DNA from: Tolumonas osonensis
Lineage (GTDB): Bacteria > Pseudomonadota > Gammaproteobacteria > Enterobacterales > Aeromonadaceae
Assembly: GCF_014202415.1 (NCBI RefSeq)
Contig: NZ_JACHGR010000002.1
Span: forward strand, 186,001-250,000
Direction of reading: 5' to 3'
Length of the DNA: 64,000 nt
Within the stretch, counting starts at the first letter, position 1. Every line of letters starts with the position of its first letter. Below, piece after piece: positions 1-64,000 of this stretch. Made by a program: the position numbers and the translations under genes. The notes under the pieces are model-generated. The model was not told the DNA's origin. It worked only from the letters and a program-made list of their open reading frames with translations, and ran no database searches.

Positions 1-2238
1 TAAACGGAACCAGTTATCCATGACCAGTCCATCATGTTGCCATTTAGCTTCAAAAGCGTGCATCATCTCCTGCAGAACAGGTAATTGTCCTTGTTTTGCG
101 GCTTGCATGGCAGCCAGAACGTCGGTCATGTTATCTGCAGAATGGAAATGTGCAGAGACAATCTGCTGATCCGCCTCATTACCATTTAATGCAATATACG
201 CCAGGCAAACGGAAACCAGATCCCGTTTAGCAATATCCGTCTGTGTCAGCTGATATTGTATGGTCTTGTTTTGCTGATATACCTCAACAAAAACATCATG
301 CAGCTGAGTCGCAATTGACTGCTCAATAAAACATCTGACCTCATGAATAGCATCAACATCTATTTCGTCAAATAACTCAGCCATACTGGTTTCAGACGGA
401 ATTCGCATCATCTCTGCGATCAGCGATTTGTCCAAAGTCTGATCACGCAGGATCTCGGCAAAGACATCAACTAATGCTGCCGGCAGCTCTGGTTTCTGCA
501 GGTTACGTACGCGCTCCACATTCATGCGGATATATTTATTCAATAATGTCTGAGCAGCATCCCAGCGGGTGAACGCACTTCTGGAGTGTTGCATTAACAC
601 CAGAAGATCCTGATCAGCGTAGTCAAATTCCAGTTTCACCGGCGCTGAAAAATCCTGCAGTAACGCCACCACCGGTTTTTCTGTCATGCCGTTAAATTCA
701 ATTGATTGCTGATCCTGACAGATATTAATCACCTGATCATATTGATCACCAAGATAACCACCCTTCTGATCATACAAAGCAAGACTCAGTGGGATATGCA
801 GAACAGACTTCTCTTTTTGATCAGCTGTTGGTGGGGTATGTTGCTTAACGTGCAGAATATATTTCTGGTTAGCAGCATCAAATTCATCTGTAACATTCAG
901 TACGGGCGTACCTGATTGTGCATACCACTGCCGGAACCGGGTCAGATCAATACCCGACGCATCCTGCATTGCCTGCACAAAATCATCACAGGTGACGGCC
1001 TGCCCATCATGACGGGAAACATACAACCGCATCCCTGCCTGGAATCGTTCTTCACCCAGAATGGTATGTAACATCCGGATCACTTCCGATCCCTTCTCAT
1101 ACACTGTCAGGGTATAAAAGTTATTCATTTCCATGACGACATCCGGACGAATCGGATGTGACATCGGACCAGCATCTTCCGCAAATTGAGGACCGCGAAT
1201 AATTTTGACATTCCGGATGCGGTTAATCGCTCTGGAACCCAAATCAGAGGAAAACTCCTGATCCCGAAATACCGTCAATCCCTCTTTCAGACTAAGCTGA
1301 AACCAGTCGCGACAAGTAATCCGGTTACCTGTCCAATTATGGAAGTATTCATGACCGATCACTCTTTCAATATCAAAGTAGTCGGTGTCAGTTGCAGATT
1401 CAGAGTTTGCGAGAACAAATTTGGCATTAAAAATATTCAGCCCTTTGTTTTCCATCGCGCCCATGTTGAAAAAATCAACCGCCACGATCATGTAAATATC
1501 CAGGTCGTATTCAAGTCCGAACCGTTGTTCATCCCAGGCCATGGATTTTTTCAGGCTGCTCATCGCATGATAACTACGGTTCAGGTTTCCCTTATCGACA
1601 AACAGTTCTAACTGTACAGTACGGCCGCTCTTCGTGGTGAACGTGTCTTTCAGGACATCAAAATCACCCGCGACCAGCGCAAAAAGGTAACAAGGTTTCG
1701 GGAAAGGATCGCGCCACTGAACCCAATGGGTTCCATCCGTATTATCACCTGCCGCTATACGGTTACCATTCGAAAGTAAAATGGGATAAGCCGCTTTATC
1801 CGCTGTTATTCTGGTAGTAAACCGTGCCAATACATCCGGACGATCCAGATAATAAGTAATTCGTCTGAAGCCTTCCGCTTCACATTGTGTGCAGAATGCA
1901 TTTCCTGATTTATACAACCCTTCCAGCGCGCTATTGGCAGCCGGATTAATTTGGGTTTCAATCTTAAGCTCAAAGGAATCAGGAACATTATCGATGCATA
2001 ACTGATTATTTTCGATTCGGTAGCTGACCGCGTTTTTATCCACTAAAACAGAAATCAGAGTTAACTCTTCGCCATCAAGAACTAGGGAATTCTTATGATC
2101 ACCCTGCCGTTTGACCAGACTCGTCGCAGTAACCTGAGTACAGGTTTCATTCAGTGATATATCAAGATCAATCTGTTCAATCACAAAATCGGGTGTTTTA
2201 TAAGCTAAACGATATTTTTCTTTCGCTATGCCAGTCAT
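1..2238 (-). CDS. pepN: Aminopeptidase N (partial, C-terminus off the window)
   Basis: M1-family zinc aminopeptidase that removes N-terminal residues from peptides in the cytoplasm. The frame is open from an ATG at 2238 down to base 1, giving 746 codons of a protein usually near 870 residues, so roughly the last 120 residues lie outside. The reverse strand encodes the GAMEN substrate-binding motif (about 1441-1462) and the zinc motif HEYFHNW (about 1333-1360), with the downstream Glu in the expected KEGL context. It begins MTGIAKEKY, like the gammaproteobacterial enzymes. It is transcribed divergently from uvrY across a 202-base gap. No frameshift was seen in the visible part. Confidence 0.96.
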   Translation of the reverse strand, partial: MTGIAKEKYRLAYKTPDFVIEQIDLDISLNETCTQVTATSLVKRQGDHKNSLVLDGEELTLISVLVDKNAVSYRIENNQLCIDNVPDSFELKIETQINPAANSALEGLYKSGNAFCTQCEAEGFRRITYYLDRPDVLARFTTRITADKAAYPILLSNGNRIAAGDNTDGTHWVQWRDPFPKPCYLFALVAGDFDVLKDTFTTKSGRTVQLELFVDKGNLNRSYHAMSSLKKSMAWDEQRFGLEYDLDIYMIVAVDFFNMGAMENKGLNIFNAKFVLANSESATDTDYFDIERVIGHEYFHNWTGNRITCRDWFQLSLKEGLTVFRDQEFSSDLGSRAINRIRNVKIIRGPQFAEDAGPMSHPIRPDVVMEMNNFYTLTVYEKGSEVIRMLHTILGEERFQAGMRLYVSRHDGQAVTCDDFVQAMQDASGIDLTRFRQWYAQSGTPVLNVTDEFDAANQKYILHVKQHTPPTADQKEKSVLHIPLSLALYDQKGGYLGDQYDQVINICQDQQSIEFNGMTEKPVVALLQDFSAPVKLEFDYADQDLLVLMQHSRSAFTRWDAAQTLLNKYIRMNVERVRNLQKPELPAALVDVFAEILRDQTLDKSLIAEMMRIPSETSMAELFDEIDVDAIHEVRCFIEQSIATQLHDVFVEVYQQNKTIQYQLTQTDIAKRDLVSVCLAYIALNGNEADQQIVSAHFHSADNMTDVLAAMQAAKQGQLPVLQEMMHAFEAKWQHDGLVMDNWFRL

Positions 2239-2440
2239 AGCGCACCTCCGGCAGAAATCGATTTCATGTCATGAAATCATTATTTACTTCAATAGCAAAG
2301 CAATTCCTCTTCACTTTTTTAATTTCAGCCAGCATACTGAAGACGGCAGGAAGCATGTTTTATATACATATGTAGGTGTGTAACCGGTGTTTACTATAAT
2401 TTGTTAAACATCCTTCTTAGTCATAAGCGGAGCAACTCGA

Positions 2441-3088
2441 TTGATTAGTGTATTTCTGGTGGATGATCATGAGCTGGTACGCACAGGTATTCGCCGCATA
2501 CTGGAAGATGTTCGTGGTCTTCGGGTAGTCGGAGAAGCTGTAAGTGGCGAACAGGCAGTCCAGTGGTTCAGAGAAAACCAGGCCGATGTCATCCTCATGG
2601 ATATGAACATGCCTGGTATCGGTGGACTGGAAGCAACAAAAAAAATACTTCGTTTTAAACCTGATATCAAAATCATAGTATTAACTGTTCATACTGAAAC
2701 ACCGTTCCCGTTGAAAGTAATGCAGGCCGGTGCTGCAGGCTATCTGACCAAATGTTCTGCACCGGACGAAATGATCCACGCTATTCGTGCAGTTAATTCA
2801 GGTCAGCGCTACATCTCCCCTGAGATTGCTCAGCAAATCGCATTGAGCCAGGTTTGTACTCCGGTAACGGATAATCCCTTTAAAGCGTTGTCTGATCGTG
2901 AAATGCAAATCACCATGATGATCACCAAGGGTGATAAAGTTCAAGATATTGCAGAAAGCCTTAATCTAAGTCCGAAAACAGTCAACAGCTACCGGTACCG
3001 TCTTTTTGAGAAATTGAATATCAACGGTGATGTTGAGTTGACAAGAATGGCTATCCGTTACGGTATTTTGGACGCAGAAACGTTATAG
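2441..3088 (+). CDS. uvrY: Response regulator UvrY (GacA family)
   Basis: Response regulator of the BarA/UvrY (GacS/GacA) two-component system, which drives transcription of the Csr/Rsm small RNAs. The receiver domain holds the acidic pair D8-D9 and the phospho-acceptor D54 in MDMNMPG. A LuxR-type helix-turn-helix covers about residues 148-205 ([12 protein letters not shown]). The protein is 215 aa, close to the family length of about 218. The start is TTG at 2441; no in-frame ATG or GTG lies near enough to preserve the conserved [12 protein letters not shown]-terminus. It is followed after 19 bases by uvrC, the usual pairing in gammaproteobacteria. The weak start codon suggests translational control, as inferred for its relatives. 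Confidence 0.97.
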
Positions 3089-3107
3089 AGCATCCAAAGG
3101 ATCGGCA

Positions 3108-4952
3108 TTGAACGCGACGACTTCATCCGGATTTGATTATCAGCGATTTCTCAAGGTAGTAACTGAACAGCCCGGCGTTTATCGAATGACCGATAGCGCA
3201 GGCTGTATCATTTATGTCGGGAAAGCCAAGAATCTTAAGAAGCGATTATCCTCCTATTTCCGGACTAATGTTGATAGTGCAAAAACCCGTGCACTGGTCA
3301 GCAATATTGCTGATATTCAAGTCACTGTCACCCTGACGGAAACAGAAGCGCTAATACTTGAACATAATCTGATCAAGCAACACCGACCTAAATACAATAT
3401 TTTATTGCGCGATGATAAATCCTATCCCTATATATTTTTATCATCACATCAGCACCCCCGCCTCAGCCTGCATCGCGGTGTCAGAAAGCAGAAAGGCGAA
3501 TATTTCGGGCCCTACCCCAGTGGTTATGCGGTTAAAGAAAGCCTGCATGTCATACAAAAGATCTTTCCGATACGCCAATGCGAAGACTCGGTTTATGCCA
3601 ACCGTTCCCGCCCTTGTCTGCTTTATCAACTGAAGCGTTGCAGCGGGCCGTGTGTTACCGGATTAATCAGTGATGAGCAGTATATGGAGCAGGTTAATCT
3701 GGTTCGGATGTTTTTACAGGGGAAAAACCAGCAGGTTATTGCTCTGCTGGTTAGCAAAATGGAAAAAGCCAGCAGTGCGTTACGTTTCGAAGAAGCGGCC
3801 AGCCTGCGGGATCAGATCCAGAATCTGCGTAAAATTCAGGAACAGCAATCTGTCAGCGGCAATATATTTGATGATCTGGATATTATAGGTACAGCCATCA
3901 AAAATGGTATTGCCAGTGTGCATGTACTTTTTATACGGCAAGGAAAGGTGCTTGGCAGCAGAAATTATTTCCCATCACTACCTGCAGATAGTGATGTTTC
4001 TGAGTTGCTATATGCATTCATTCAACAATTTTATCTTTCTGACGTATCCGGACGGCAACTGCCAAAAGAGATCATCCTTGATCATAAAATGGAGGACGAA
4101 GATGATCTTTCTGAAATGCTCAGTCAGATTGCCGGACTTAAAATAAGGATTACCAGCAGGACGCGCAGCGAGCGCGCCCGCTATTGTCAACTAGCCACAA
4201 CCAACGCTGAAGCCGCACTGAATAGTAAACTTGCACATAAAACAACGATTGAGCAACGATTCCGGCAGTTACAGGAAATACTCCGATTCAGCACCCCCAT
4301 CAAACGAATGGAATGCTTTGATATCTCGCATACCCAGGGTGAAGCCACGGTTGCGTCTTGTGTCGTATTCGACCGGGAAGGCCCCAGAACCAGTGAATAT
4401 CGCCTGTATAATATTGAGGATATCACTCCGGGGGATGACTATGCCGCAATGAAACAGGCGTTATTCCGCAGGTTTAATAAACAGCAAGATGCGGAGAAAA
4501 TTCCCGATATCTTGTTTATTGATGGTGGTTTAGGGCAACTAAAACAGGCTGAATCAGTACTATCCGGCTTGTCTCATCAACTGCAGAAACAGCCATTTCT
4601 TATCGGTATCGCTAAAGGTGAATCCAGAAAGCCAGGATTAGAAACCCTGATTTTCGGAAATACCCATGAAGAAACTCATTTGCCAGCCGATATGCCAGCT
4701 CTGCACCTGATACAGCATATCCGCGATGAGTCACATCGCTTCGCCATTACCGGGCATCGACACCGCAGAAATAAAAAGCGGACCGAAAGTCTTCTGGAAA
4801 CAGTCCCGGGTATCGGTGCCAAGCGTCGGCAGGCTTTATTAAAATATTTGGGAGGTATACAGGAAATAATTCGTGCTACGCCCGACGAATTAGCAAAAGT
4901 TCCGGGTATAAGCCCTGCCTTAGCACAGGTCATTTATGATACCTTACATTAA
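3108..4952 (+). CDS. uvrC: Excinuclease ABC subunit C
   Basis: Endonuclease subunit of UvrABC nucleotide excision repair, making the 3' and 5' incisions around a lesion. The 614-aa protein has an N-terminal GIY-YIG nuclease domain (about residues 17-95, with GVYRM and [11 protein letters not shown]), a UVR motif near 204-240 that contacts UvrB, a central RNase H-like nuclease domain, and two helix-hairpin-helix motifs at the C-terminus ([18 protein letters not shown]). The start is TTG at 3108 behind an AAAGGAT Shine-Dalgarno. It lies 19 bases after uvrY and is probably cotranscribed with it, and pgsA follows closely. Confidence 0.97.
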
Positions 4953-4973
4953 AAATCGTCTGGATCGTTGATC

Positions 4974-5525
4974 ATGCTGAATATTCCTAATCTTTTGACA
5001 CTGTTTCGTCTCGCTCTGATTCCTGTTTTTGTTGTGGTTTTCTACTTCCCTGTTGCGTGGAGTTACTTTGCAGCCGCAATTTTCTTTGTGCTGGCAGCCA
5101 TTACCGACTGGTTCGATGGCTATTTGGCCAGACGTTTGAATCAAAGCACAGCCTTCGGCGCCTTCCTTGATCCGGTTGCGGATAAAGTGATGGTCGCTAC
5201 AGCGCTTGTTCTTATTGTTGAACATTACAGCTCCGTATTTATCACTATTCCTGCTGTTATTATGATTGGTCGTGAAATTCTGATCTCGGCACTACGGGAA
5301 TGGATGGCCGAACTGGGAAAACGGGCATCGGTTGCCGTTGGTCTGGCTGGTAAATGGAAAACCACTATACAGATGGTTTCTCTGACTGGGTTGATCTGGC
5401 AATACAACATCTGGATGATCTGGTTGTCTTATGCTTTGCTGTATGTTGCTGTTATTTTGACCTTTTATTCAATGATGCAGTATCTTAAAGCAGCAAAACC
5501 TGAGTTACTTAATACAACCAAATAA
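4974..5525 (+). CDS. pgsA: CDP-diacylglycerol--glycerol-3-phosphate 3-phosphatidyltransferase
   Basis: Integral membrane enzyme for the committed step to phosphatidylglycerol, forming PG-phosphate from CDP-diacylglycerol and glycerol-3-phosphate. The CDP-alcohol phosphatidyltransferase signature is clear at about residues 45-72 ([10 protein letters not shown], then G, D and D in FLDPVADK). Several hydrophobic helices surround it, and the length of 183 aa is typical. The ATG at 4974 ([12 protein letters not shown]) was preferred over an in-frame TTG two codons upstream because it matches the family N-terminus. It follows uvrC by 21 bases. The order uvrY-uvrC-pgsA-glyW-cysT-leuZ matches E. coli. 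Confidence 0.96.
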
Positions 5526-5573
5526 GGTTTTGCATAAAAAAGCGTCGAACGAACGCATGAATATGAAATGATG

Positions 5574-5601
5574 TTGACTCTGCGTCAGATATATATAGAA
5601 T
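5574..5601 (+). promoter_or_regulatory. Likely sigma-70 promoter of the tRNA Gly-Cys-Leu cluster
   Basis: TTGACT at 5574-5579 and TAGAAT at 5596-5601 are separated by 16 bases, and the first tRNA begins 16 bases further on. Both boxes match five of six consensus positions. The 91-base gap after pgsA gives room for an independent promoter. Confidence 0.6.
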
Positions 5602-5616
5602 TCAACAACATTGAAA

Positions 5617-5692
<76 letters not shown>

Positions 5693-5698
5693 AAATAA

Positions 5699-5772
5699 GG
5701 CGCGTTAACAAAGCGGTTATGTAGCGGATTGCAAATCCGTCTAGCCCGGTTCGACTCCGGGACGCGCCTCCA
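5699..5772 (+). tRNA. cysT: tRNA-Cys (GCA)
   Basis: A 74-base cloverleaf with acceptor stem GGCGCGT/ACGCGCC, a short D-arm typical of tRNA-Cys, anticodon loop TTGCAAA with anticodon GCA, T-loop GTTCGACTC and an encoded CCA. It lies six bases after tRNA-Gly and is surely processed from the same transcript. Confidence 0.98.
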
Positions 5773-5779
5773 AATATGT

Positions 5780-5866
5780 GCCGCCGTGGTGAAATTGGTA
5801 GACACAAGGGATTTAAAATCCCTCGCTGGTTACAGCGTGCCGGTTCGACTCCGGCCGGCGGCACCA
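5780..5866 (+). tRNA. leuZ: tRNA-Leu (TAA)
   Basis: An 87-base class II tRNA with acceptor stem GCCGCCG/CGGCGGC, anticodon loop TTTAAAA giving anticodon TAA, a long variable arm (CTCGCTGGTTACAGCG region), T-loop GTTCGACTC and an encoded CCA. It is the last member of the three-gene cluster. Confidence 0.98.
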
Positions 5867-6203
5867 TCACACTGAAGTCAATCTGACTCTTTTGCACCCT
5901 TATTCCACACAACCAATTTCTTGATATTTTTTTATTTTTCGTGTCATTCCTCACCTTTTGTGCCCGTTATAACCCTCTAGTGTAGTGCTTTAGTTTTTTT
6001 CAATTAGTCGCCCCTTGTTCTCTAAGCAATATATGACTTATACCTAAAAATGACATATGACGGCTTGAGACACGGACTAAATCAGCACTAATTAAAGTCA
6101 TTTTTAGTTCTTATTTAAAAAATAATCATCTCTTTGATTGACTATTTTATTTATCATTTATAAATTATAAATGTAACCCAATTATTTCTATAAGGTCATT
6201 TCC
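5867..6203. other. AT-rich intergenic region between tRNA-Leu and hns
   Basis: No gene is visible in these 337 bases. A weak terminator-like hairpin (AGTCA-ATC-TGACT then CTTTT) lies at 5876-5893. An 11-bp inverted repeat sits at 6044-6107. The last 100 bases before hns are very A+T rich, as is common in promoters that H-NS itself binds, so autorepression is plausible. Confidence 0.6.
6044..6107. repeat. 11-bp perfect inverted repeat upstream of hns
   Basis: CTAAAAATGAC at 6044-6054 is repeated in reverse complement as GTCATTTTTAG at 6097-6107, with 42 bases between. The arms could pair in the hns leader RNA or mark a dyad binding site. The function is unknown. Confidence 0.6.
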
Positions 6204-6611
6204 ATGTCTGATTTTCTGAGAGTGTTTTTAAATGTTCGCAGTCTGCGAGCTGTTACCCGCGAATTGACTTTGGAACAGCTAAATGAAGGTTTTGAAAAGT
6301 TAGCAGCGATTGTTGAAGAACGTCGTGAATCTGAAGAAAGTATGCGTAAACAACAGGAAGAACGTACTCGTAAAATTTCAGAGTATAAAGAATTACTGCG
6401 CGCTGAAGGTATCGACATTGCTGAATTACTGCAAGGTCAACCAGAAGCTGAAAAAACCAGTAAACGCGCTCCTCGTCCTGCTAAATATCGTTATACTGAT
6501 GCTGATGGTCAGGAACAAACCTGGACTGGTCAGGGCCGTCAGCCTGTACCAATTCGTGAAGCCATCGCACAAGGTAAATCACTGGATGATTTCCTGATCG
6601 AAAGACAATAA
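6204..6611 (+). CDS. hns: H-NS family nucleoid-associated protein
   Basis: Nucleoid-structuring repressor that binds A+T-rich DNA and silences horizontally acquired genes. The 135-aa protein has an N-terminal helical oligomerisation region (about residues 1-65, rich in Glu, Arg and Lys), a linker with RAPRPAKYRY, and the C-terminal DNA-binding domain with the conserved TWTGQGRQP core (residues about 110-118). The length matches H-NS and StpA, and sequence alone does not say which paralogue this is. The ATG at 6204 has a spaced AAGG upstream. rrtA begins five bases after its stop. Confidence 0.93.
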   Translation: MSDFLRVFLNVRSLRAVTRELTLEQLNEGFEKLAAIVEERRESEESMRKQQEERTRKISEYKELLRAEGIDIAELLQGQPEAEKTSKRAPRPAKYRYTDADGQEQTWTGQGRQPVPIREAIAQGKSLDDFLIERQ

Positions 6612-6616
6612 TAATT

Positions 6617-7219
6617 GTGGCCGCACATAATTCCATAACCAGTTATGTGCGGCATGTCTTTCTCCGCTCCAATATTATTTTCTTCCTGCTCGCTTCCCTT
6701 TTTCTGTTTATACTGCAATTCATTCAGACATTTATCACAAACCTGGCTTTTGAGCGGACGCTGATCGAACACCAGGAGTACTGGCGATTAGTAACAGGTG
6801 GACTGGTGCATGCCAATACGCCCCACCTAATACTCAATCTCATCGGCTTGTTTTTACTGTTAACTCTATACGAGAACCAGATAGCATTGCGGGTATGGTC
6901 TGTAATAAGCCTATTACAGGTGTTTTGCGTCAATCTGGCAATATATCTGATGTTACCCTCAACAGAATTCTATCTGGGCTTCTCAGGCGCGTTACATGGG
7001 TTATACAGCTGGTATTCAGTCACCGAATGGCGGCGGAGACATTCCTGGTTTCCTGTATGTGTGCTTTTGATTCTATTTATTAAACTTGGTGTAGACGCCA
7101 TATCTGCAAACAGCATCAGTACCCAGATAATAGGCATGAACGTTCACTGGCAGTCTCATTGGATTGGATCGATAACAGGTATAGTTCTGGCTTTGCTCTA
7201 TAAAAGAAAAGCCGCATAA
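6617..7219 (+). CDS. rrtA: Rhombosortase (rhomboid-family intramembrane protease)
   Basis: Membrane serine protease of the rhombosortase branch of the rhomboid family. In known systems these process proteins with a C-terminal GlyGly-CTERM sorting tail, including type II secretion substrates in Vibrio and Aeromonas. The 200-aa protein has about six hydrophobic segments, the loop motif HANTPHLILN near residues 65-74, the nucleophile motif GFSGALHG (Ser123), and a late histidine motif SHWIGSITG (His181). The start is GTG at 6617, just after hns. No GlyGly-CTERM protein is encoded here, which is normal because substrates are dispersed. The assignment is strong for the family and moderate for specificity. 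Confidence 0.85.
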   Translation: MAAHNSITSYVRHVFLRSNIIFFLLASLFLFILQFIQTFITNLAFERTLIEHQEYWRLVTGGLVHANTPHLILNLIGLFLLLTLYENQIALRVWSVISLLQVFCVNLAIYLMLPSTEFYLGFSGALHGLYSWYSVTEWRRRHSWFPVCVLLILFIKLGVDAISANSISTQIIGMNVHWQSHWIGSITGIVLALLYKRKAA

Positions 7220-7231
7220 ATGCGGCTCTTA
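7204..7231 (-). terminator. Terminator downstream of pyrF, overlapping the end of rrtA
   Basis: The arms AGCCGCA (7210-7216) and TGCGGCT (7221-7227) form a stem with a 4-base loop. Read on the minus strand, the stem is followed by TTTTCTTTT, as expected for Rho-independent termination of pyrF. The rrtA stop codon lies in the loop. Confidence 0.75.
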
Positions 7232-7248
7232 GGCTTTATCTGTTAATC

Positions 7249-7947
7249 TCAAACTAAAGACTGGTTTATTGCACGTAAAACATCGCGTGGAGATGCTGCC
7301 TGTGTCACAGGACGACCAATAACCAGATAATCCGCACCCGCTCTAATGGCATCTACCGGGGTCATCACACGGCTCTGGTCATCGACTTTAGCAGACACAT
7401 CCAACCGGATACCCGGGGTAATCAATTTAAAATCACTGCCCAGTTTTGATTTCAGTACAGAGGCTTCCTGCGCTGAACAAACCACACCATCCAGACCAGC
7501 TTGCTGTGTCAATGTGGCCAGACGTAATACCTGTTCGAAAGGTGGGATATCAAGCCCTATATCAGCCAGGTCGCTCTGTTCCATACTGGTTAACACAGTA
7601 ACAGCGATCAGCATTGGTGCTTTATCGCCATAAGGTAATAACGCACTACGAGCGGCTTCCATCATTTTCCGGCCACCTGATGCATGAACGTTCACCATCC
7701 AAACGCCCATCTCAGCACTCGCTTTAACAGCTTTAGCCACTGTTGTCGGGATATCGTGAAATTTCAAATCCAGAAATACATCGAATCCTTTCTTGACCAG
7801 CAATTCAACAAACTGTGGACCATAATAAGTGAACATCTCTTTGCCGATTTTTAAGCGACAATCTGAAGGCGTAACCTGATCAACAAAAGATAAAGCTTCT
7901 TCTTTTTTTGCAAAATCAAGCGCAACGATAACTTTAGGTTCTGTCAT
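7249..7947 (-). CDS. pyrF: Orotidine-5'-phosphate decarboxylase
   Basis: Last step of de novo UMP synthesis: decarboxylation of OMP to UMP in the cytoplasm. The 232-aa TIM-barrel protein begins VIVALDFA and carries the catalytic array D60-x-K62-x-x-D65 in [12 protein letters not shown]. The phosphate-binding end (PGIRL, then ADYLVIGRP) is intact. It follows lapB by 18 bases on the same strand, as in E. coli, where lapA-lapB-pyrF are adjacent. A Rho-independent terminator closes the unit. Confidence 0.98.
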
Positions 7948-7965
7948 ATTTCCTGCCGATATTAA

Positions 7966-9123
7966 TTAGTCACCATCCAGACCTTGGATCGGTGAAATAC
8001 TTCCCCACTGCTTACATGATGGACAATGCCAAAATATGACCTTGCTGGAAAAACCACAATGTGCACAACGGTAGATTGGCTTAATAGCCATTTGCTTCTC
8101 AACTAACGAGCGTAATAAAGCAATGCTCTCTGTCGCTTTATCATCATGCATAGCCTCTAATTGATACGTCATTAAGCGATGAAATCCCTTCATTGTCGGA
8201 TTCCTTTTGATATGACGTAATATAAATGCTTCTGCATCACGAATGCCCTGCCGAGCCTGAATGGTCTCAGCTAATGCAAGCGCAACAGTAGTATTCTGTG
8301 TTTTCTCAAGCCATCGGATTAATATCGATGTAAAACTATTCTCATCCATATGAGGCTTGCATTGTAGTAATAGCTTCCATGCCTCACTGGCAAATGCCGG
8401 AGATAAATCAGGAATTTGATCAATATGTTTAATCGCCAGCTCGTACTGTTGGTGTTTTATATATAGTTGAGACAGCAACATCTGAGCCCGAACACATTGA
8501 GGATCTGCCTTTAATGCTCTTTTTAATCTGGAAGCTATTATTTTGAAATCTGCCAGGGAGAAATCAATTTCTGCCAGTTGGCAGTAATAATGCGCAACAA
8601 TTCTGTGATGATTTTTACTGGATAGCTTTTCCGCTATATCAATAGCTTTCTGCCATTCATTCAGTTGCTCATAAATTTGCAGCAACATCTTTCTGGCATC
8701 ATCCGCCAATTCATCATCATCTAATAATTTAATAAGCACACTTTCTGCTCTATCTAACAAGCCAGCAGCAACAAAATCTCGAGCTAATTCAAGCATCGAG
8801 AGATTTTGTTGTTCTGTAGAATCAAGACAGCGGGCAACCAGATTCTGATGAATTCGAATAGCGCGATCGACCTCACCTCTCTGACGGAATAAATTCCCCA
8901 GCGCGAGATGAGTATCAATGGTGTCTGTATCAACCTGTAATAAATCTATAAATAGATCTACAGCTTTGTCTGGCTGTTCAGAGAGCAGGAAGTTAATACC
9001 TGCAGCGTAACTTCTTGAACGCTGAGAGGTTTTACGATCTTCATCAATACGGACACTTCGTCTTCCCATGTACCAGCCATAAGCCACTGCCACTGGCAAA
9101 AGCAGGAAGAGTAACTCCAGCAT
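7966..9123 (-). CDS. lapB: LPS assembly protein LapB (YciM), TPR protein
   Basis: Inner-membrane-anchored cytoplasmic regulator that recruits FtsH to degrade LpxC and so balances LPS synthesis. The 385-aa protein starts with a single hydrophobic anchor (about residues 2-17) and is followed by multiple tetratricopeptide-type helical repeats through about residue 345. It ends in a rubredoxin-like metal knuckle with two CxxC pairs (CAHC and CPSC). The length matches E. coli LapB at 389. It lies eight bases after lapA and is evidently cotranscribed with lapA and pyrF. Confidence 0.95.
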   Translation of the reverse strand: MLELLFLLLPVAVAYGWYMGRRSVRIDEDRKTSQRSRSYAAGINFLLSEQPDKAVDLFIDLLQVDTDTIDTHLALGNLFRQRGEVDRAIRIHQNLVARCLDSTEQQNLSMLELARDFVAAGLLDRAESVLIKLLDDDELADDARKMLLQIYEQLNEWQKAIDIAEKLSSKNHHRIVAHYYCQLAEIDFSLADFKIIASRLKRALKADPQCVRAQMLLSQLYIKHQQYELAIKHIDQIPDLSPAFASEAWKLLLQCKPHMDENSFTSILIRWLEKTQNTTVALALAETIQARQGIRDAEAFILRHIKRNPTMKGFHRLMTYQLEAMHDDKATESIALLRSLVEKQMAIKPIYRCAHCGFSSKVIFWHCPSCKQWGSISPIQGLDGD

Positions 9124-9131
9124 TAATTCTA

Positions 9132-9416
9132 TTATTCCTTAACTGGTGTATTGATCTGAGAAGATAGCCGAGCGATATGATTCTGTAATTTGCGTAATTT
9201 TAATCTGGTGACAATATAGCTGAATCCCAGCGCACATAACGCAACTAGGAATCCTGAAAAGAAAGCACCGACAAGCAGAGCCGCAAGACTGAAATCATCT
9301 TGAGCAATCAGAAAATTAATATGAATTTGTTGACCGTTAACCGAACCCAAAGTCACCAAGAACATGGCTAACGACAAAACAGCCATGAAATACAATATGG
9401 ATTTCAAAAATTTCAT
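9132..9416 (-). CDS. lapA: LPS assembly protein LapA (YciS)
   Basis: Small inner-membrane partner of LapB in LPS assembly control. The 94-aa protein has two hydrophobic segments (about residues 4-24 and 43-67) and a short basic, helical C-terminal tail (RLKLRKLQNHIARLSSQ), the DUF1049 layout. It sits between ihfB and lapB, as in other gammaproteobacteria. Identification rests on both this architecture and synteny. Confidence 0.9.
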   Translation of the reverse strand: MKFLKSILYFMAVLSLAMFLVTLGSVNGQQIHINFLIAQDDFSLAALLVGAFFSGFLVALCALGFSYIVTRLKLRKLQNHIARLSSQINTPVKE

Positions 9417-9438
9417 GTCAACACCAAACAGAGTTGAA

Positions 9439-9720
9439 TTACAAAGAGTTTACGCGTTCTCTTAACTCTTTGCCGGGTTTGAAATGGGGGACGCTCTTGG
9501 CCAGAAGTTCCACTTTCTCCCCTGTTTTAGGGTTGCGACCAACTCTTGGCGCTCTGTAGTGAAGGGAAAAACTACCAAAACCGCGAATTTCGATACGGTT
9601 TCCGCTTTCAAGGGTGCCAGCCATGCACTCGAGGATTTCCCGAACTGCAGCCTCAACATCCTTAGCGGCAAGATGTTGCTGACTAGAAGAAAGACGTTCA
9701 ATGAGATCAGATTTCGTCAT
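9439..9720 (-). CDS. ihfB: Integration host factor subunit beta
   Basis: DNA-bending subunit that pairs with IHF-alpha, whose gene ihfA is also in this window at 49303-49626. It is 93 aa and starts [10 protein letters not shown] at 9720; the six in-frame codons upstream are not conserved. The DNA-binding arm has the family signature [10 protein letters not shown] followed by RNPKTGEKV, with the intercalating proline in the NPKTG context. It follows rpsA, the standard cmk-rpsA-ihfB order. Confidence 0.98.
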
Positions 9721-9746
9721 AAGTATTCTCCCCAGCATGAGATCAA

Positions 9747-9780
9747 ATTAAATGGAGCGGCTTTCACCGCTCCATTTTAA
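9747..9780 (-). terminator. Hairpin between rpsA and ihfB
   Basis: AAATGGAGCGG and CCGCTCCATTT pair around a CTTTCA loop. Read on the minus strand it follows the rpsA stop and is trailed by an AT-rich but not uniform T tract. It may act as a partial terminator or 3' stabiliser between rpsA and ihfB. Confidence 0.6.
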
Positions 9781-9786
9781 GAGCGA

Positions 9787-11457
9787 TTATTCGCCTTTAG
9801 CAGCTTTGAAAGCTTCAGCCATTGCATTACCGAAACCAGCTTCTTCTTGCTGATTCAGAGAATCCATAGCTGTTTTTTCTTCAGCTTCGTCTTTAGCACG
9901 AACTGACAGGCTCACTGTACGGTTTTTACGGTCAACGCCCATGAATTTGGCTTCAACTTCATCACCAACAGACAGAACCAGAGATGCGTCTTCTACACGA
10001 TCACGCGATGCATCAGCAGCACGGATGTAGCCTTCAACACCTTCTTCCAGCTCAATGGTAGCGCCTTTGCTGTCAACGGCAGTTACCTTACCTTTAACGA
10101 TAGCACCTTTTTTGTTATCTGACAGGTACTTGTTGAACGGATCTTCTTCGATCTGTTTAACACCCAGAGAGATACGCTCACGCTCTGGATCTACCTGCAG
10201 CACAACTGCTTCGATTTCGTCGCCTTTCTTGAACTCACGAACAGCGTCTTCGCCAGTTACGTTCCAGGAGATGTCAGACAGGTGAACCAGACCATCGATA
10301 CCACCGTCCAGACCAATGAAGATACCGAAATCAGTGATAGATTTGATCTTACCGCTTACGCGATCGCCTTTCGCATGAGTTTCTGCGAATTGCTGCCATG
10401 GGTTAGCTTTGCACTGCTTCAGACCCAGGGAGATACGGCGACGTTCTTCGTCGATGTCCAGAACCATAACTTCAACAGTGTCACCCACGTTAACAACTTT
10501 AGATGGGTGAATGTTTTTGTTAGTCCAGTCCATTTCAGAAACGTGAACCAGACCTTCAACGCCTTCTTCGATTTCTACGAAGCAGCCGTAATCAGTCAGG
10601 TTAGTCACACGACCAGTCAGACGTGCACCTTCTGGGTAACGTTTAGCGATAGCTACCCACGGATCTTCGCCAAGCTGTTTCAGGCCCAGAGACACACGAG
10701 TGCGCTCACGGTCGAATTTCAGAACTTTAACGGTGATTTCATCACCAACGTTCACGATTTCGGATGGGTGTTTAACACGTTTCCATGCCATGTCAGTGAT
10801 GTGCAGCAGACCGTCAACACCACCCAGATCTACGAATGCACCGTAGTCAGTCAGGTTCTTAACGATACCTTTAACTTCATGGCCTTCTTGCAGAGTAGAC
10901 AGCAGGCTGTCACGCTCAGAAGAGTTTTCAGTTTCGATAACAGCACGACGAGAAACAACAACGTTGTTGCGTTTCTGATCCAGCTTGATAACTTTGAACT
11001 CAAGCTCTTTGCCTTCCAGGTGAGCAGTGTCACGTACTGGACGCACGTCAACCAGAGAGCCTGGCAGGAATGCACGGATACCGTTCAGTTCTACGGTGAA
11101 ACCGCCTTTCACTTTGCCATTGATCAGACCAACAACAGTAGCCTGTTCTTCGTATGCTTTTTCCAGCTGCAACCATGCTTCGTGACGTTTAGCTTTCTCA
11201 CGAGACAGCAGAGTCTCACCGAAACCGTCTTCTACAGAGTCCAGAGCTACGTCAACTACGTCACCCAGTGCAATTTCCAGCTCGCCCAGTGCATTTTTGA
11301 ACTGTTCAGCAGGGATTGCAGATTCTGATTTCAGACCAGCGTCAACCAGTACGATGCCGTTTTCGATGGCAACTACAGTACCTTTAACGATGGCACCAGG
11401 ACGGGTTTCCAGTTGTTTCAGAGACTCTTCAAAGAGTTGAGCAAAAGATTCAGTCAT
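9787..11457 (-). CDS. rpsA: 30S ribosomal protein S1
   Basis: Largest ribosomal protein, which binds mRNA and helps unfold it at the 30S subunit. The 556-aa protein starts [13 protein letters not shown] and has six S1 (OB-fold) repeats. The first two are more divergent and the later four show the typical GxVxxxxDYGxFV pattern ([30 protein letters not shown]). The start at 11457 was chosen by homology over an ATG four codons upstream. There is no recognisable Shine-Dalgarno before it (the sequence is TTTTTAAAC), which fits the known S1 autoregulated initiation in E. coli. cmk lies upstream. Confidence 0.99.
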
Positions 11458-11562
11458 GTTTAAAAACACTTAAAAGTTAATAACGTCCACAGGGCAATCC
11501 GGCCGCTATGGGGTTGTGGTTATTTAGCCATCCCTATCCTTGGTCTGACCGATTCAGGCTGA

Positions 11563-12255
11563 TTACTCAGCCCGAATAATCCGTTGATTTACAAGCGCCA
11601 ACACCTGATTGAAAACGGCATCAATTGACATGCTGGTTGAATCTATAACGATAGCATCATCCGCAGGTTTTAACGGCGCAACAGGGCGGTTCCGATCCCG
11701 GAAATCACGTTCCTGAATTTCTTGTAAAAGATTATCAAAATTAACATTTATTCCTTTTTGCTGCAACTGCAATTGTCTGCGCTTTGCTCGCTCTTCGGCG
11801 CTTGCATCAAGGAATATTTTCAGTGACGCGGAAGGAAAAACGACCGTTCCCATATCCCTGCCGTCTGCAATTAATCCTGGTGATTGGGCAAAATTCTGTT
11901 GCCGGACCAGTAACGCGGCTCTGACTTCAGGATAAGCGGCCACTTTACTGGCAAGATTACCTGTTTGTTCAGTTCTGATTTCGTCAGTCACATTAACGCC
12001 ATCAAGCACAATCAGAACCTGATTATTCTCAATCGGGAAAGAAACATTCAAGTTGCTGGCGAGTTCCGTCAACCGTGCGATATCATCAAGTTCAACACTT
12101 TGTTTCATTGCGGCAACGGCCAGTACCCGGTAAATGGCACCGGAATCAAGCAGGTGCCAGCCCAGCCGGGTAGCCAACAACATGCACAGAGTACCTTTTC
12201 CTGCGCCACCCGGACCATCAATGGTTACAACCGGGAAAAGAATATGATTAGTCAT
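11563..12255 (-). CDS. cmk: Cytidylate kinase
   Basis: Phosphorylates CMP and dCMP with ATP in nucleotide salvage. The 230-aa protein has the P-loop GPGGAGKGT at residues 14-22, a [11 protein letters not shown] segment and the lid region (ERAKRRQ, then [13 protein letters not shown]). The length and the position directly upstream of rpsA match the conserved cmk-rpsA pair. The 105-base gap to rpsA is the rpsA leader. Confidence 0.98.
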
Positions 12256-12296
12256 TGTTATTATCCTGAATTTAAAGAATTAGAAGCCAATAAAGA

Positions 12297-12749
12297 TCAG
12301 AGTTTCCAGACAACGATATGCTCTTCCCACTCCCCCCGGTTGCGCTCATGAACAACCTTGCCTTTTACTGACTTGCCATACCGGTACATCTTTCTTTTAT
12401 CCCCTGTCAGCAGAGGGTGCCAAAATGGTAATGGTTTTTTTTCTGCTACCCGCCGGTATGCGCAGGTAGATGGTAACCATGGCAATGTTCTGGCGAGATG
12501 CGCATCCAGCTTAATGCAATCTGGTTCAAACTTATGGCGATTCAGGTAGTTAGAGCAACTACAACTTTCCAGATCAAGTAGATTACAGGCGACATTGGTA
12601 TAGACCAGCTCATCTGTGTCTTCGTCTATCAGTTTTGTCAGGCAACAATGTCCGCAACCGTCACAAAGCATCTCCCACTCTTCATCTGTCAGCTCTTCGA
12701 GCTCTTTATGTTCCCAGTAGCGGCTTTTGATCAGTTCTTCTTTATTCAT
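12297..12749 (-). CDS. YcgN family cysteine-cluster protein (UPF0260)
   Basis: Conserved protein of unknown function with many cysteines. The motif CDGCGHCC near the N-terminus and later Cys residues in CSCSNY suggest an Fe-S or zinc cluster; the YkgJ/YcgN families are proposed metal binders. The start is placed at MNKEELIK (12749), as in E. coli YcgN, although ATG codons two and nine codons upstream are also possible. It overlaps the end of the YcgL gene by 8 bases, so the two are translationally coupled. The pair sits beside minCDE, as in enterics. Confidence 0.88.
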   Translation of the reverse strand: MNKEELIKSRYWEHKELEELTDEEWEMLCDGCGHCCLTKLIDEDTDELVYTNVACNLLDLESCSCSNYLNRHKFEPDCIKLDAHLARTLPWLPSTCAYRRVAEKKPLPFWHPLLTGDKRKMYRYGKSVKGKVVHERNRGEWEEHIVVWKL

Positions 12750-13029
12750 GAACATCTTCCCGGGATAAGGAGGCAAGATGTTGTACCAGCAAATTATCTT
12801 CTTCCTGCTTAATCCATAACCAATAGCGGTTGGTTGTTAATTCCTGCAGAAGTTTTTCTTTGGAGACCCCGGCGATTTTGCCCAGCTTATCTTCCGGCAA
12901 TACCATCGTCAGTTCCGGTTTGCCGAAAATCTTCAACAATTCATCAGGAATGACTGAAAAATCATCTTTTTTAGCCAAAAAAAGATAGGTATTGGGTCGC
13001 TTTCTACTCCGATAAACAGCACAGATCAT
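12742..13029 (-). CDS. YcgL domain protein
   Basis: Small cytoplasmic protein of unknown function with the YcgL fold. The 95-aa sequence starts [18 protein letters not shown] and includes the conserved [10 protein letters not shown] and YWLWIKQ segments. It is transcribed divergently from minC, with a 100-base gap between starts, and overlaps the downstream ycgN-like gene by 8 bases. The ycgL/minC arrangement is conserved in gammaproteobacteria. Confidence 0.9.
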
Positions 13030-13129
13030 GATTCTGATTAATTTCCCTGGGGTTTGTTGCTATGAATTGTCCGGAAATATAACATGTGATGCCATTAATA
13101 CTCATTGTATTGTTGTATGGAGTGGACGA

Positions 13130-13888
13130 ATGTCCGAACGCAGTTACGAGTTGAAAGGAAGTGTTTTTACAATGACCGTATTGCATCTTGAGGATGCAGT
13201 ACCTGCACAGATCCAACAGCTTCTTGAACAAAAAGCAAGCCAGGCTCCAAAATTCTTTGATTCTGCGCCTCTGGTTATCAATGTTGAACTGCTTGATGAA
13301 GTACCTGATTTTTCTCAAATCATGTCTGCGATTCTGAGCGCTAATTTTATTCCTGTCGGTGTGACCGGCGTTAAAAGTAACGAAATGCGCGAAGCGGCAA
13401 AGCAGGCCGGACTGGCAATCCTGACTGCAGGAAAGGAAACAAGTTCTGATTCTGTTGCTTTACACACCCCGAAAGAAACCATTTATAAGACACCATCAGA
13501 ATTAAGAGAAGAACAGCAGGCATCACGGAGCAATATAGCAAGCGAAGCCGAAAGTTTAGTTCCGACCCGGGTTGTGCAAGGTAATGTGCGCTCTGGACAG
13601 CAAATTTACTCTCCTGGCCCTGTCGTTATTCTGGGTTCTGTGAGTAACGGCGCTGAAATTATTTCCAATGATAGTATTCATGTATATGGTACGTTAAGAG
13701 GCCGAGCGCTTGCCGGAGCAAGAGGCAATCAAGATGCACAGATTTTCTGTGGCCACCTTGAAGCCGAATTAATTTCAATAGCAGGACACTATCTGCTGAG
13801 TGATAGCCTCCCCGAACAACATATTGGCCGGGAAGTCCAGATCCGTCTGGAAAATGAAAAGATTATTTTTGACAAATTAACTAGCTAA
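13130..13888 (+). CDS. minC: Septum site-determining protein MinC
   Basis: Inhibitor of FtsZ ring assembly, recruited to the membrane by MinD. The 252-aa protein starts [15 protein letters not shown] at 13130 by homology; an in-frame ATG 34 codons upstream is not conserved. The N-terminal FtsZ-binding domain covers about residues 1-105. A variable linker follows, then the C-terminal beta-helix domain ([41 protein letters not shown]) that binds MinD. It is the first gene of minCDE. Confidence 0.97.
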
Positions 13889-13909
13889 CGGTTTACAAGG
13901 GTAATATTC

Positions 13910-14722
13910 ATGGCACGAATTATTGTCGTTACATCCGGTAAGGGTGGTGTTGGTAAGACCACAAGTAGTGCTGCTATCAGTACCGGTCTGGCACAACGGG
14001 GAAAGAAAACCGTTGTCATTGATTTCGATATCGGACTACGAAATCTGGACCTGATCATGGGCTGTGAACGCCGGGTCGTTTATGACTTTGTCAATGTCAT
14101 AAATGGCGAAGCCACACTGAATCAGGCTCTGATAAAAGACAAACGCGTCGAAAACCTTTTTATTCTTCCTGCGTCACAGACTCGTGATAAAGACGCCTTA
14201 ACCAAAGAAGGTGTTGAGAAGATCATTAATAAACTGCAGGAGATGGATTTTGACTATATTATCTGTGATTCTCCTGCCGGTATTGAAACCGGTGCATTAA
14301 TGGCTTTGTATTTTGCTGATGAAGCAATTGTAACCACTAACCCGGAAGTTTCTTCTGTTCGCGATTCTGACCGTATTCTTGGAATTCTGGCATCAAAATC
14401 ACGTCGGGCAGAGCAAAGCCTTGAACCTGTAAAAGAACATCTGTTACTGACTCGCTATGCTCCTGGACGAGTAAACAGAGGCGATATGCTGAGCGTAGAA
14501 GATGTTCAGGAAATACTGGCAATTCCATTAGTGGGCGTGATTCCTGAATCACAGGCTGTTTTACGTGCATCAAACTCAGGTGAGCCGGTAATATTGGATC
14601 AGAACTCAGATGCCGGCCAGGCATATCTTGATACTGTTGCCCGTTTACTGGGAGAGAAACGTGATTTTCGTTTCTTGCAGGAAGAGAAAAAAGGCTTTTT
14701 TAACCGCCTGTTCGGAGGATAA
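13910..14722 (+). CDS. minD: Septum site-determining ATPase MinD
   Basis: Membrane-associated ATPase that activates MinC and oscillates with MinE. The deviant Walker A motif GKGGVGKTT lies at about residues 10-18, with DFDIGLRNLD and CDSPAGIE downstream. The C-terminal amphipathic membrane-targeting helix is present (KKGFFNRLFGG). The 270-aa length is exact for the family. It lies 21 bases after minC and 6 bases before minE. Confidence 0.99.
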   Translation: MARIIVVTSGKGGVGKTTSSAAISTGLAQRGKKTVVIDFDIGLRNLDLIMGCERRVVYDFVNVINGEATLNQALIKDKRVENLFILPASQTRDKDALTKEGVEKIINKLQEMDFDYIICDSPAGIETGALMALYFADEAIVTTNPEVSSVRDSDRILGILASKSRRAEQSLEPVKEHLLLTRYAPGRVNRGDMLSVEDVQEILAIPLVGVIPESQAVLRASNSGEPVILDQNSDAGQAYLDTVARLLGEKRDFRFLQEEKKGFFNRLFGG

Positions 14723-14728
14723 CACCTG

Positions 14729-15025
14729 ATGTCATTGCTTGATTTTTTTCTGAAATCCAGAAAAGAGAACACGGCGAAACTGGCTAAAGAACGGTTGCAG
14801 ATTATTGTTGCGCATGAAAGAACCAGCCGCAGTGGTCCTGACTATTTACCCCAGTTAAAACAGGATATTCTGGACGTGATCAGAAAATATGTGCAGATTG
14901 ATCCTGAACAGGTATCTGTGCAACTGGACAAAAAAGGCGAGCAACTTTCTGTTCTTGAGCTGAATATTATGCTGTCCGATGAAAAACAGCAGAATGCTGA
15001 AAACAGCGAAGAAACAAAAAGCTAA
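14729..15025 (+). CDS. minE: Cell division topological specificity factor MinE
   Basis: Stimulates MinD ATPase and drives the pole-to-pole oscillation. The N-terminal membrane and MinD-binding segment ([17 protein letters not shown]) and the anti-MinCD helix ([10 protein letters not shown]) are conserved, followed by the dimerisation beta domain. At 98 aa it is about ten residues longer than E. coli MinE, with an acidic tail ([15 protein letters not shown]). It is the last gene of the operon. Confidence 0.98.
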
Positions 15026-15040
15026 AAAACTTTCAGTAGC

Positions 15041-15083
15041 GTACTACCCCGATATTGGTTTTTATCAATTATCGGGGTGGTAC
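15041..15083. terminator. Long hairpin between convergent minE and rnd
   Basis: GTAC-T-ACCCCGATA at 15041-15054 pairs with TATCGGGGT-G-GTAC at 15070-15083, with a T-rich loop. It lies in the 69-base gap between convergent genes, where a bidirectional terminator would be expected, but no clean T tract follows on either strand. It may instead protect 3' ends. Confidence 0.55.
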
Positions 15084-15094
15084 ATTCCTTGTTA

Positions 15095-16192
15095 TTACAA
15101 GGCCAGTAACGAATTCCGCCAACCTGACATTAGCTTGGGTTTTTCTGCATCAGTGTTCTTCCCTTCGTACAACCAAAGCAGATATTGGTTGATTAACTTT
15201 CTCGAACCCAATAATTCAGCAGGCAAATGATTAGCTTTTGCCGCAGTATCAACCCGTTGCTTTATTTGCTTAAAATCATGTTTGTAGTGTGGGAAATCGA
15301 TCATGCGTTTCAGTCTTTCCGGCTGTGATTCTGCAGGACAGCTCATTCCCTTCTGAATACATTCCAGAATTGCAGTCGCATAACGATTTTTTTGTTGTGG
15401 CGCAATTTCGGTTTGCCCAAGTTCCCGCGGAGTTTGGGGCCGTTTCCGGCTTAACTCAATCAGAACTTCTTCCCTCAGAACAAAGTTTTGCGGTCTATCT
15501 TCCGAGATTGCCGTCTGGTAACGCCATTTAGCCAGTTCACGCAATACCGCGAGCTCTGACGGATATAATTGCCAGGCGCCGCTGATTTCACGAAATAAAT
15601 CATCAGAGATGATCGTCTGTTGTTTGGCATCCAGTAATGAAACCATCTCTTCATTAAACCATGCTGTTTTTCCTGTTCTGTCAAGATCCTGACTCAGATG
15701 TTCATATAAGGATTCAAGGTAAGAAACATCTTTGGCCGCATAAAACTTTTGCGCGTCCGTCAGTGGTCTGGCCAGCCAGTCCGTCAAGGTTTGATCCTTG
15801 GCTACGGGAACAGAACAGACCTGTTCGACCAGGCCCGCATACCCTAAGGATGCGCCATAACCAAGAAATGCCGCTGCGACTTGTGTATCGAATATTCTGC
15901 CAGGCAATTTTTTCGTACAAACCTGCAAGACATCCAGGTCTTCTTTGCATGAATGAAAAACAAAAAGTTTGTTATCAGAAAAAATTGCATCCCATAACAA
16001 CTGGGTTGAGCTAATAGCCAAGGGGTCGATAAGATAATCAACAGAATTAATATGGATCTGCAATAACCCTAGTTTAGGAAAATACGTTGAAACACGAATA
16101 AATTCGGTATCCAGCAGCAAGATTGGGGTGGAACTGATTTCAGCCAGCAATGGCTGTAATAAAATATCTGAATCTATATAGCTATATGACAT
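15095..16192 (-). CDS. rnd: Ribonuclease D
   Basis: 3'-5' exoribonuclease that trims tRNA precursors and other small RNAs. The 365-aa protein has a DEDD exonuclease domain with LLLDTEFIR (D28 and E30) and later acidic residues in FHSCKEDLDV and YAAKDVSYL. HRDC-like helical domains follow (LRELAKWRYQTA). It is convergent with minE. Synteny next to minCDE is common in this class. Confidence 0.95.
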   Translation of the reverse strand: MSYSYIDSDILLQPLLAEISSTPILLLDTEFIRVSTYFPKLGLLQIHINSVDYLIDPLAISSTQLLWDAIFSDNKLFVFHSCKEDLDVLQVCTKKLPGRIFDTQVAAAFLGYGASLGYAGLVEQVCSVPVAKDQTLTDWLARPLTDAQKFYAAKDVSYLESLYEHLSQDLDRTGKTAWFNEEMVSLLDAKQQTIISDDLFREISGAWQLYPSELAVLRELAKWRYQTAISEDRPQNFVLREEVLIELSRKRPQTPRELGQTEIAPQQKNRYATAILECIQKGMSCPAESQPERLKRMIDFPHYKHDFKQIKQRVDTAAKANHLPAELLGSRKLINQYLLWLYEGKNTDAEKPKLMSGWRNSLLAL

Positions 16193-16210
16193 GTTAGTCC
16201 GACTATCCGG

Positions 16211-16969
16211 TTATGCAGGATTATCAATATCGATAAAATGCACTTCCAGTTCACTGAATTGTTGCTGTAACCACTCCCCTAATGCCTTAATGCCATAACG
16301 CTCGGTGGCGTGATGACCTGCGGCATAGAAAACCACATCGTTTTCCCGGGCAGTATGGATCGTATGCTCTGAAACTTCGCCACTGATATATGCATCAACA
16401 CCATAGTCTATGGCTTGCTGAATATAGTTTTGCGCACCGCCGCTACACCAGGCTATATGACTAAGCTTATTTTCCGGATGATGGCTGATTAATGGTTCTC
16501 TTTTCAAAGCAGAGGTGATATAGCCTGTCATCTGCAATGCAGACATTGACTCCGGCAAATATCCATGGAAAACAAGACATTGAGGATCTTCAGGGTTGAT
16601 TGGTTCTATACCAATTAAACCTAATTTTTCTCCTAATTTCGCGTTATTACCCAAGTGGATATGTGCATCGAGCGGAAGATGATACGCCAGAAGGTTAATT
16701 TCATTTCTGATTAAACTACGGATCCGCTGCCCTTTCATACCTCTTATTGCCTGGGGTTCACCTGGCCAGAAGTAACCGTGATGAACCAGTAACGCATCCG
16801 CCTGAAGCCGGATAGCTTCATCAACTAATGCCTGAGATGCCGTTACCCCGGTAATAATTTTTTTGATTTCCCTTTTTCCCTCGACCTGCAACCCATTAGG
16901 CGCATAGTCTTTGAATAGAGAAACTGCCAGTAAACTATTGAGGTATGATTCCAGATCCGTATTTTTCAT
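16211..16969 (-). CDS. ybgI: Nif3-like dinuclear metal centre protein (YbgI)
   Basis: Member of the Nif3/YbgI family, hexameric cytoplasmic proteins with a two-metal site and no settled function. Metal-ligand motifs are seen as VHHGYFW, HLPLDAH and, near the C-terminus, GHHATERYG. The start is set at MKNTDLESYL (16969), matching E. coli YbgI; an ATG five codons upstream is in frame but not conserved. It is 252 aa long. It lies 11 bases after dedD. Confidence 0.93.
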   Translation of the reverse strand: MKNTDLESYLNSLLAVSLFKDYAPNGLQVEGKREIKKIITGVTASQALVDEAIRLQADALLVHHGYFWPGEPQAIRGMKGQRIRSLIRNEINLLAYHLPLDAHIHLGNNAKLGEKLGLIGIEPINPEDPQCLVFHGYLPESMSALQMTGYITSALKREPLISHHPENKLSHIAWCSGGAQNYIQQAIDYGVDAYISGEVSEHTIHTARENDVVFYAAGHHATERYGIKALGEWLQQQFSELEVHFIDIDNPA

Positions 16970-16980
16970 ATTCGGCTTAC

Positions 16981-17952
16981 TCAATTGATCGATGAATATG
17001 AAATAATTCTGGCTGACGTGCCGCCAACGCGGTTAATGCCACTCAGCATTGATTGTAATTTATCCTTTGACACGTCAGGACCAACGACAACACGAGTTAA
17101 CTGCCCGGAACGCTGGGCTGACGCGCTATAACCTGCGCTACGTAATTTTGCGGCCAACGCTTTGGCATTCTCCGCATTAGAGAAAACACCAACCTGAATC
17201 ATCCAGGAACCACCCGCAGCCGGTTTTGATGCAGGCTTATAAGTTGTTGTCGCTGATACCGATGAACCTGATTTCAGAGCCGCTCTTTCAGCTTCAACCT
17301 GTGCCGGTGTTTTTATTGTGATACCACTTTCATCACGTCTTACAGTGGTTTGTACGTCAGTAACTGGTTTTTCTGTCATTGTGACAGTATCCGATTTTGA
17401 CAAGGCCAACTGCTCAGCTTTTCTTTTTGCTTCCAGGGCAGCAGCTTTAGCTTTGGCAGCTGCGAGCAGTTCTTGTTTCCGGAGTTCTTCTTGTTCGCGC
17501 GCCTTCTTCCTGGCAACGTCGGTCATGCTATCTTGCGGTTCATTATTAACAGCAACCACTTCTTTATCACTTACTGCACCGTTTTCCGTGATAGTCACCG
17601 GAGCAGCAACTTCTTCAATTTGCCAGTTTTCCTTATTGGCAACAACCGCAGATGATGCAGCCGAAACGGGTGCATTATTAGCAGCAACAGAGACGGTGTC
17701 GGATACAACAACAGGATTACCACTGACGGTTCCTGATGATGCTGGAGTAGCGGTTGCGACACTTGAACTGGTAGTTGTATTTTGAGTGCCTGTTGCAACA
17801 CCCGCTAACGATTGTTCTGGCCGTAAAGGAATGCTGCCAGTTGGCGCTGAAATATCATTTTTCTTGCCCATTAATAAATCAGGAAGAAAAACAACTCCTA
17901 AAGACACTAATATAACGGTACCGATCAACCGGTTCTGAAATTGCGTAGCCAA
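16981..17952 (-). CDS. dedD: SPOR-domain cell division protein DedD
   Basis: Inner-membrane septal protein whose C-terminal SPOR domain binds denuded peptidoglycan at the division site. The 323-aa protein has one transmembrane segment near the N-terminus (about residues 8-28), a long Ala-, Thr- and Val-rich periplasmic linker with a charged KKAREQEELRKQEL stretch, and a SPOR domain from about residue 246 (GSWMIQVGVFSNAENAK). It is longer than E. coli DedD (about 220 aa) because of the linker. It follows folC as in the accD-folC-dedD order of enterics. Confidence 0.88.
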   Translation of the reverse strand: MATQFQNRLIGTVILVSLGVVFLPDLLMGKKNDISAPTGSIPLRPEQSLAGVATGTQNTTTSSSVATATPASSGTVSGNPVVVSDTVSVAANNAPVSAASSAVVANKENWQIEEVAAPVTITENGAVSDKEVVAVNNEPQDSMTDVARKKAREQEELRKQELLAAAKAKAAALEAKRKAEQLALSKSDTVTMTEKPVTDVQTTVRRDESGITIKTPAQVEAERAALKSGSSVSATTTYKPASKPAAGGSWMIQVGVFSNAENAKALAAKLRSAGYSASAQRSGQLTRVVVGPDVSKDKLQSMLSGINRVGGTSARIISYSSIN

Positions 17953-17985
17953 GATAGTTAACCTCTGAATTATCTCTGCTTAAAT

Positions 17986-19242
17986 TTAATGTTGTACCGT
18001 GCCGGCCAGGACATCCGCAACAGTGAAAAACGAACCAAACACAATAATGAGATCATGCGCAGTCGCTTCAGTCAGCGCGGCCTTATAGGCATCAGTAACA
18101 TTTACATGACATGTATAAATACTTTTTGATGGCAGAACAGCAGCCAAGTCTTTCGCCATGGCGGCTCTTGCCCCGGATAAATCAGCCAGGTACCAGATAT
18201 CAACATAAGGAACAACATGCTGAAGCGTATGTTCTATATCTTTATCTTTAAGCATACCCACGACTGCCAGAATTCTATCCGCTTTTTGCTTATTCAACTG
18301 CTCAGCCAGGTAACGTGCTGCATGAGGATTATGAGCAACATCAATAATTACCGTCGGATTGTGCTGTAATGTCTGAAAACGCCCCGTAAGTTGCACCTGA
18401 CTTAATCCATTACAGATCGCATCTTGTGATATGGATAAAGGTACATGTTCTAATGTGGCCAACACAGTTGCTGCATTTTGTAATGGTAACACCGGGACAG
18501 GCAAATCCTTCAGTTGCCAATGCTGCCCCTGAAATGCCCATTTATCACCCGTCACCTGATAATCAAATTGTTCCCCGACCGCATACAACCTGGCATTTAT
18601 CTGTTCAACTGCGGTATATAATGTTTGCGGAGGATTAGGTTCTCCACAGATTGCCGGTTTTCCGGAGCGGTAAATTCCGGCTTTTTCTACTGCAATTGCC
18701 TCTTTGGTGTCGCCAAGCCAGTCACAATGATCTAGGTCAATGCTGGTAATAACGGATATATCAGCATCGATAATATTTGTCGCATCGAGCCTGCCACCCA
18801 GCCCTACTTCCAGGATAATGACATCGGGCTGATATTTTTTAAATACAGCAAAAGCGGCCAGTGTTCCGAATTCAAAAAACGTCAGGCTGATTTCAGCCCT
18901 TTTTTGCTCAATCTCGCCGAACGCCGAACACAGGTCTTCATCGCTGATTTCACAACCATTAATTTTTACCCGTTCGTTATAACGTAACAAATGCGGAGAG
19001 GCATAGACTCCTGTCGAATAGCCGGCAGCCTGTAATATACTGGCCAGCATTGCACAGGTAGATCCTTTACCATTGGTACCACCTACAGTGATAACAATGC
19101 CTGGTAACCGGGTTAAATCCATTCTTTCTGCAACCGTTCTGACACGTTGCAAACCCAGTTCAATCTGCTGAGGATGTATCTGCTCTAAATAAGAAAGCCA
19201 GTCGGATAAAGACTGGCTTTGGGTCATGACTGGTAATGTCAT
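17986..19242 (-). CDS. folC: Bifunctional tetrahydrofolate synthase / folylpolyglutamate synthase
   Basis: Adds glutamate to dihydropteroate and to reduced folates using ATP. The 418-aa protein has the Mur-ligase-like P-loop [10 protein letters not shown] (about residues 54-63), HLLRYNERV, and [12 protein letters not shown] in the C-terminal domain. Its start overlaps the accD stop by four bases, indicating translational coupling. Confidence 0.97.
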
Positions 19243-20105
19243 GCGTGATGTTCCTCAATAACACTCAGATTCATGTATTTACCCAGAATCGAGGCTAATT
19301 TATCGCGCATATCACGACGATCGATAATCATATCGATGGCGCCTTTTTCCAGCAGGAATTCTGACCGTTGGAATCCTTCAGGTAATTTCTCACGTACAGT
19401 CTGCTCGATAACACGAGGACCCGCGAAGCCAATCAATGCCTTAGGTTCACCAACGTTGATATCGCCGAGCATCGCAAAACTGGCTGAAACACCACCCATA
19501 GTCGGATCGGTCAGGACAGAGATATAAGGCAAACCTTCTTCACTCAAGTGCTCAAGCGCAGCACTGGTTTTAGCCATTTGCATCAGGGAGAACAGGGCTT
19601 CCTGCATACGGGCACCACCAGATGCAGAGAAACAGATCAAACCACGGCGCTCTTTAATACATTCTTCAACAGCACGTACAAAACGGGCACCGACAACGGA
19701 ACCCATTGAGCCCCCCATGAATGCGAATTCGAATGCACAAGCTACAACAGGAACACCTTTTACGGTTCCCTTCATGACTACCAACGCATCTTTCTCATTG
19801 GTGTCTTTCTGGGCTGACGTCAGGCGATCTTTGTATTTTTTAGAATCTTTAAATTTCAGAATATCCTGAGGTTCAAGTTCAGCGCCCAATTCACTGCGGT
19901 TATTGGCATCAAGGAAACGCTCTAAACGCGCTCTGGCGCCAATACGCATGTGATGACCACATTTTGGACAAACAGATAAACTGCGTTCTACTTCGGCTTT
20001 ATATAATACCTGCTCACACCCATCGCATTTCGTCCAGATACCTTCAGGTATGTTATGACGACGAGTGTTATCGCTTTTTGGAAGAATCTTTTCAAGCCAG
20101 CTCAT
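19239..20105 (-). CDS. accD: Acetyl-CoA carboxylase carboxyltransferase subunit beta
   Basis: Beta subunit of the carboxyltransferase that transfers CO2 from biotin to acetyl-CoA to make malonyl-CoA. An N-terminal zinc ribbon with C27, C30, C46 and C49 precedes the crotonase-like carboxyltransferase domain ([36 protein letters not shown]). The 288-aa length is close to E. coli (304). It lies upstream of folC with a four-base overlap. An inverted-repeat hairpin sits in its leader. Confidence 0.98.
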
Positions 20106-20130
20106 GGGATTCCTTACTTTAGTCTTAACC

Positions 20131-20165
20131 CGATCAAAACCTACTGATTAATCTCGTTTTGATCG
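20131..20165 (-). promoter_or_regulatory. Perfect 10-bp inverted repeat in the accD leader
   Basis: CGATCAAAAC (20131-20140) and GTTTTGATCG (20156-20165) flank a 15-base loop, ending about 25 bases upstream of the accD ATG. No T tract follows, so it is not an obvious terminator for truA. It could be an operator or an RNA hairpin influencing accD translation. Confidence 0.5.
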
Positions 20166-20225
20166 ATAGATATCAACCGTGCATTAAAGCACAAAAGTCA
20201 CAGTTTGTTTACTTATCGTTATAAT

Positions 20226-21011
20226 TTATGTGTTAAACCATAACGGGCCTAATGGTGGTTTTGGTAATCCATAATTCAGTGGGTATGTGACATCGACCAG
20301 ATATAAACCCTCGGCCTTTGCTGTGGCGCCGGATATCGTTCTGTCTTTTGCCTCTAATACCTCGCTAATCCATTCAACTGGTTTTTCACTGGTACCTACG
20401 AGCAATAATGAACCCGTAATGTTTCTGACCATGTGATGCAGAAATGCATTCGCCTGAATATCAAGAATGACATAACTTCCGGCCCGATGCACAGACAGGG
20501 ACATAATATTCCGGAACGGTGTATTTGATTGGCATTGGGCCGCACGAAATGATGTGAAGTCCCGTTCACCTAACAGAAACTGACCAGCTTCATTCATTTT
20601 ATCTGCATCCAGTGGATGGTAATAATGACTGACGCCTTTTGCCAGAATTCCCGGACGAAGAGGCTCATTATAGATGATGTAGCGATAACGACGCGCAGTT
20701 GCTGAAAAGCGCGCATGAAAAGTATCGTCCACCACATGTGCCCAGCGCACGGCGATATCATCTGGTAACTGTGCATTTATACCCAGCGTCCAGGCAGACA
20801 TTTGCCGGGTAGCCGTTGTGTCAAAATGGATGACCTGCCCTGTTGCATTGACTCCTGCATCAGTCCGTCCTGCACACTGTATTTCCACGGGATGGTTAGC
20901 AACTCGTGATAATGCAGTTTCCAGTTCCTGCTGGATACTGTTTACTTCCCGTTGTCTTTGCCAACCGTAATAGTTAGCACCGAAATATTCTATTCCTAGC
21001 GCAATACGCAT
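20226..21011 (-). CDS. truA: tRNA pseudouridine(38-40) synthase
   Basis: Modifies uridines 38-40 in the anticodon stem-loop of tRNAs. The catalytic aspartate is D51 in CAGRTDAGV, with the downstream RRYRYIIYN and FLHHMVRN motifs present. The start at 21011 ([11 protein letters not shown]) fits the family; the open frame extends 25 codons further upstream without homology and runs into the fimV terminator. The resulting 261 aa is a normal length. Confidence 0.97.
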
Positions 21012-21058
21012 ATCTGTCTCCGGACTGAATCGCGCGGGATTATACGTCAGCAGAAGAT

Positions 21059-21091
21059 AAAAAAAAGTGGTGATCTCTGTCACCACTTTTT
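21059..21091 (-). terminator. Rho-independent terminator of fimV
   Basis: AAAAAGTGGTGA and TCACCACTTTTT pair around a 6-base loop. On the minus strand the stem is followed by a run of eight T, directly after the fimV stop at 21100. Confidence 0.88.
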
Positions 21092-21099
21092 ACATCCGT

Positions 21100-23085
<1,986 letters not shown>

Positions 23086-23207
23086 ATGTAATGTCCTTTT
23101 TATTTTTATCCCGCCTTTCACACCCAATTACAGGCAATCCGGGTAGCGTCCGCTTAAATTATGATTGTGCAATCATAGAGACAAACTAATTGATTTAACA
23201 AGCTTTA

Positions 23208-23241
23208 TGATAATGGCGGCTATAGTATGCCGCCATTATCA
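23208..23241 (-). terminator. 13-bp perfect hairpin after usg
   Basis: TGATAATGGCGGC (23208-23220) and GCCGCCATTATCA (23229-23241) flank an 8-base loop just after the usg stop. The stem is strong, but no T tract follows on the minus strand, so it may be a terminator of weak type or a 3' stabiliser. A second small palindrome, ATGATTG-TG-CAATCAT, lies at 23161-23176 toward the fimV promoter. Confidence 0.55.
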
Positions 23242-23251
23242 CATTCACCTT

Positions 23252-24214
23252 TTAATGCATTACGGGGTTCACTAACTGTTCAGCCAACGAAACGGCATTC
23301 CGGATGCGGCCTGAGCGCAAGAGATCGGTAACTATGTACAAACGGAATGTCTGAATCTCGGCCTGTTCATCTGATATGAATTGCAGATAAATTTTGCTCT
23401 GATTGGAACCATGCGTCACCGGTGTCAGCAGTTCATCCGATAATTCGATATCGTTCAGGGATACTAACATCTTGGTTATTACCTCTTTCGGTAAGGCATC
23501 TTCCAGAACAATATCGGCTATTACCGTCGTGCCGTAAAAAACCGGAGCCTGCAACAAGGTTACCGTTGTATTGATTTTTTCTTCGGGGAACAATTGCTGT
23601 AATTCCGGAGCTAAACAGGATTTATGCTGCTCTGGCACAATGTTGAATGCCAACTGCGCCGGGAATACTGTATTTTCCAGTGGACGACCATTCATCAGAT
23701 GCGCTATTTCTCTGGCCAACGCTTCCGTTCCCTTTTTGCCATAAGCAGAAACAGGCTTCAGTGCGACAACATTTAACTGCGAGATAGCCGTTTCTTCAAA
23801 GAAAGGCTGGATGATCTGCGCCATCAGTACAGTTAAATCGCTTGGTGATACATAAACCGCAGATTCCAACTCTTCTTTTTTCGCAAACAGGCTCAGTCCA
23901 TACGATGAGGCTTTAAATGCGGCAGAACGTAGATCAATAATCTTGCATCCGCTATGTAATGCACGATCAAAAGCCGCGGCATATTCATCTGAATTGCCAA
24001 CCAGAAAAACCAGTTCAGCCTGCGACCAGTCAAAACTTTCAAGATCCTGAACGTAAACGGTCTGATTATTAAACCGGACTGATTCCTGATCTTCCGCATC
24101 CTGCGCTGTCAGCAAAAATAATTTCCCGACAGAGAGTTCTCTTTCCTGCAGTAATTCAAGCAGGTTTTCGCTGATTAATTCTTCACTGCCAGCAACAGCA
24201 ATATTCATTGGCAT
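23252..24214 (-). CDS. usg: USG-1 protein, aspartate-semialdehyde dehydrogenase homologue
   Basis: Paralogue of aspartate-semialdehyde dehydrogenase (Asd) of unknown function. The 320-aa protein keeps the Asd fold, with an N-terminal dinucleotide-binding strand (IAVAGSEELISENL) and a C-terminal dimerisation half (LNVVALKPVSAYGKKG). At the place where Asd has its catalytic Cys in a GNC context, this protein reads YVSPSDLTVLM, with no Cys. That suggests it is not a working Asd. It sits between pdxB and fimV/truA, matching the pdxB-usg-truA order of enterics. The start could be either of two ATG codons two residues apart. Confidence 0.88.
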   Translation of the reverse strand: MPMNIAVAGSEELISENLLELLQERELSVGKLFLLTAQDAEDQESVRFNNQTVYVQDLESFDWSQAELVFLVGNSDEYAAAFDRALHSGCKIIDLRSAAFKASSYGLSLFAKKEELESAVYVSPSDLTVLMAQIIQPFFEETAISQLNVVALKPVSAYGKKGTEALAREIAHLMNGRPLENTVFPAQLAFNIVPEQHKSCLAPELQQLFPEEKINTTVTLLQAPVFYGTTVIADIVLEDALPKEVITKMLVSLNDIELSDELLTPVTHGSNQSKIYLQFISDEQAEIQTFRLYIVTDLLRSGRIRNAVSLAEQLVNPVMH

Positions 24215-24236
24215 TGTGTCTTTCTCCTGAAGATGT

Positions 24237-25358
24237 TTAATTATCTGAAACGGAAAAACCGAGTTTCATAAGCACGCTATGATTCAATTCGGTTGAAACA
24301 GAAACAGAGCTCCATTCACGCCGTTCGGGGTATCTCTTACGCATTTCATCAAACTGGCCCGGTAATCCAATCCGGTGCCGGAATCGGGCGTCATCACGCC
24401 GGACGTCATAGACCAGATGGATGAGTTTTTTCAGTACAGCTTCTTCCAGGCTGGCAGTTAATGTCAGTCTGTTGATGTCCGCCACAGGTAAAAGCTGTGA
24501 CAGTTGTTTCGTTACCGTGTATCCAAATTGCTGGCAAAATGCTTCATACAGCATGTAAGTCCCACGATACTTTCCTTCCAGACTGTATCCTGCAATATGG
24601 GGAGTTGCGATATCGGTGTAAGGAACCAGCTCCTGCTGAATATCCGGCTCGTTTTCCCAAACATCCATGACAAGCCGCAATGGTTCTGCCGATTGCTGCC
24701 GCAGCAGCATGGCCTGGTTATCCCAGACTTCGCCTCGGGAGGCATTCAGCAATATCTGTTCTGAACGCAGAGACTGGATACGTTTCTTATCCAGCAAATG
24801 ATAGGTGGCGTGTTCTCCATCCCGGGATAACGGCACATGGAAACTGATTAAATCACATTCCAGCGCTTCATCATAAGAGACAAAAGACCGGGGATCGCCT
24901 TCCTGTTCCTTGGGTGGATCACAGAGTTTTACAGTGATTCCGAATTCAGCGGCCTTTTCAGCAACGGAAGAACCCGTATTACCTGCACCAATGATCCCTA
25001 ATGATAATCCTGCCAGCGATAACTGGTATTTCTCAGCCATAACCAGTAATGCGCTGATAATATACTCACCGACGGAGATCTTGTTGCAGCCCGGTGCGCT
25101 GGCAAAACGGATCCCTTTTCCCGCCAGATAATTTTTATCTATGTGATCCGTGCCGATCGTGGCAGTACCCACGAATTTCAATTTTTCAGCCTTGGCTAAC
25201 AACCCGGCATTAACTTTGGTAACAGAACGAACCAGCAGAATATCTGCATCAGCCAACTGCTCCGCGGTCATTGTTCTACCCGGTAACGGCACAATCTCAC
25301 CGAATTCCGAAAACAGGGTTTCGGTCAGTGGCATATTTTCATCAACCACAATCTTCAT
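24237..25358 (-). CDS. pdxB: Erythronate-4-phosphate dehydrogenase
   Basis: Second step of the DXP-dependent pyridoxal phosphate pathway, oxidising 4-phosphoerythronate with NAD. The 373-aa protein has the D-isomer 2-hydroxyacid dehydrogenase layout: an N-terminal catalytic lobe (KIVVDENMPL), a Rossmann domain with GIIGAGNTGS, and the late Asp, Glu and His residues of the active site (WENEPDI, TPHIAGYS). A C-terminal dimerisation domain follows. It lies 22 bases upstream of usg. Confidence 0.96.
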   Translation of the reverse strand: MKIVVDENMPLTETLFSEFGEIVPLPGRTMTAEQLADADILLVRSVTKVNAGLLAKAEKLKFVGTATIGTDHIDKNYLAGKGIRFASAPGCNKISVGEYIISALLVMAEKYQLSLAGLSLGIIGAGNTGSSVAEKAAEFGITVKLCDPPKEQEGDPRSFVSYDEALECDLISFHVPLSRDGEHATYHLLDKKRIQSLRSEQILLNASRGEVWDNQAMLLRQQSAEPLRLVMDVWENEPDIQQELVPYTDIATPHIAGYSLEGKYRGTYMLYEAFCQQFGYTVTKQLSQLLPVADINRLTLTASLEEAVLKKLIHLVYDVRRDDARFRHRIGLPGQFDEMRKRYPERREWSSVSVSTELNHSVLMKLGFSVSDN

Positions 25359-25374
25359 ATTTGTTGCCTGAACC

Positions 25375-25404
25375 TGAAAAAGAAAAAGGGGCTATACGCC
25401 CCTT
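25375..25404 (-). terminator. Rho-independent terminator of fabB
   Basis: AAGGGGC (25386-25392) and GCCCCTT (25398-25404) form a stem with a 5-base loop. Read on the minus strand it is followed by TTTTTCTTTTTC, directly after the fabB stop at 25432. Confidence 0.88.
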
Positions 25405-25431
25405 ATTATGCCATTCGGCTTGATGAAATCA

Positions 25432-26646
25432 TTAGCCTTTGTATTTGCTGAATACCAGAGTGGCGTTAGTACCACCGAAACCAAAGCTGTTTGACATTAC
25501 AGTGTTCAGCTCTGCATCCTGGCACTCGGTCACGATTGGCAGACCTTCTGCTTTCGGATCCAGATGTTCAATGTTGATGCTTGGTGCAATGAAATTGTTT
25601 TCCATCATCAACAGGCTGTAGATTGCCTCATGAACGCCTGCAGCACCCAGCGCATGACCGCTCATAGCTTTGGTTGCAGAGATTTTCGGCGCATTGTCAC
25701 CAAATACAGTATGAATCGCTTCCAGTTCTTTCACGTCACCAACTGGTGTAGAAGTACCGTGGGTGTTCAGGTAATCGATTGGTGCTGCAACAGTAGACAT
25801 TGCTTGTTGCATGCAACGAACAGCGCCTTCACCTGATGGTGCAACCATGTCATAACCATCTGAAGTCGCACCGTAACCGGTGATTTCAGCATAGATGTGA
25901 GCGCCACGAGCCAGCGCGTGTTCCAGTTCTTCAACAACGACAATACCGCCACCGCCAGAGATAACGAAACCATCACGGTCTGCATCGTAAGTACGGGATG
26001 CTTTTTCTGGTGTGTCGTTATATTTGCTGGACAGTGCGCCCATCGCATCAAACTGCAGTGCCAGAGTCCAATCCACCTCTTCACCACCACCGGCGAAAAC
26101 GATGTCCTGTTTGCCTAACTGAATCTGTTCCAGCGCATGGCCGATACAATGTGAAGATGTAGCGCAGGCAGAACTGATGGAGTAGTTAATGCCTTTGATT
26201 TTGAATGGTGTCGCCAGACATGCCGAAGTCGTAGAAGACATGGTGCGTGGCACCATATACGGACCAACACGACGTACGCCTTTTTCACGTAATGTGTCAC
26301 AAGCTTCGATCTGGTTTTTAGAAGACGCGCCACCTGAACCGGCAACCAGGCCAGTACGTGGATTAGAAACCATTTCTTCGGTCAGTTTGGCATCAGCAAT
26401 CGCCTGTTGCATGGACAGATAAGCATAGGCTGCAGCATCACCCATGAAACGCAAAACTTTGCGATCGATCAGTTCAGCGACATCCAGCTTGATATTGCCC
26501 CAGACACGGCTACGCAGGTTGTGTTGTTCAAATTGCTCTGAATAAGAAATACCTGATTTGCCCGCTTTCAGCGAAGCCAGCACTTCAGCCGCGTTGTTGC
26601 CCAGACTAGAAACAATACCGATACCAGTGATAACAGCTCTTCTCAT
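25432..26646 (-). CDS. fabB: 3-oxoacyl-[ACP] synthase I
   Basis: Condensing enzyme of fatty acid synthesis, needed for unsaturated fatty acids. The protein is 404 aa from [11 protein letters not shown] (26646). The active-site Cys lies in [10 protein letters not shown], and the two catalytic histidines in [11 protein letters not shown] and SGHALGAAG. The full-length C-terminus ends in the [12 protein letters not shown] motif. It is divergent from mnmC across 119 bases, the same neighbour as in E. coli. Confidence 0.98.
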
Positions 26647-26765
26647 TAACTTAAGTTCCAATATGACTTATAAGACCTAGGTATAGTTTACCTGTTTTAT
26701 CTCAACAACTGGTCTGCTTTCCCGTAAAATCCGCCGAACTTTTGTGAATTAGTCGAGGTTTTTTC

Positions 26766-28676
26766 ATGCAGAACTCGTTGCAAAACGCCAAATTAAGCTG
26801 GAATGAGGCCGGAACCCCCGTTTCAGACTCTTTTGGGGATGTTTATTTTTCCAACGATAATGGTCTGCAGGAAACCCGCTATGTGTTCCTGAACCAGAAT
26901 AAATTACCCGACCGCTGGTTAAATCATGACCGGGATTTATTCGTTATTGCAGAAACCGGCTTCGGTACCGGTCTTAATTTTCTGGCTACCTGGCAAGCAT
27001 TCCGGCATTACAAAGAAAACGAGCCAGAAGGAAAAGTCTCTCGTCTGCATTTTATTAGTTTTGAAAAATTCCCGCTTACGCGGCAAGACCTGCAACAGGC
27101 ATTAATGGCCTGGCCTGAATTAATGCCGTTAAGTGAGCAATTAATCACTGCCTACCCTGCCGCAGTTCCCGGCTGTCAGCGGTTACGTTTTGAGAATGGC
27201 GCTATTATCCTGGATCTCTGGCTGGGGGATGTGAACGATTTACTTCCTCAGGTTTATTCACCTGCTGGTGGACTGGTTGATGCCTGGTATCTTGATGGCT
27301 TCGCGCCCAGCAAAAATCCGGATATGTGGACAGAAAACCTGTTCACGAATTTATATCGGCTGATCCGGCCGGAAGGAACGCTGGCCACATTCACTGCTGC
27401 CGGATTTGTTCGCCGGGGATTAGCGGATGCCGAGTTTGAGATGGCAAAAATACCCGGATATGGCAAGAAACGTGAAATGCTGGCAGGCCGTAGTCAGAAA
27501 ATGGCAACACCTGCTTATTCACCTGTCAGTTCAATAGCTATTGTCGGCGGCGGAATCGCCTCTGCCTATCTGAGTTATTTATTAACGCAGCGGGGATATC
27601 AGGTTGAATTATTCTGTGCCGATAATCATGTCGCTCAAGCCGCTTCGGGTAATCCGCAGGGAGCGATCTATCCGTTATTACATAAACCAACTGATTCACT
27701 CTCCCAGTTTTTTGCTGCCACCTTTCATTTTGGTCAGCAGTTAATTAATGAGGTGAATCAGCAAGCCCCGCTCACCTTCAGCCAATGCGGTGTATTACTG
27801 AAAGCAATTGATGAAAAATCTTCACGTAAAATCAGGGCATTGCTGGAAGCTGGTTTTCCAGAGGAATTGATACATGGTGTCGAAGATGATGCGCTATTCC
27901 CTCAGGGCGGCTGGGTTGTTCCCTCTGAACTGACAGAAGTGTTATTCCGGCTAGCAGCCGCTACCGGTTTGCTGAAGCAACATTTTAATTGCGAAATCAC
28001 GGCCATTACAAAACAACAGGAACAGTGGTCACTGATTACAAAGTCCGGAGAAATCAGGTCCGCATCCCAGGTAGTCTTGGCGAATGGTGCTGATATTGGT
28101 AACTTCGAACAAACCTGCGGGTTACCTGTTACGCCGGTCAGAGGACAAATCTCGTTGCTCGATGCCACTGCGTATTCTGAAATAAGCTCCTATGTCGTAT
28201 GCGGCGATGGCTACATTGTTCCAGCACGGAATGGTCAGCAAGTGATTGGCGCTACTTATGTGCGCCATGATAAAAACCGGGATGTTCGTGCCGCAGAACA
28301 TCTGGAAAATAAAGCTAAAATGCAAAGAACGCTTTCGGCTGACATGTCTCAATGCTCCGTCATTGATGGACGGGCTGCTATCCGGGGTGTGACCCGGGAT
28401 CATTTACCGCTGGCTGGTGGTTTACGTACGGAAAACGAACTTCAGGATACAGTGAATAATATGCCGGAATCGGGCTGGTTGCCGCATTCAGATTCCGGAT
28501 TTTTTGTTCTCGCCGGGCTCGGTTCACGCGGTTTATGTTCAGCGCCTTTGGCTGCAGAATTAATTACAGCGTTATTACTGAAAGAACCTCTTCCCTGTTC
28601 CTTGACCATATTGCGGGATCTTGATCCACAGCGTCGCTGGTTAAAACCACAATGGCGGAAAAAACAAACTGGATAA
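26766..28676 (+). CDS. mnmC: Bifunctional tRNA 5-methylaminomethyl-2-thiouridine biosynthesis protein MnmC
   Basis: Completes the mnm5 modification at wobble uridine 34 of several tRNAs. The N-terminal half is the SAM-dependent methyltransferase (ETGFGTGLNFL, then WYLDGFAPSKNPDMW). The C-terminal half, from about residue 255, is an FAD-dependent oxidase that removes the carboxymethyl group (IAIVGGGIASAYLSYLL, AASGNPQGAIYPLLH, GLGSRGLCSAPLAAE). The 636 aa is typical for the fused enzyme. Confidence 0.97.
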   Translation: MQNSLQNAKLSWNEAGTPVSDSFGDVYFSNDNGLQETRYVFLNQNKLPDRWLNHDRDLFVIAETGFGTGLNFLATWQAFRHYKENEPEGKVSRLHFISFEKFPLTRQDLQQALMAWPELMPLSEQLITAYPAAVPGCQRLRFENGAIILDLWLGDVNDLLPQVYSPAGGLVDAWYLDGFAPSKNPDMWTENLFTNLYRLIRPEGTLATFTAAGFVRRGLADAEFEMAKIPGYGKKREMLAGRSQKMATPAYSPVSSIAIVGGGIASAYLSYLLTQRGYQVELFCADNHVAQAASGNPQGAIYPLLHKPTDSLSQFFAATFHFGQQLINEVNQQAPLTFSQCGVLLKAIDEKSSRKIRALLEAGFPEELIHGVEDDALFPQGGWVVPSELTEVLFRLAAATGLLKQHFNCEITAITKQQEQWSLITKSGEIRSASQVVLANGADIGNFEQTCGLPVTPVRGQISLLDATAYSEISSYVVCGDGYIVPARNGQQVIGATYVRHDKNRDVRAAEHLENKAKMQRTLSADMSQCSVIDGRAAIRGVTRDHLPLAGGLRTENELQDTVNNMPESGWLPHSDSGFFVLAGLGSRGLCSAPLAAELITALLLKEPLPCSLTILRDLDPQRRWLKPQWRKKQTG

Positions 28677-28800
28677 TAGCCTGAAATTATGGATGTAATT
28701 TCAGCAAACGGAGCTAAATGACCTGACTTTGTAATAAAGGGCAGGTATAGTGCCTCGCAGAAAACCAGACCCCAAATTAGTTCCTTTCGAGGGGGATCCC

Positions 28801-29748
28801 ATGATTACTGCCTACATGATGCGTAATAAGGTTCTGGAGGTTGTTCAACTGACAACTCAGGACGTATTACCGGCAAACACTATCTGGCTGGATGCCTATA
28901 AGCCTGACGATGAAGAGCGTGAATGGCTGAGTAGTCTGTTTCTGGAAGAAGTTCCGGAAGAAGAAGAGCTGGATGAAATTGAGGCATCTGCGCGTTTCTA
29001 CTGGGACACAGATGGTCTGCATATTTTATCTCTGTTCCCGCAACGGATCGGCGGGGAAACCCGCGGTGTAAACATGTCGTTTACCCTGCGCAATAATCTT
29101 CTGATCAGTTTCCGCGAAGAAGACATCGGTATTGTTCGTCTGCTACGCCATTACATGCGTCATGACCGTGTTGAAATCGAAGACGCAATGGATATTCTGC
29201 TTGAGCTGATGGATCTGAAAGTTGAGTATCTGTCCGATCTGATCGAGGACGGTTATACCACACTGGAAGAAACGTCCGAGCAGGTACTCAGTGACGAACA
29301 GATTTATGAAATGCTGAAAGAGCTGATGGCTCAGGAAGAAACAAACAGCCAGATCCGTCTTGCGCTTCACGATACCCGTCGCGCATTGCGTTTCCTGCGC
29401 CGTACTGTGCGCCAGCAATTGTTATCAGAACAGAAGAAAACCATCGACGAAGTGCTGCACGATATCGAATCGCTGTTGCCACATACTCAGTTCTTGTTCG
29501 ATAAAATCAACTTCCAGCTGGAAGCAGCGATGGGCTTTACCAATCTGCAACAGAACAAGGTCATCAAGATCTTCTCGGTTGCCGCAGTGGTATTCCTGCC
29601 ACCGACATTGATCGCCAGTATCTATGGTATGAACTTTAACATCATGCCTGAATTAACCTGGCAATATGGCTATCTCGTTTCTATCGGAATGATGCTGGCT
29701 TCGGCCTTCGGCACCTACTTCTTCTTCCGCAAGAAAGGCTGGCTGTAA
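28801..29748 (+). CDS. corA: Magnesium/cobalt transporter CorA
   Basis: Pentameric channel for Mg2+, Co2+ and Ni2+ in the inner membrane. It has a large N-terminal cytoplasmic domain and two C-terminal membrane helices (IFSVAAVVFLPPTLIASI and GYLVSIGMMLASAFGTYFFF). The signature YGMNF follows the first helix, and the conserved MPEL loop comes next. The ATG at 28801 has a strong GAGGGGG Shine-Dalgarno and gives 315 aa, close to E. coli CorA (316). A GTG at 28750 would add 17 proline- and lysine-rich residues; it is less likely but open. Confidence 0.95.
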   Translation: MITAYMMRNKVLEVVQLTTQDVLPANTIWLDAYKPDDEEREWLSSLFLEEVPEEEELDEIEASARFYWDTDGLHILSLFPQRIGGETRGVNMSFTLRNNLLISFREEDIGIVRLLRHYMRHDRVEIEDAMDILLELMDLKVEYLSDLIEDGYTTLEETSEQVLSDEQIYEMLKELMAQEETNSQIRLALHDTRRALRFLRRTVRQQLLSEQKKTIDEVLHDIESLLPHTQFLFDKINFQLEAAMGFTNLQQNKVIKIFSVAAVVFLPPTLIASIYGMNFNIMPELTWQYGYLVSIGMMLASAFGTYFFFRKKGWL

Positions 29749-29760
29749 AAGCAGAACACT

Positions 29761-29797
29761 AAGCTGTGGCACCGGATAATGCCGGTGTCACAGCTTT
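29761..29797. terminator. Bidirectional terminator between corA and the DUF2789 gene
   Basis: AAGCTGTG-G-CACCGG pairs with CCGGTG-T-CACAGCTT around a 6-base loop, between convergent stop codons. A short T or A run flanks each side. Confidence 0.78.
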
Positions 29798-29812
29798 CCC
29801 TTCAGAACAGTA

Positions 29813-30061
29813 TCACTTCGAAGATGCGGCCAGTAATGTGGCCAAGGTATCTACCGCTTCCGCCCATTCTGCATCATCAGTAAACGCCTGTTGTAGCATT
29901 TCAACCTGTGCCGCTGTCCAGAACGGCGCGTCGCCAATCGTCATTCCGGCAGAAAGCGGATGAGATTCAATAAATCTACAAATACTCTGCTCATCATTTG
30001 CCAGCCCCAGCTGGCTGAATAATGCCGCCAGATCATGTGTTCCAATGTCCATTTTAGGCAA
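29813..30061 (-). CDS. DUF2789 family small protein
   Basis: An 82-aa soluble, acidic, helical protein ([20 protein letters not shown], then [16 protein letters not shown] and an alternating Trp/Ala helix). It matches my memory of the DUF2789 family of short gammaproteobacterial proteins, whose function is unknown. It is convergent with corA and divergent from fumC, with only 87 bases between the two starts. The length and conserved core argue for a real gene. Confidence 0.78.
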
Positions 30062-30148
30062 CCCCCGCAGATAGGAACTAATATCATTATAGAAGAGTTC
30101 TCCCCTCCCCGGAGATTCTCTGCCAAGTATTGCTATAGGAATATTGCT

Positions 30149-31564
30149 ATGACCAGACTACGTTATGAAACTGATTCCATGGGAAGCATCCCGGTTCCGG
30201 CAGATAAATACTGGGGAGCGCAAACACAGCGTTCGATAGAGCATTTTCCGATTGGTGTTGATCGTTTCCGCTGGCAGCGACCGGTAATCCGAGCGTTGGG
30301 AATATTAAAACTGGCGGCAGCAAAAGCAAATGCTGAATTAGGCGCATTACCTAAAGCTATTACTGATCCTATAGAACAGGCAGCGCAGGAAGTGATCGAC
30401 GGAAAACTGGATGATAATTTTCCGTTGGTCGTTTTTCAGACCGGATCTGGCACGCAATCAAACATGAACGCCAATGAAGTGATCGCAAACCGAGCCATCG
30501 AAATATGTGGTGGTGAAATTGGTAGTAAAGTGCCTATTCATCCGAATGATCATGTGAATTATGGTCAGTCATCAAATGATACGTTCCCCACTGCCATGCA
30601 TATTGCAGTGGTTGAAGAACTGGAGCAGCAATTGATTCCGGTGATCGAGCACCTGAAACAGACATTCGTAACGAAAGCCGAGGCCTTTTCTCATATTGTC
30701 AAAACAGGCAGGACCCATCTTCAGGACGCTACCCCTATAACTCTCGGCCAAGAAATCAGTGCCTGGGTTGCACAACTGGAGTTTGCTCTGACAGGCATTC
30801 AGGCAAGTAAACCTGGATTACTGGAACTTGCCATCGGAGGAACAGCTGTAGGAACAGGACTGAACGCACATCCTCAGTTTGGTGACCTGACTGCCTCTTA
30901 TATAGCCCGTATTACCGGTCATCCATTTCGCTCGGCAGAAAACAAGTTCTTTGCTCTTTCTGCACATGATGCACTCGTTCAGACTTCGGCTACCTTGCGC
31001 ACACTGGCCGGCGCCCTGATGAAGATTGCCAATGATGTCCGCTGGTTATCCAGTGGTCCTCGCTGCGGTATTGGTGAATTGGTCATACCCGAAAATGAAC
31101 CAGGTTCATCCATTATGCCGGGCAAGGTTAATCCTACCCAAAGCGAAGCCCTGACTATGGTATGTGTGCAGGTATTTGGTAATGATGCCACAGTGGCTTT
31201 TGCTGGCAGTCAGGGAAACTTTCAATTGAATGTTTACAAACCGGTCATGCTACATAATGTACTCGAAAGTATTCATTTGTTAACAGACGCTTGCCGGGCG
31301 TTTGATATGCATTGTGCTCGTGGCATTGAACCCAACCTATCCCGGATCGAGAAAAATCTGGCTGATAACCTGATGCTGGTAACGGCCCTGAATAAACATA
31401 TCGGGTACGACAAAGCAGCGGCTATTGCCAAAACAGCACACAATGAAGGATTGAGATTACGGGATGCCGCTATTGCTTCCGGATACCTTACAGCAGAAGA
31501 GTTTGATAGCTGGATTTCACCAAGAGGGATGGCTGAACCACATAAACACAAACAGGAAGAATAG
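30149..31564 (+). CDS. fumC: Fumarate hydratase class II
   Basis: Iron-independent, oxidant-stable fumarase converting fumarate and malate in the TCA cycle. The protein is 471 aa from [19 protein letters not shown] (30149); the open frame upstream is not conserved. The superfamily signature [11 protein letters not shown] is present, with the other substrate-binding segments [10 protein letters not shown] and [14 protein letters not shown]. The length matches E. coli FumC (467). There is no obvious operon partner. Confidence 0.98.
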
Positions 31565-31590
31565 TTCCCCGGAGATATTTCTCCGGGGAA
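31565..31590. terminator. 11-bp hairpin between fumC and hisP
   Basis: TTCCCCGGAGA and TCTCCGGGGAA flank a TATT loop immediately after the fumC stop, in the 39-base gap between convergent genes. The T tract is short on both sides, but the position and stem strength favour a terminator. Confidence 0.7.
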
Positions 31591-31603
31591 TCAAAATAGT
31601 GGA

Positions 31604-32377
31604 TTACTTCAGCGAACCGGACAGAAACTGTTTCAGACGTTCACTTTTCGGATTGGCGAGCACGTCATCCGGGTGACCTTCTTCTTCAATTTTGCCCTGG
31701 TGCAGGAAAATGACATGGTTGGATACGTTGCGCGCGAATCCCATTTCGTGAGTGACCACGACCATGGTTTTCCCTTCTTCCGCCAGCTTCTGCATGATTT
31801 TCAGCACTTCGCCGACAAGCTCCGGATCCAGTGCCGATGTTGGTTCATCGAATAACAAGACCTCCGGTTCCATAGCAAGCGCCCGGGCAATCGAAACACG
31901 CTGCTGCTGTCCGCCGGACAAGTGAGCCGGGTATTTGGCTCTGGCTCTTTCATCAATACCGACTTTTTCCAGATACTGGATTGCTTTGGCTTTCGCCTCT
32001 TCTTTATCCATACCTAATACTTTGATCGGCGCAGCCATGACATTTTCCAGTACCGTCATGTGACTCCACAGATTGAAGTGCTGGAACACCATCGTCAGCT
32101 TGGTGCGAAGTAGCTGCAACTCTTTCTGGTCGGTGACTTTTAATTGTCCGTCCGTATCCATCGTCATATGGATTTCTTTACCATTAACAAAGATGGAACC
32201 GGCGCTCGGTTTTTCCAGGAAATTCAGGCAACGTAAAAAAGTACTTTTGCCAGAACCGGATGATCCAATGATACTGATCACATCACCGGCTTTTGCGCAT
32301 AAAGAAACACCTTTAATAACTTCATGCTGGCCATATTTTTTATGCAGATCTTTTACAGCCAATTTGTAATTGTGCAT
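31604..32377 (-). CDS. hisP: Histidine/basic amino acid ABC transporter, ATP-binding protein
   Basis: ATPase of the HisQMP2 importer. The 257-aa protein has Walker [10 protein letters not shown] (about residues 38-46), a Q-loop in MVFQHFNLW, the ABC signature LSGGQQQR, Walker [14 protein letters not shown] and the switch histidine in VTHEMG. The [16 protein letters not shown] insertion is typical of HisP. It is the last gene of the hisJ-hisQ-hisM-hisP set and is separated from hisM by a palindromic repeat. Confidence 0.93.
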
Positions 32378-32403
32378 GTCATAACCTTTCTAAAATAAAT
32401 CTT

Positions 32404-32528
32404 TACCCTTCGTACTTGAAGCAGCAACATCGTTGACGGCGTTCACTCACCCCAATCACATAGCATATCTATGCTCATGGGGATTCGAACACTTGTCGCC
32501 TTGCTGCAACTCCAATTACTTTGGGTAT
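32404..32528. repeat. Palindromic intergenic repeat element (~125 bp) between hisM and hisP
   Basis: The element begins TACCC (32404) and ends GGGTA (32523-32527). GCAGCAA (32421) mirrors TTGCTGC (32501), ACCCCA (32449) mirrors TGGGGA (32478), and the centre is AGCATA-TC-TATGCT (32462-32475). The whole unit can fold into one long imperfect hairpin. It resembles the ERIC-like palindromic units scattered between genes of gammaproteobacteria. It includes the first base of the hisM stop codon. Confidence 0.7.
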
Positions 32529-33244
32529 TAATGCGCAGATTGCGGTTTCAAATGTTTCAGCCAGCGTTTTTCAGCCAGACGGAATAAGCCGACCAGCAAA
32601 AAAGAGATAATCAGATAGATCGCAGCCGCAAGACCAAATGCATGGAATGACTTATATGTCGCTGCATTGACATCACGCGCAATTTTCAGAATATCTGGCA
32701 CCGTCGCTGTGAATGCCAGCGAGGTGGCGTGCAGCATCAGAATGACTTCATTGCTGTAGGCCGGCAGAGCACGGCGCAAAGCTGAAGGAATAATGATGCT
32801 GCGATACAACGTAAAGCCGGAAAAGCCATACGCGCGGGCAGCCTCAATTTCACCATGCGGTATCGCCCTGATGGCGCCAGCCAGCATTTCTGTCGTATAG
32901 GCACAAGTATTTAACGCCAGTGCCAGCACGGTACAGTTAAATCCGCTACGGAAGAATAAATTCAGAAAATCGACTTCACGCACCACGCTTAATGTATAGA
33001 CACCGGAATAGAACACCAGTAACTGCACATACAGCGGAGTACCACGGAAGATATAGGTATAGAGCCATACCGGCATCCAGAGCGCTTTTTTCTTCGAGAC
33101 GCGGGCAATAGACATTGGCAGTGCCAGCATAAAACCGAACGCCAGCGAGAGCACAAGCAGCCACATCGTGACCGCCACACCGGTGAAGCGGTAGCCATCA
33201 CTCCACAGAAAAGCCTTTCCGTATTGCATCAGGATATCAATCAT
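32528..33244 (-). CDS. hisM: Histidine/basic amino acid ABC transporter, permease HisM
   Basis: Inner-membrane permease subunit pairing with HisQ. The 238-aa protein has about five hydrophobic segments and the EAA loop (EIEAARAYGFSGFTLYRSIIIPSALRRALPAYSN) that contacts the ATPase. The start overlaps the hisQ stop by four bases. The stop is formed at the edge of the palindromic repeat. Confidence 0.93.
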   Translation of the reverse strand: MIDILMQYGKAFLWSDGYRFTGVAVTMWLLVLSLAFGFMLALPMSIARVSKKKALWMPVWLYTYIFRGTPLYVQLLVFYSGVYTLSVVREVDFLNLFFRSGFNCTVLALALNTCAYTTEMLAGAIRAIPHGEIEAARAYGFSGFTLYRSIIIPSALRRALPAYSNEVILMLHATSLAFTATVPDILKIARDVNAATYKSFHAFGLAAAIYLIISFLLVGLFRLAEKRWLKHLKPQSAH

Positions 33245-33927
33245 AGTTCAGCACTCCGGACACCCATTGAATAGCGACGTTCCAGCCAAAGCAGAACCAG
33301 ATTCGACACCGTTGTAAAAATCAGATAGACCACAGCCGCCACGATGGTGAAATAGAAAAACTGATATGTTCCCTTTCCGGCATTCTGCGTTGCTTTTACA
33401 ACATCAGACAGACCGATGATCGAGACCAGGGCTGTCGCTTTTAACGTGACCTGCCAGTTGTTGGTTATTCCGGGTAATGCAAAGCGCATCAACTGAGGGA
33501 ACAGGATGTAACGGAATGTCTGCCAGGGGGAAAATCCATAGGCGACACCGGCTTCAAGCTGTCCTTTGGGGACCATCAGATACGCGCCACGGAACGTCTC
33601 GGTGAAATAGGCACCATAAATAAAACCAATAGTGAGCACCCCTGCCGTGAAGGGATCGATATTGATTTGGGCAATTCCCACTGATTCAGTCACAGTATTG
33701 ACGGCAATCTGCAGACCATAAAATATCAGCAGCATCAAAACCAGATCAGGCACACCGCGGATCAACGTGGTATAAGTGCCCGCCACTAATTTCGCCAATT
33801 TACTCTGCGATGACTTTGCGGCTGCGCCTATTAATCCCAGCAGAAAAGAGAGGACAACTGAAAGCAGCGCCTGCTCTATCGTCACCAGCGCTCCGTCTAA
33901 AATGACAGAGCCGTACCCATACAGCAT
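33241..33927 (-). CDS. hisQ: Histidine/basic amino acid ABC transporter, permease HisQ
   Basis: Second permease subunit. It starts MLYGYGSVILDGALV at 33927, matching enteric HisQ; an in-frame start 17 codons upstream lies near the hisJ-hisQ terminator and is not conserved. The protein has 228 aa, several membrane helices and the EAA loop (QLEAGVAYGFSPWQTFRYILFP). It overlaps hisM by four bases. Confidence 0.93.
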   Translation of the reverse strand: MLYGYGSVILDGALVTIEQALLSVVLSFLLGLIGAAAKSSQSKLAKLVAGTYTTLIRGVPDLVLMLLIFYGLQIAVNTVTESVGIAQINIDPFTAGVLTIGFIYGAYFTETFRGAYLMVPKGQLEAGVAYGFSPWQTFRYILFPQLMRFALPGITNNWQVTLKATALVSIIGLSDVVKATQNAGKGTYQFFYFTIVAAVVYLIFTTVSNLVLLWLERRYSMGVRSAEL

Positions 33928-33959
33928 ACCGATATACCTGATTTTATTTTGATACTGAA

Positions 33960-33991
33960 AAACAACGAGGCTCCTCATCTGAAGAGCCTCG
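33960..33991 (-). terminator. Intercistronic terminator between hisJ and hisQ
   Basis: CGAGGCTC (33966-33973) pairs with GAGCCTCG (33984-33991). On the minus strand the stem is followed by TTGTTTTTC. Partial termination here would give more binding protein than permease, as is common in ABC importers. Confidence 0.75.
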
Positions 33992-34018
33992 CCATCAAAT
34001 TACAGTCAACGGGAAGTG

Positions 34019-34798
34019 TTATTCACCGTAGATGTTGAATTTGAAATATTTTTTAGCCAGCGTGTCGTAAGTGCCATCCTTACGCATTTCTGCCAGTGTC
34101 TTGTTCAGCGCATCTTTCAGAGCCGTGTCTTCTTTACGAACACCGATACCCGCGCCAACACCGAAGTATTTTTCATCGTTGATTTCGGTACCCGCATATT
34201 CGAACTGCTCACCCTGTGGTTTGTTCAGGAAGCTTTCACCGGCAGTTACAGCATCCTGGAATGCCGCATCAACACGACCAGATACCAGATCCGCATATAC
34301 CAGGTCCTGATTCTGGTAAGGCACCAGTTCTACGCCTTTACTCTGCCAGTTATCTTTCGCATAGGTTTCAGCGGTTGTACCCTGCATGACACCAACGCGT
34401 TTGCCTTGCAGTGCTTCAACAGTTGGCTGAATACCAGAACCTTTGGCTGCAACCAGACGAGCCGGTGTGCCATACAGTTTATTGGTGAAATTAATTTCCT
34501 GCTGACGTTGTTCGGTAATGGACATTGCAGAAAGAATGGCATCGATTTTCTTCGCTTTCAGCGCTGGGATCAGACCATCAAAATCGCTTTCAACCCACTC
34601 GCATTTGGCTTTCAGACGTTTACACATCTCATTACCCAAATCGATATCAAAACCGGTCAGTGAACCATCCGCTGCTTTCACTTCAAACGGCGCATACCCT
34701 GGTTCCACACCAAAACGGATTTCTTTAATTTCAGCGGCATTTGCATTCACAGCAAACGCGATAGCAGCAAGCTGCATTATTCTGCGAAAGTTTTTCAT
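34019..34798 (-). CDS. hisJ: Periplasmic histidine/lysine-arginine-ornithine-binding protein
   Basis: Periplasmic ligand-binding component of the HisQMP importer, of the HisJ/ArgT type. A signal peptide ends around AVNANAAE. The mature protein has the ligand-binding pattern of the family ([25 protein letters not shown], a likely disulfide between two Cys seven residues apart, and [15 protein letters not shown]). The 259-aa length is typical. The start at MKNFRR (34798) was preferred over one four codons upstream. It is first in the operon, and ligand preference among His, Lys, Arg and ornithine cannot be read from sequence. Confidence 0.92.
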
Positions 34799-35025
34799 CT
34801 TTATTCCCATTCTTAATAATCAATCCCGGAATGCACGCATCATCAGCCCTGAACGTGCCACACAAAAATCTTATCAAAAGAACGACAGAAACAAAATATT
34901 CTGCATCTTTTTTATTTTACAGAATATTATATATTTATTCACTATCACTGCTTAAAACTGCATTAGCCGATAAATAGCTCATTAACTATGCATTCCAATC
35001 AGCAGAATCATCTACTAATTAGCAG

Positions 35026-35577
35026 TTACAATCCATATTGATTCCGGTTCGCTGCAATAAAAAGCAACGCCATTATAGTGAGATTATCTGAGATTACCCC
35101 CTGATTAATCATTGCCAGCAGATCATCAAAAGTATGCAGTTCGACCTGAATATCTTCTGTATCTTCAAGTTCCTGCTGACCCGCTTTCAGATTACGGGCA
35201 ATAAACAGTGCTCCGCACTCATTGGTGACCGAGTTAGAAAGATAGAAATTCGTCAGTAATGGCTGAATGTCATCGGAGGTATAACCTGTTTCTTCCTGCA
35301 ACTCCCTCGCCGCGGTCTGTAACCAGTCTTCTCCCTCCGGCGCCCCACCCTCCGGAATTTCCAACGAGCTGAGATTACCAATCGCATAGCGGGTTTGCCT
35401 CACCATCACTATCCGGCCGTCATCCAGAACCGGGACAACTCCTACTGCCCTGTTTTTGAACTCTACAACACCATATTGTGCCGGTGATCCCTTCGGGCTC
35501 AGCACCTCATCATGACGCACCTTGATCCATGGCGTTTCAAATACCACTTTTGACGTTAATGTCTTCCAGATACTCAT
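35026..35577 (-). CDS. Nudix hydrolase (ADP-ribose pyrophosphatase-like)
   Basis: Hydrolyses a nucleoside diphosphate linked to another group, most likely ADP-ribose or a related sugar nucleotide. The full Nudix box is present: GGAPEGEDWLQTAARELQEETGY. The N-terminal beta region (VFETPWIKVRHDEVL) and the position of the box (about residues 77-99) fit the NudF/NudK subgroup. It is 183 aa long. It is a single gene, divergent from arfA, and the substrate is uncertain. Confidence 0.88.
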   Translation of the reverse strand: MSIWKTLTSKVVFETPWIKVRHDEVLSPKGSPAQYGVVEFKNRAVGVVPVLDDGRIVMVRQTRYAIGNLSSLEIPEGGAPEGEDWLQTAARELQEETGYTSDDIQPLLTNFYLSNSVTNECGALFIARNLKAGQQELEDTEDIQVELHTFDDLLAMINQGVISDNLTIMALLFIAANRNQYGL

Positions 35578-35652
35578 AAATTTTCTGTCATCTCTTCTTG
35601 TCTGCCTTCGTGCAGACGTTCATAATTTGCGCAAATTCACCAGGAGGTCACG

Positions 35653-35844
35653 ATGAAAACGAAAACATCCCTTACCGGATATCAGCATCAGCGCGGCGCT
35701 ATCGCCGATAATCATTTGCAGGCATTAGTTACGGATAAATTATTCCGCAGCCGTGTGGAACAGAATATTAAAGGAAAAGGCAGCTATCGTCGCCATGCGA
35801 AACACCGCCGGCAGGACGAGTCCGGTTTAAAAATTGCTGCCTAG
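35653..35844 (+). CDS. arfA: Alternative ribosome-rescue factor A
   Basis: Releases ribosomes stalled on mRNAs without a stop codon by recruiting RF2, as a backup to tmRNA. The 63-codon frame has the diagnostic core: a YQHQRG opening, IADNHLQALVTDKLFR, and the basic KGKGSYRRHAKHRR ribosome-channel segment. An AGGAGGT Shine-Dalgarno lies four bases before the ATG. As in other ArfA genes, the last codons fall in a strong RNA hairpin, and here the TAG stop is in its loop. The working protein is therefore probably shorter than 63 residues and read from cleaved or truncated mRNA. Gene identity is firm; the exact processed end is inferred. Confidence 0.93.
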   Translation: MKTKTSLTGYQHQRGAIADNHLQALVTDKLFRSRVEQNIKGKGSYRRHAKHRRQDESGLKIAA

Positions 35845-35858
35845 TTGTTTTTAAACCG
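35823..35858 (+). promoter_or_regulatory. Hairpin enclosing the arfA stop codon (non-stop mRNA element)
   Basis: CGGTTTAAAAA (35823-35833) pairs perfectly with TTTTTAAACCG (35848-35858). The 14-base interval holds the TAG stop at 35842-35844. RNase III cleavage in E. coli arfA, or Rho-independent termination in some relatives, removes the stop codon so the message is a tmRNA substrate. The layout here fits either route, with cleavage more likely because no clean T tract follows the stem. Confidence 0.85.
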
Positions 35859-35912
35859 AATTTGTCTTTGCTCACTAAAAGAACAAACGAAACATGATGT
35901 GCTGTTTTGCTC

Positions 35913-35941
35913 TTGCCTGAATGAAATCATCCCGTTATTAT
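35913..35941 (+). promoter_or_regulatory. Sigma-70 promoter of the tRNA-Val pair
   Basis: TTGCCT (35913-35918) and TATTAT (35936-35941) are 17 bases apart, followed by a GC-rich discriminator (GCCCGC). The first tRNA starts 27 bases past the -10 box. This is typical of stringently controlled stable RNA promoters. Confidence 0.7.
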
Positions 35942-35967
35942 GCCCGCACATCGAAGCGATGTGTTGT

Positions 35968-36044
35968 GCGTCCTTAGCTCAGCTGGTTAGAGCACCACCT
36001 TGACATGGTGGGGGTCGGTGGTTCGAGTCCACTAGGACGCACCA
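35968..36044 (+). tRNA. tRNA-Val (GAC), copy 1
   Basis: A 77-base cloverleaf with acceptor stem GCGTCCT/AGGACGC, D-arm AGCTCAGCTGGTTAGAGC, anticodon stem CCACC/GGTGG with loop TTGACAT (anticodon GAC), T-loop GTTCGAGTC and an encoded CCA. Confidence 0.98.
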
Positions 36045-36072
36045 TTCTTCGATAGCAAAAAATTTCTCAAGT

Positions 36073-36149
36073 GCGTCCTTAGCTCAGCTGGTTAGAGCAC
36101 CACCTTGACATGGTGGGGGTCGGTGGTTCGAGTCCACTAGGACGCACCA
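36073..36149 (+). tRNA. tRNA-Val (GAC), copy 2
   Basis: Identical over all 77 bases to copy 1 and separated from it by 28 bases of unrelated A+T-rich spacer. The tandem pair mirrors E. coli valV-valW. A common transcript is likely. Confidence 0.98.
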
Positions 36150-36184
36150 TTTCTCAGTGAATCAATCTGTTATCTCTCTTTTGT

Positions 36185-37123
36185 TCAATACGCCTTTATC
36201 GGTGTCATAAACCCGTTCGGTTTAATCGCAATCAATGAGCAGTTTAAGTTTTGTAGTACATTCTCTGCTGTATTACCGATTACAAAACCAGGAATGCCAC
36301 TTCGACCAACAGTTCCCATCACCAATATATCAATGTCGTTCTCAGTGATGAATTGAGGAATGACTTCATCCGGACTCCCCCGAACATGGGCGACATCATA
36401 ATTCTCAGTGAGCGCTGATTCCTGGATTAGTTTATTTAATGCATCATAATGATGTTGGCTTGTTGCATTAACAAACTTGGCGAGATCTTCCGCGTCTACT
36501 CTGACGCTCATATTCTTCGACAAATATTCTTCAAATATATAATCCCAGCAAGATATTATTTTAAGTTTTTCATTATATGTGTTGGCAAGTGACCTTGAAA
36601 TTTCGAGTAAATGTAGCGTTAGAGAATGGCCTTCCGCAGTCGGACTTAATGGGTCAATTGCAACTGCGATATTCTTTTCATGATCCTGTTTATGTGTTGC
36701 CTTTGATATCCACGCTGGGCAAGGGCATTTACGCAAAATGTCCATATCGATTGCTTTGAAACCACGTTCATCATCAATTTTTTCTGCATCTTTAATCAAT
36801 AAGTCATAGCCATTTTTGATGATATGACGAATAACGAATATCGAAGGGATACTGCTATATTCAATCTTGAAGCTCAGAGCAAAATCGGACTCATTCAGAG
36901 TGCTTTCACTGCGGATAGCCTTGAGATCATGCTTAAATTTGTCAGCCACGGAAAACTCAAAAACAGGCTTATATTCAGACAATTCTTTGGGGAATTCAGG
37001 GCAAACAACCAACACATCAAGTTTTGCCTGGTTCTGATGAGCTAAGCGGACAGCATGTTTTAAGGAGTTTTTTACCTCTAACATGCCATTGCTAACTAAT
37101 AGAATTTTCTTGAAATTAAGCAT
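36185..37123 (-). CDS. uspE: Universal stress protein E (tandem Usp domains)
   Basis: Stress-response protein with two Usp domains in one chain. The 312-aa protein begins MLNFKKILLVSNGMLEVKNSLKHAVRLA. A second Usp repeat starts near the middle (KNIAVAIDPLSP) and ends with the nucleotide-type motif VMGTVGRSGIPGFVIGNTAENVL. The start is set at 37123, with GAGGA upstream; an in-frame start six codons earlier is less conserved. It lies 35 bases past the second tRNA-Val, convergent with it. The uspE label is by architecture. Confidence 0.88.
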   Translation of the reverse strand: MLNFKKILLVSNGMLEVKNSLKHAVRLAHQNQAKLDVLVVCPEFPKELSEYKPVFEFSVADKFKHDLKAIRSESTLNESDFALSFKIEYSSIPSIFVIRHIIKNGYDLLIKDAEKIDDERGFKAIDMDILRKCPCPAWISKATHKQDHEKNIAVAIDPLSPTAEGHSLTLHLLEISRSLANTYNEKLKIISCWDYIFEEYLSKNMSVRVDAEDLAKFVNATSQHHYDALNKLIQESALTENYDVAHVRGSPDEVIPQFITENDIDILVMGTVGRSGIPGFVIGNTAENVLQNLNCSLIAIKPNGFMTPIKAY

Positions 37124-37513
37124 GATTTTTTCCTCGGTCAACTCATAAACACAAGCCCTTTTGAGTACTTACCGTGCTTGTCCTGATCCAATGTTACGAA
37201 TTTGATGTGTAGGTAACAATTGGAGATATCAATATAAATGTATACCAAAATACATGGGGATGTATGGCGCCCGACAAAAAAAGCACGCAGGCTCGTTCAT
37301 CGAGTCAATGATAAGGACAGAGGCTGGGATCAGGAGTAGTGATGAAGGCACAAAACCTTATCACACCTTACAAATACGCACAAAATTCACGCATAACCCC
37401 TTGACAAAACCCAGATCAAAACGGATATTCACTTACGTAAATGTAAGTTTTTACTTATGAAAACTTAATGCTGCATCCTGATGATACCAGTGCGGATAAT
37501 GTGCGAGGTGAAA
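37124..37513. other. Divergent regulatory region between uspE and the epimerase gene
   Basis: No gene is visible in 390 bases. The right side (37368-37448) holds the cassette promoter and operator described separately. The left part, toward uspE, shows only a short AT-rich stretch and no recognised box. Confidence 0.6.
37368..37448 (+). promoter_or_regulatory. Promoter and candidate operator of the epimerase-lactonase operon
   Basis: TTGACA (37401-37406) and GATATT (37424-37429) are 17 bases apart. Just downstream, ACTTAC-N6-GTAAGT at 37431-37448 is a perfect inverted repeat at the expected start site. Upstream, TTACAAATACGCACAA begins at 37368, followed by a second ACGCATAA. All of these elements recur before the Gfo/Idh gene at 40503-40581, so a shared regulator is very likely. 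Confidence 0.72.
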
Positions 37514-38503
37514 ATGAATATCCTACTTATTGGTGGCCTGGGGAATATTGGTTCCCCCATCACCTATCAATTGGCAGCGATGGGACACTCGGTCTATGTT
37601 CTTGGCAGAAAAAAGATAGAGCAGATTCAGCCGGACATTACATATATCTCTGGTAACACAGAGGATTTCGCTTTATTACAATCATTACAAGAACAGTACG
37701 CTATCGATATTGTTATTAATTTTGCAATTCAATCGACTGCGCAAGCAGAAGTGAATATCAATGCATTTGCCAATAAAATTAAACAATTCATCTTTATCAG
37801 CACCGTCACTGTTCTGAACCGTGAAAAAAATGTCGTACTTACAGAAGAGTCTGAATGTGGAAACCCGTTCAGTACGTATGCACAGACGAAACTTAAATGT
37901 GAACAAATTTTTCTGAATGCTTATTACGAACAACATTTTCCGGTGACTACCGTCCGGCCTTCGCAAACCTACAGCAAAGATAAACTGCCTTTAAGTGTTA
38001 AAGGAAAAAGCTATTGGTCAGTGATTGACCGGATTCTGAATGATAAGCCCGTGATTATCCATGGCGACGGGACATCAACCTGGGCTTCAATGCACAGCAA
38101 CGATTTTTGTCGTGGCTTTATTCCCCTCATCAATCACCCGCAGGCTGTCGGAGAAATTTATCATTTAACCGGCGATGAAATCCTCACCTGGAACATGATC
38201 TATCACGAACTAGCCAGACAACTGAATAAAGATATCAATATTGTACATATCCCGACTTATTTGCTGGAAAAAAGTAAACAATACGATTTCAGAATGTCCA
38301 TCAAGGGGGACAAACAATATTCCGTTATCTTTGATAATCAGAAAATAAAAAGAATATGCCCTGACTTCCAATGTCAGATTTCAATGAAAGACGGTATCCG
38401 TATGTATCTGGACTATATGGATAAACACCCCGCCCTGAAGGTCACTGATCCTGAATTCGATCAATGGTGCGATGATGCTATCGGACAAGGAGTGATCCTG
38501 TGA
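37514..38503 (+). CDS. NAD-dependent epimerase/dehydratase family protein (extended SDR)
   Basis: Probable sugar-modifying enzyme of the extended short-chain dehydrogenase superfamily. The 329-aa protein starts MNILLIGGLGNIGSPI at 37514, with a GAGGTG Shine-Dalgarno. The GxxGxxG nucleotide-binding motif is at residues 8-14, and the substrate domain carries TVRPSQTYS and HGDGTSTWASMHSNDFCRGF. Instead of the classical YxxxK after a Ser/Thr, it has YAQTKLKCEQ (Tyr-Ala-Gln-Thr-Lys), which fits YxxxK. It overlaps the lactonase gene by four bases and is controlled by the promoter at 37401. The substrate is unknown; an NDP-sugar or free sugar derivative is inferred. Confidence 0.85.
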   Translation: MNILLIGGLGNIGSPITYQLAAMGHSVYVLGRKKIEQIQPDITYISGNTEDFALLQSLQEQYAIDIVINFAIQSTAQAEVNINAFANKIKQFIFISTVTVLNREKNVVLTEESECGNPFSTYAQTKLKCEQIFLNAYYEQHFPVTTVRPSQTYSKDKLPLSVKGKSYWSVIDRILNDKPVIIHGDGTSTWASMHSNDFCRGFIPLINHPQAVGEIYHLTGDEILTWNMIYHELARQLNKDINIVHIPTYLLEKSKQYDFRMSIKGDKQYSVIFDNQKIKRICPDFQCQISMKDGIRMYLDYMDKHPALKVTDPEFDQWCDDAIGQGVIL

Positions 38504-39513
38504 GCTTTAAAACTTTTTTAGTGGGATATGGTGATAGTCAGGGCAATGGCCGTGGCCTTTATTCTGTTGAGGTGAATAACGATAGCATTCAGGCAAAACT
38601 TGCATATCCTTGCGAAATGAAACCCGGCGCCATTATCGCCACTGAGAACCGGCTTTATATGTCTTATCTGGGGGATAACAAAGAACCGGGTATTCTGTTG
38701 TTCTCGCTTGATGAAGAATTAAATCTGACCTTTTTAAATAAACAGACTATTCCATTTTTTCTTACTTCATTTGGTCGTATTCATCATTCAAATCATCTGC
38801 TCGGCTCATCATTTTACGATGGCGTCGATGTGATTTTTGAAGCTGCCGATAATATTCATATAAAAAGTGTGGATAAACACCCTTATCGACCGAGAAGCGC
38901 TGATATACGTCAGGCAGAAACACACCCTCACCATATATGCGCACTGAGTGATGGACTGCACGCTTACTCCGTGGATATGGGGACTGATTTCGTTAGTTTT
39001 TATTCGATCAGGAACAATGGACTTCATCTTCTCAAAGATGCTTTCATCGACTGCCCCCTGGGTTCTGGCCCGAGAATCATGCGGATCAGTCCTGATAACA
39101 GGCTCGCCTATTTATTACATGAGATATCAAACAGCGTCGCTGTGTATGCCCTGCATGACGTTGGATTCGATGAAATTCAGAGAATATCCACGCTGGATGA
39201 CAATACAGTAATAACAAACAGCGCTGCCGGATGTGCAATGACAGCGGATGGCGAATATCTGTTGGTTACCAACCGAGGTGAGAATACGTTAGTACTATTC
39301 AGAGCCAATCCGGAAAATGGCCTCCTGACACTATGTGATCGGATTCAGACCGGCTTGATCCCGAGAGATCTGTATATCAGAGACCACCAGATCATTGTCG
39401 CAGCACAGGCATCGGATTGCTTACAACTATTCGAAATTGATACCCGACAGCACAGGTTAAAATTATTAAGCGAAGTAACCGGAGTTTATGCCCCGGTTGG
39501 TTTTCTCAATTAA
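38500..39513 (+). CDS. Beta-propeller lactonase family protein
   Basis: Seven-bladed propeller protein of the 6-phosphogluconolactonase (Pgl/YbhE) superfamily, probably hydrolysing a sugar lactone. The 337-aa protein shows repeated blade strands. The family features SGPRIMRISPDNRLAYLLHE and GCAMTADGEYLLVTNRGENTLVLF are clear, and the histidine-rich segment AETHPHHICALSDG matches the H-rich blade loop of the family. The start is GTG at 38500, overlapping the epimerase stop (GTGA), so translation is coupled. A dehydrogenase that would make a lactone lies in the same regulon at 40604. The specific lactone is not known. Confidence 0.82.
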   Translation: MSFKTFLVGYGDSQGNGRGLYSVEVNNDSIQAKLAYPCEMKPGAIIATENRLYMSYLGDNKEPGILLFSLDEELNLTFLNKQTIPFFLTSFGRIHHSNHLLGSSFYDGVDVIFEAADNIHIKSVDKHPYRPRSADIRQAETHPHHICALSDGLHAYSVDMGTDFVSFYSIRNNGLHLLKDAFIDCPLGSGPRIMRISPDNRLAYLLHEISNSVAVYALHDVGFDEIQRISTLDDNTVITNSAAGCAMTADGEYLLVTNRGENTLVLFRANPENGLLTLCDRIQTGLIPRDLYIRDHQIIVAAQASDCLQLFEIDTRQHRLKLLSEVTGVYAPVGFLN

Positions 39514-39514
39514 G

Positions 39515-40309
39515 TCAATTTGAAAGCGGCAGACATCCGCTGTCTGCCGATGCTGACTCATCAGCCACAACGATGAGTTCGACTTCATTTTCCTCAATAC
39601 ACTTTAAGATATTCGCCGGCGGACGTTTATCTGTAATAACACAATCAATATCCGACCACTGACATGATTGATGCATAAGCTGAGTATTAAATTTTGAGAA
39701 TGTAGCGATACAAATAACCCGTTGCGATTGCTGAGCCATCGCTATTTTAAGTAACGCATCCAATTCTGTATCAGTGGTAATACCCGCTTCTGATAAGGCG
39801 CTGACGCCGATAAATGTTTTATCCGCCTGATAGTGTTTGATTTGTTCAATGGTAATATTGCCTAAAATCGTATGTGAGAACTCGTCAAACATTCCACCCA
39901 ATACACATTTTTTTATATTTTCTTTTCCGCTGATCTCATTCAGCACTTCGAGAGAGTTAGTAATGACAGTCGCGGGTGTTTGTAAATGATGCGCCAGTGC
40001 GGCCGTGGTAGTGCCCGCATCGAGGAACAGGATGTCATGCTCATTGAGCATCGGCAAAGCACGGCGGGCAAGTACCTCCTTGACCGGGTTAAATTCACTC
40101 CGCTGATGAAACGACAGGCTTACCCGTTTCTCGGAAAGAATAGCGCCGCCCCGAATGCGGATAATACCAGGGATCTTGGTCAATTTGACCAAATCCCTGC
40201 GGGCTGAATCGTACGAGATCTGGTACTGCTGACAAATATATTCGAGAGTTACTTTCCCCTGACTCCGGACAAGTTCCTCTAATTCAATTAAGCGTTCTTC
40301 CTGAGTCAT
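39515..40309 (-). CDS. DeoR/GlpR family transcriptional regulator
   Basis: Sugar-responsive repressor of the DeoR family. The 264-aa protein has an N-terminal winged helix-turn-helix (about residues 1-58: EERLIELEELVRSQG, then SYDSARRDLVKL and RIRGGA) and a C-terminal effector-binding domain of the DeoRC type (DILFLDAGTTTAALAHHL, TNSLEVLNEI, and SDIDCVITDKRPP). It is encoded convergent with the lactonase and divergent from the Gfo/Idh gene, which share a candidate operator. It is the obvious candidate to bind that operator. The effector is unknown, typically a phosphorylated sugar. Confidence 0.9.
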   Translation of the reverse strand: MTQEERLIELEELVRSQGKVTLEYICQQYQISYDSARRDLVKLTKIPGIIRIRGGAILSEKRVSLSFHQRSEFNPVKEVLARRALPMLNEHDILFLDAGTTTAALAHHLQTPATVITNSLEVLNEISGKENIKKCVLGGMFDEFSHTILGNITIEQIKHYQADKTFIGVSALSEAGITTDTELDALLKIAMAQQSQRVICIATFSKFNTQLMHQSCQWSDIDCVITDKRPPANILKCIEENEVELIVVADESASADSGCLPLSN

Positions 40310-40603
40310 AAATTCATCCCGCAGCTATGCCTGATATGAAAAGTATCAATTAGATTACCTTACGTTAACTTATTTTTGCACTCTATTCACTCAAACTCAT
40401 CATCTTTTGCCTGATAAAAACATAAATGATTCAGATAAAGCCCGAAAAACACACTAATATGAACTCCAAACAAGCATTAAACGTATAAAAACTTGCCAAA
40501 AATTACAAATGCGCACAATATGCGTACAATCGCTTGACAAAAATACGCACAAAACGGATATTTACTTACGTGCTTATAAGTGATTATTTAAGGGAAGTTA
40601 ATT
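40310..40603. promoter_or_regulatory. Divergent promoter region between the DeoR regulator and the Gfo/Idh gene
   Basis: TTGACA (40534-40539) and GATATT (40557-40562) are 17 bases apart, driving the plus strand. ACTTAC-N6-ATAAGT at 40564-40581 is the same 18-bp dyad as at 37431, with one mismatch. TTACAAATGCGCACAA begins at 40503. Near the regulator side, CTTACGTTAACTTA at 40359-40372 carries part of the same operator and may allow autoregulation. Confidence 0.7.
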
Positions 40604-41581
40604 ATGCGTATTGGTGTTGTCGGTGCAGGTAACATTGTCAAATGGTTCCTTGAAGCACTTACTCTGACAGAGAATGTGTACTGTGAAGCAATTTGCGTAC
40701 TCGAAAGCGACCTGGAACTTGCAAAAAGTTATCAGAGCAAATTCGCCATCAATAAAATTTACACAGACTTCAATTTATTCCTCGCCGATCCGGCCATAGA
40801 CTTTGTCTATCTGGGTATCCCGAATAAATTGCATTTCCCTTACGCATTGAAAGCACTTCAGGCGAATAAAAATGTTATCAGCGAAAAACCCTTTACATCC
40901 AATTATGACGAAGCTTTGCAGCTGACTCATTTAGCCAAAGAGAAAAAACTATTTCTTTTTGAGGCTATCACAACCATTTATGCACCGAACGTTCTTTTGA
41001 TGAAAGAACACTTATCTAAAGTCGGTCCGATTAAACTGGTTCAAAGTAACTATTCACAATTTTCCAGCCGGTATAACCAGTATCTGGCAGGTCAGGTTCA
41101 CCCGGCATTTGATCCGGCAATGTCTGGCGGTTCACTGTATGACATTAACATCTACAACATTCACCTTTCATGCTTCTTATTCGGCATACCGGAGAAAATT
41201 GAATATTTCTGCAATAAAGGATTTAACGGGATTGATACCTCCGGTGTGGTAATCATGCAATATCCTGATTTTATTTCAGTTTGTACTGGAGCAAAAGACT
41301 CTGCGAGCCCAAGCCAGACAATTATTCAGGGAGTTAATGGATATCTTAAATTAGCCAGTTCACCGAATATTGCCCGTTCAGTGGAAATAGTGATTGAGGG
41401 TGATACACAAACACTCAATGAAAACGAATTTGATAATCATATGGTTTATGAAATGAAAGCATTCAACGATATGTTTTCAAGACAGGCTTATGATGAGTGT
41501 TACAGGAATTTAGACCACTCCCTGTCTGTCATGAAAATTCTTACTGATGCCAGAAGCAAGGCCGGAATCATTTTTAGCTGA
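40604..41581 (+). CDS. Gfo/Idh/MocA family oxidoreductase
   Basis: Probable NAD(P)-dependent dehydrogenase acting on a sugar or polyol. The 325-aa protein has an N-terminal Rossmann fold (IGVVGAGNIVKWF, residues 3-15), the family motif EKPFTSNYDEAL with the conserved Lys-Pro, and a C-terminal beta-sheet substrate domain (GGSLYDINIYNIH, where Gly-Gly-Ser and the following Asp/His are the usual catalytic region). The start has a spaced GGGAAG Shine-Dalgarno. Its promoter matches that of the epimerase-lactonase operon. Such enzymes often yield an aldonolactone, which would suit the lactonase. The exact substrate is inferred only. Confidence 0.85.
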   Translation: MRIGVVGAGNIVKWFLEALTLTENVYCEAICVLESDLELAKSYQSKFAINKIYTDFNLFLADPAIDFVYLGIPNKLHFPYALKALQANKNVISEKPFTSNYDEALQLTHLAKEKKLFLFEAITTIYAPNVLLMKEHLSKVGPIKLVQSNYSQFSSRYNQYLAGQVHPAFDPAMSGGSLYDINIYNIHLSCFLFGIPEKIEYFCNKGFNGIDTSGVVIMQYPDFISVCTGAKDSASPSQTIIQGVNGYLKLASSPNIARSVEIVIEGDTQTLNENEFDNHMVYEMKAFNDMFSRQAYDECYRNLDHSLSVMKILTDARSKAGIIFS

Positions 41582-41593
41582 ACCCAGTAGAGT

Positions 41594-41760
41594 TTGAATC
41601 CCGCTATCGAGAACGGCTGGGAAGTATCTAGATCACCGGTGGAGATTCACATTGCATGGTTTGCAACCACATCAGGTTTGATCGGCAAAGTGATTTCACT
41701 GGTTCCATGGACATCGCCGACACCAATCGGTGCAACATGGGGTGCTGGCTGGATGCTGAG
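41594..41760 (+). pseudogene. Remnant of a PTS EIIC permease (lactose/cellobiose class)
   Basis: In the gap after the Gfo/Idh gene, one frame reads IAWFATTSGLIGKVISLVPWTSPTPIGA. That resembles the late transmembrane region of cellobiose-type EIIC proteins, where a VPWTTP-like loop is characteristic. Residues on both sides do not match and there is no Shine-Dalgarno. The piece is about 35 to 40 meaningful residues and ends just before a terminator. I read it as a decayed or recombined fragment of a permease once adjacent. Identification is by memory of the motif and could be wrong. Confidence 0.55.
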
Positions 41761-41771
41761 TAGCCATCTAC

Positions 41772-41800
41772 AAAGCCCCATCAGAAAAGACTGGGGCTTT
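41772..41800. terminator. Terminator between the cassette and the exported-protein gene
   Basis: AAAGCCCCA (41772-41780) and TGGGGCTTT (41792-41800) form a 9-bp stem with an 11-base loop, between convergent transcription units. It may have been the terminator of the lost EIIC gene. Confidence 0.75.
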
Positions 41801-41808
41801 AACGAAGA

Positions 41809-42228
41809 TTATGGCTTGATAGCCATGTGCTCGTTATGCGGAACAAAATAAAAATGCACGTCATAATGTGGAACGGTATAACCTTCGTGACCCTTAGGTT
41901 CCCAGTCAAAGTCAACATGCTCGACCGGAGGGAACGGAATACTGACTTTAGACTTCAGATCAGTGAATGATGTCCCTTTCGTTAACGTGTCACGATCAAT
42001 CATGAATTCGAAAAAAATAATCCGCCCTTCTGAAACACCATAGATTGGGCCGAGCGGCAAATCTTTCGGATCAGCCCAATGCTCTCCCATTCCAGGAACC
42101 ACGGGCGAGATTTTCACAACATTGGCAGGTAAACTTGAGGCTAGCGGAAGCTCCGTCGTCGCAGCCATTGCGGCTGTTGCCATGCCTAATAATAAGGATA
42201 CTGCCAGAGTACGATAGATCTGGGTCAT
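41809..42228 (-). CDS. Exported protein of unknown function with a conserved HYDVHFY motif
   Basis: The 139-aa protein has a clear signal peptide (MTQIYRTLAVSLLLGMATAAMA, probable cleavage after AMA), so it is periplasmic. The mature part has a segment about a plus-one-charged beta region (GRIIFFEFMIDRDTLTKG) and a His-rich end (HEGYTVPHYDVHFYFVPHNEHM) that could bind a metal. I recall similar uncharacterised proteins annotated as DUF5602/TTHB210-like but cannot confirm it. It sits between the sugar cassette and dsbB. The function is unknown. Confidence 0.8.
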   Translation of the reverse strand: MTQIYRTLAVSLLLGMATAAMAATTELPLASSLPANVVKISPVVPGMGEHWADPKDLPLGPIYGVSEGRIIFFEFMIDRDTLTKGTSFTDLKSKVSIPFPPVEHVDFDWEPKGHEGYTVPHYDVHFYFVPHNEHMAIKP

Positions 42229-42416
42229 AATGACCTCCGGAAACGGTGCAATTGAAAATGAGAATAATCCTCAATCCACTTACAATTATAGCATGCTGCT
42301 ATACACGTACCGTTTTTTTCTTTCAGCGCTCTGAATCAATATGTTAATGCTCTTCTCTTCCCTTTTAGCCTGTTCTGTATTCTAATTTCTGCAGTTTGTA
42401 ACTCTGGAAGCTGTGA

Positions 42417-42938
42417 ATGATCCAATTTATCCGCAACATCACCCAAGGCCGGATTGCATGGGGTATCTTATTCGGTTCGACGGTTTTTCTTGAGCTTTGT
42501 GGTCTTTTTTTCCAGCATGTCATGGGGCTGCAACCATGTGTCATGTGCATATATCAGCGGGTCGCGATTCTGGGGATCATGGCGGGTGCGTTCATTGGTT
42601 TTATCAATCCCCGCAACTTCATGTTCCGGTGGGCAGGTATGTTTATCTGGACATATTCGGCCGTAGAAGGTCTGCGCCTTGCGCTACGTCACACAGATAT
42701 TCAATTAAATCCATCACCATTTAATACTTGCGATTTATTTGTTACATTTCCCCAGTGGCTGCCGTTAGATCGTTGGATTCCTTCAATTTTTAACGCTACC
42801 GGCGATTGCTCTGAAATCCAGTGGCAATTTCTGTCGTGGGGTATGCCCCAATGGCTTATTGTCACATTCGGCCTCTACATTCTGACTAGTTTAACAATCA
42901 TTGCTGGCAACCTAATTAAAGGACGATGCTGTGGATAA
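42417..42938 (+). CDS. dsbB: Disulfide bond formation protein DsbB
   Basis: Inner-membrane quinone reductase that reoxidises periplasmic DsbA. The 173-aa protein has four membrane helices, the periplasmic pair C41 and C44 in QPCVMCIYQR and the second pair C105 and C131. These are within one residue of the E. coli pairs C41/C44 and C104/C130. The last eight bases overlap the moxR-like gene. DsbB at the head of a MoxR/Bat unit is an unusual but sensible pairing, since both concern the cell envelope. Confidence 0.96.
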   Translation: MIQFIRNITQGRIAWGILFGSTVFLELCGLFFQHVMGLQPCVMCIYQRVAILGIMAGAFIGFINPRNFMFRWAGMFIWTYSAVEGLRLALRHTDIQLNPSPFNTCDLFVTFPQWLPLDRWIPSIFNATGDCSEIQWQFLSWGMPQWLIVTFGLYILTSLTIIAGNLIKGRCCG

Positions 42939-43932
42939 TATTTATAACGAACAACAGCAAACTATAACGGAAGATGCCTGTCTGGCAGCTATCGCTACCG
43001 TTAAAGAATTTCTCAATAAGCGCATCATCGGACAACAACACCTGATCGATGGTTTGCTGATGGCATTACTGGCTGACGGACACATTCTTGTCGAAGGCCC
43101 GCCTGGCCTAGCTAAAACCCGCTCCATCAAAATGCTGGCCAGCTGTGTGGAAAGTCATTTCCACAGGATCCAGTTCACCCCGGATCTGTTACCTGCTGAC
43201 CTGACAGGCACTGAAATCTATCGCCCTCAGAACGGCACATTTGTATTCCAGCCTGGTCCGTTATTTAACGAAATCGTACTGGCAGATGAAATCAACCGCG
43301 CTGCAGCCAAAGTTCAGAGTGCGTTGCTGGAAGCGATGGAAGAACGCCAGGTCACGATCGGACGAAAAAGTTACCATTTGCCACCTTTGTTCATGGTAAT
43401 GGCAACACAGAACCCGCTGGAGCAGGAAGGCACCTATCCTTTGCCGGAGGCGCAGTTGGACCGGTTTATGCTGCACCTGGAACTGGATTACCCGAGCGCG
43501 GCAGATGAACTGAATATTCTGCGCTTGAACCATTCTGAAAGCCGGGAAGAAGAAACACCTGACGCGCCTAAAATCACACAGTTGCAAATATTTGCCGCCC
43601 GCCAGTATGCGCTGCAGGTGATTGCTTCGGCGCCTATCGAAAATTATATTGTTAATCTTGCCACTGCTACGCGGCATCCTCAGGCATACGACGCAGATCT
43701 GGCCCGTTGGCTTTCGTATGGTGTCAGCCCTCGTTCCAGTATCGCCTTGTTACGCTGCGCCCGGGTAAGAGCATGGCTGGCAGGACGTAACTATGTAACG
43801 CCGGATGATATCCAGTATTGTATTTATCCGGTCATGCGACACCGTCTGATGCTGACAGTGGAAGCAGAGGCTGATGGCATTACACCGAATGACATCATCT
43901 CGATCTTACTGCAGAAGGTTGTCGTTGCATGA
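42931..43932 (+). CDS. MoxR-family AAA+ ATPase
   Basis: Chaperone-like ATPase that partners with von Willebrand factor A (VWA) proteins. The 333-aa protein has Walker A GPPGLAKT (about residues 56-63), Walker B VLADEINR, sensor-type TQNPLEQEGTYPLPEAQLDRF, and a lid helical domain. The start is GTG at 42931, overlapping the end of dsbB by eight bases. It opens the Bat-type operon (moxR, DUF58, DUF4381, batA, batB, batD). The APE2220/MoxR-proper subgroup is typical of this gene order. Confidence 0.93.
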   Translation: MDNIYNEQQQTITEDACLAAIATVKEFLNKRIIGQQHLIDGLLMALLADGHILVEGPPGLAKTRSIKMLASCVESHFHRIQFTPDLLPADLTGTEIYRPQNGTFVFQPGPLFNEIVLADEINRAAAKVQSALLEAMEERQVTIGRKSYHLPPLFMVMATQNPLEQEGTYPLPEAQLDRFMLHLELDYPSAADELNILRLNHSESREEETPDAPKITQLQIFAARQYALQVIASAPIENYIVNLATATRHPQAYDADLARWLSYGVSPRSSIALLRCARVRAWLAGRNYVTPDDIQYCIYPVMRHRLMLTVEAEADGITPNDIISILLQKVVVA

Positions 43933-44807
43933 AACCAAATGACGGCGTCACACTCACCCTGGATGACTTGCTGACCGTTTCAGCGAGTGGAAGTCGTGTC
44001 GCAAACCAACTCTCCGATGGCTGGAGAGTTGGGATACATCAGTCACGTAAAAAAGGACGCGGTATGGAATTCGCCGAAGTCCGTCCTTATATGATTGGTG
44101 ATGACGTCCGTAATATGGACTGGAAAATTACCGCTAGAACCGGGAAACCACACACTAAATTATACCGTGAAGAACGGGATCACTCAGTCTACATTCTGCT
44201 GGATCTCTCTGGTGAAATGTATTTCGGCTCCAAAGGACAGCTTAAATCCCGTATGGCGTCTGTTGTGACTGCAGCTATTACCTGGCACGCGCTGAAAAAC
44301 GGCGATAAAGTCGGTGGTCTGATTCTGAGTGGTACACAAACTACAATTCAGGCACCGGTGAGCCACCGTAAAGGGGCGTTACTGTGGTTAAAACAAATCG
44401 TGAATACCTATAATGCCGGTTTGCAGGAACGCCCGCAGTCCTCTGATGTCACAGCCGGTCTGAACACACTGAGTGGTATGCTGCGCCCCGGTGCCCGTCT
44501 GGTAGTCATCAGCGATTATTATCGCTTATCACAGAAAGACTTTCTGATGATCCGTTATCTGCGCAAACGGCATGAAGTCAATCTGATCCAGGTTTATGAT
44601 GCTCTGGAACGTCAGGTTACAGGGGACGGAATATTAGGTGTGGCAAATACCAGCGGAACCGGTTTTTTATTGGAAAATGAAGACTTCAGAAATCATTACG
44701 CCCGACTGGCCAGCTTTCGCCAATTTGAGCTGGAAAGAAAACTCTGTGGCTATGCCAAACAATTAGTCGCTTTTGATGCATCAAAACCACTGGCAGAACA
44801 ACTATAA
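43929..44807 (+). CDS. DUF58 domain protein
   Basis: Cytoplasmic protein with the DUF58 domain (a VWA-like fold), which pairs with MoxR ATPases. The 292-aa protein has the DUF58 signature GRGMEFAEVRPYMIGDDVRNMDWKITART, followed by a degenerate VWA region (SVYILLDLSGEMYFG). It overlaps the moxR stop by four bases (ATGA) and is directly followed by the DUF4381 gene. Its role in the complex is not established. Confidence 0.93.
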   Translation: MKPNDGVTLTLDDLLTVSASGSRVANQLSDGWRVGIHQSRKKGRGMEFAEVRPYMIGDDVRNMDWKITARTGKPHTKLYREERDHSVYILLDLSGEMYFGSKGQLKSRMASVVTAAITWHALKNGDKVGGLILSGTQTTIQAPVSHRKGALLWLKQIVNTYNAGLQERPQSSDVTAGLNTLSGMLRPGARLVVISDYYRLSQKDFLMIRYLRKRHEVNLIQVYDALERQVTGDGILGVANTSGTGFLLENEDFRNHYARLASFRQFELERKLCGYAKQLVAFDASKPLAEQL

Positions 44808-45272
44808 ATGAAAGTACCACTGGCACAATTGCATGATATTTTACCCGGACCAGATACAGGAATTATTGATAATCTGAATCTGGTTGCGTCTGCTTTTCTG
44901 ATTTTTATTCTTGCAATTTGTTTTCTGTACAGAATATATCATACATGGCCACGGCACCGGCTTTTCCGCCAGGCAAGACGTGAATTAAATCTCATATTTA
45001 AAAACCATCAGAGCAATTACATTCCGGCCGTAAATGCGCTGTTGAAAAAAACAGCATCCATTTACTGGAAACGGGAAGATTTTGCTGGTTTATATACCCA
45101 TGAGTGGCTGAAATTTCTTGACGACGCATCCTCATGTCATTTTTCCAGATATTCTGATCAATGGGAAAGCTGGTCCTATTCTGGCTCGGAAATCTCAGCA
45201 AAAGAAAAAAAAGAAGTCCTTCGTGAATGCAGAAAATGGCTCAGATCAAATCGTAACAGGAGACCGCTGTGA
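44808..45272 (+). CDS. DUF4381 domain protein
   Basis: The 154-aa protein has a membrane helix near the N-terminus (about residues 25-44, SAFLIFILAICFLYRIY) and a cytoplasmic helical tail with WPRHRLFRQARRELN and FDEWLKFL-like segments. DUF4381 proteins occupy exactly this position between the DUF58 and VWA genes in Bat operons. The gene starts at the base after the DUF58 stop. Identification rests mainly on length, topology and context. Confidence 0.85.
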   Translation: MKVPLAQLHDILPGPDTGIIDNLNLVASAFLIFILAICFLYRIYHTWPRHRLFRQARRELNLIFKNHQSNYIPAVNALLKKTASIYWKREDFAGLYTHEWLKFLDDASSCHFSRYSDQWESWSYSGSEISAKEKKEVLRECRKWLRSNRNRRPL

Positions 45273-46213
45273 TTAACTTTGCCTGGCCATGGTTTGCCTG
45301 TTTATTACCTTTACCATTATTAATATATTGGTTCGTGAAGCCAAGAAAGACGCAGCATGTCGTGATCGATGCGCCTACCCTGCCCTATTTTGTAAATAAT
45401 GCGTCAGGTAATAAATCCAGACATTTTCTGACAAAAATATTATTAGTAGTAAGCTGGTTATTGATTGTTGTTTCACTGACGCGGCCTCAATGGCTGGATA
45501 CCCCCGTCGTTCAGACTTTTCCATCCCGCGATTTATTGCTGGCTATCGATATATCTCAAAGTATGCAAATTAAAGATATGTCTATCGAAGGGCAAGTAGC
45601 AGATCGCCTGAATATGGTTAAATCATATTTGCAATCTTTTATCAAACAGCGTCAGGGAGATCGTATCGGCGTTATACTGTTTACAGATCACGCCTATCTT
45701 ATGACTCCGCTAACTCAGGACTGGCAAACGACTGGCCTTCTGCTGAATGAAATTAATGCGGGTCTGGCGGGTCAATTTACTGCTACCGGTGAAGCCATCA
45801 CTCTTGCAGTGAAAAAAATACTGCATGATTCCATGCAGAATAAAACGCTGATCCTGCTCAGTGATGGCAAAGATAATGTTAATACAATCAAGCCGCTTGA
45901 TGCTGCCGCTCTGGCCAAAGCCAGCGGATTGAAAATTTATACTATCGGAATAGGTGCTGACTCGTCCGAAGCTAACGCAGAAGATGAGTTGAACGAAACT
46001 GAACTTGAAGATATCGCCAGAATCACAGGTGGACAATATTTCCGCGCCCTCAGTGAACAGGATCTATCCGAGATCTACCAACAAATTAACCTTGTTGAAC
46101 CACTGTCATTAAAAACCATTAAATATCAACCACATAAAGAATTGGTGGAGTGGTTTTTGTATTCTCTGTTGCTTGTCATCGGAATGTTGCTCTGGATATT
46201 AAGAAATGACTGA
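45269..46213 (+). CDS. batA: VWA-domain protein BatA
   Basis: Membrane protein with a periplasmic or cytosolic von Willebrand factor A domain. The 314-aa protein has membrane helices at about 7-22, 56-70 and near 292-311. The metal ion-dependent adhesion site is intact: DISQS with D94, S96 and S98, followed by a threonine in TATGEAIT. It overlaps the DUF4381 stop and the batB start, so the genes are translated together. Bat genes were first tied to aerotolerance in Bacteroides; the role in gammaproteobacteria is unclear. Confidence 0.9.
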   Translation: MINFAWPWFACLLPLPLLIYWFVKPRKTQHVVIDAPTLPYFVNNASGNKSRHFLTKILLVVSWLLIVVSLTRPQWLDTPVVQTFPSRDLLLAIDISQSMQIKDMSIEGQVADRLNMVKSYLQSFIKQRQGDRIGVILFTDHAYLMTPLTQDWQTTGLLLNEINAGLAGQFTATGEAITLAVKKILHDSMQNKTLILLSDGKDNVNTIKPLDAAALAKASGLKIYTIGIGADSSEANAEDELNETELEDIARITGGQYFRALSEQDLSEIYQQINLVEPLSLKTIKYQPHKELVEWFLYSLLLVIGMLLWILRND

Positions 46214-47651
46214 CATTATCTTTCTGAGACCATATGCCTTTATTTTAATTTTGCCTTTGCTGGCTCTGTTCTATTTTTCTACATCGAGGAAAGTAAAACA
46301 GCAGAGCTATATCTCTGCTCATCTGCTAACCGTATTAACGAAAATCGCCCCACGCAAATCAAAACTCAATATCTCATTGCTGCTATTCGTTCTGCTGTGT
46401 CTTATTATTGTCGCATTAGCGGGTCCCGCCATGCCAAAGAAAACAGCATTAGTTAAGAGAAACATGCATACTATTATTTTATTCAGCATGGATAAAACCA
46501 TGTATGCAGATGATTTAAAACCTTCCCGTCTGGTTTTAGCCAAACAGAAAGTCAATGCTTACTTAAAGAGCAATAAGGCTGTCAATACAGCTTTAATTGC
46601 ATTTGCCGGTTCAACACATATTATTTCACCATTTACTGATGATTATAATACACTAACTAATTTTATCGATGCGTTGGATCCAGCATTAATGTCTGCATCA
46701 GGTTCAAATGTCCTCGATGCCATGAAACTTGCCGGCACGCTCGTATCACAAATGAAACAGGATAGTCAGCTAAAGATATTATTAATCACTGACCAACTGA
46801 CTACTTTACAATCAGAAAAACTGATTGATTATATTAAACCTCTGGGCTGGCCAGTTGATATCATTTCTGTCGGTACACAAAATGGTTCGGTCGTTCCCTT
46901 ACCCGAAGGTGAATTGCTCCGCACACATACCGGACAGTTAATTGTGGCTAAAACCCCATTAACTGTATTAAAAGATACCGCTTCAAAACTGGGCGGACAC
47001 CTAATTGACATCACGACACTGGATCAGAATTCGAATGATAACAATCCGGACGGTGATAACAACAAACTACAGGAAGTCATTGTTTATAATGAAGTAGGTT
47101 ACTTGATACTAATACCATTGGTCTTTATTTCTTTGCTTTTCCGCCGTGGATATATATTCATTTTCCTTTGCTTTTCCTATTTACCGGAAAGCGCATATGC
47201 TCAGGAATCCGGATTAACATTATTCAATCAAGGGAAATACATCCAGGCCGCTGATGCTTTCAATGATTATACATGGAAAGGCAACGCGATGTATCGCGCT
47301 GGTAACTTTAATCAGGCGATTAAATTCTATGAAGAAGTAAACACGCCGGTAGCTCATTATAATCGTGGGAACGCGCTGGCACATTCAGGAAATATTAAAG
47401 AAGCCATCATTGCTTATAATCAGGCCATTCAATTACAACCTGACTTTAAGGAAGCAAAAGATAATAAAGAAATTCTTGAACACTGGTTAAAAAACAACAA
47501 CACAGAAAACACTGACGCTGCTATAGCTGCTTTACAAAAAAAAGATGGAAATATTGAGAAAGCACTGAATTTTCTTAAATCACTTCCTGAAGAATCTGGT
47601 AATCTGATGCAGAAAAGATTACAACTACAACAACATAATAAGTCAAACTAG
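46206..47651 (+). CDS. batB: BatB/BatC fusion: degenerate VWA domain plus TPR region
   Basis: The 481-aa protein has membrane helices at about 8-24 and 57-75, a VWA-type region from about 88 to 290, another helix (VGYLILIPLVFISLLF) and a C-terminal TPR array (residues about 338-430, e.g. GNAMYRAGNFNQAIKFYEE and YNRGNALAHSGNIKEAI). The metal site is not standard: in place of DxSxS it has SMDKT, with S94, D96 and T98. Metal binding is therefore doubtful. It combines the BatB VWA and BatC TPR roles in one chain, as seen in several proteobacteria. It overlaps batA by eight bases. Confidence 0.88.
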   Translation: MTDIIFLRPYAFILILPLLALFYFSTSRKVKQQSYISAHLLTVLTKIAPRKSKLNISLLLFVLLCLIIVALAGPAMPKKTALVKRNMHTIILFSMDKTMYADDLKPSRLVLAKQKVNAYLKSNKAVNTALIAFAGSTHIISPFTDDYNTLTNFIDALDPALMSASGSNVLDAMKLAGTLVSQMKQDSQLKILLITDQLTTLQSEKLIDYIKPLGWPVDIISVGTQNGSVVPLPEGELLRTHTGQLIVAKTPLTVLKDTASKLGGHLIDITTLDQNSNDNNPDGDNNKLQEVIVYNEVGYLILIPLVFISLLFRRGYIFIFLCFSYLPESAYAQESGLTLFNQGKYIQAADAFNDYTWKGNAMYRAGNFNQAIKFYEEVNTPVAHYNRGNALAHSGNIKEAIIAYNQAIQLQPDFKEAKDNKEILEHWLKNNNTENTDAAIAALQKKDGNIEKALNFLKSLPEESGNLMQKRLQLQQHNKSN

Positions 47652-47660
47652 GTTATTAAT

Positions 47661-49259
47661 GTGAAATTACCTTACTCCGGTTTATGTGGTTTGGCACTTA
47701 TCTGGTGCACATCAGGCAGTGCTGTTCAGCTCACTGGTCAGGTTGATTCACAAACATTGTCGCTGGGTGATAACCTGACCTACACCGTGACTGCGGATGA
47801 ACATCTGGCTGATGATGCACTGGATATTCGCCCCCTGTTCAGAGACTTCATCATTGGTAATATTCAGGTCACCCATGCCTCAGCAACCGAAACAAGCTGG
47901 GTTATTCCGTTACAGCCAGTGATTACCGGCGACATTACGATTCCGGGGTTAAGTGTTCCTAATGCAGAGTCTGCGCCTGTGACCATCTCGGTCAGTGGTG
48001 ATGCGCAGGAAACAAATTACGAGACTCCAGCGCCAGAAGCGTCACCGGAAATGGAAACTCAGGCCCCAGCTCATCTTATAGAAAGCCAAATTGGTGCTGA
48101 AAGTGCCTATCGGGGAGAACTCATTACCTATAGCGTCAAAGTGGCGAAACGAGCCGATCCGGAAAACCGCCCGCCTGTTCTATCATCGGCACAGGAAAGC
48201 AAAATCATCCCGGTTGGCGAGCCAACAGAAGATAAAGAGATATTTGCAGACCATTATCAGGAAACCGTCACCTATCACTACATTATTATCCCTGATAACA
48301 CAGGTTCACTGAAAATTCCGGCCGCTACCCTCGCCTCCGATGCAGCACAAATGTCGGATGAACATATTATTGCGATCAAACCCATTCCAACCGCTTTTCA
48401 GGGAACTGAAAAAGAATGGCTTCCAAGTGCAGGTATCACGATCGAAGATCGCTGGGAACCGCAAACAAGTTACGTAAAACCCGGCCAGCCTTTAACGCGT
48501 GTTATTACACTGACAGGCATCAATAACTCACAGGAACAATTACCAGACCTGGATCTTCCCGTCATCAATGATGTCCGTGTTTACAGTGACGGTCAGAAAA
48601 ATGAGCAGGAGTACCAGAATGGTATGTTGATCAGCCGTAAAACCTTCCGGCAGGTTTTTGTTCCTGAAAAAAATAACGCTTTCACTGCGCCTGCTGTGCA
48701 TTTGAACTGGTGGAATGCAATCAGTGATCGTGCCCAGGTTGTTTCTCTGAGTGAACGCAAATTTCTTGCTTCTATTGCAACAGAAAACCTTAAGGAAAAG
48801 GCTGTTGTTCCTGCTCCTGTCAAGAAAGAACAATCCATTATCAGTTATCTGATCCCTTTGCTGCAAAAAGTATTAATGGCCTTTGGATTGCTGATTGCTT
48901 TGCTAACCCCGATCCTGGCGATCACCTGGTATTATAAAGAAGCACTCAGGGCTCGTTATGAATGTTATAAGCTATGGCAAGGCCTGCAGCATGCCTGTAG
49001 CGTGAATGATGCGATGACGGCTTACCAGATGCTATTGTTCTGGGCATCTCATCGCTGGAAACAAGCCTTTACCGGTATTGAGCAACTGCCTTTTTACTCT
49101 CATCTGAAAAATGAATTAGACGAATTGCAGGCAGCCTGTTTCAGTGGTTGTGAAATGACATGGAACGGCCGGAAATTAATTAAGAAATTACGCCGTACAC
49201 GGGTTATCAAAACGGTAACCCCTGTGTCTGAAAACCAGTTTGATGAGTTCAGTTACTGA
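47661..49259 (+). CDS. batD: BatD-like protein (BatD/oxygen tolerance family)
   Basis: Exported, membrane-anchored protein with several beta-sandwich domains. The 532-aa protein has a signal peptide (MKLPYSGLCGLALIWCTSGSA), an extracytoplasmic part with SLGDNLTYTV and GELITYSVKV repeats, a late membrane helix (about 398-420, LIPLLQKVLMAFGLLIALL) and a cytoplasmic C-terminal tail. This is the typical BatD layout. The start is GTG at 47661. It is the last gene of the MoxR/Bat operon, nine bases after batB. Confidence 0.9.
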   Translation: MKLPYSGLCGLALIWCTSGSAVQLTGQVDSQTLSLGDNLTYTVTADEHLADDALDIRPLFRDFIIGNIQVTHASATETSWVIPLQPVITGDITIPGLSVPNAESAPVTISVSGDAQETNYETPAPEASPEMETQAPAHLIESQIGAESAYRGELITYSVKVAKRADPENRPPVLSSAQESKIIPVGEPTEDKEIFADHYQETVTYHYIIIPDNTGSLKIPAATLASDAAQMSDEHIIAIKPIPTAFQGTEKEWLPSAGITIEDRWEPQTSYVKPGQPLTRVITLTGINNSQEQLPDLDLPVINDVRVYSDGQKNEQEYQNGMLISRKTFRQVFVPEKNNAFTAPAVHLNWWNAISDRAQVVSLSERKFLASIATENLKEKAVVPAPVKKEQSIISYLIPLLQKVLMAFGLLIALLTPILAITWYYKEALRARYECYKLWQGLQHACSVNDAMTAYQMLLFWASHRWKQAFTGIEQLPFYSHLKNELDELQAACFSGCEMTWNGRKLIKKLRRTRVIKTVTPVSENQFDEFSY

Positions 49260-49271
49260 ATATTGGATAAC

Positions 49272-49300
49272 AAAAAGCCGGTCGTTATGACCGGCTTTTT
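49272..49300. terminator. Bidirectional terminator after batD and ihfA
   Basis: AAAAAGCCGGTC (49272-49283) and GACCGGCTTTTT (49289-49300) flank a 5-base loop. The A tract on one side and T tract on the other give Rho-independent terminators for both converging units. Confidence 0.92.
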
Positions 49301-49302
49301 AT

Positions 49303-49626
49303 TTACTCATCACCCTCACCGCCATCGGTTTCTTCAACCGGACGGGCATGTTCTACCCGCGATTTCAGTTTCTGTCCCGGACGGAAAGTAACGACCCGTC
49401 TGGCAGTGATCGGGATATCTTCGCCTGTTTTAGGATTTCGCCCTGGACGCTCGTTTTTCGTCCGGAGTTCGAAATTACCAAAGCCAGATATTTTAACCTG
49501 CTCGCCATTTTCAAGGGCCAAGCGGATATCTTCAAAAAACGTCTCTACCAACTCTTTGGCGTCACGTTTGCTTATTCCCAACTCAGTAAAGAGATGTTCT
49601 GCAATATCGGCTTTGGTCAAGGCCAT
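49303..49626 (-). CDS. ihfA: Integration host factor subunit alpha
   Basis: Partner of IHF-beta, forming the DNA-bending IHF heterodimer. The protein begins [28 protein letters not shown] and has the DNA-binding arm with [24 protein letters not shown]. It is 107 aa against 99 in E. coli, with an acidic C-terminal extension ([11 protein letters not shown]). It follows pheT by two bases, the standard pheST-ihfA arrangement. Confidence 0.98.
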
Positions 49627-49628
49627 AG

Positions 49629-52019
49629 CTAGTCCCTCAAAGTAGCATTGAACTCTACCCGGAGCGCTTCAACAACTTGTTCCATTGTTTCCGCAATCTC
49701 CTTATCTTCCAGAGTGCGTTCTACATTCTGCAGAATCATGCTGAAGGCCAGACTCTTTTTGCCATCCGGCACACCAGCACCCTGGTATGTGTCAAATAAG
49801 TTTATGCCAACTACCTGATTTCCGCCAACTTTTCTTGCTAATCGGAGAATATCATCTGCAGAAATTGCTTGGTCTACCACAATTGCCAGGTCACGGCGGT
49901 TGCCCGGGAATTTGGAAACTTCGGCAAATAACGGGATATTCCGCTGCAGAATAGCCGCCAATTCCAGTTCAAAAACAATGGCTTTGCTCTTCAGACCCAG
50001 TTTTTTCTCCAGTGAAGGATGAATCACACCGATATAACCCACTGATTTTCCATTGAATTCAATGGCAGCAGACTGACCAGGGTGCAAAGCCGGGTGTTCA
50101 CAACGCACAAAACGGTAAGCATCCGCATTGGCTGTCAGCTCCAGCAGAGCCTCAACATCGCCTTTCAGATCGAAGAAATCAACAGCACGGCTAGGAATTG
50201 TCCAGTTTTCATCAGCCGCATTACCTGTGATGACACCAGCCAGCATCTCTTCCTGACGGATGCCGTTTTCCGCATTTGCATCACGGATAAAACGCAAACC
50301 TGATTCAAACAGGCGAACACGGGGCTGCTGACGGTTCTGGTTATAAACCACAGCACCGAGCAGGCCTGGCAGCAAAGATACGCGCATTGCTGACATATCT
50401 GACGCAATCGGATTCGGCAGAACGATTGGATCTGCAGAGGGTTCCAGTAATGACAGCACTTTAGGATCAACAAAGCTGTAAGTAATCGCTTCCTGGAAGC
50501 CACGATCAACCAGCAGATCGCGCAAGCGTTTCAGCGGCTGCTCTGCTTCTTTATGCTCTGACATGGTCAGGTGTGCTTCCGGAGCAATGTTCGGAATATT
50601 GTCATAACCGAAGATACGGGCGATTTCTTCAACCAAATCTTCTTCAATGGCAATATCGAAACGCCAGCTTGGCACAGTTGCCTGCCAGCCAGCTTCTGTC
50701 GCAGTAACAACCAATCCCAGACGAGTCAGAATATCGGTGACTTCGGCATCATCAAATGCCATACCAACCAGACGGGTCAGTTTTTCACGGCGCAGTGACA
50801 CTGTTTTAACCGCAGGCAATGCCTCTGCAGCGGTTTGATCGATAACAGGACCACAGCTACCGCCACAGATATCCAGCAACAGCGCAGTAGCGCGTTCCAT
50901 GGCTTTATACTGCACCTTTGAGTCAACGCCACGCTCAAAACGGTGGGATGAATCAGTACGCAGGCCATAGGCACGAGCACGGCCAGTGATAGACAGCGGC
51001 TGGAAGAAGGCACATTCCAGCATAATGTCAGTAGTAGTCTCAGCATCAACACCGGTATCTGCGCCACCGAAAATACCCGCCATAGCGATCGGACCACGGT
51101 CATCGGCAATGATCAGCGTGTCATCACGCAGGGAAACTTCGGTCTGATCCAGCAGTGTCAGCTTCTCACCGGCAGTTGCACGACGAACCTGAATCGCGCC
51201 CTGCAGTTTGGCCAGATCGAACGCATGCATCGGCTGACCCAGTTCCAGCAGAACGTAGTTGGTTACGTCAACGATCGGATCGATAGAACGCAGGCCACAA
51301 CGACGCAGACGCTCCTGCATCCACAATGGTGTATCCGCTTTCACATTCAGACCACGCAGAACACGGCCTAAATAGCGTGGACAATCAGCGGGAGCCTGTA
51401 CATTAATCGGATAGGTATCTGTCAGCGCTGCGTTGACAGTTTTGATTTCCGGCTCTTTAAGTTCACAACGGTTTAATACGGCAATTTCACGCGCCAGACC
51501 CAGCATACCCAGGCAGTCAGCGCGGTTAGCGGTCAGATCAACTTCGATGCAGGAATCATTCAGTGACAGATATTCACGCAGATCCGTACCAATCGGCGCA
51601 TCAGCAGGTAATTCGATGATACCGCTGTGATCAGAACCAATGCCCAGTTCCGAGAATGAACACAGCATGCCGTGTGAAGGCATACCACGCAGTTTCGCTT
51701 TCTTGATCTCGAAATCTCCAGGTAACACCGCACCAACAGTAGCAACCGCAACACGCAGGCCCTGACGGCAGTTTGGCGCACCGCAGACGATATCCAGCAG
51801 TTCAGCTTCGCCCACGTTCACTTTAGTAACACGCAGTTTGTCAGCATCAGGATGCTGAGCACACTCAACAACTTCACCGATCACAACGCCATTGAATGTA
51901 CCGGCAACAGGCTCGATACCATCAACTTCCAGACCGGCCATAGTGATCTGCGCAGCCAGCTCTTCTGCAGACAAGGAGGTAGGAACCAGCTCATCAATCC
52001 AGGCTTTATTGAATTTCAT
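49629..52019 (-). CDS. pheT: Phenylalanyl-tRNA synthetase beta subunit
   Basis: Large subunit of the (alpha-beta)2 PheRS. The 796-aa protein has an N-terminal tRNA-binding (EMAP/OB) domain ([19 protein letters not shown]), the B3/B4 editing domain, B5, the catalytic-like core, and the C-terminal FDX-ACB anticodon domain ([14 protein letters not shown]). The length matches E. coli PheT (795). It follows pheS by 12 bases and ihfA begins two bases after its stop. Confidence 0.98.
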
Positions 52020-52031
52020 GTTGATTGATCC

Positions 52032-53294
<1,263 letters not shown>

Positions 53295-53651
53295 TTAAAC
53301 CAGAGCGGCTTTAGCTTTCTCTACCAGAGCGGTAAAGGTTGCTTTGTCATGAACTGCGATATCGGAAAGGATCTTACGATCGATTTCGATAGAAGCTTTC
53401 TTCAGACCGTTGATGAAACGGCTGTAAGACAGGCCGTTTTGACGAGATGCAGCGTTGATACGTGCAATCCACAGTTGACGGAATTGACGTTTTTTCTGAC
53501 GACGGTCACGGTAAGCGTACTGACCAGCTTTAGTAACTGCTTGAACAGCTACGCGGTAAATACGGGAACGAGCACCGTAGTAACCTTTAGCTGCATTCAG
53601 AACTTTCTTGTGACGCGCACGTGCAGTCACACCACGTTTAACTCTTGGCAT
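53295..53651 (-). CDS. rplT: 50S ribosomal protein L20
   Basis: Ribosomal protein L20 of the large subunit and autorepressor of the infC-rpmI-rplT operon. The 118-aa highly basic protein begins [23 protein letters not shown] and carries the conserved FINGLKKA and RKILSDIAV segments. It lies 15 bases after rpmI. Confidence 0.99.
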
Positions 53652-53666
53652 TTATCAATCCTTCCC

Positions 53667-53864
53667 TTATGCGTATGGCAGCATTGCTGAAACTTGAGCC
53701 AAATCAGATTTGGCAACCATGCTTGGCGCACGCAGGTGACGCTTACGCTTGGTAGTTTTCTTGGTCAGGATGTGACGTTTGTTGGCGTGTTTGCACTTAA
53801 AACCACCGGAACCGGTTTTTTTGAAGCGCTTAGCAGCACCACGGTCAGTTTTCATTTTTGGCAT
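53667..53864 (-). CDS. rpmI: 50S ribosomal protein L35
   Basis: Small basic ribosomal protein of 65 aa ([20 protein letters not shown], with [19 protein letters not shown]). It lies between infC and rplT as in other bacteria. The 94-base leader holds a terminator-like hairpin. Confidence 0.99.
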
Positions 53865-53907
53865 TTACGAACTCCGCATTGTTTTTGCCAGTTATGTAAA
53901 TCAGGCG

Positions 53908-53937
53908 AAAAAAACCATCAGACCGAAATCTGATGGT
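53908..53937 (-). terminator. Terminator-like hairpin between infC and rpmI
   Basis: ACCATCAGA (53914-53922) and TCTGATGGT (53929-53937) pair with a 6-base loop. On the minus strand the stem is followed by TTTTTTTCGCC. It could attenuate transcription into rpmI-rplT, or be part of the structured L20 autoregulatory leader. Confidence 0.72.
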
Positions 53938-53958
53938 CTTCTTACTTGTATGGCCTGA

Positions 53959-54498
53959 TTACCGTTTTTTAGGGGCTAGCATCATGACAGCCTGGCGACC
54001 TTCCACTTTCGGGAAGGACTCCACTACAGCAATCTCTTCCAGATCCGCTTTTACACGTTCCAGAACGTTCATGCCGAGGTCTTGATGCGCCATTTCACGA
54101 CCACGGAAACGTAGTGTTACTTTGGCTTTATCCCCATCTTCCAGAAAGCGAATCAGGTTGCGTAGTTTTACCTGATAGTCGCCTTCATCAGTTCCAGGTC
54201 GGAATTTAATTTCCTTAATCTGGATCTGTTTGGTTTTCTTTTTCTGTTCTTTAACAGATTTACTCTTTTCGTAGAGGAATTTGCCAAAGTCCATAATGCG
54301 GCAAACTGGCGGTTCAGCAGTTGGGCTGATTTCTACCAGATCGACGCCGGCTTTAATCGCAGCATCCAATGCCTCTTCAATAGAGACGATACCGAGCGCT
54401 TCACCATCGAGACCAACTAAGCGAATTTCTTTAACACGAATCTCGCCGTTGATACGGGTACGTGGTGCTTGTTTTCCAGTTTTCTTTGCGCCGTTTAT
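53959..54498 (-). CDS. infC: Translation initiation factor IF-3 (AUA start)
   Basis: IF-3 prevents premature 30S/50S joining and proofreads the start codon. The 179-aa frame reads from ATA at 54498 (54496-54498). The next conserved residues are [28 protein letters not shown], aligning with enteric IF-3, and the protein ends normally ([14 protein letters not shown]). The ATA is preceded by a GGAGG Shine-Dalgarno eight bases away. The in-frame thrS stop sits three bases upstream, so no ATG, GTG or TTG start can extend the frame to the conserved N-terminus. A rare start codon fits the known IF-3 autoregulation through AUU in E. coli. Confidence 0.94.
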
Positions 54499-54501
54499 AG
54501 C

Positions 54502-56430
54502 TTATTCCTCCACAACATTTAATCCACGAGTGCTGATTTCTTTGCGTAACTTTTCTACTAAATCAGTTACTTTGAATTTACCTAAATCAACACCTTTACG
54601 GGTTCTTACTGCGATTTCGCCTGCTTCCATTTCTTTGTCACCGCAGACAAGCATGTAAGGAACGCGTTTCAAAGTATGCTCACGGATTTTAAAGCCAATC
54701 TTCTCATTTCTCAAGTCCGCTTTTGCACGAATCCCTGATTCATTCAAAGTATTAACTACTTGTTTCACATATTCTGCCTGATTATCGGTGATATTCATCA
54801 CGACAGCCTGCAAAGGAGCCAGCCAAAGTGGGAAATAACCCGCGAACTCTTCAGTCAGAATACCGATGAAACGTTCAAGTGAACCCAGGATTGCACGGTG
54901 AATCATCACCGGCACATGGCGTTCGTTGTCTTCACCGACATAGGTCGCACCTAAGCGGCCCGGTAATGCGAAGTCCAGCTGAACAGTACCGCACTGCCAT
55001 GCACGATCCAGACAGTCATGCAGCGTGAACTCGATCTTAGGACCGTAGAACGCGCCCTCGCCCGGTTGCAGTTCAAATTCGATATTGTTGTGTTTTAATG
55101 CTTCGCTCAGTGCTTCTTCTGCACGATCCCACATTTCGTCACTACCAATACGTTTTTCCGGACGGGTAGACAGTTTTACTGCGATATTCTGGAAACCAAA
55201 GGTACTGTAAGTGTCATACACCATACGGATACAGGAAGAAACTTCATCCTGGATCTGGTTTTCCGCACAGAAAATATGCGCGTCATCCTGAGTGAAACCA
55301 CGTACACGCATCAGACCGTGCAGAGAGCCTGATGGCTCATTGCGGTGACAGCTACCGAATTCAGCCATACGCAGCGGCAGATCACGGTATGATTTCAGAC
55401 CCTGGTTAAAGATCTGAACATGACCCGGGCAGTTCATCGGCTTAATCGCGTATTCGCGGTTTTCAGATGAGGTGGTGAACATGGCATCGGCATATTTGTC
55501 CCAATGGCCTGAACGTTCCCACAGTACGCGATCCATCATGAACGGGCCTTTAACCTCTTCATAATCGTATTCGCGCAGTTTCTGACGAATAAAAGTTTCC
55601 AGCTCACGGAAAATGATCCAGCCATCGTTATGCCAGAACACCATACCAGGCGCTTCTTCCTGCATATGGTACAGATCAAGCTGTTTACCGATTTTACGGT
55701 GATCGCGTTTGGCTGCTTCTTCAAGACGTTGCAGATACGCATTCAGCTGTTTCTTGTCAGCCCATGCAGTACCATAAATACGCTGCAACATTTTGTTTTT
55801 GGCATCGCCACGCCAGTATGCGCCGGAGGTTTTCTGCAGTTTAAAGTGATGGCAGAAACGCATGTTTGGCACATGCGGGCCACGGCACATATCAATGTAT
55901 TCTTCGTGGTGATACAGACCCGGCTGGTCGTCACGGGCGATGTTTTCATCCAGAATCGCAACCTTGTAGGTTTCGCCACGGGATTCAAATACATCGCGAG
56001 CTTCCTGCCAGCTCACTTTTTTCTTCACGACATCGTAATCTTTCTGCGCCAGCTCAAGCATACGAGCTTCCAGCGCCTGAATGTCTTCTTCGGTCAGGGT
56101 ACGATCAAGATCTACGTCATAATAGAAGCCATTATCAATGACCGGACCGATAGCCATCTTGGTTTCAGGCCACAGTTGTTTGATAGCATGACCTAATAAA
56201 TGCGCACAAGAGTGACGCAGAATCTCCAGACCTTCCTGATCCTTGGCGGTAATGATCGACAGAGTAGAGTCTGATTCAATCAGTTCACAGGCATCAACCA
56301 GTTCGCCGTTAACGCGACCAGCAATACAGGCTTTCGCCAGACCAGCACCGATGCTTGCAGCAACGTCATACACGGAAACAGCATGATCAAATGCGCGTTG
56401 GCTACCATCGGGAAGTGTAATTACAGGCAT
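54502..56430 (-). CDS. thrS: Threonyl-tRNA synthetase
   Basis: Charges tRNA-Thr. The 642-aa protein, the same length as the E. coli enzyme, has a TGS domain at the N-terminus (residues 1-61), an editing domain that deacylates Ser-tRNA (with [10 protein letters not shown]), a class II catalytic core with a zinc Cys in [10 protein letters not shown], motif 2 HRNEPSG and motif 3 [15 protein letters not shown], and the C-terminal anticodon-binding domain ([16 protein letters not shown]). In E. coli it represses its own translation by binding a tRNA-like leader. A similar structure is seen just upstream. infC follows three bases after the stop. Confidence 0.99.
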
Positions 56431-56520
56431 GATGTATCCTTACAGTGGTGACACACACCAAGTGTCACTTGTTGATAGTGAGGTTAAGTTGAAAGGCAAT
56501 GTCCGCTACATTCGGACATG
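56431..56520 (-). promoter_or_regulatory. thrS translational operator with two tRNA-Thr anticodon-arm mimics
   Basis: Two 7-bp stems with 7-base loops precede thrS on the minus strand. The proximal hairpin (56448-56468) is GTGACAC-TTGGTGT-GTGTCAC; its loop reads like an anticodon loop with U33 then GGU. The distal hairpin (56499-56519) is ATGTCCG-AATGTAG-CGGACAT, with UGU at the anticodon position. Both triplets are threonine anticodons. The Shine-Dalgarno AAGGA (56437-56441) lies six bases after the proximal stem. This matches the known E. coli thrS operator plan. Confidence 0.88.
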
Positions 56521-56583
56521 TCGGGCAAGAGTCTAATGAAATGTGAATACGGGTGCAAACAAAGATGCTGCCTTTGACCCTAA

Positions 56584-56613
56584 AAATAAAGGCAGCCGAA
56601 GCTGCCTTTATTT
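56584..56613 (-). terminator. Rho-independent terminator of rplY
   Basis: AAATAAAGGCAGC and GCTGCCTTTATTT flank a tetraloop (TTCG when read on the minus strand). The stem lies just after the rplY stop at 56628 and is followed on the minus strand by a T-rich tract. Confidence 0.9.
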
Positions 56614-56627
56614 CACTGTCCAAGCAA

Positions 56628-56915
56628 TTAAGCGCGGATGAAGTCCAGGTGAACTACTTTTGGCTTAACTGGATGACGTTGAACCGCAGCTACTTTAGCT
56701 TTAACTTCTTGGCCATCAACAACCAGAGTCAGAACTTCGCTGTAGAATGCAGCTTCTTGCTGAGCAGTGATGATTTTGTTGTGGTCCAGAACCAGAGAAA
56801 CGGCTTCCTGACCTGCACCGTACAGGATTGCAGGAACTTGTTCAGCACGACGCAGGCGGCGGCTCGCACCTTTCCCCAGGTCTTTACGAACTTCAGCTTG
56901 GAATGAAAAAGACAT
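56628..56915 (-). CDS. rplY: 50S ribosomal protein L25
   Basis: Binds 5S rRNA in the large subunit. The protein is 95 aa from [23 protein letters not shown] (56915) and has the L25 pattern ([35 protein letters not shown]). The open frame extends 30 codons upstream, but homology and length (E. coli, 94 aa) place the start here. Short single-domain form, not the CTC type. Confidence 0.98.
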
Positions 56916-57029
56916 AGTTATCTCACTTCTTATATAAATGAATGTATGGCACCGAATGCGACCGTTCGATACCTGTTTAATAGCGGCGCGGATACTACCA
57001 CTCATTTACGATAGCAACAAGTAAAACTG

Positions 57030-57413
57030 TTACCACAGGCCCAGCCAGTTCTGGCCAATGACGGCGCCCCAAACCACGCCATTAAGCACTAATGTGATAA
57101 ACACCGCAGCAGATCCCATGTCTTTTGCCCGGCCGGACAGCGTATGCATTTCGCCACCAAACCGATCAACCACCGCTTCAACAGCAGAGTTTAGTATTTC
57201 AACAATGACAATCAGCCACGCCAACGCCAGCAACAGGAGTTGCTGAGTCAGGCCTGCGCCAACAATAAATGCAGTCGGCGTCAGCAATAACATTAATATG
57301 ACTTCCTGCCGGAACGCCGCTTCATGTTTCCATGCGGCCTTTATTCCCTGCATGCTATAAATGCTTGCTTTATAGACACGGTATAACCCTTTGTTTCCCG
57401 GCTTCACACTCAC
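57030..57413 (-). CDS. dgkA: Diacylglycerol kinase
   Basis: Small trimeric inner-membrane kinase that recycles diacylglycerol to phosphatidate. The 127-aa protein has three hydrophobic segments and the catalytic signature VEILNSAVEAVVDRFG, with the conserved Glu/Asn/Glu/Asp residues. Its start overlaps the btuD stop by four bases, which ties its expression to the ABC genes. The pairing is unusual. Confidence 0.95.
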   Translation of the reverse strand: MSVKPGNKGLYRVYKASIYSMQGIKAAWKHEAAFRQEVILMLLLTPTAFIVGAGLTQQLLLLALAWLIVIVEILNSAVEAVVDRFGGEMHTLSGRAKDMGSAAVFITLVLNGVVWGAVIGQNWLGLW

Positions 57414-58192
57414 TTCCTCTTCTGACAGGCTTCATCACTGACTTGCCATGGAATAAACAATGTCTGGCCTTCTGCCTGACTACGAATTGTCTTGAGACGG
57501 AAAACCTGTTCGATCAGATGCTCATCAAATTGCGTCACCACATCTGAAAAAACCAGCTTTCCTTGCTGTAAACACCAAATAACATCACAGTGGGCAACAG
57601 CCAGATTAAAATCATGAATTGATGTCATGATTGTGAGCCCCTGTAATCTGAGCTCATTGAGCAGGCCCAGCAATATAAGCTGATGATGCCAGTCCAGCCC
57701 GGCGAGCGGTTCATCCAGCAACAACAAACGTGCCTGCGGATTGAGTGATGGCCAGACCTGCAATAACGTCTTTGCCAGTAAAATCCGCTGCTGTTCCCCA
57801 CCGGAGAGCTGGCTAAAATCACGGCTCAGATAATCCGCCAGTTCTAAACGGGCGCAAACTTGTTCAATCGCTGACTCTACAACCGACTCATGACGATTCA
57901 AGGGCGCTGCGCCCAATGCAATGACCTGATGACAGGCGATCGGTAGCAATTGCGCGGTTCGCTGCGGCAACATGGCTCTTTTAACTGCGGCCTGCTGCAT
58001 TGACCATTGCCGGATATCCTGTTTTTCCAGTTGTAGCTGGCCTTGCGATGCAATTAACCCTGCAATACCCAGTAACAGGCTGGATTTACCACTGCCATTC
58101 GGCCCAAGCAAAGCAATGTGCTGACCCGGTGACACCGAGGCGGTAACCGGACCGACTCTGTTTGCGACCGAAAAATCAACCAGAGAGAGCAT
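57410..58192 (-). CDS. btuD: Vitamin B12 ABC transporter, ATP-binding protein
   Basis: ATPase of the cobalamin/iron-chelate (FecCD-type) importer. The 260-aa protein has Walker A GPNGSGKSS (about residues 32-40), the signature LSGGEQQR and Walker B LLLDEPLAGLD, with a switch region TSIHDFNLA. It overlaps dgkA by four bases and btuC by about 17 bases. The B12 assignment follows the neighbouring BtuC-like permease, and a siderophore or heme role cannot be excluded. Confidence 0.85.
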   Translation of the reverse strand: MLSLVDFSVANRVGPVTASVSPGQHIALLGPNGSGKSSLLLGIAGLIASQGQLQLEKQDIRQWSMQQAAVKRAMLPQRTAQLLPIACHQVIALGAAPLNRHESVVESAIEQVCARLELADYLSRDFSQLSGGEQQRILLAKTLLQVWPSLNPQARLLLLDEPLAGLDWHHQLILLGLLNELRLQGLTIMTSIHDFNLAVAHCDVIWCLQQGKLVFSDVVTQFDEHLIEQVFRLKTIRSQAEGQTLFIPWQVSDEACQKRK

Positions 58193-59192
58193 GACGACGC
58201 ACCAATAACCAGATAAACACGGGCGCGCCGATAGTCGCGGTCACAACCCCTACCGGCAGCTCGCCGGCACTGACCACCGAACGGGATAATATATCGGCGA
58301 CCAATAACAACAGGCTTCCCGCCAGCACAGAGGCAGGAATAGTAAAGGCAGGACCATCTTTACCGGCAAGCCGTAATAAGTGCGGTACAACCAGTCCGAT
58401 AAATCCGATAACGCCGGCCAGCGCAACACACATACCGCTAATAAAACAGACCGCCCAAACCAATTTACGTTGTGTTTTTTGCAGATCTAACCCCATTAGC
58501 TGTGCCTGATATGAACCGAGTTGCAGCAATGCCAGTTTCCGGTGCTGACAAGCCAGCCAGCCGCAGACAAGGATAAACGGTAACCACCAGTAAGCCGGGT
58601 GAATCTGACCATAGGCCAGACTTCCCATCATCCAGAACATGATCTCGCGTAATGCCTGATCATCGGAAAAATACAGCAGCCAAGTAGTCAGCGCATTACT
58701 GGCGATACCAACAGCAACACCAAGCAAAAGTAGCCGGCTTCCACCCATTTGCCCCTGATGAGACAGCCGGATAAGCAGCATGGTTACTAATAAGGCACCA
58801 CAGAATGCAGAGACGCTCACGCCCCAGGCTGGGATTGAAATACCAAACTGATGACCGGCAAAAATAAGTAATACAGCTAATAAACTGGCCCCACCGGAAA
58901 TGCCGATCAGACCCGGTTCTGCGACCGGGTTATGCAATAATATCTGTAATACCGCGCCACAAAGAGCCAGCCCGCCGCCCACGGCGATAGCAAGAACGGT
59001 CCGGGGCAGACGCAACTCAAGGATTATCTGTTGCTGTATCTGTGTTAACCCCTGCCACCAATCGGTCATGCCAATATGATAACTGCCGGATGACAAACTG
59101 ATGATGACAGCAAGTAATAAAGAACAGCATAGGACCGTCAGCCAGAGCTGACGCCGCCAGCGTTGTTGATGTCTGATTATTTGCAATGACAC
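58176..59192 (-). CDS. btuC: Vitamin B12 ABC transporter, permease BtuC
   Basis: FecCD-type permease with about ten transmembrane helices. The 338-aa protein has the family pattern LRLPRTVLAIAVGGGLALCGAVLQ near residue 60 and GVIGFIGLVVPHLLRL in the coupling region. It overlaps btuD. No periplasmic binding protein (BtuF) is in this unit. No cobalamin riboswitch was seen upstream. B12 rather than siderophore specificity is my inference from similarity to BtuC. Confidence 0.85.
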   Translation of the reverse strand: MSLQIIRHQQRWRRQLWLTVLCCSLLLAVIISLSSGSYHIGMTDWWQGLTQIQQQIILELRLPRTVLAIAVGGGLALCGAVLQILLHNPVAEPGLIGISGGASLLAVLLIFAGHQFGISIPAWGVSVSAFCGALLVTMLLIRLSHQGQMGGSRLLLLGVAVGIASNALTTWLLYFSDDQALREIMFWMMGSLAYGQIHPAYWWLPFILVCGWLACQHRKLALLQLGSYQAQLMGLDLQKTQRKLVWAVCFISGMCVALAGVIGFIGLVVPHLLRLAGKDGPAFTIPASVLAGSLLLLVADILSRSVVSAGELPVGVVTATIGAPVFIWLLVRRHALSG

Positions 59193-59297
59193 AGAGCCGG
59201 ATCCAATTCAGCTTTAATTCAGAACGGTAATTGTATCATTACGAGGCTTATCCGCGAACTTGTGATTCCGAATCTCTTTCATACCTGTAATCTGTGC

Positions 59298-59325
59298 TTG
59301 CATTTTTTATCAGGCACGGTATTTT
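59298..59325 (+). promoter_or_regulatory. Likely promoter of the his operon
   Basis: TTGCAT (59298-59303) and TATTTT (59320-59325) are 16 bases apart and point toward hisL, whose ATG is 39 bases further on. The gap is the right size for the his leader. Confidence 0.55.
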
Positions 59326-59363
59326 GTTAGGCATTGGGACAATAAAGAAGCAAATTAGCAATA

Positions 59364-59414
59364 ATGACCTTACTGAAGACTGTGCATCACCATCACCGCC
59401 ATCATCCGGAATAG
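59364..59414 (+). CDS. hisL: his operon leader peptide
   Basis: A 16-codon frame reads MTLLKTVHHHHRHHPE and then TAG. It has six His codons in seven, as in the E. coli leader with seven. Ribosome stalling at these codons when His-tRNA is scarce lets transcription pass the downstream terminator. The peptide precedes the attenuator hairpin and hisG. Confidence 0.96.
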   Translation: MTLLKTVHHHHRHHPE

Positions 59415-59480
59415 TCTTTCAGGAGGATTGCTGCTGGAAGACACAAACGTGACTTCCCAGTGGTTCCCAAGCCAATCACT

Positions 59481-59516
59481 AAACCCTCGGAAGCCACTAC
59501 TTCCGAGGGTTTTTTC
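59481..59516 (+). terminator. his attenuator terminator
   Basis: ACCCTCGGAA (59483-59492) and TTCCGAGGGT (59501-59510) form a 10-bp stem with an 8-base loop, followed by a run of T. It ends about 20 bases before hisG. It is the terminator arm of histidine attenuation. Confidence 0.94.
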
Positions 59517-59534
59517 ATTTACAAGGATATAACT

Positions 59535-60431
59535 ATGGATAGCAAACGTCTGCGCATCGCGATGCAGAAATCAGGTCGCCTGAGTCAGGATTCTCAAGAA
59601 CTGCTGAAAAGCTGTGGTTTTAAAATCAATCTGCGTGAAGACCGCCTGATTGCGCATGTTGAAAACATGCCAATCGATATTCTGCGTGTTCGTGATGATG
59701 ATATTCCTGGCCTGGTAATGGACAAGGTTGTCGATCTGGGAATTGTAGGTGAAAACGTACTGGAAGAAACCATGCTGGAACGCCAGTCTCAGGGCCTGGC
59801 TACTGCATTCAAAAAGCTGAAAGATCTGGATTACGGTGGATGTCGTTTGTCTCTGGCCATTCCTCGTGAACAGGAATGGACCGGTGTCGCTGCTCTGCAA
59901 GGCAAAAAAATTGCCACTACTTACCCTCACCTGCTGAAACGTTTCTTGGCTGAACAAGGCGTGACCTTCAAACCGGTCCTGCTGACTGGTTCTGTCGAAG
60001 TTGCTCCTCGCGCCGGTCTGGCCGATGCTATCTGTGACCTGGTTTCTTCCGGTGCCACACTGGAAGCTAATGGTCTGAAAGAAGTTCAGGTTATCTACCG
60101 CTCCAAAGCCACCCTGATTCAGGCGGACACTGAACTGTATCCGGAAAAACAGAAGCTGGTTGACCGTCTGTTGCCACGTCTGGAAGGCATGCTGCAGGCC
60201 CGTGAAAGCAAATACATCATGCTGCACGCACCAAAAGACAAACTGGCTGAGATCACCGCGCTGCTGCCTGGCGCTGAAAATCCAACCGTGATGCCACTGG
60301 CCAGCGATACCACGCATGTCGCGATGCACGTTGTTGCTACCGAAACCCTTTTCTGGGAAACCATGGAAAAACTGAAAGCGCTGGGTGCCAGCTCTATTCT
60401 GGTACTGCCAATCGAAAAAATGATGATGTAA
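59535..60431 (+). CDS. hisG: ATP phosphoribosyltransferase
   Basis: First and feedback-inhibited step of histidine synthesis, joining PRPP and ATP. The 298-aa long-form protein starts [17 protein letters not shown] at 59535; a GTG/ATG frame upstream of it overlaps the attenuator and is not used. The PRPP-binding region ([19 protein letters not shown]) and the C-terminal histidine-binding domain ([16 protein letters not shown]) are present. hisD follows after 12 bases. Confidence 0.98.
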
Positions 60432-60443
60432 CGGGGGCAGACT

Positions 60444-61745
60444 ATGCAGATCGTTCAGTGGGCAAATCTGAATGCGGAACAGCGTCGTGAGACGCTGACC
60501 CGTCCGGCAATGAGTAACTCAGCTGAAATCACAAGTATTGTCAGCAACATCGTGAATCGCATCCGGACCGAAGGTGACCGCGCGCTGCGCGAATTCACCG
60601 CGAAATTCGATAAGGTCAGTGATGGTGACCTGCGTTTAAGCGATGCCACTATCAAAGCCGCTTGTGAACGCACCACTCCTGAGCTGAAAGCAGCTATCCA
60701 GCATGCTTACAATAACGTTGCCACTTTCCATCAGGCACAAAAATCCGCACCGCTGTCTTTAGATACACAAGCGGGCGTCCGTTGCGAACTGCACTATCAA
60801 CCAATCAACCGGGTAGGTTTGTATGTACCGGGCGGCAGTGCTCCTCTGGTTTCTACCGTATTGATGCTGGCTATTCCGGCGAAAATTGCAGAATGTCGTA
60901 AAGTGATCCTGTGCTCTCCTCCGCCGATTGCTGATGAAATCATCTATGCAGCAACACTGTGTGGTGTGAACGAGATTTATACCATGGGTGGCGCACAGGC
61001 GATTGCTGCCATGGCTTATGGCACAGAATCCGTATCAAAAACCGATAAAATCTTTGGGCCTGGTAATGCGTGGGTAACCGAAGCCAAACGTCAGGTGAGC
61101 ATGGACTTCCGTGGTGCCGCGATTGATATGCCTGCCGGTCCGTCAGAAGTGCTGGTTATTGCGGATGATACCGCGAATGCTGCATTTGTTGCCGCCGACT
61201 TGCTGTCTCAGGCTGAACATGGCCCGGATTCTCAGGTAGTGCTGGTAACGCCTTCTGTTGAGTTGGCGAATAAAGTCGATGCAGAGCTGGAAAAACAGCT
61301 GGCCGAACTGAGCCGTGCTGAGATTGCCCGCAAAGCATTGGAAAGCAGCCGCTCTATCATCTGTGCCGATCTGGAAGAAGCTTGTGCGATCTCCAATGAA
61401 TATGCGCCGGAACACTTGATTGTGCAGACGGCAGAGCCTCGCGCCCTGCTGAGCAAACTGGAGAATGCCGGTTCCATCTTCCTGGGTAACTGGACACCTG
61501 AATCTGTCGGTGATTATGCCAGTGGTACCAATCACACTCTGCCAACCTATGGTTATGCCAAAACGGCATCCAGCCTCGGCCTGGCCGATTACCAGCGCCG
61601 TTATACCGTGCAGGAACTGAGCGCGGATGGTCTTAAAGGTCTGGCGACGACGGTAACCACCATGGCAGACGCTGAAGGTCTGACTGCGCACAAACGTGCC
61701 GTAACTATTCGTATGGACAGCATTAACAGCCAGGAGGCGAAATAA
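60444..61745 (+). CDS. hisD: Histidinol dehydrogenase
   Basis: Final enzyme of the pathway, oxidising histidinol to histidine with two NAD. The 433-aa protein has the characteristic VGLYVPGGSAPLVSTV, the IFGPGNAWVTEAKRQV segment, a DMPAGPSEVLVIAD site, and the zinc/catalytic region with SQAEHGPDSQVVLV and EYAPEHLIVQT. Its stop TAA overlaps the hisC start by one base. Confidence 0.98.
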   Translation: MQIVQWANLNAEQRRETLTRPAMSNSAEITSIVSNIVNRIRTEGDRALREFTAKFDKVSDGDLRLSDATIKAACERTTPELKAAIQHAYNNVATFHQAQKSAPLSLDTQAGVRCELHYQPINRVGLYVPGGSAPLVSTVLMLAIPAKIAECRKVILCSPPPIADEIIYAATLCGVNEIYTMGGAQAIAAMAYGTESVSKTDKIFGPGNAWVTEAKRQVSMDFRGAAIDMPAGPSEVLVIADDTANAAFVAADLLSQAEHGPDSQVVLVTPSVELANKVDAELEKQLAELSRAEIARKALESSRSIICADLEEACAISNEYAPEHLIVQTAEPRALLSKLENAGSIFLGNWTPESVGDYASGTNHTLPTYGYAKTASSLGLADYQRRYTVQELSADGLKGLATTVTTMADAEGLTAHKRAVTIRMDSINSQEAK

Positions 61746-62818
61746 TGAGTACTGCTCCAACCAGCTTAACCAAACTGGCCTGTCAGCGTGTACAGGATCT
61801 GACTCCTTATCTTTCCGCGCGTCGTATCGGCGGTAAAGGTCATGTATTCCTGAACGCCAATGAAGCACCTAAAAGTGAACAATATACGCTGGATAGCAGC
61901 CGTCTGAACCGTTATCCGGAATGTCAGCCACCACAGGTTATTGAATCCTATGCTGCCTATGCCGGTGTTAAACCCGATCAGGTATTGGTCAGCCGTGGTT
62001 CTGACGAAGCGATTGAGCTGCTGGTTCGTACCTTCTGTGAACCAGGAAAAGAAGAGATCCTGATTTGCCCGCCGACTTACGGCATGTATTCCATCAGTGC
62101 CGAAACATGCGGTGTCGGCATCCGTACTGTTGCGCCATTGCCAGATTTTCAACCGAATGTGCCTGCTATTCTGGAACAGCTGGATGGTGTGAAGGTTATT
62201 TTCTTCTGTTCACCGAATAACCCAACCGGCACTGTGCTGGATCGCGAGAAATTGATCACGGTACTGAATGCCACTCAGGATAAAGCCATCGTGGTAGTGG
62301 ATGAAGCCTATATCGAGTTCTGTCCGCAGTTCAGCATGATCGATCTGATCAACAATTACCCTAACCTGGTGATCACCAGAACCTTATCCAAAGGCTTTGC
62401 GCTGGCTGGCCTGCGTTGTGGCTTCACCATTGCCAATCCGGAAGTGATCGGACTGCTGCTGAAAGTGATCGCGCCTTACCCTATTGCGGAACCGGTCGCT
62501 CAGATCGCGGCACAGGCGTTAAGTCCTGCCGGTCTGGAAACGATGCGTCAGCGTATTCAGTGGCTGAACGGATTGAAACAGAAATTCAAAGCCGACATCG
62601 CTGCATTGCCATGCGTGAAAGATATTTATGACGATAACGGTAACTTTGTTCTGATTCGTTTTACCGACAGCGCAAAAGTGTTTGCCGCTATGGTCGAACA
62701 AGGCATTATTCTGCGTGATTTCGCTAATAAGCCGATGCTGGATAATTCCGTGCGTGTCACTATCGGTGACGAAGCGGAAATGCAGGCGGTATTAACCGTG
62801 CTGCAATCATTGGCCTGA
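61745..62818 (+). CDS. hisC: Histidinol-phosphate aminotransferase
   Basis: PLP-dependent transaminase of histidine synthesis. The 357-aa protein has the fold-type I pattern: [13 protein letters not shown] near the N-terminus, [24 protein letters not shown] and the PLP lysine in [17 protein letters not shown]. It is coupled to hisD by a one-base overlap. Confidence 0.98.
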
Positions 62819-62831
62819 CAGGGAGAACGCC

Positions 62832-63905
62832 GTGAGCCAAAAACAAAAATTTCTATTCATTGACCGTGACGGTACTTTGATTGAAGAGCCTGTGATTGAT
62901 AAACAGGTAGATAGCCTGGATAAACTGCGTTTTGAACCGATGGTCATTCCGGCGCTGCGTGATTTACAAGCCGCTGGCTATGTATTAGTGATGGTGACCA
63001 ATCAGGATGGTCTCGGCACTGAGAGTCTGCCACTGGAAAACTTCCAGCCGCCACAAGACCTGATGATGCATATCTTTGAATCGCAGGGCGTGACCTGGGA
63101 AGCCGTACTGATTTGCCCGCACTTCCCGCATGATGACTGTACCTGCCGCAAACCGAAACTGGGTATTGTGAAAGACTATATGCACTCTGGTCGCATTGAT
63201 CATGCTAACTCCTATGTGATCGGCGATCGTATCACTGATGTACAACTGGCGGAAAACATGGGTATCCATGGTATCCGTTACAATCCGGAAACCTGCAACT
63301 GGGTTCAGATCCGTGACATGCTGCTGAATAAAGGCCGCAAGGCACACGTGATCAGAAATACCAAGGAAACCCAGATCAGCGTGGATGTCGATCTGGATAA
63401 ATCCGGTGGAAATCAAATTGATACCGGTATTGGCTTCTTTGATCACATGCTGGATCAGATCGCGACGCACGCTGGTTTCAGCCTGCAGCTGAGCGTGAAA
63501 GGCGATCTGCACATTGATGATCATCACACGGTAGAAGATACCGCCATTGCACTGGGCGAAGCGCTGAAAAAAGCACTCGGTAATAAGCGCGGTGTGGGTC
63601 GTTTTGGTTTCCTGTTGCCGATGGATGAATGCCTGGCTCAGGTCGCAATTGATTTGTCGGGTCGTCCTTTCCTGGTATTTGAAGCCAACTTTGGTCGTGA
63701 GCAGGTGGGTGAATTCAACACTGAAATGGTTGAGCATTTCTTCCGCTCACTGACAGATGCCATGGCGATCACGCTGAATCTGTCTGTCACTGAAGGTAAT
63801 ACGCATCATCAGGTTGAAGCGCTGTTCAAAGGCTTTGGTCGTGCATTGCGTCAAGCAATCAAGGTAGAAGGCAACGAACTGCCCTCTTCCAAAGGTGTTC
63901 TGTAA
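62832..63905 (+). CDS. hisB: Bifunctional histidinol-phosphatase / imidazoleglycerol-phosphate dehydratase
   Basis: Two pathway steps in one protein. The N-terminal HAD-type phosphatase has DRDGT (D11, D13) and a zinc-binding region with [15 protein letters not shown]. The C-terminal IGP dehydratase, from about residue 165, has [15 protein letters not shown] and [14 protein letters not shown]. The start is GTG at 62832, and the 357 aa is typical of the fused enteric form. Confidence 0.98.
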
Positions 63906-63915
63906 GGAGTTCAGC

Positions 63916-64000
63916 ATGAAACTGACCATTATTGACACCGGTTGTGCCAACCTGTCTTCGGTCAAAATGGCGATCCAACGCCTGGGCGTTGAGCCGATTG
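63916..64000 (+). CDS. hisH: Imidazole glycerol phosphate synthase subunit HisH (partial)
   Basis: Glutamine amidotransferase subunit that feeds ammonia to HisF. Only the first 28 codons are in the window (MKLTIIDTGCANLSSVKMAIQRLG), enough to match HisH N-termini. A GGAG Shine-Dalgarno precedes the ATG. The gene is truncated by the window end. Confidence 0.95.
   Translation, partial: MKLTIIDTGCANLSSVKMAIQRLGVEPI

Follow-up and report, generated by a model that had tools for sequence, protein, structure and literature searches.

The closest described system to the leader reported here is the translational operator of Escherichia coli thrS, whose mechanism we take from excerpted accounts in PMC11088916, PMC7373986, PMC9976931 and PMC3858243. 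In the excerpt of PMC3858243, the ribosome site of E. coli thrS mRNA is bipartite, its two parts separated by the hairpin for threonyl-tRNA synthetase (ThrRS), and the Shine-Dalgarno sequence quoted there is the same UAAGGA that precedes thrS in our window (the whole 64,000-nucleotide stretch of Tolumonas osonensis DNA analysed here). The anticodon mimics in yeast HisRS and AspRS mRNAs offer a further parallel but are eukaryotic and concern other synthetases. Torres-Larios and others reportedly described, in 2002, a conserved motif in the RNA, lying outside the loop and fitted to the enzyme, and are said to have extended it to some Gram-negative bacteria, so we do not claim the range of the operator beyond E. 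coli as new. Among the literature matches listed, searched by titles and abstract openings, there was no comparative study of thrS leaders.

In the window, thrS (54502–56430, minus strand) encodes a ThrRS of 642 amino acids and has as neighbours rplY, upstream, and infC, both recognised from their translations. Read 5′ to 3′ along the minus strand, on which all features of the leader lie, the upstream region holds a terminator-like hairpin after rplY, two promoter-like blocks, a distal hairpin, a linker, a proximal hairpin and the Shine-Dalgarno sequence. The distal hairpin (56499–56519, the counterpart of E. coli domain 4) has a 7-bp stem, AUGUCCG/CGGACAU, and the loop AAUGUAG with UGU at 56510–56508, and the proximal hairpin (56448–56468, the counterpart of domain 2) has a 7-bp stem, GUGACAC/GUGUCAC, and the loop UUGGUGU with GGU at 56459–56457. 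The linker between them (56473–56498, domain 3) is partly variable in sequence and mostly unpaired when folded; in a 92-nt leader it is predicted to be unpaired in the centroid and to have a few paired bases in the minimum-energy structure. An initial annotation of this DNA had described two hairpins with 7-bp stems and 7-base loops before thrS, the proximal one ending six bases before the Shine-Dalgarno, and both hairpins are found where it placed them, as is the spacing (stem end at 56448, AAGGA at 56441–56437). Its claim that both loops display threonine anticodons at the proper place holds for the triplets GGU and UGU themselves and not for the preceding base, which is U33 in the proximal loop only and A33 in the distal one. 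To this description of the arms we add an outer helix, ACA/UGU (56442–56472; 56472–56470 with 56444–56442), supported by folding and covariation, and an A/CAC internal loop (A56469; 56447–56445) that separates it from the proximal arm. The first base of the Shine-Dalgarno UAAGGA (56437–56442), U56442, also closes this outer helix.

The window leader shares with the E. coli operator its gene, its position, the register of the proximal loop (UUCGUGU in E. coli, UUGGUGU in the window), the outer helix with its N/CAC loop, the Shine-Dalgarno UAAGGA, an upstream arm with GU in its loop and a colinear ThrRS. The two differ in the upstream gene, which is rplY in the window, in the places at which the loops start (−82 and −31 in the window, −100 and −35 in E. 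coli) and in the distal arm, which in the window is a perfect 7-bp stem with a 7-base UGU loop and in E. coli, by reading, is UUUCGC/GCGGGA with the 8-base loop AGAGUGAA. The enzyme is full-length with editing and anticodon-binding domains, aligning without gaps over residues 1–642 with E. coli ThrRS (1qf6; 1272.5 bits), and is 95–96% identical to the ThrRS of two other Tolumonas contigs. Residues N575, E600 and R609, which we take to be contact residues, are identical in the window and E. coli enzymes, and the relatives listed with the E. coli enzyme include 1kog, presumably the ThrRS–operator complex. With high confidence, we interpret the window leader as an E. coli-type thrS translational operator through which ThrRS would repress its own translation. 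Retained autoregulation, as the initial annotation had proposed, is very likely and in our analysis the best reading, because it joins an E. coli-type operator (a homologous, covarying proximal arm and an upstream GU arm) to a colinear ThrRS.

Transferred from E. coli, the mechanism would run as follows. Transcription would start just 5′ of the distal arm, to judge from conserved blocks, and each arm would present a 7-base loop with GU at places 35–36 of the tRNA-Thr anticodon, with one arm available to each subunit's anticodon-binding domain in the ThrRS dimer. ThrRS in excess over tRNA-Thr would then bind both arms, and the proximal arm, presumably anchored by the outer helix and CAC internal loop beside the Shine-Dalgarno, would position the enzyme above the ribosome site, where it would block initiation, until free tRNA-Thr competed it away from the leader.

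The proximal arm carries most of the comparative evidence. In an alignment of 48 leaders, hand-picked among the 75 different proximal regions that 110 loci provided and including the E. coli row, the inner stem is 99.7% paired, with both-sided changes in five of its seven pairs, and the covariation score of the whole structure is 0.469, against a mean of 0.200 after shuffling and at most 0.161 with slid partners. The arm immediately upstream of the thrS ribosome site, which carries GU at 35–36, is thus homologous to E. coli domain 2 and has a covarying stem. None of the 48 rows departs from G35, U36 or the flank CACUG, and the third pair of the outer helix (columns 17–47) is AU in 17, GC in 16, GU in 9, CG in 3, UA in 1 and unpaired in 2. 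Pairs beyond the outer helix are kept in about half of the rows (columns 14–16 are unpaired in 21, 24 and 25 of 48). The leaders thus have a conserved CAC internal loop and a covarying outer helix, which may correspond to the motif reportedly described by Torres-Larios and others.

A covariance model (R1) found a single match in the genome of origin at E≤10, the proximal arm of the thrS leader (48.8 bits). Across the class it matched 29 of 276 genomes (the genome of origin included), all 29 before thrS, with filters so strict that weak matches are lost; in a phylum sample it matched 35 of 249 genomes, all of the same order or class, with 29 of 34 same-order genomes among them (again counting our own); three of the five misses in the order are genomes of 1.0–1.2 Mb. 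The order is Enterobacterales in what we take to be the GTDB sense, which includes Aeromonadaceae, Vibrionaceae, Shewanellaceae and Pasteurellaceae. A direct rule (a 7-position stem in which only the pair closing the loop may be mismatched, and GU at loop places 4–5) recovered the proximal arm in 109 of 110 related thrS loci (L001–L110, which contain repeats between two sources and comprise 104 distinct 150-nt leaders) and in 27 of 28 loci hit by the model.

Outside the order, the same rule found the arm in 36 of 80 sampled class members and no arm in 44, whereas each of the other 15 loop dinucleotides occurred in at most 3 of the 80. Thirty of the 36 arms have the CAC flank and 14 have a perfect stem; one, at −74 and lacking the CAC (L236), is doubtful. 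An earlier rule, which required six or more uninterrupted pairs enclosing the loop, found 17 arms among the 80, with other dinucleotides reaching 4, and was replaced because many leaders carry a loop-closing mismatch; the 7-position rule was chosen after the sequences had been seen, and all 16 dinucleotides were subjected to it in the same way. The sample took about every second thrS place among the matches listed outside the order, with six more added from the upper rows, and the lowest-scoring of the 183 genomes (of 187 outside the order) with a thrS match are not represented in it. If anything, 36 of 80 is too low, since rows that were already model hits were replaced by neighbours.

These data bear on whether the hairpins could be chance structures, or a transcription-attenuation device. 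By themselves, two such hairpins are only mildly surprising, because GU-loop hairpins are not rare: the two strands of the window together hold 11 hairpins with a perfect 7-bp stem and a 7-base GU loop, both arms included, against a first-order Markov mean of 7.5, and same-strand pairs 21–80 nt apart arose twice in 40 control windows. Conservation before thrS, as judged from the compared sequences, clearly lifts the arms far above chance, and the absence of a U tract after either arm speaks against attenuation, so that, with covariation and a position before thrS maintained across the class, we regard either explanation as exceedingly improbable. Folding energy was considered as evidence for the operator and rejected, the leader being ordinary against shuffled sequences: neither the 151-nt leader (z +0.58) nor the 92-nt leader (z −0.93) is unusually stable, and the arms folded singly give z −3.78 (distal) and −0.62 (proximal). 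The Rfam search of the window returned no operator family, and at E≤1 the window leader had four Rfam 15 matches, none reaching its gathering score and all lying within 56575–56630, outside the arms. The E. coli thrS leader had no Rfam 15 match at E≤1, and the thrS operator would therefore escape Rfam-based annotation.

We asked what the loops mimic. The initial annotation had proposed that two different threonine isoacceptors are imitated, and a deliberate sampling of GGU and UGU tRNAs would let control answer to their separate levels. All eight same-genus leaders (the distinct leaders from 8 of the 11 genomes searched in the genus) keep G34 in the proximal loop and U34 in the distal one, and the genome has threonine tRNAs with at least UGU (two), GGU and CGU anticodons among 20 tRNA-bearing stretches, which are part of 77 tRNA matches. 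The combination of G and U with 7-base distal loops is found in 18 of the 63 leaders (of 110) in which a fixed rule detects both arms, same-genus rows included. Against this, base 34 varies widely across relatives: in the proximal loop it is C in 59, G in 45, A in 3 and U in 2 of the 109 arms of the related loci, C in 12, G in 10, A in 3 and U in 2 of the 27 model-hit arms, and C in 24, G in 10 and U in 2 of the 36 arms outside the order. Nor is base 33 fixed: of the 109 arms of the related loci, 89 have U, 15 A and 5 G. In these counts GU at 35–36 is demanded by the rule, and its independent support comes from the dinucleotide contrast and the 48-row alignment.

The combination of base 34 in the two arms also changes between species, taking 8 forms in the 63 two-arm leaders, or 11 when distal loop length is counted. 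G34 occurs in both arms of Aeromonas cavernicola, C34 stands distally in L009, the nearest other genome, and E. coli has C34 proximally and A34 distally, its distal loop reading AGU in this register. A review states, in the excerpt on this operator, that both E. coli operator loops contain the anticodon CGU (PMC7373986). Bacterial threonine identity elements in an excerpted review table are G34, G35 and U36 (PMC9976931), whereas thrS operators keep G35–U36 and not G34. Because base 34 varies and GU at 35–36 is kept, the operator would mimic NGU rather than a chosen isoacceptor, and we do not uphold the mimicry of two isoacceptors; control tuned to separate GGU and UGU levels seems to us very unlikely. 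Aligning thrS leaders, one of the checks that the initial annotation had suggested, has a divided outcome: the proximal stem covaries, GU is kept and the genus keeps GGU with UGU, while base 34 drifts beyond the genus.

The distal arm presents a second anticodon-like structure upstream, equivalent to domain 4, for which ThrRS binding is predicted. In the eight same-genus leaders its loop is invariant and its stem changes at one pair only (C-G, U-G, U-A), so that covariation support within the genus comes from that one pair, the arm varying little there; L009 has AACGUAG as its distal loop and a mismatch, U-C, as its top pair. For the order as a whole we took hairpins of at least 5 pairs in 62 non-redundant leaders, and since these were chosen by pairing, only the dinucleotide contrast and a common position count as evidence. 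GU-loop distal hairpins were found in 35 of the 62, against 3 to 15 for other dinucleotides, and in 31 of the 35 the loop starts at −110 to −81; by this rule 27 of the 62 have none. Outside the order, a second arm with GU was at chance level in the 36 arm-bearing leaders (GU 9, TT 9, GC 8), in a test less powerful than that in the order because the stretches available were unequal (14–208 nt where a tRNA gene is present, otherwise up to 125 nt). One leader outside the order (L196, genome G205) has an 11-bp second arm upstream of the proximal one, with the loop UGCGUAU, and may be an independent two-arm operator.

The ThrRS site might instead consist of the proximal arm only, with the distal hairpin protecting or insulating the 5′ end of the mRNA and its UGU incidental. 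Consistent with this, one arm appears to be enough in much of the class, and a putative promoter would have the mRNA begin almost at the distal hairpin. Two blocks upstream of the distal arm, TTGCAC-17-TAGACT (56530–56558), are kept in the eight same-genus leaders with a variable spacer and match the consensus weakly; they weakly suggest a thrS promoter, which would set the putative mRNA start 2–3 nt 5′ of the distal arm. A consensus promoter scan did not report this promoter at its threshold. The terminator-like hairpin after rplY (56582–56609; UUCG loop and U tract), whose stem is kept in the same eight leaders, is likewise absent from the output of that scan. Yet inside the order GU is favoured in distal loops, within the genus some of the linker has drifted whereas the distal loop and stem have stayed the same or changed only in compensated ways, and E. 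coli domain IV is described as bound by ThrRS in the excerpt of PMC11088916. A site limited to the proximal arm is on balance unlikely, and we favour an operator in which both arms would be bound.

The control switch itself is known from E. coli, and some new detail lies in which of its parts evolution keeps. Comparative evidence extends a classic case of molecular mimicry, with natural operators that keep anticodon bases G35–U36 and leave base 34 to drift. One-arm operators would offer natural variants for gauging the contribution of the second arm, and the two-arm form may be lineage-specific.

The one-arm leaders of other class members have the same proximal arm as the window, with the CAC flank noted above. 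They differ from it in that a second GU arm does not exceed chance, in a stem pair next to the loop that is mismatched in 22 of the 36 arms, and in the tRNA-Val(GAC) gene that 49 of the 80 leaders have among the 326 bases fetched upstream of thrS. Such a mismatch, also seen in the distal arm of L009, makes the loop in effect nine bases long. The tRNA gene precedes the thrS leader in many class members outside the order (for example L117, L121 and L134), and of the 26 genomes there that R1 had matched, 19 have it in the fetched loci. The 110 related loci, by contrast, gave no tRNA gene in a search that recovered the five tRNAs of the window as a positive control. The arm and the tRNA-Val(GAC) gene are not tied to each other: both occur in 22 of the 80 leaders, the arm only in 14, the tRNA only in 27 and neither in 17. 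Where both are present, 14–208 nt separate the end of the tRNA from the arm. A single transcript of tRNA-Val and thrS was considered and not adopted, terminator-like hairpins with U tracts being seen by eye between the two in several loci (for example L174 and L189).

This distribution suggests, though it does not prove the direction of change, that the operator was elaborated to its two-arm form within the order. A fuller scenario, in which the dimer-matched two-arm form is derived and largely restricted to Enterobacterales, the one-arm form behind tRNA-Val(GAC) is older and more widespread, and the second arm of Tolumonas is the most tRNA-like, is tentative, and we give it slightly less than an even chance.

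Three further observations concern the surroundings of these loci. One genome of the window's family (G012, locus L023, 3604–4335, minus strand) has a 243-aa open reading frame just upstream of thrS whose product matches the N-terminal residues 1–241 of ThrRS at 45% identity (with GWGPH in place of the CRGPH of the full enzyme) and is possibly a freestanding editing-domain paralogue; at this locus the R1 operator arm stands before the full thrS only. An Rfam match to HPnc0260 (36111–36257, minus strand) lies exactly at the gathering score (59 bits), is antisense to and overlaps the second tRNA-Val of the window, and may be chance. Elsewhere in the window, a histidine operon leader (RF00514, 77 bits) was found at 59390–59518 on the plus strand, before an apparent hisG, as expected.
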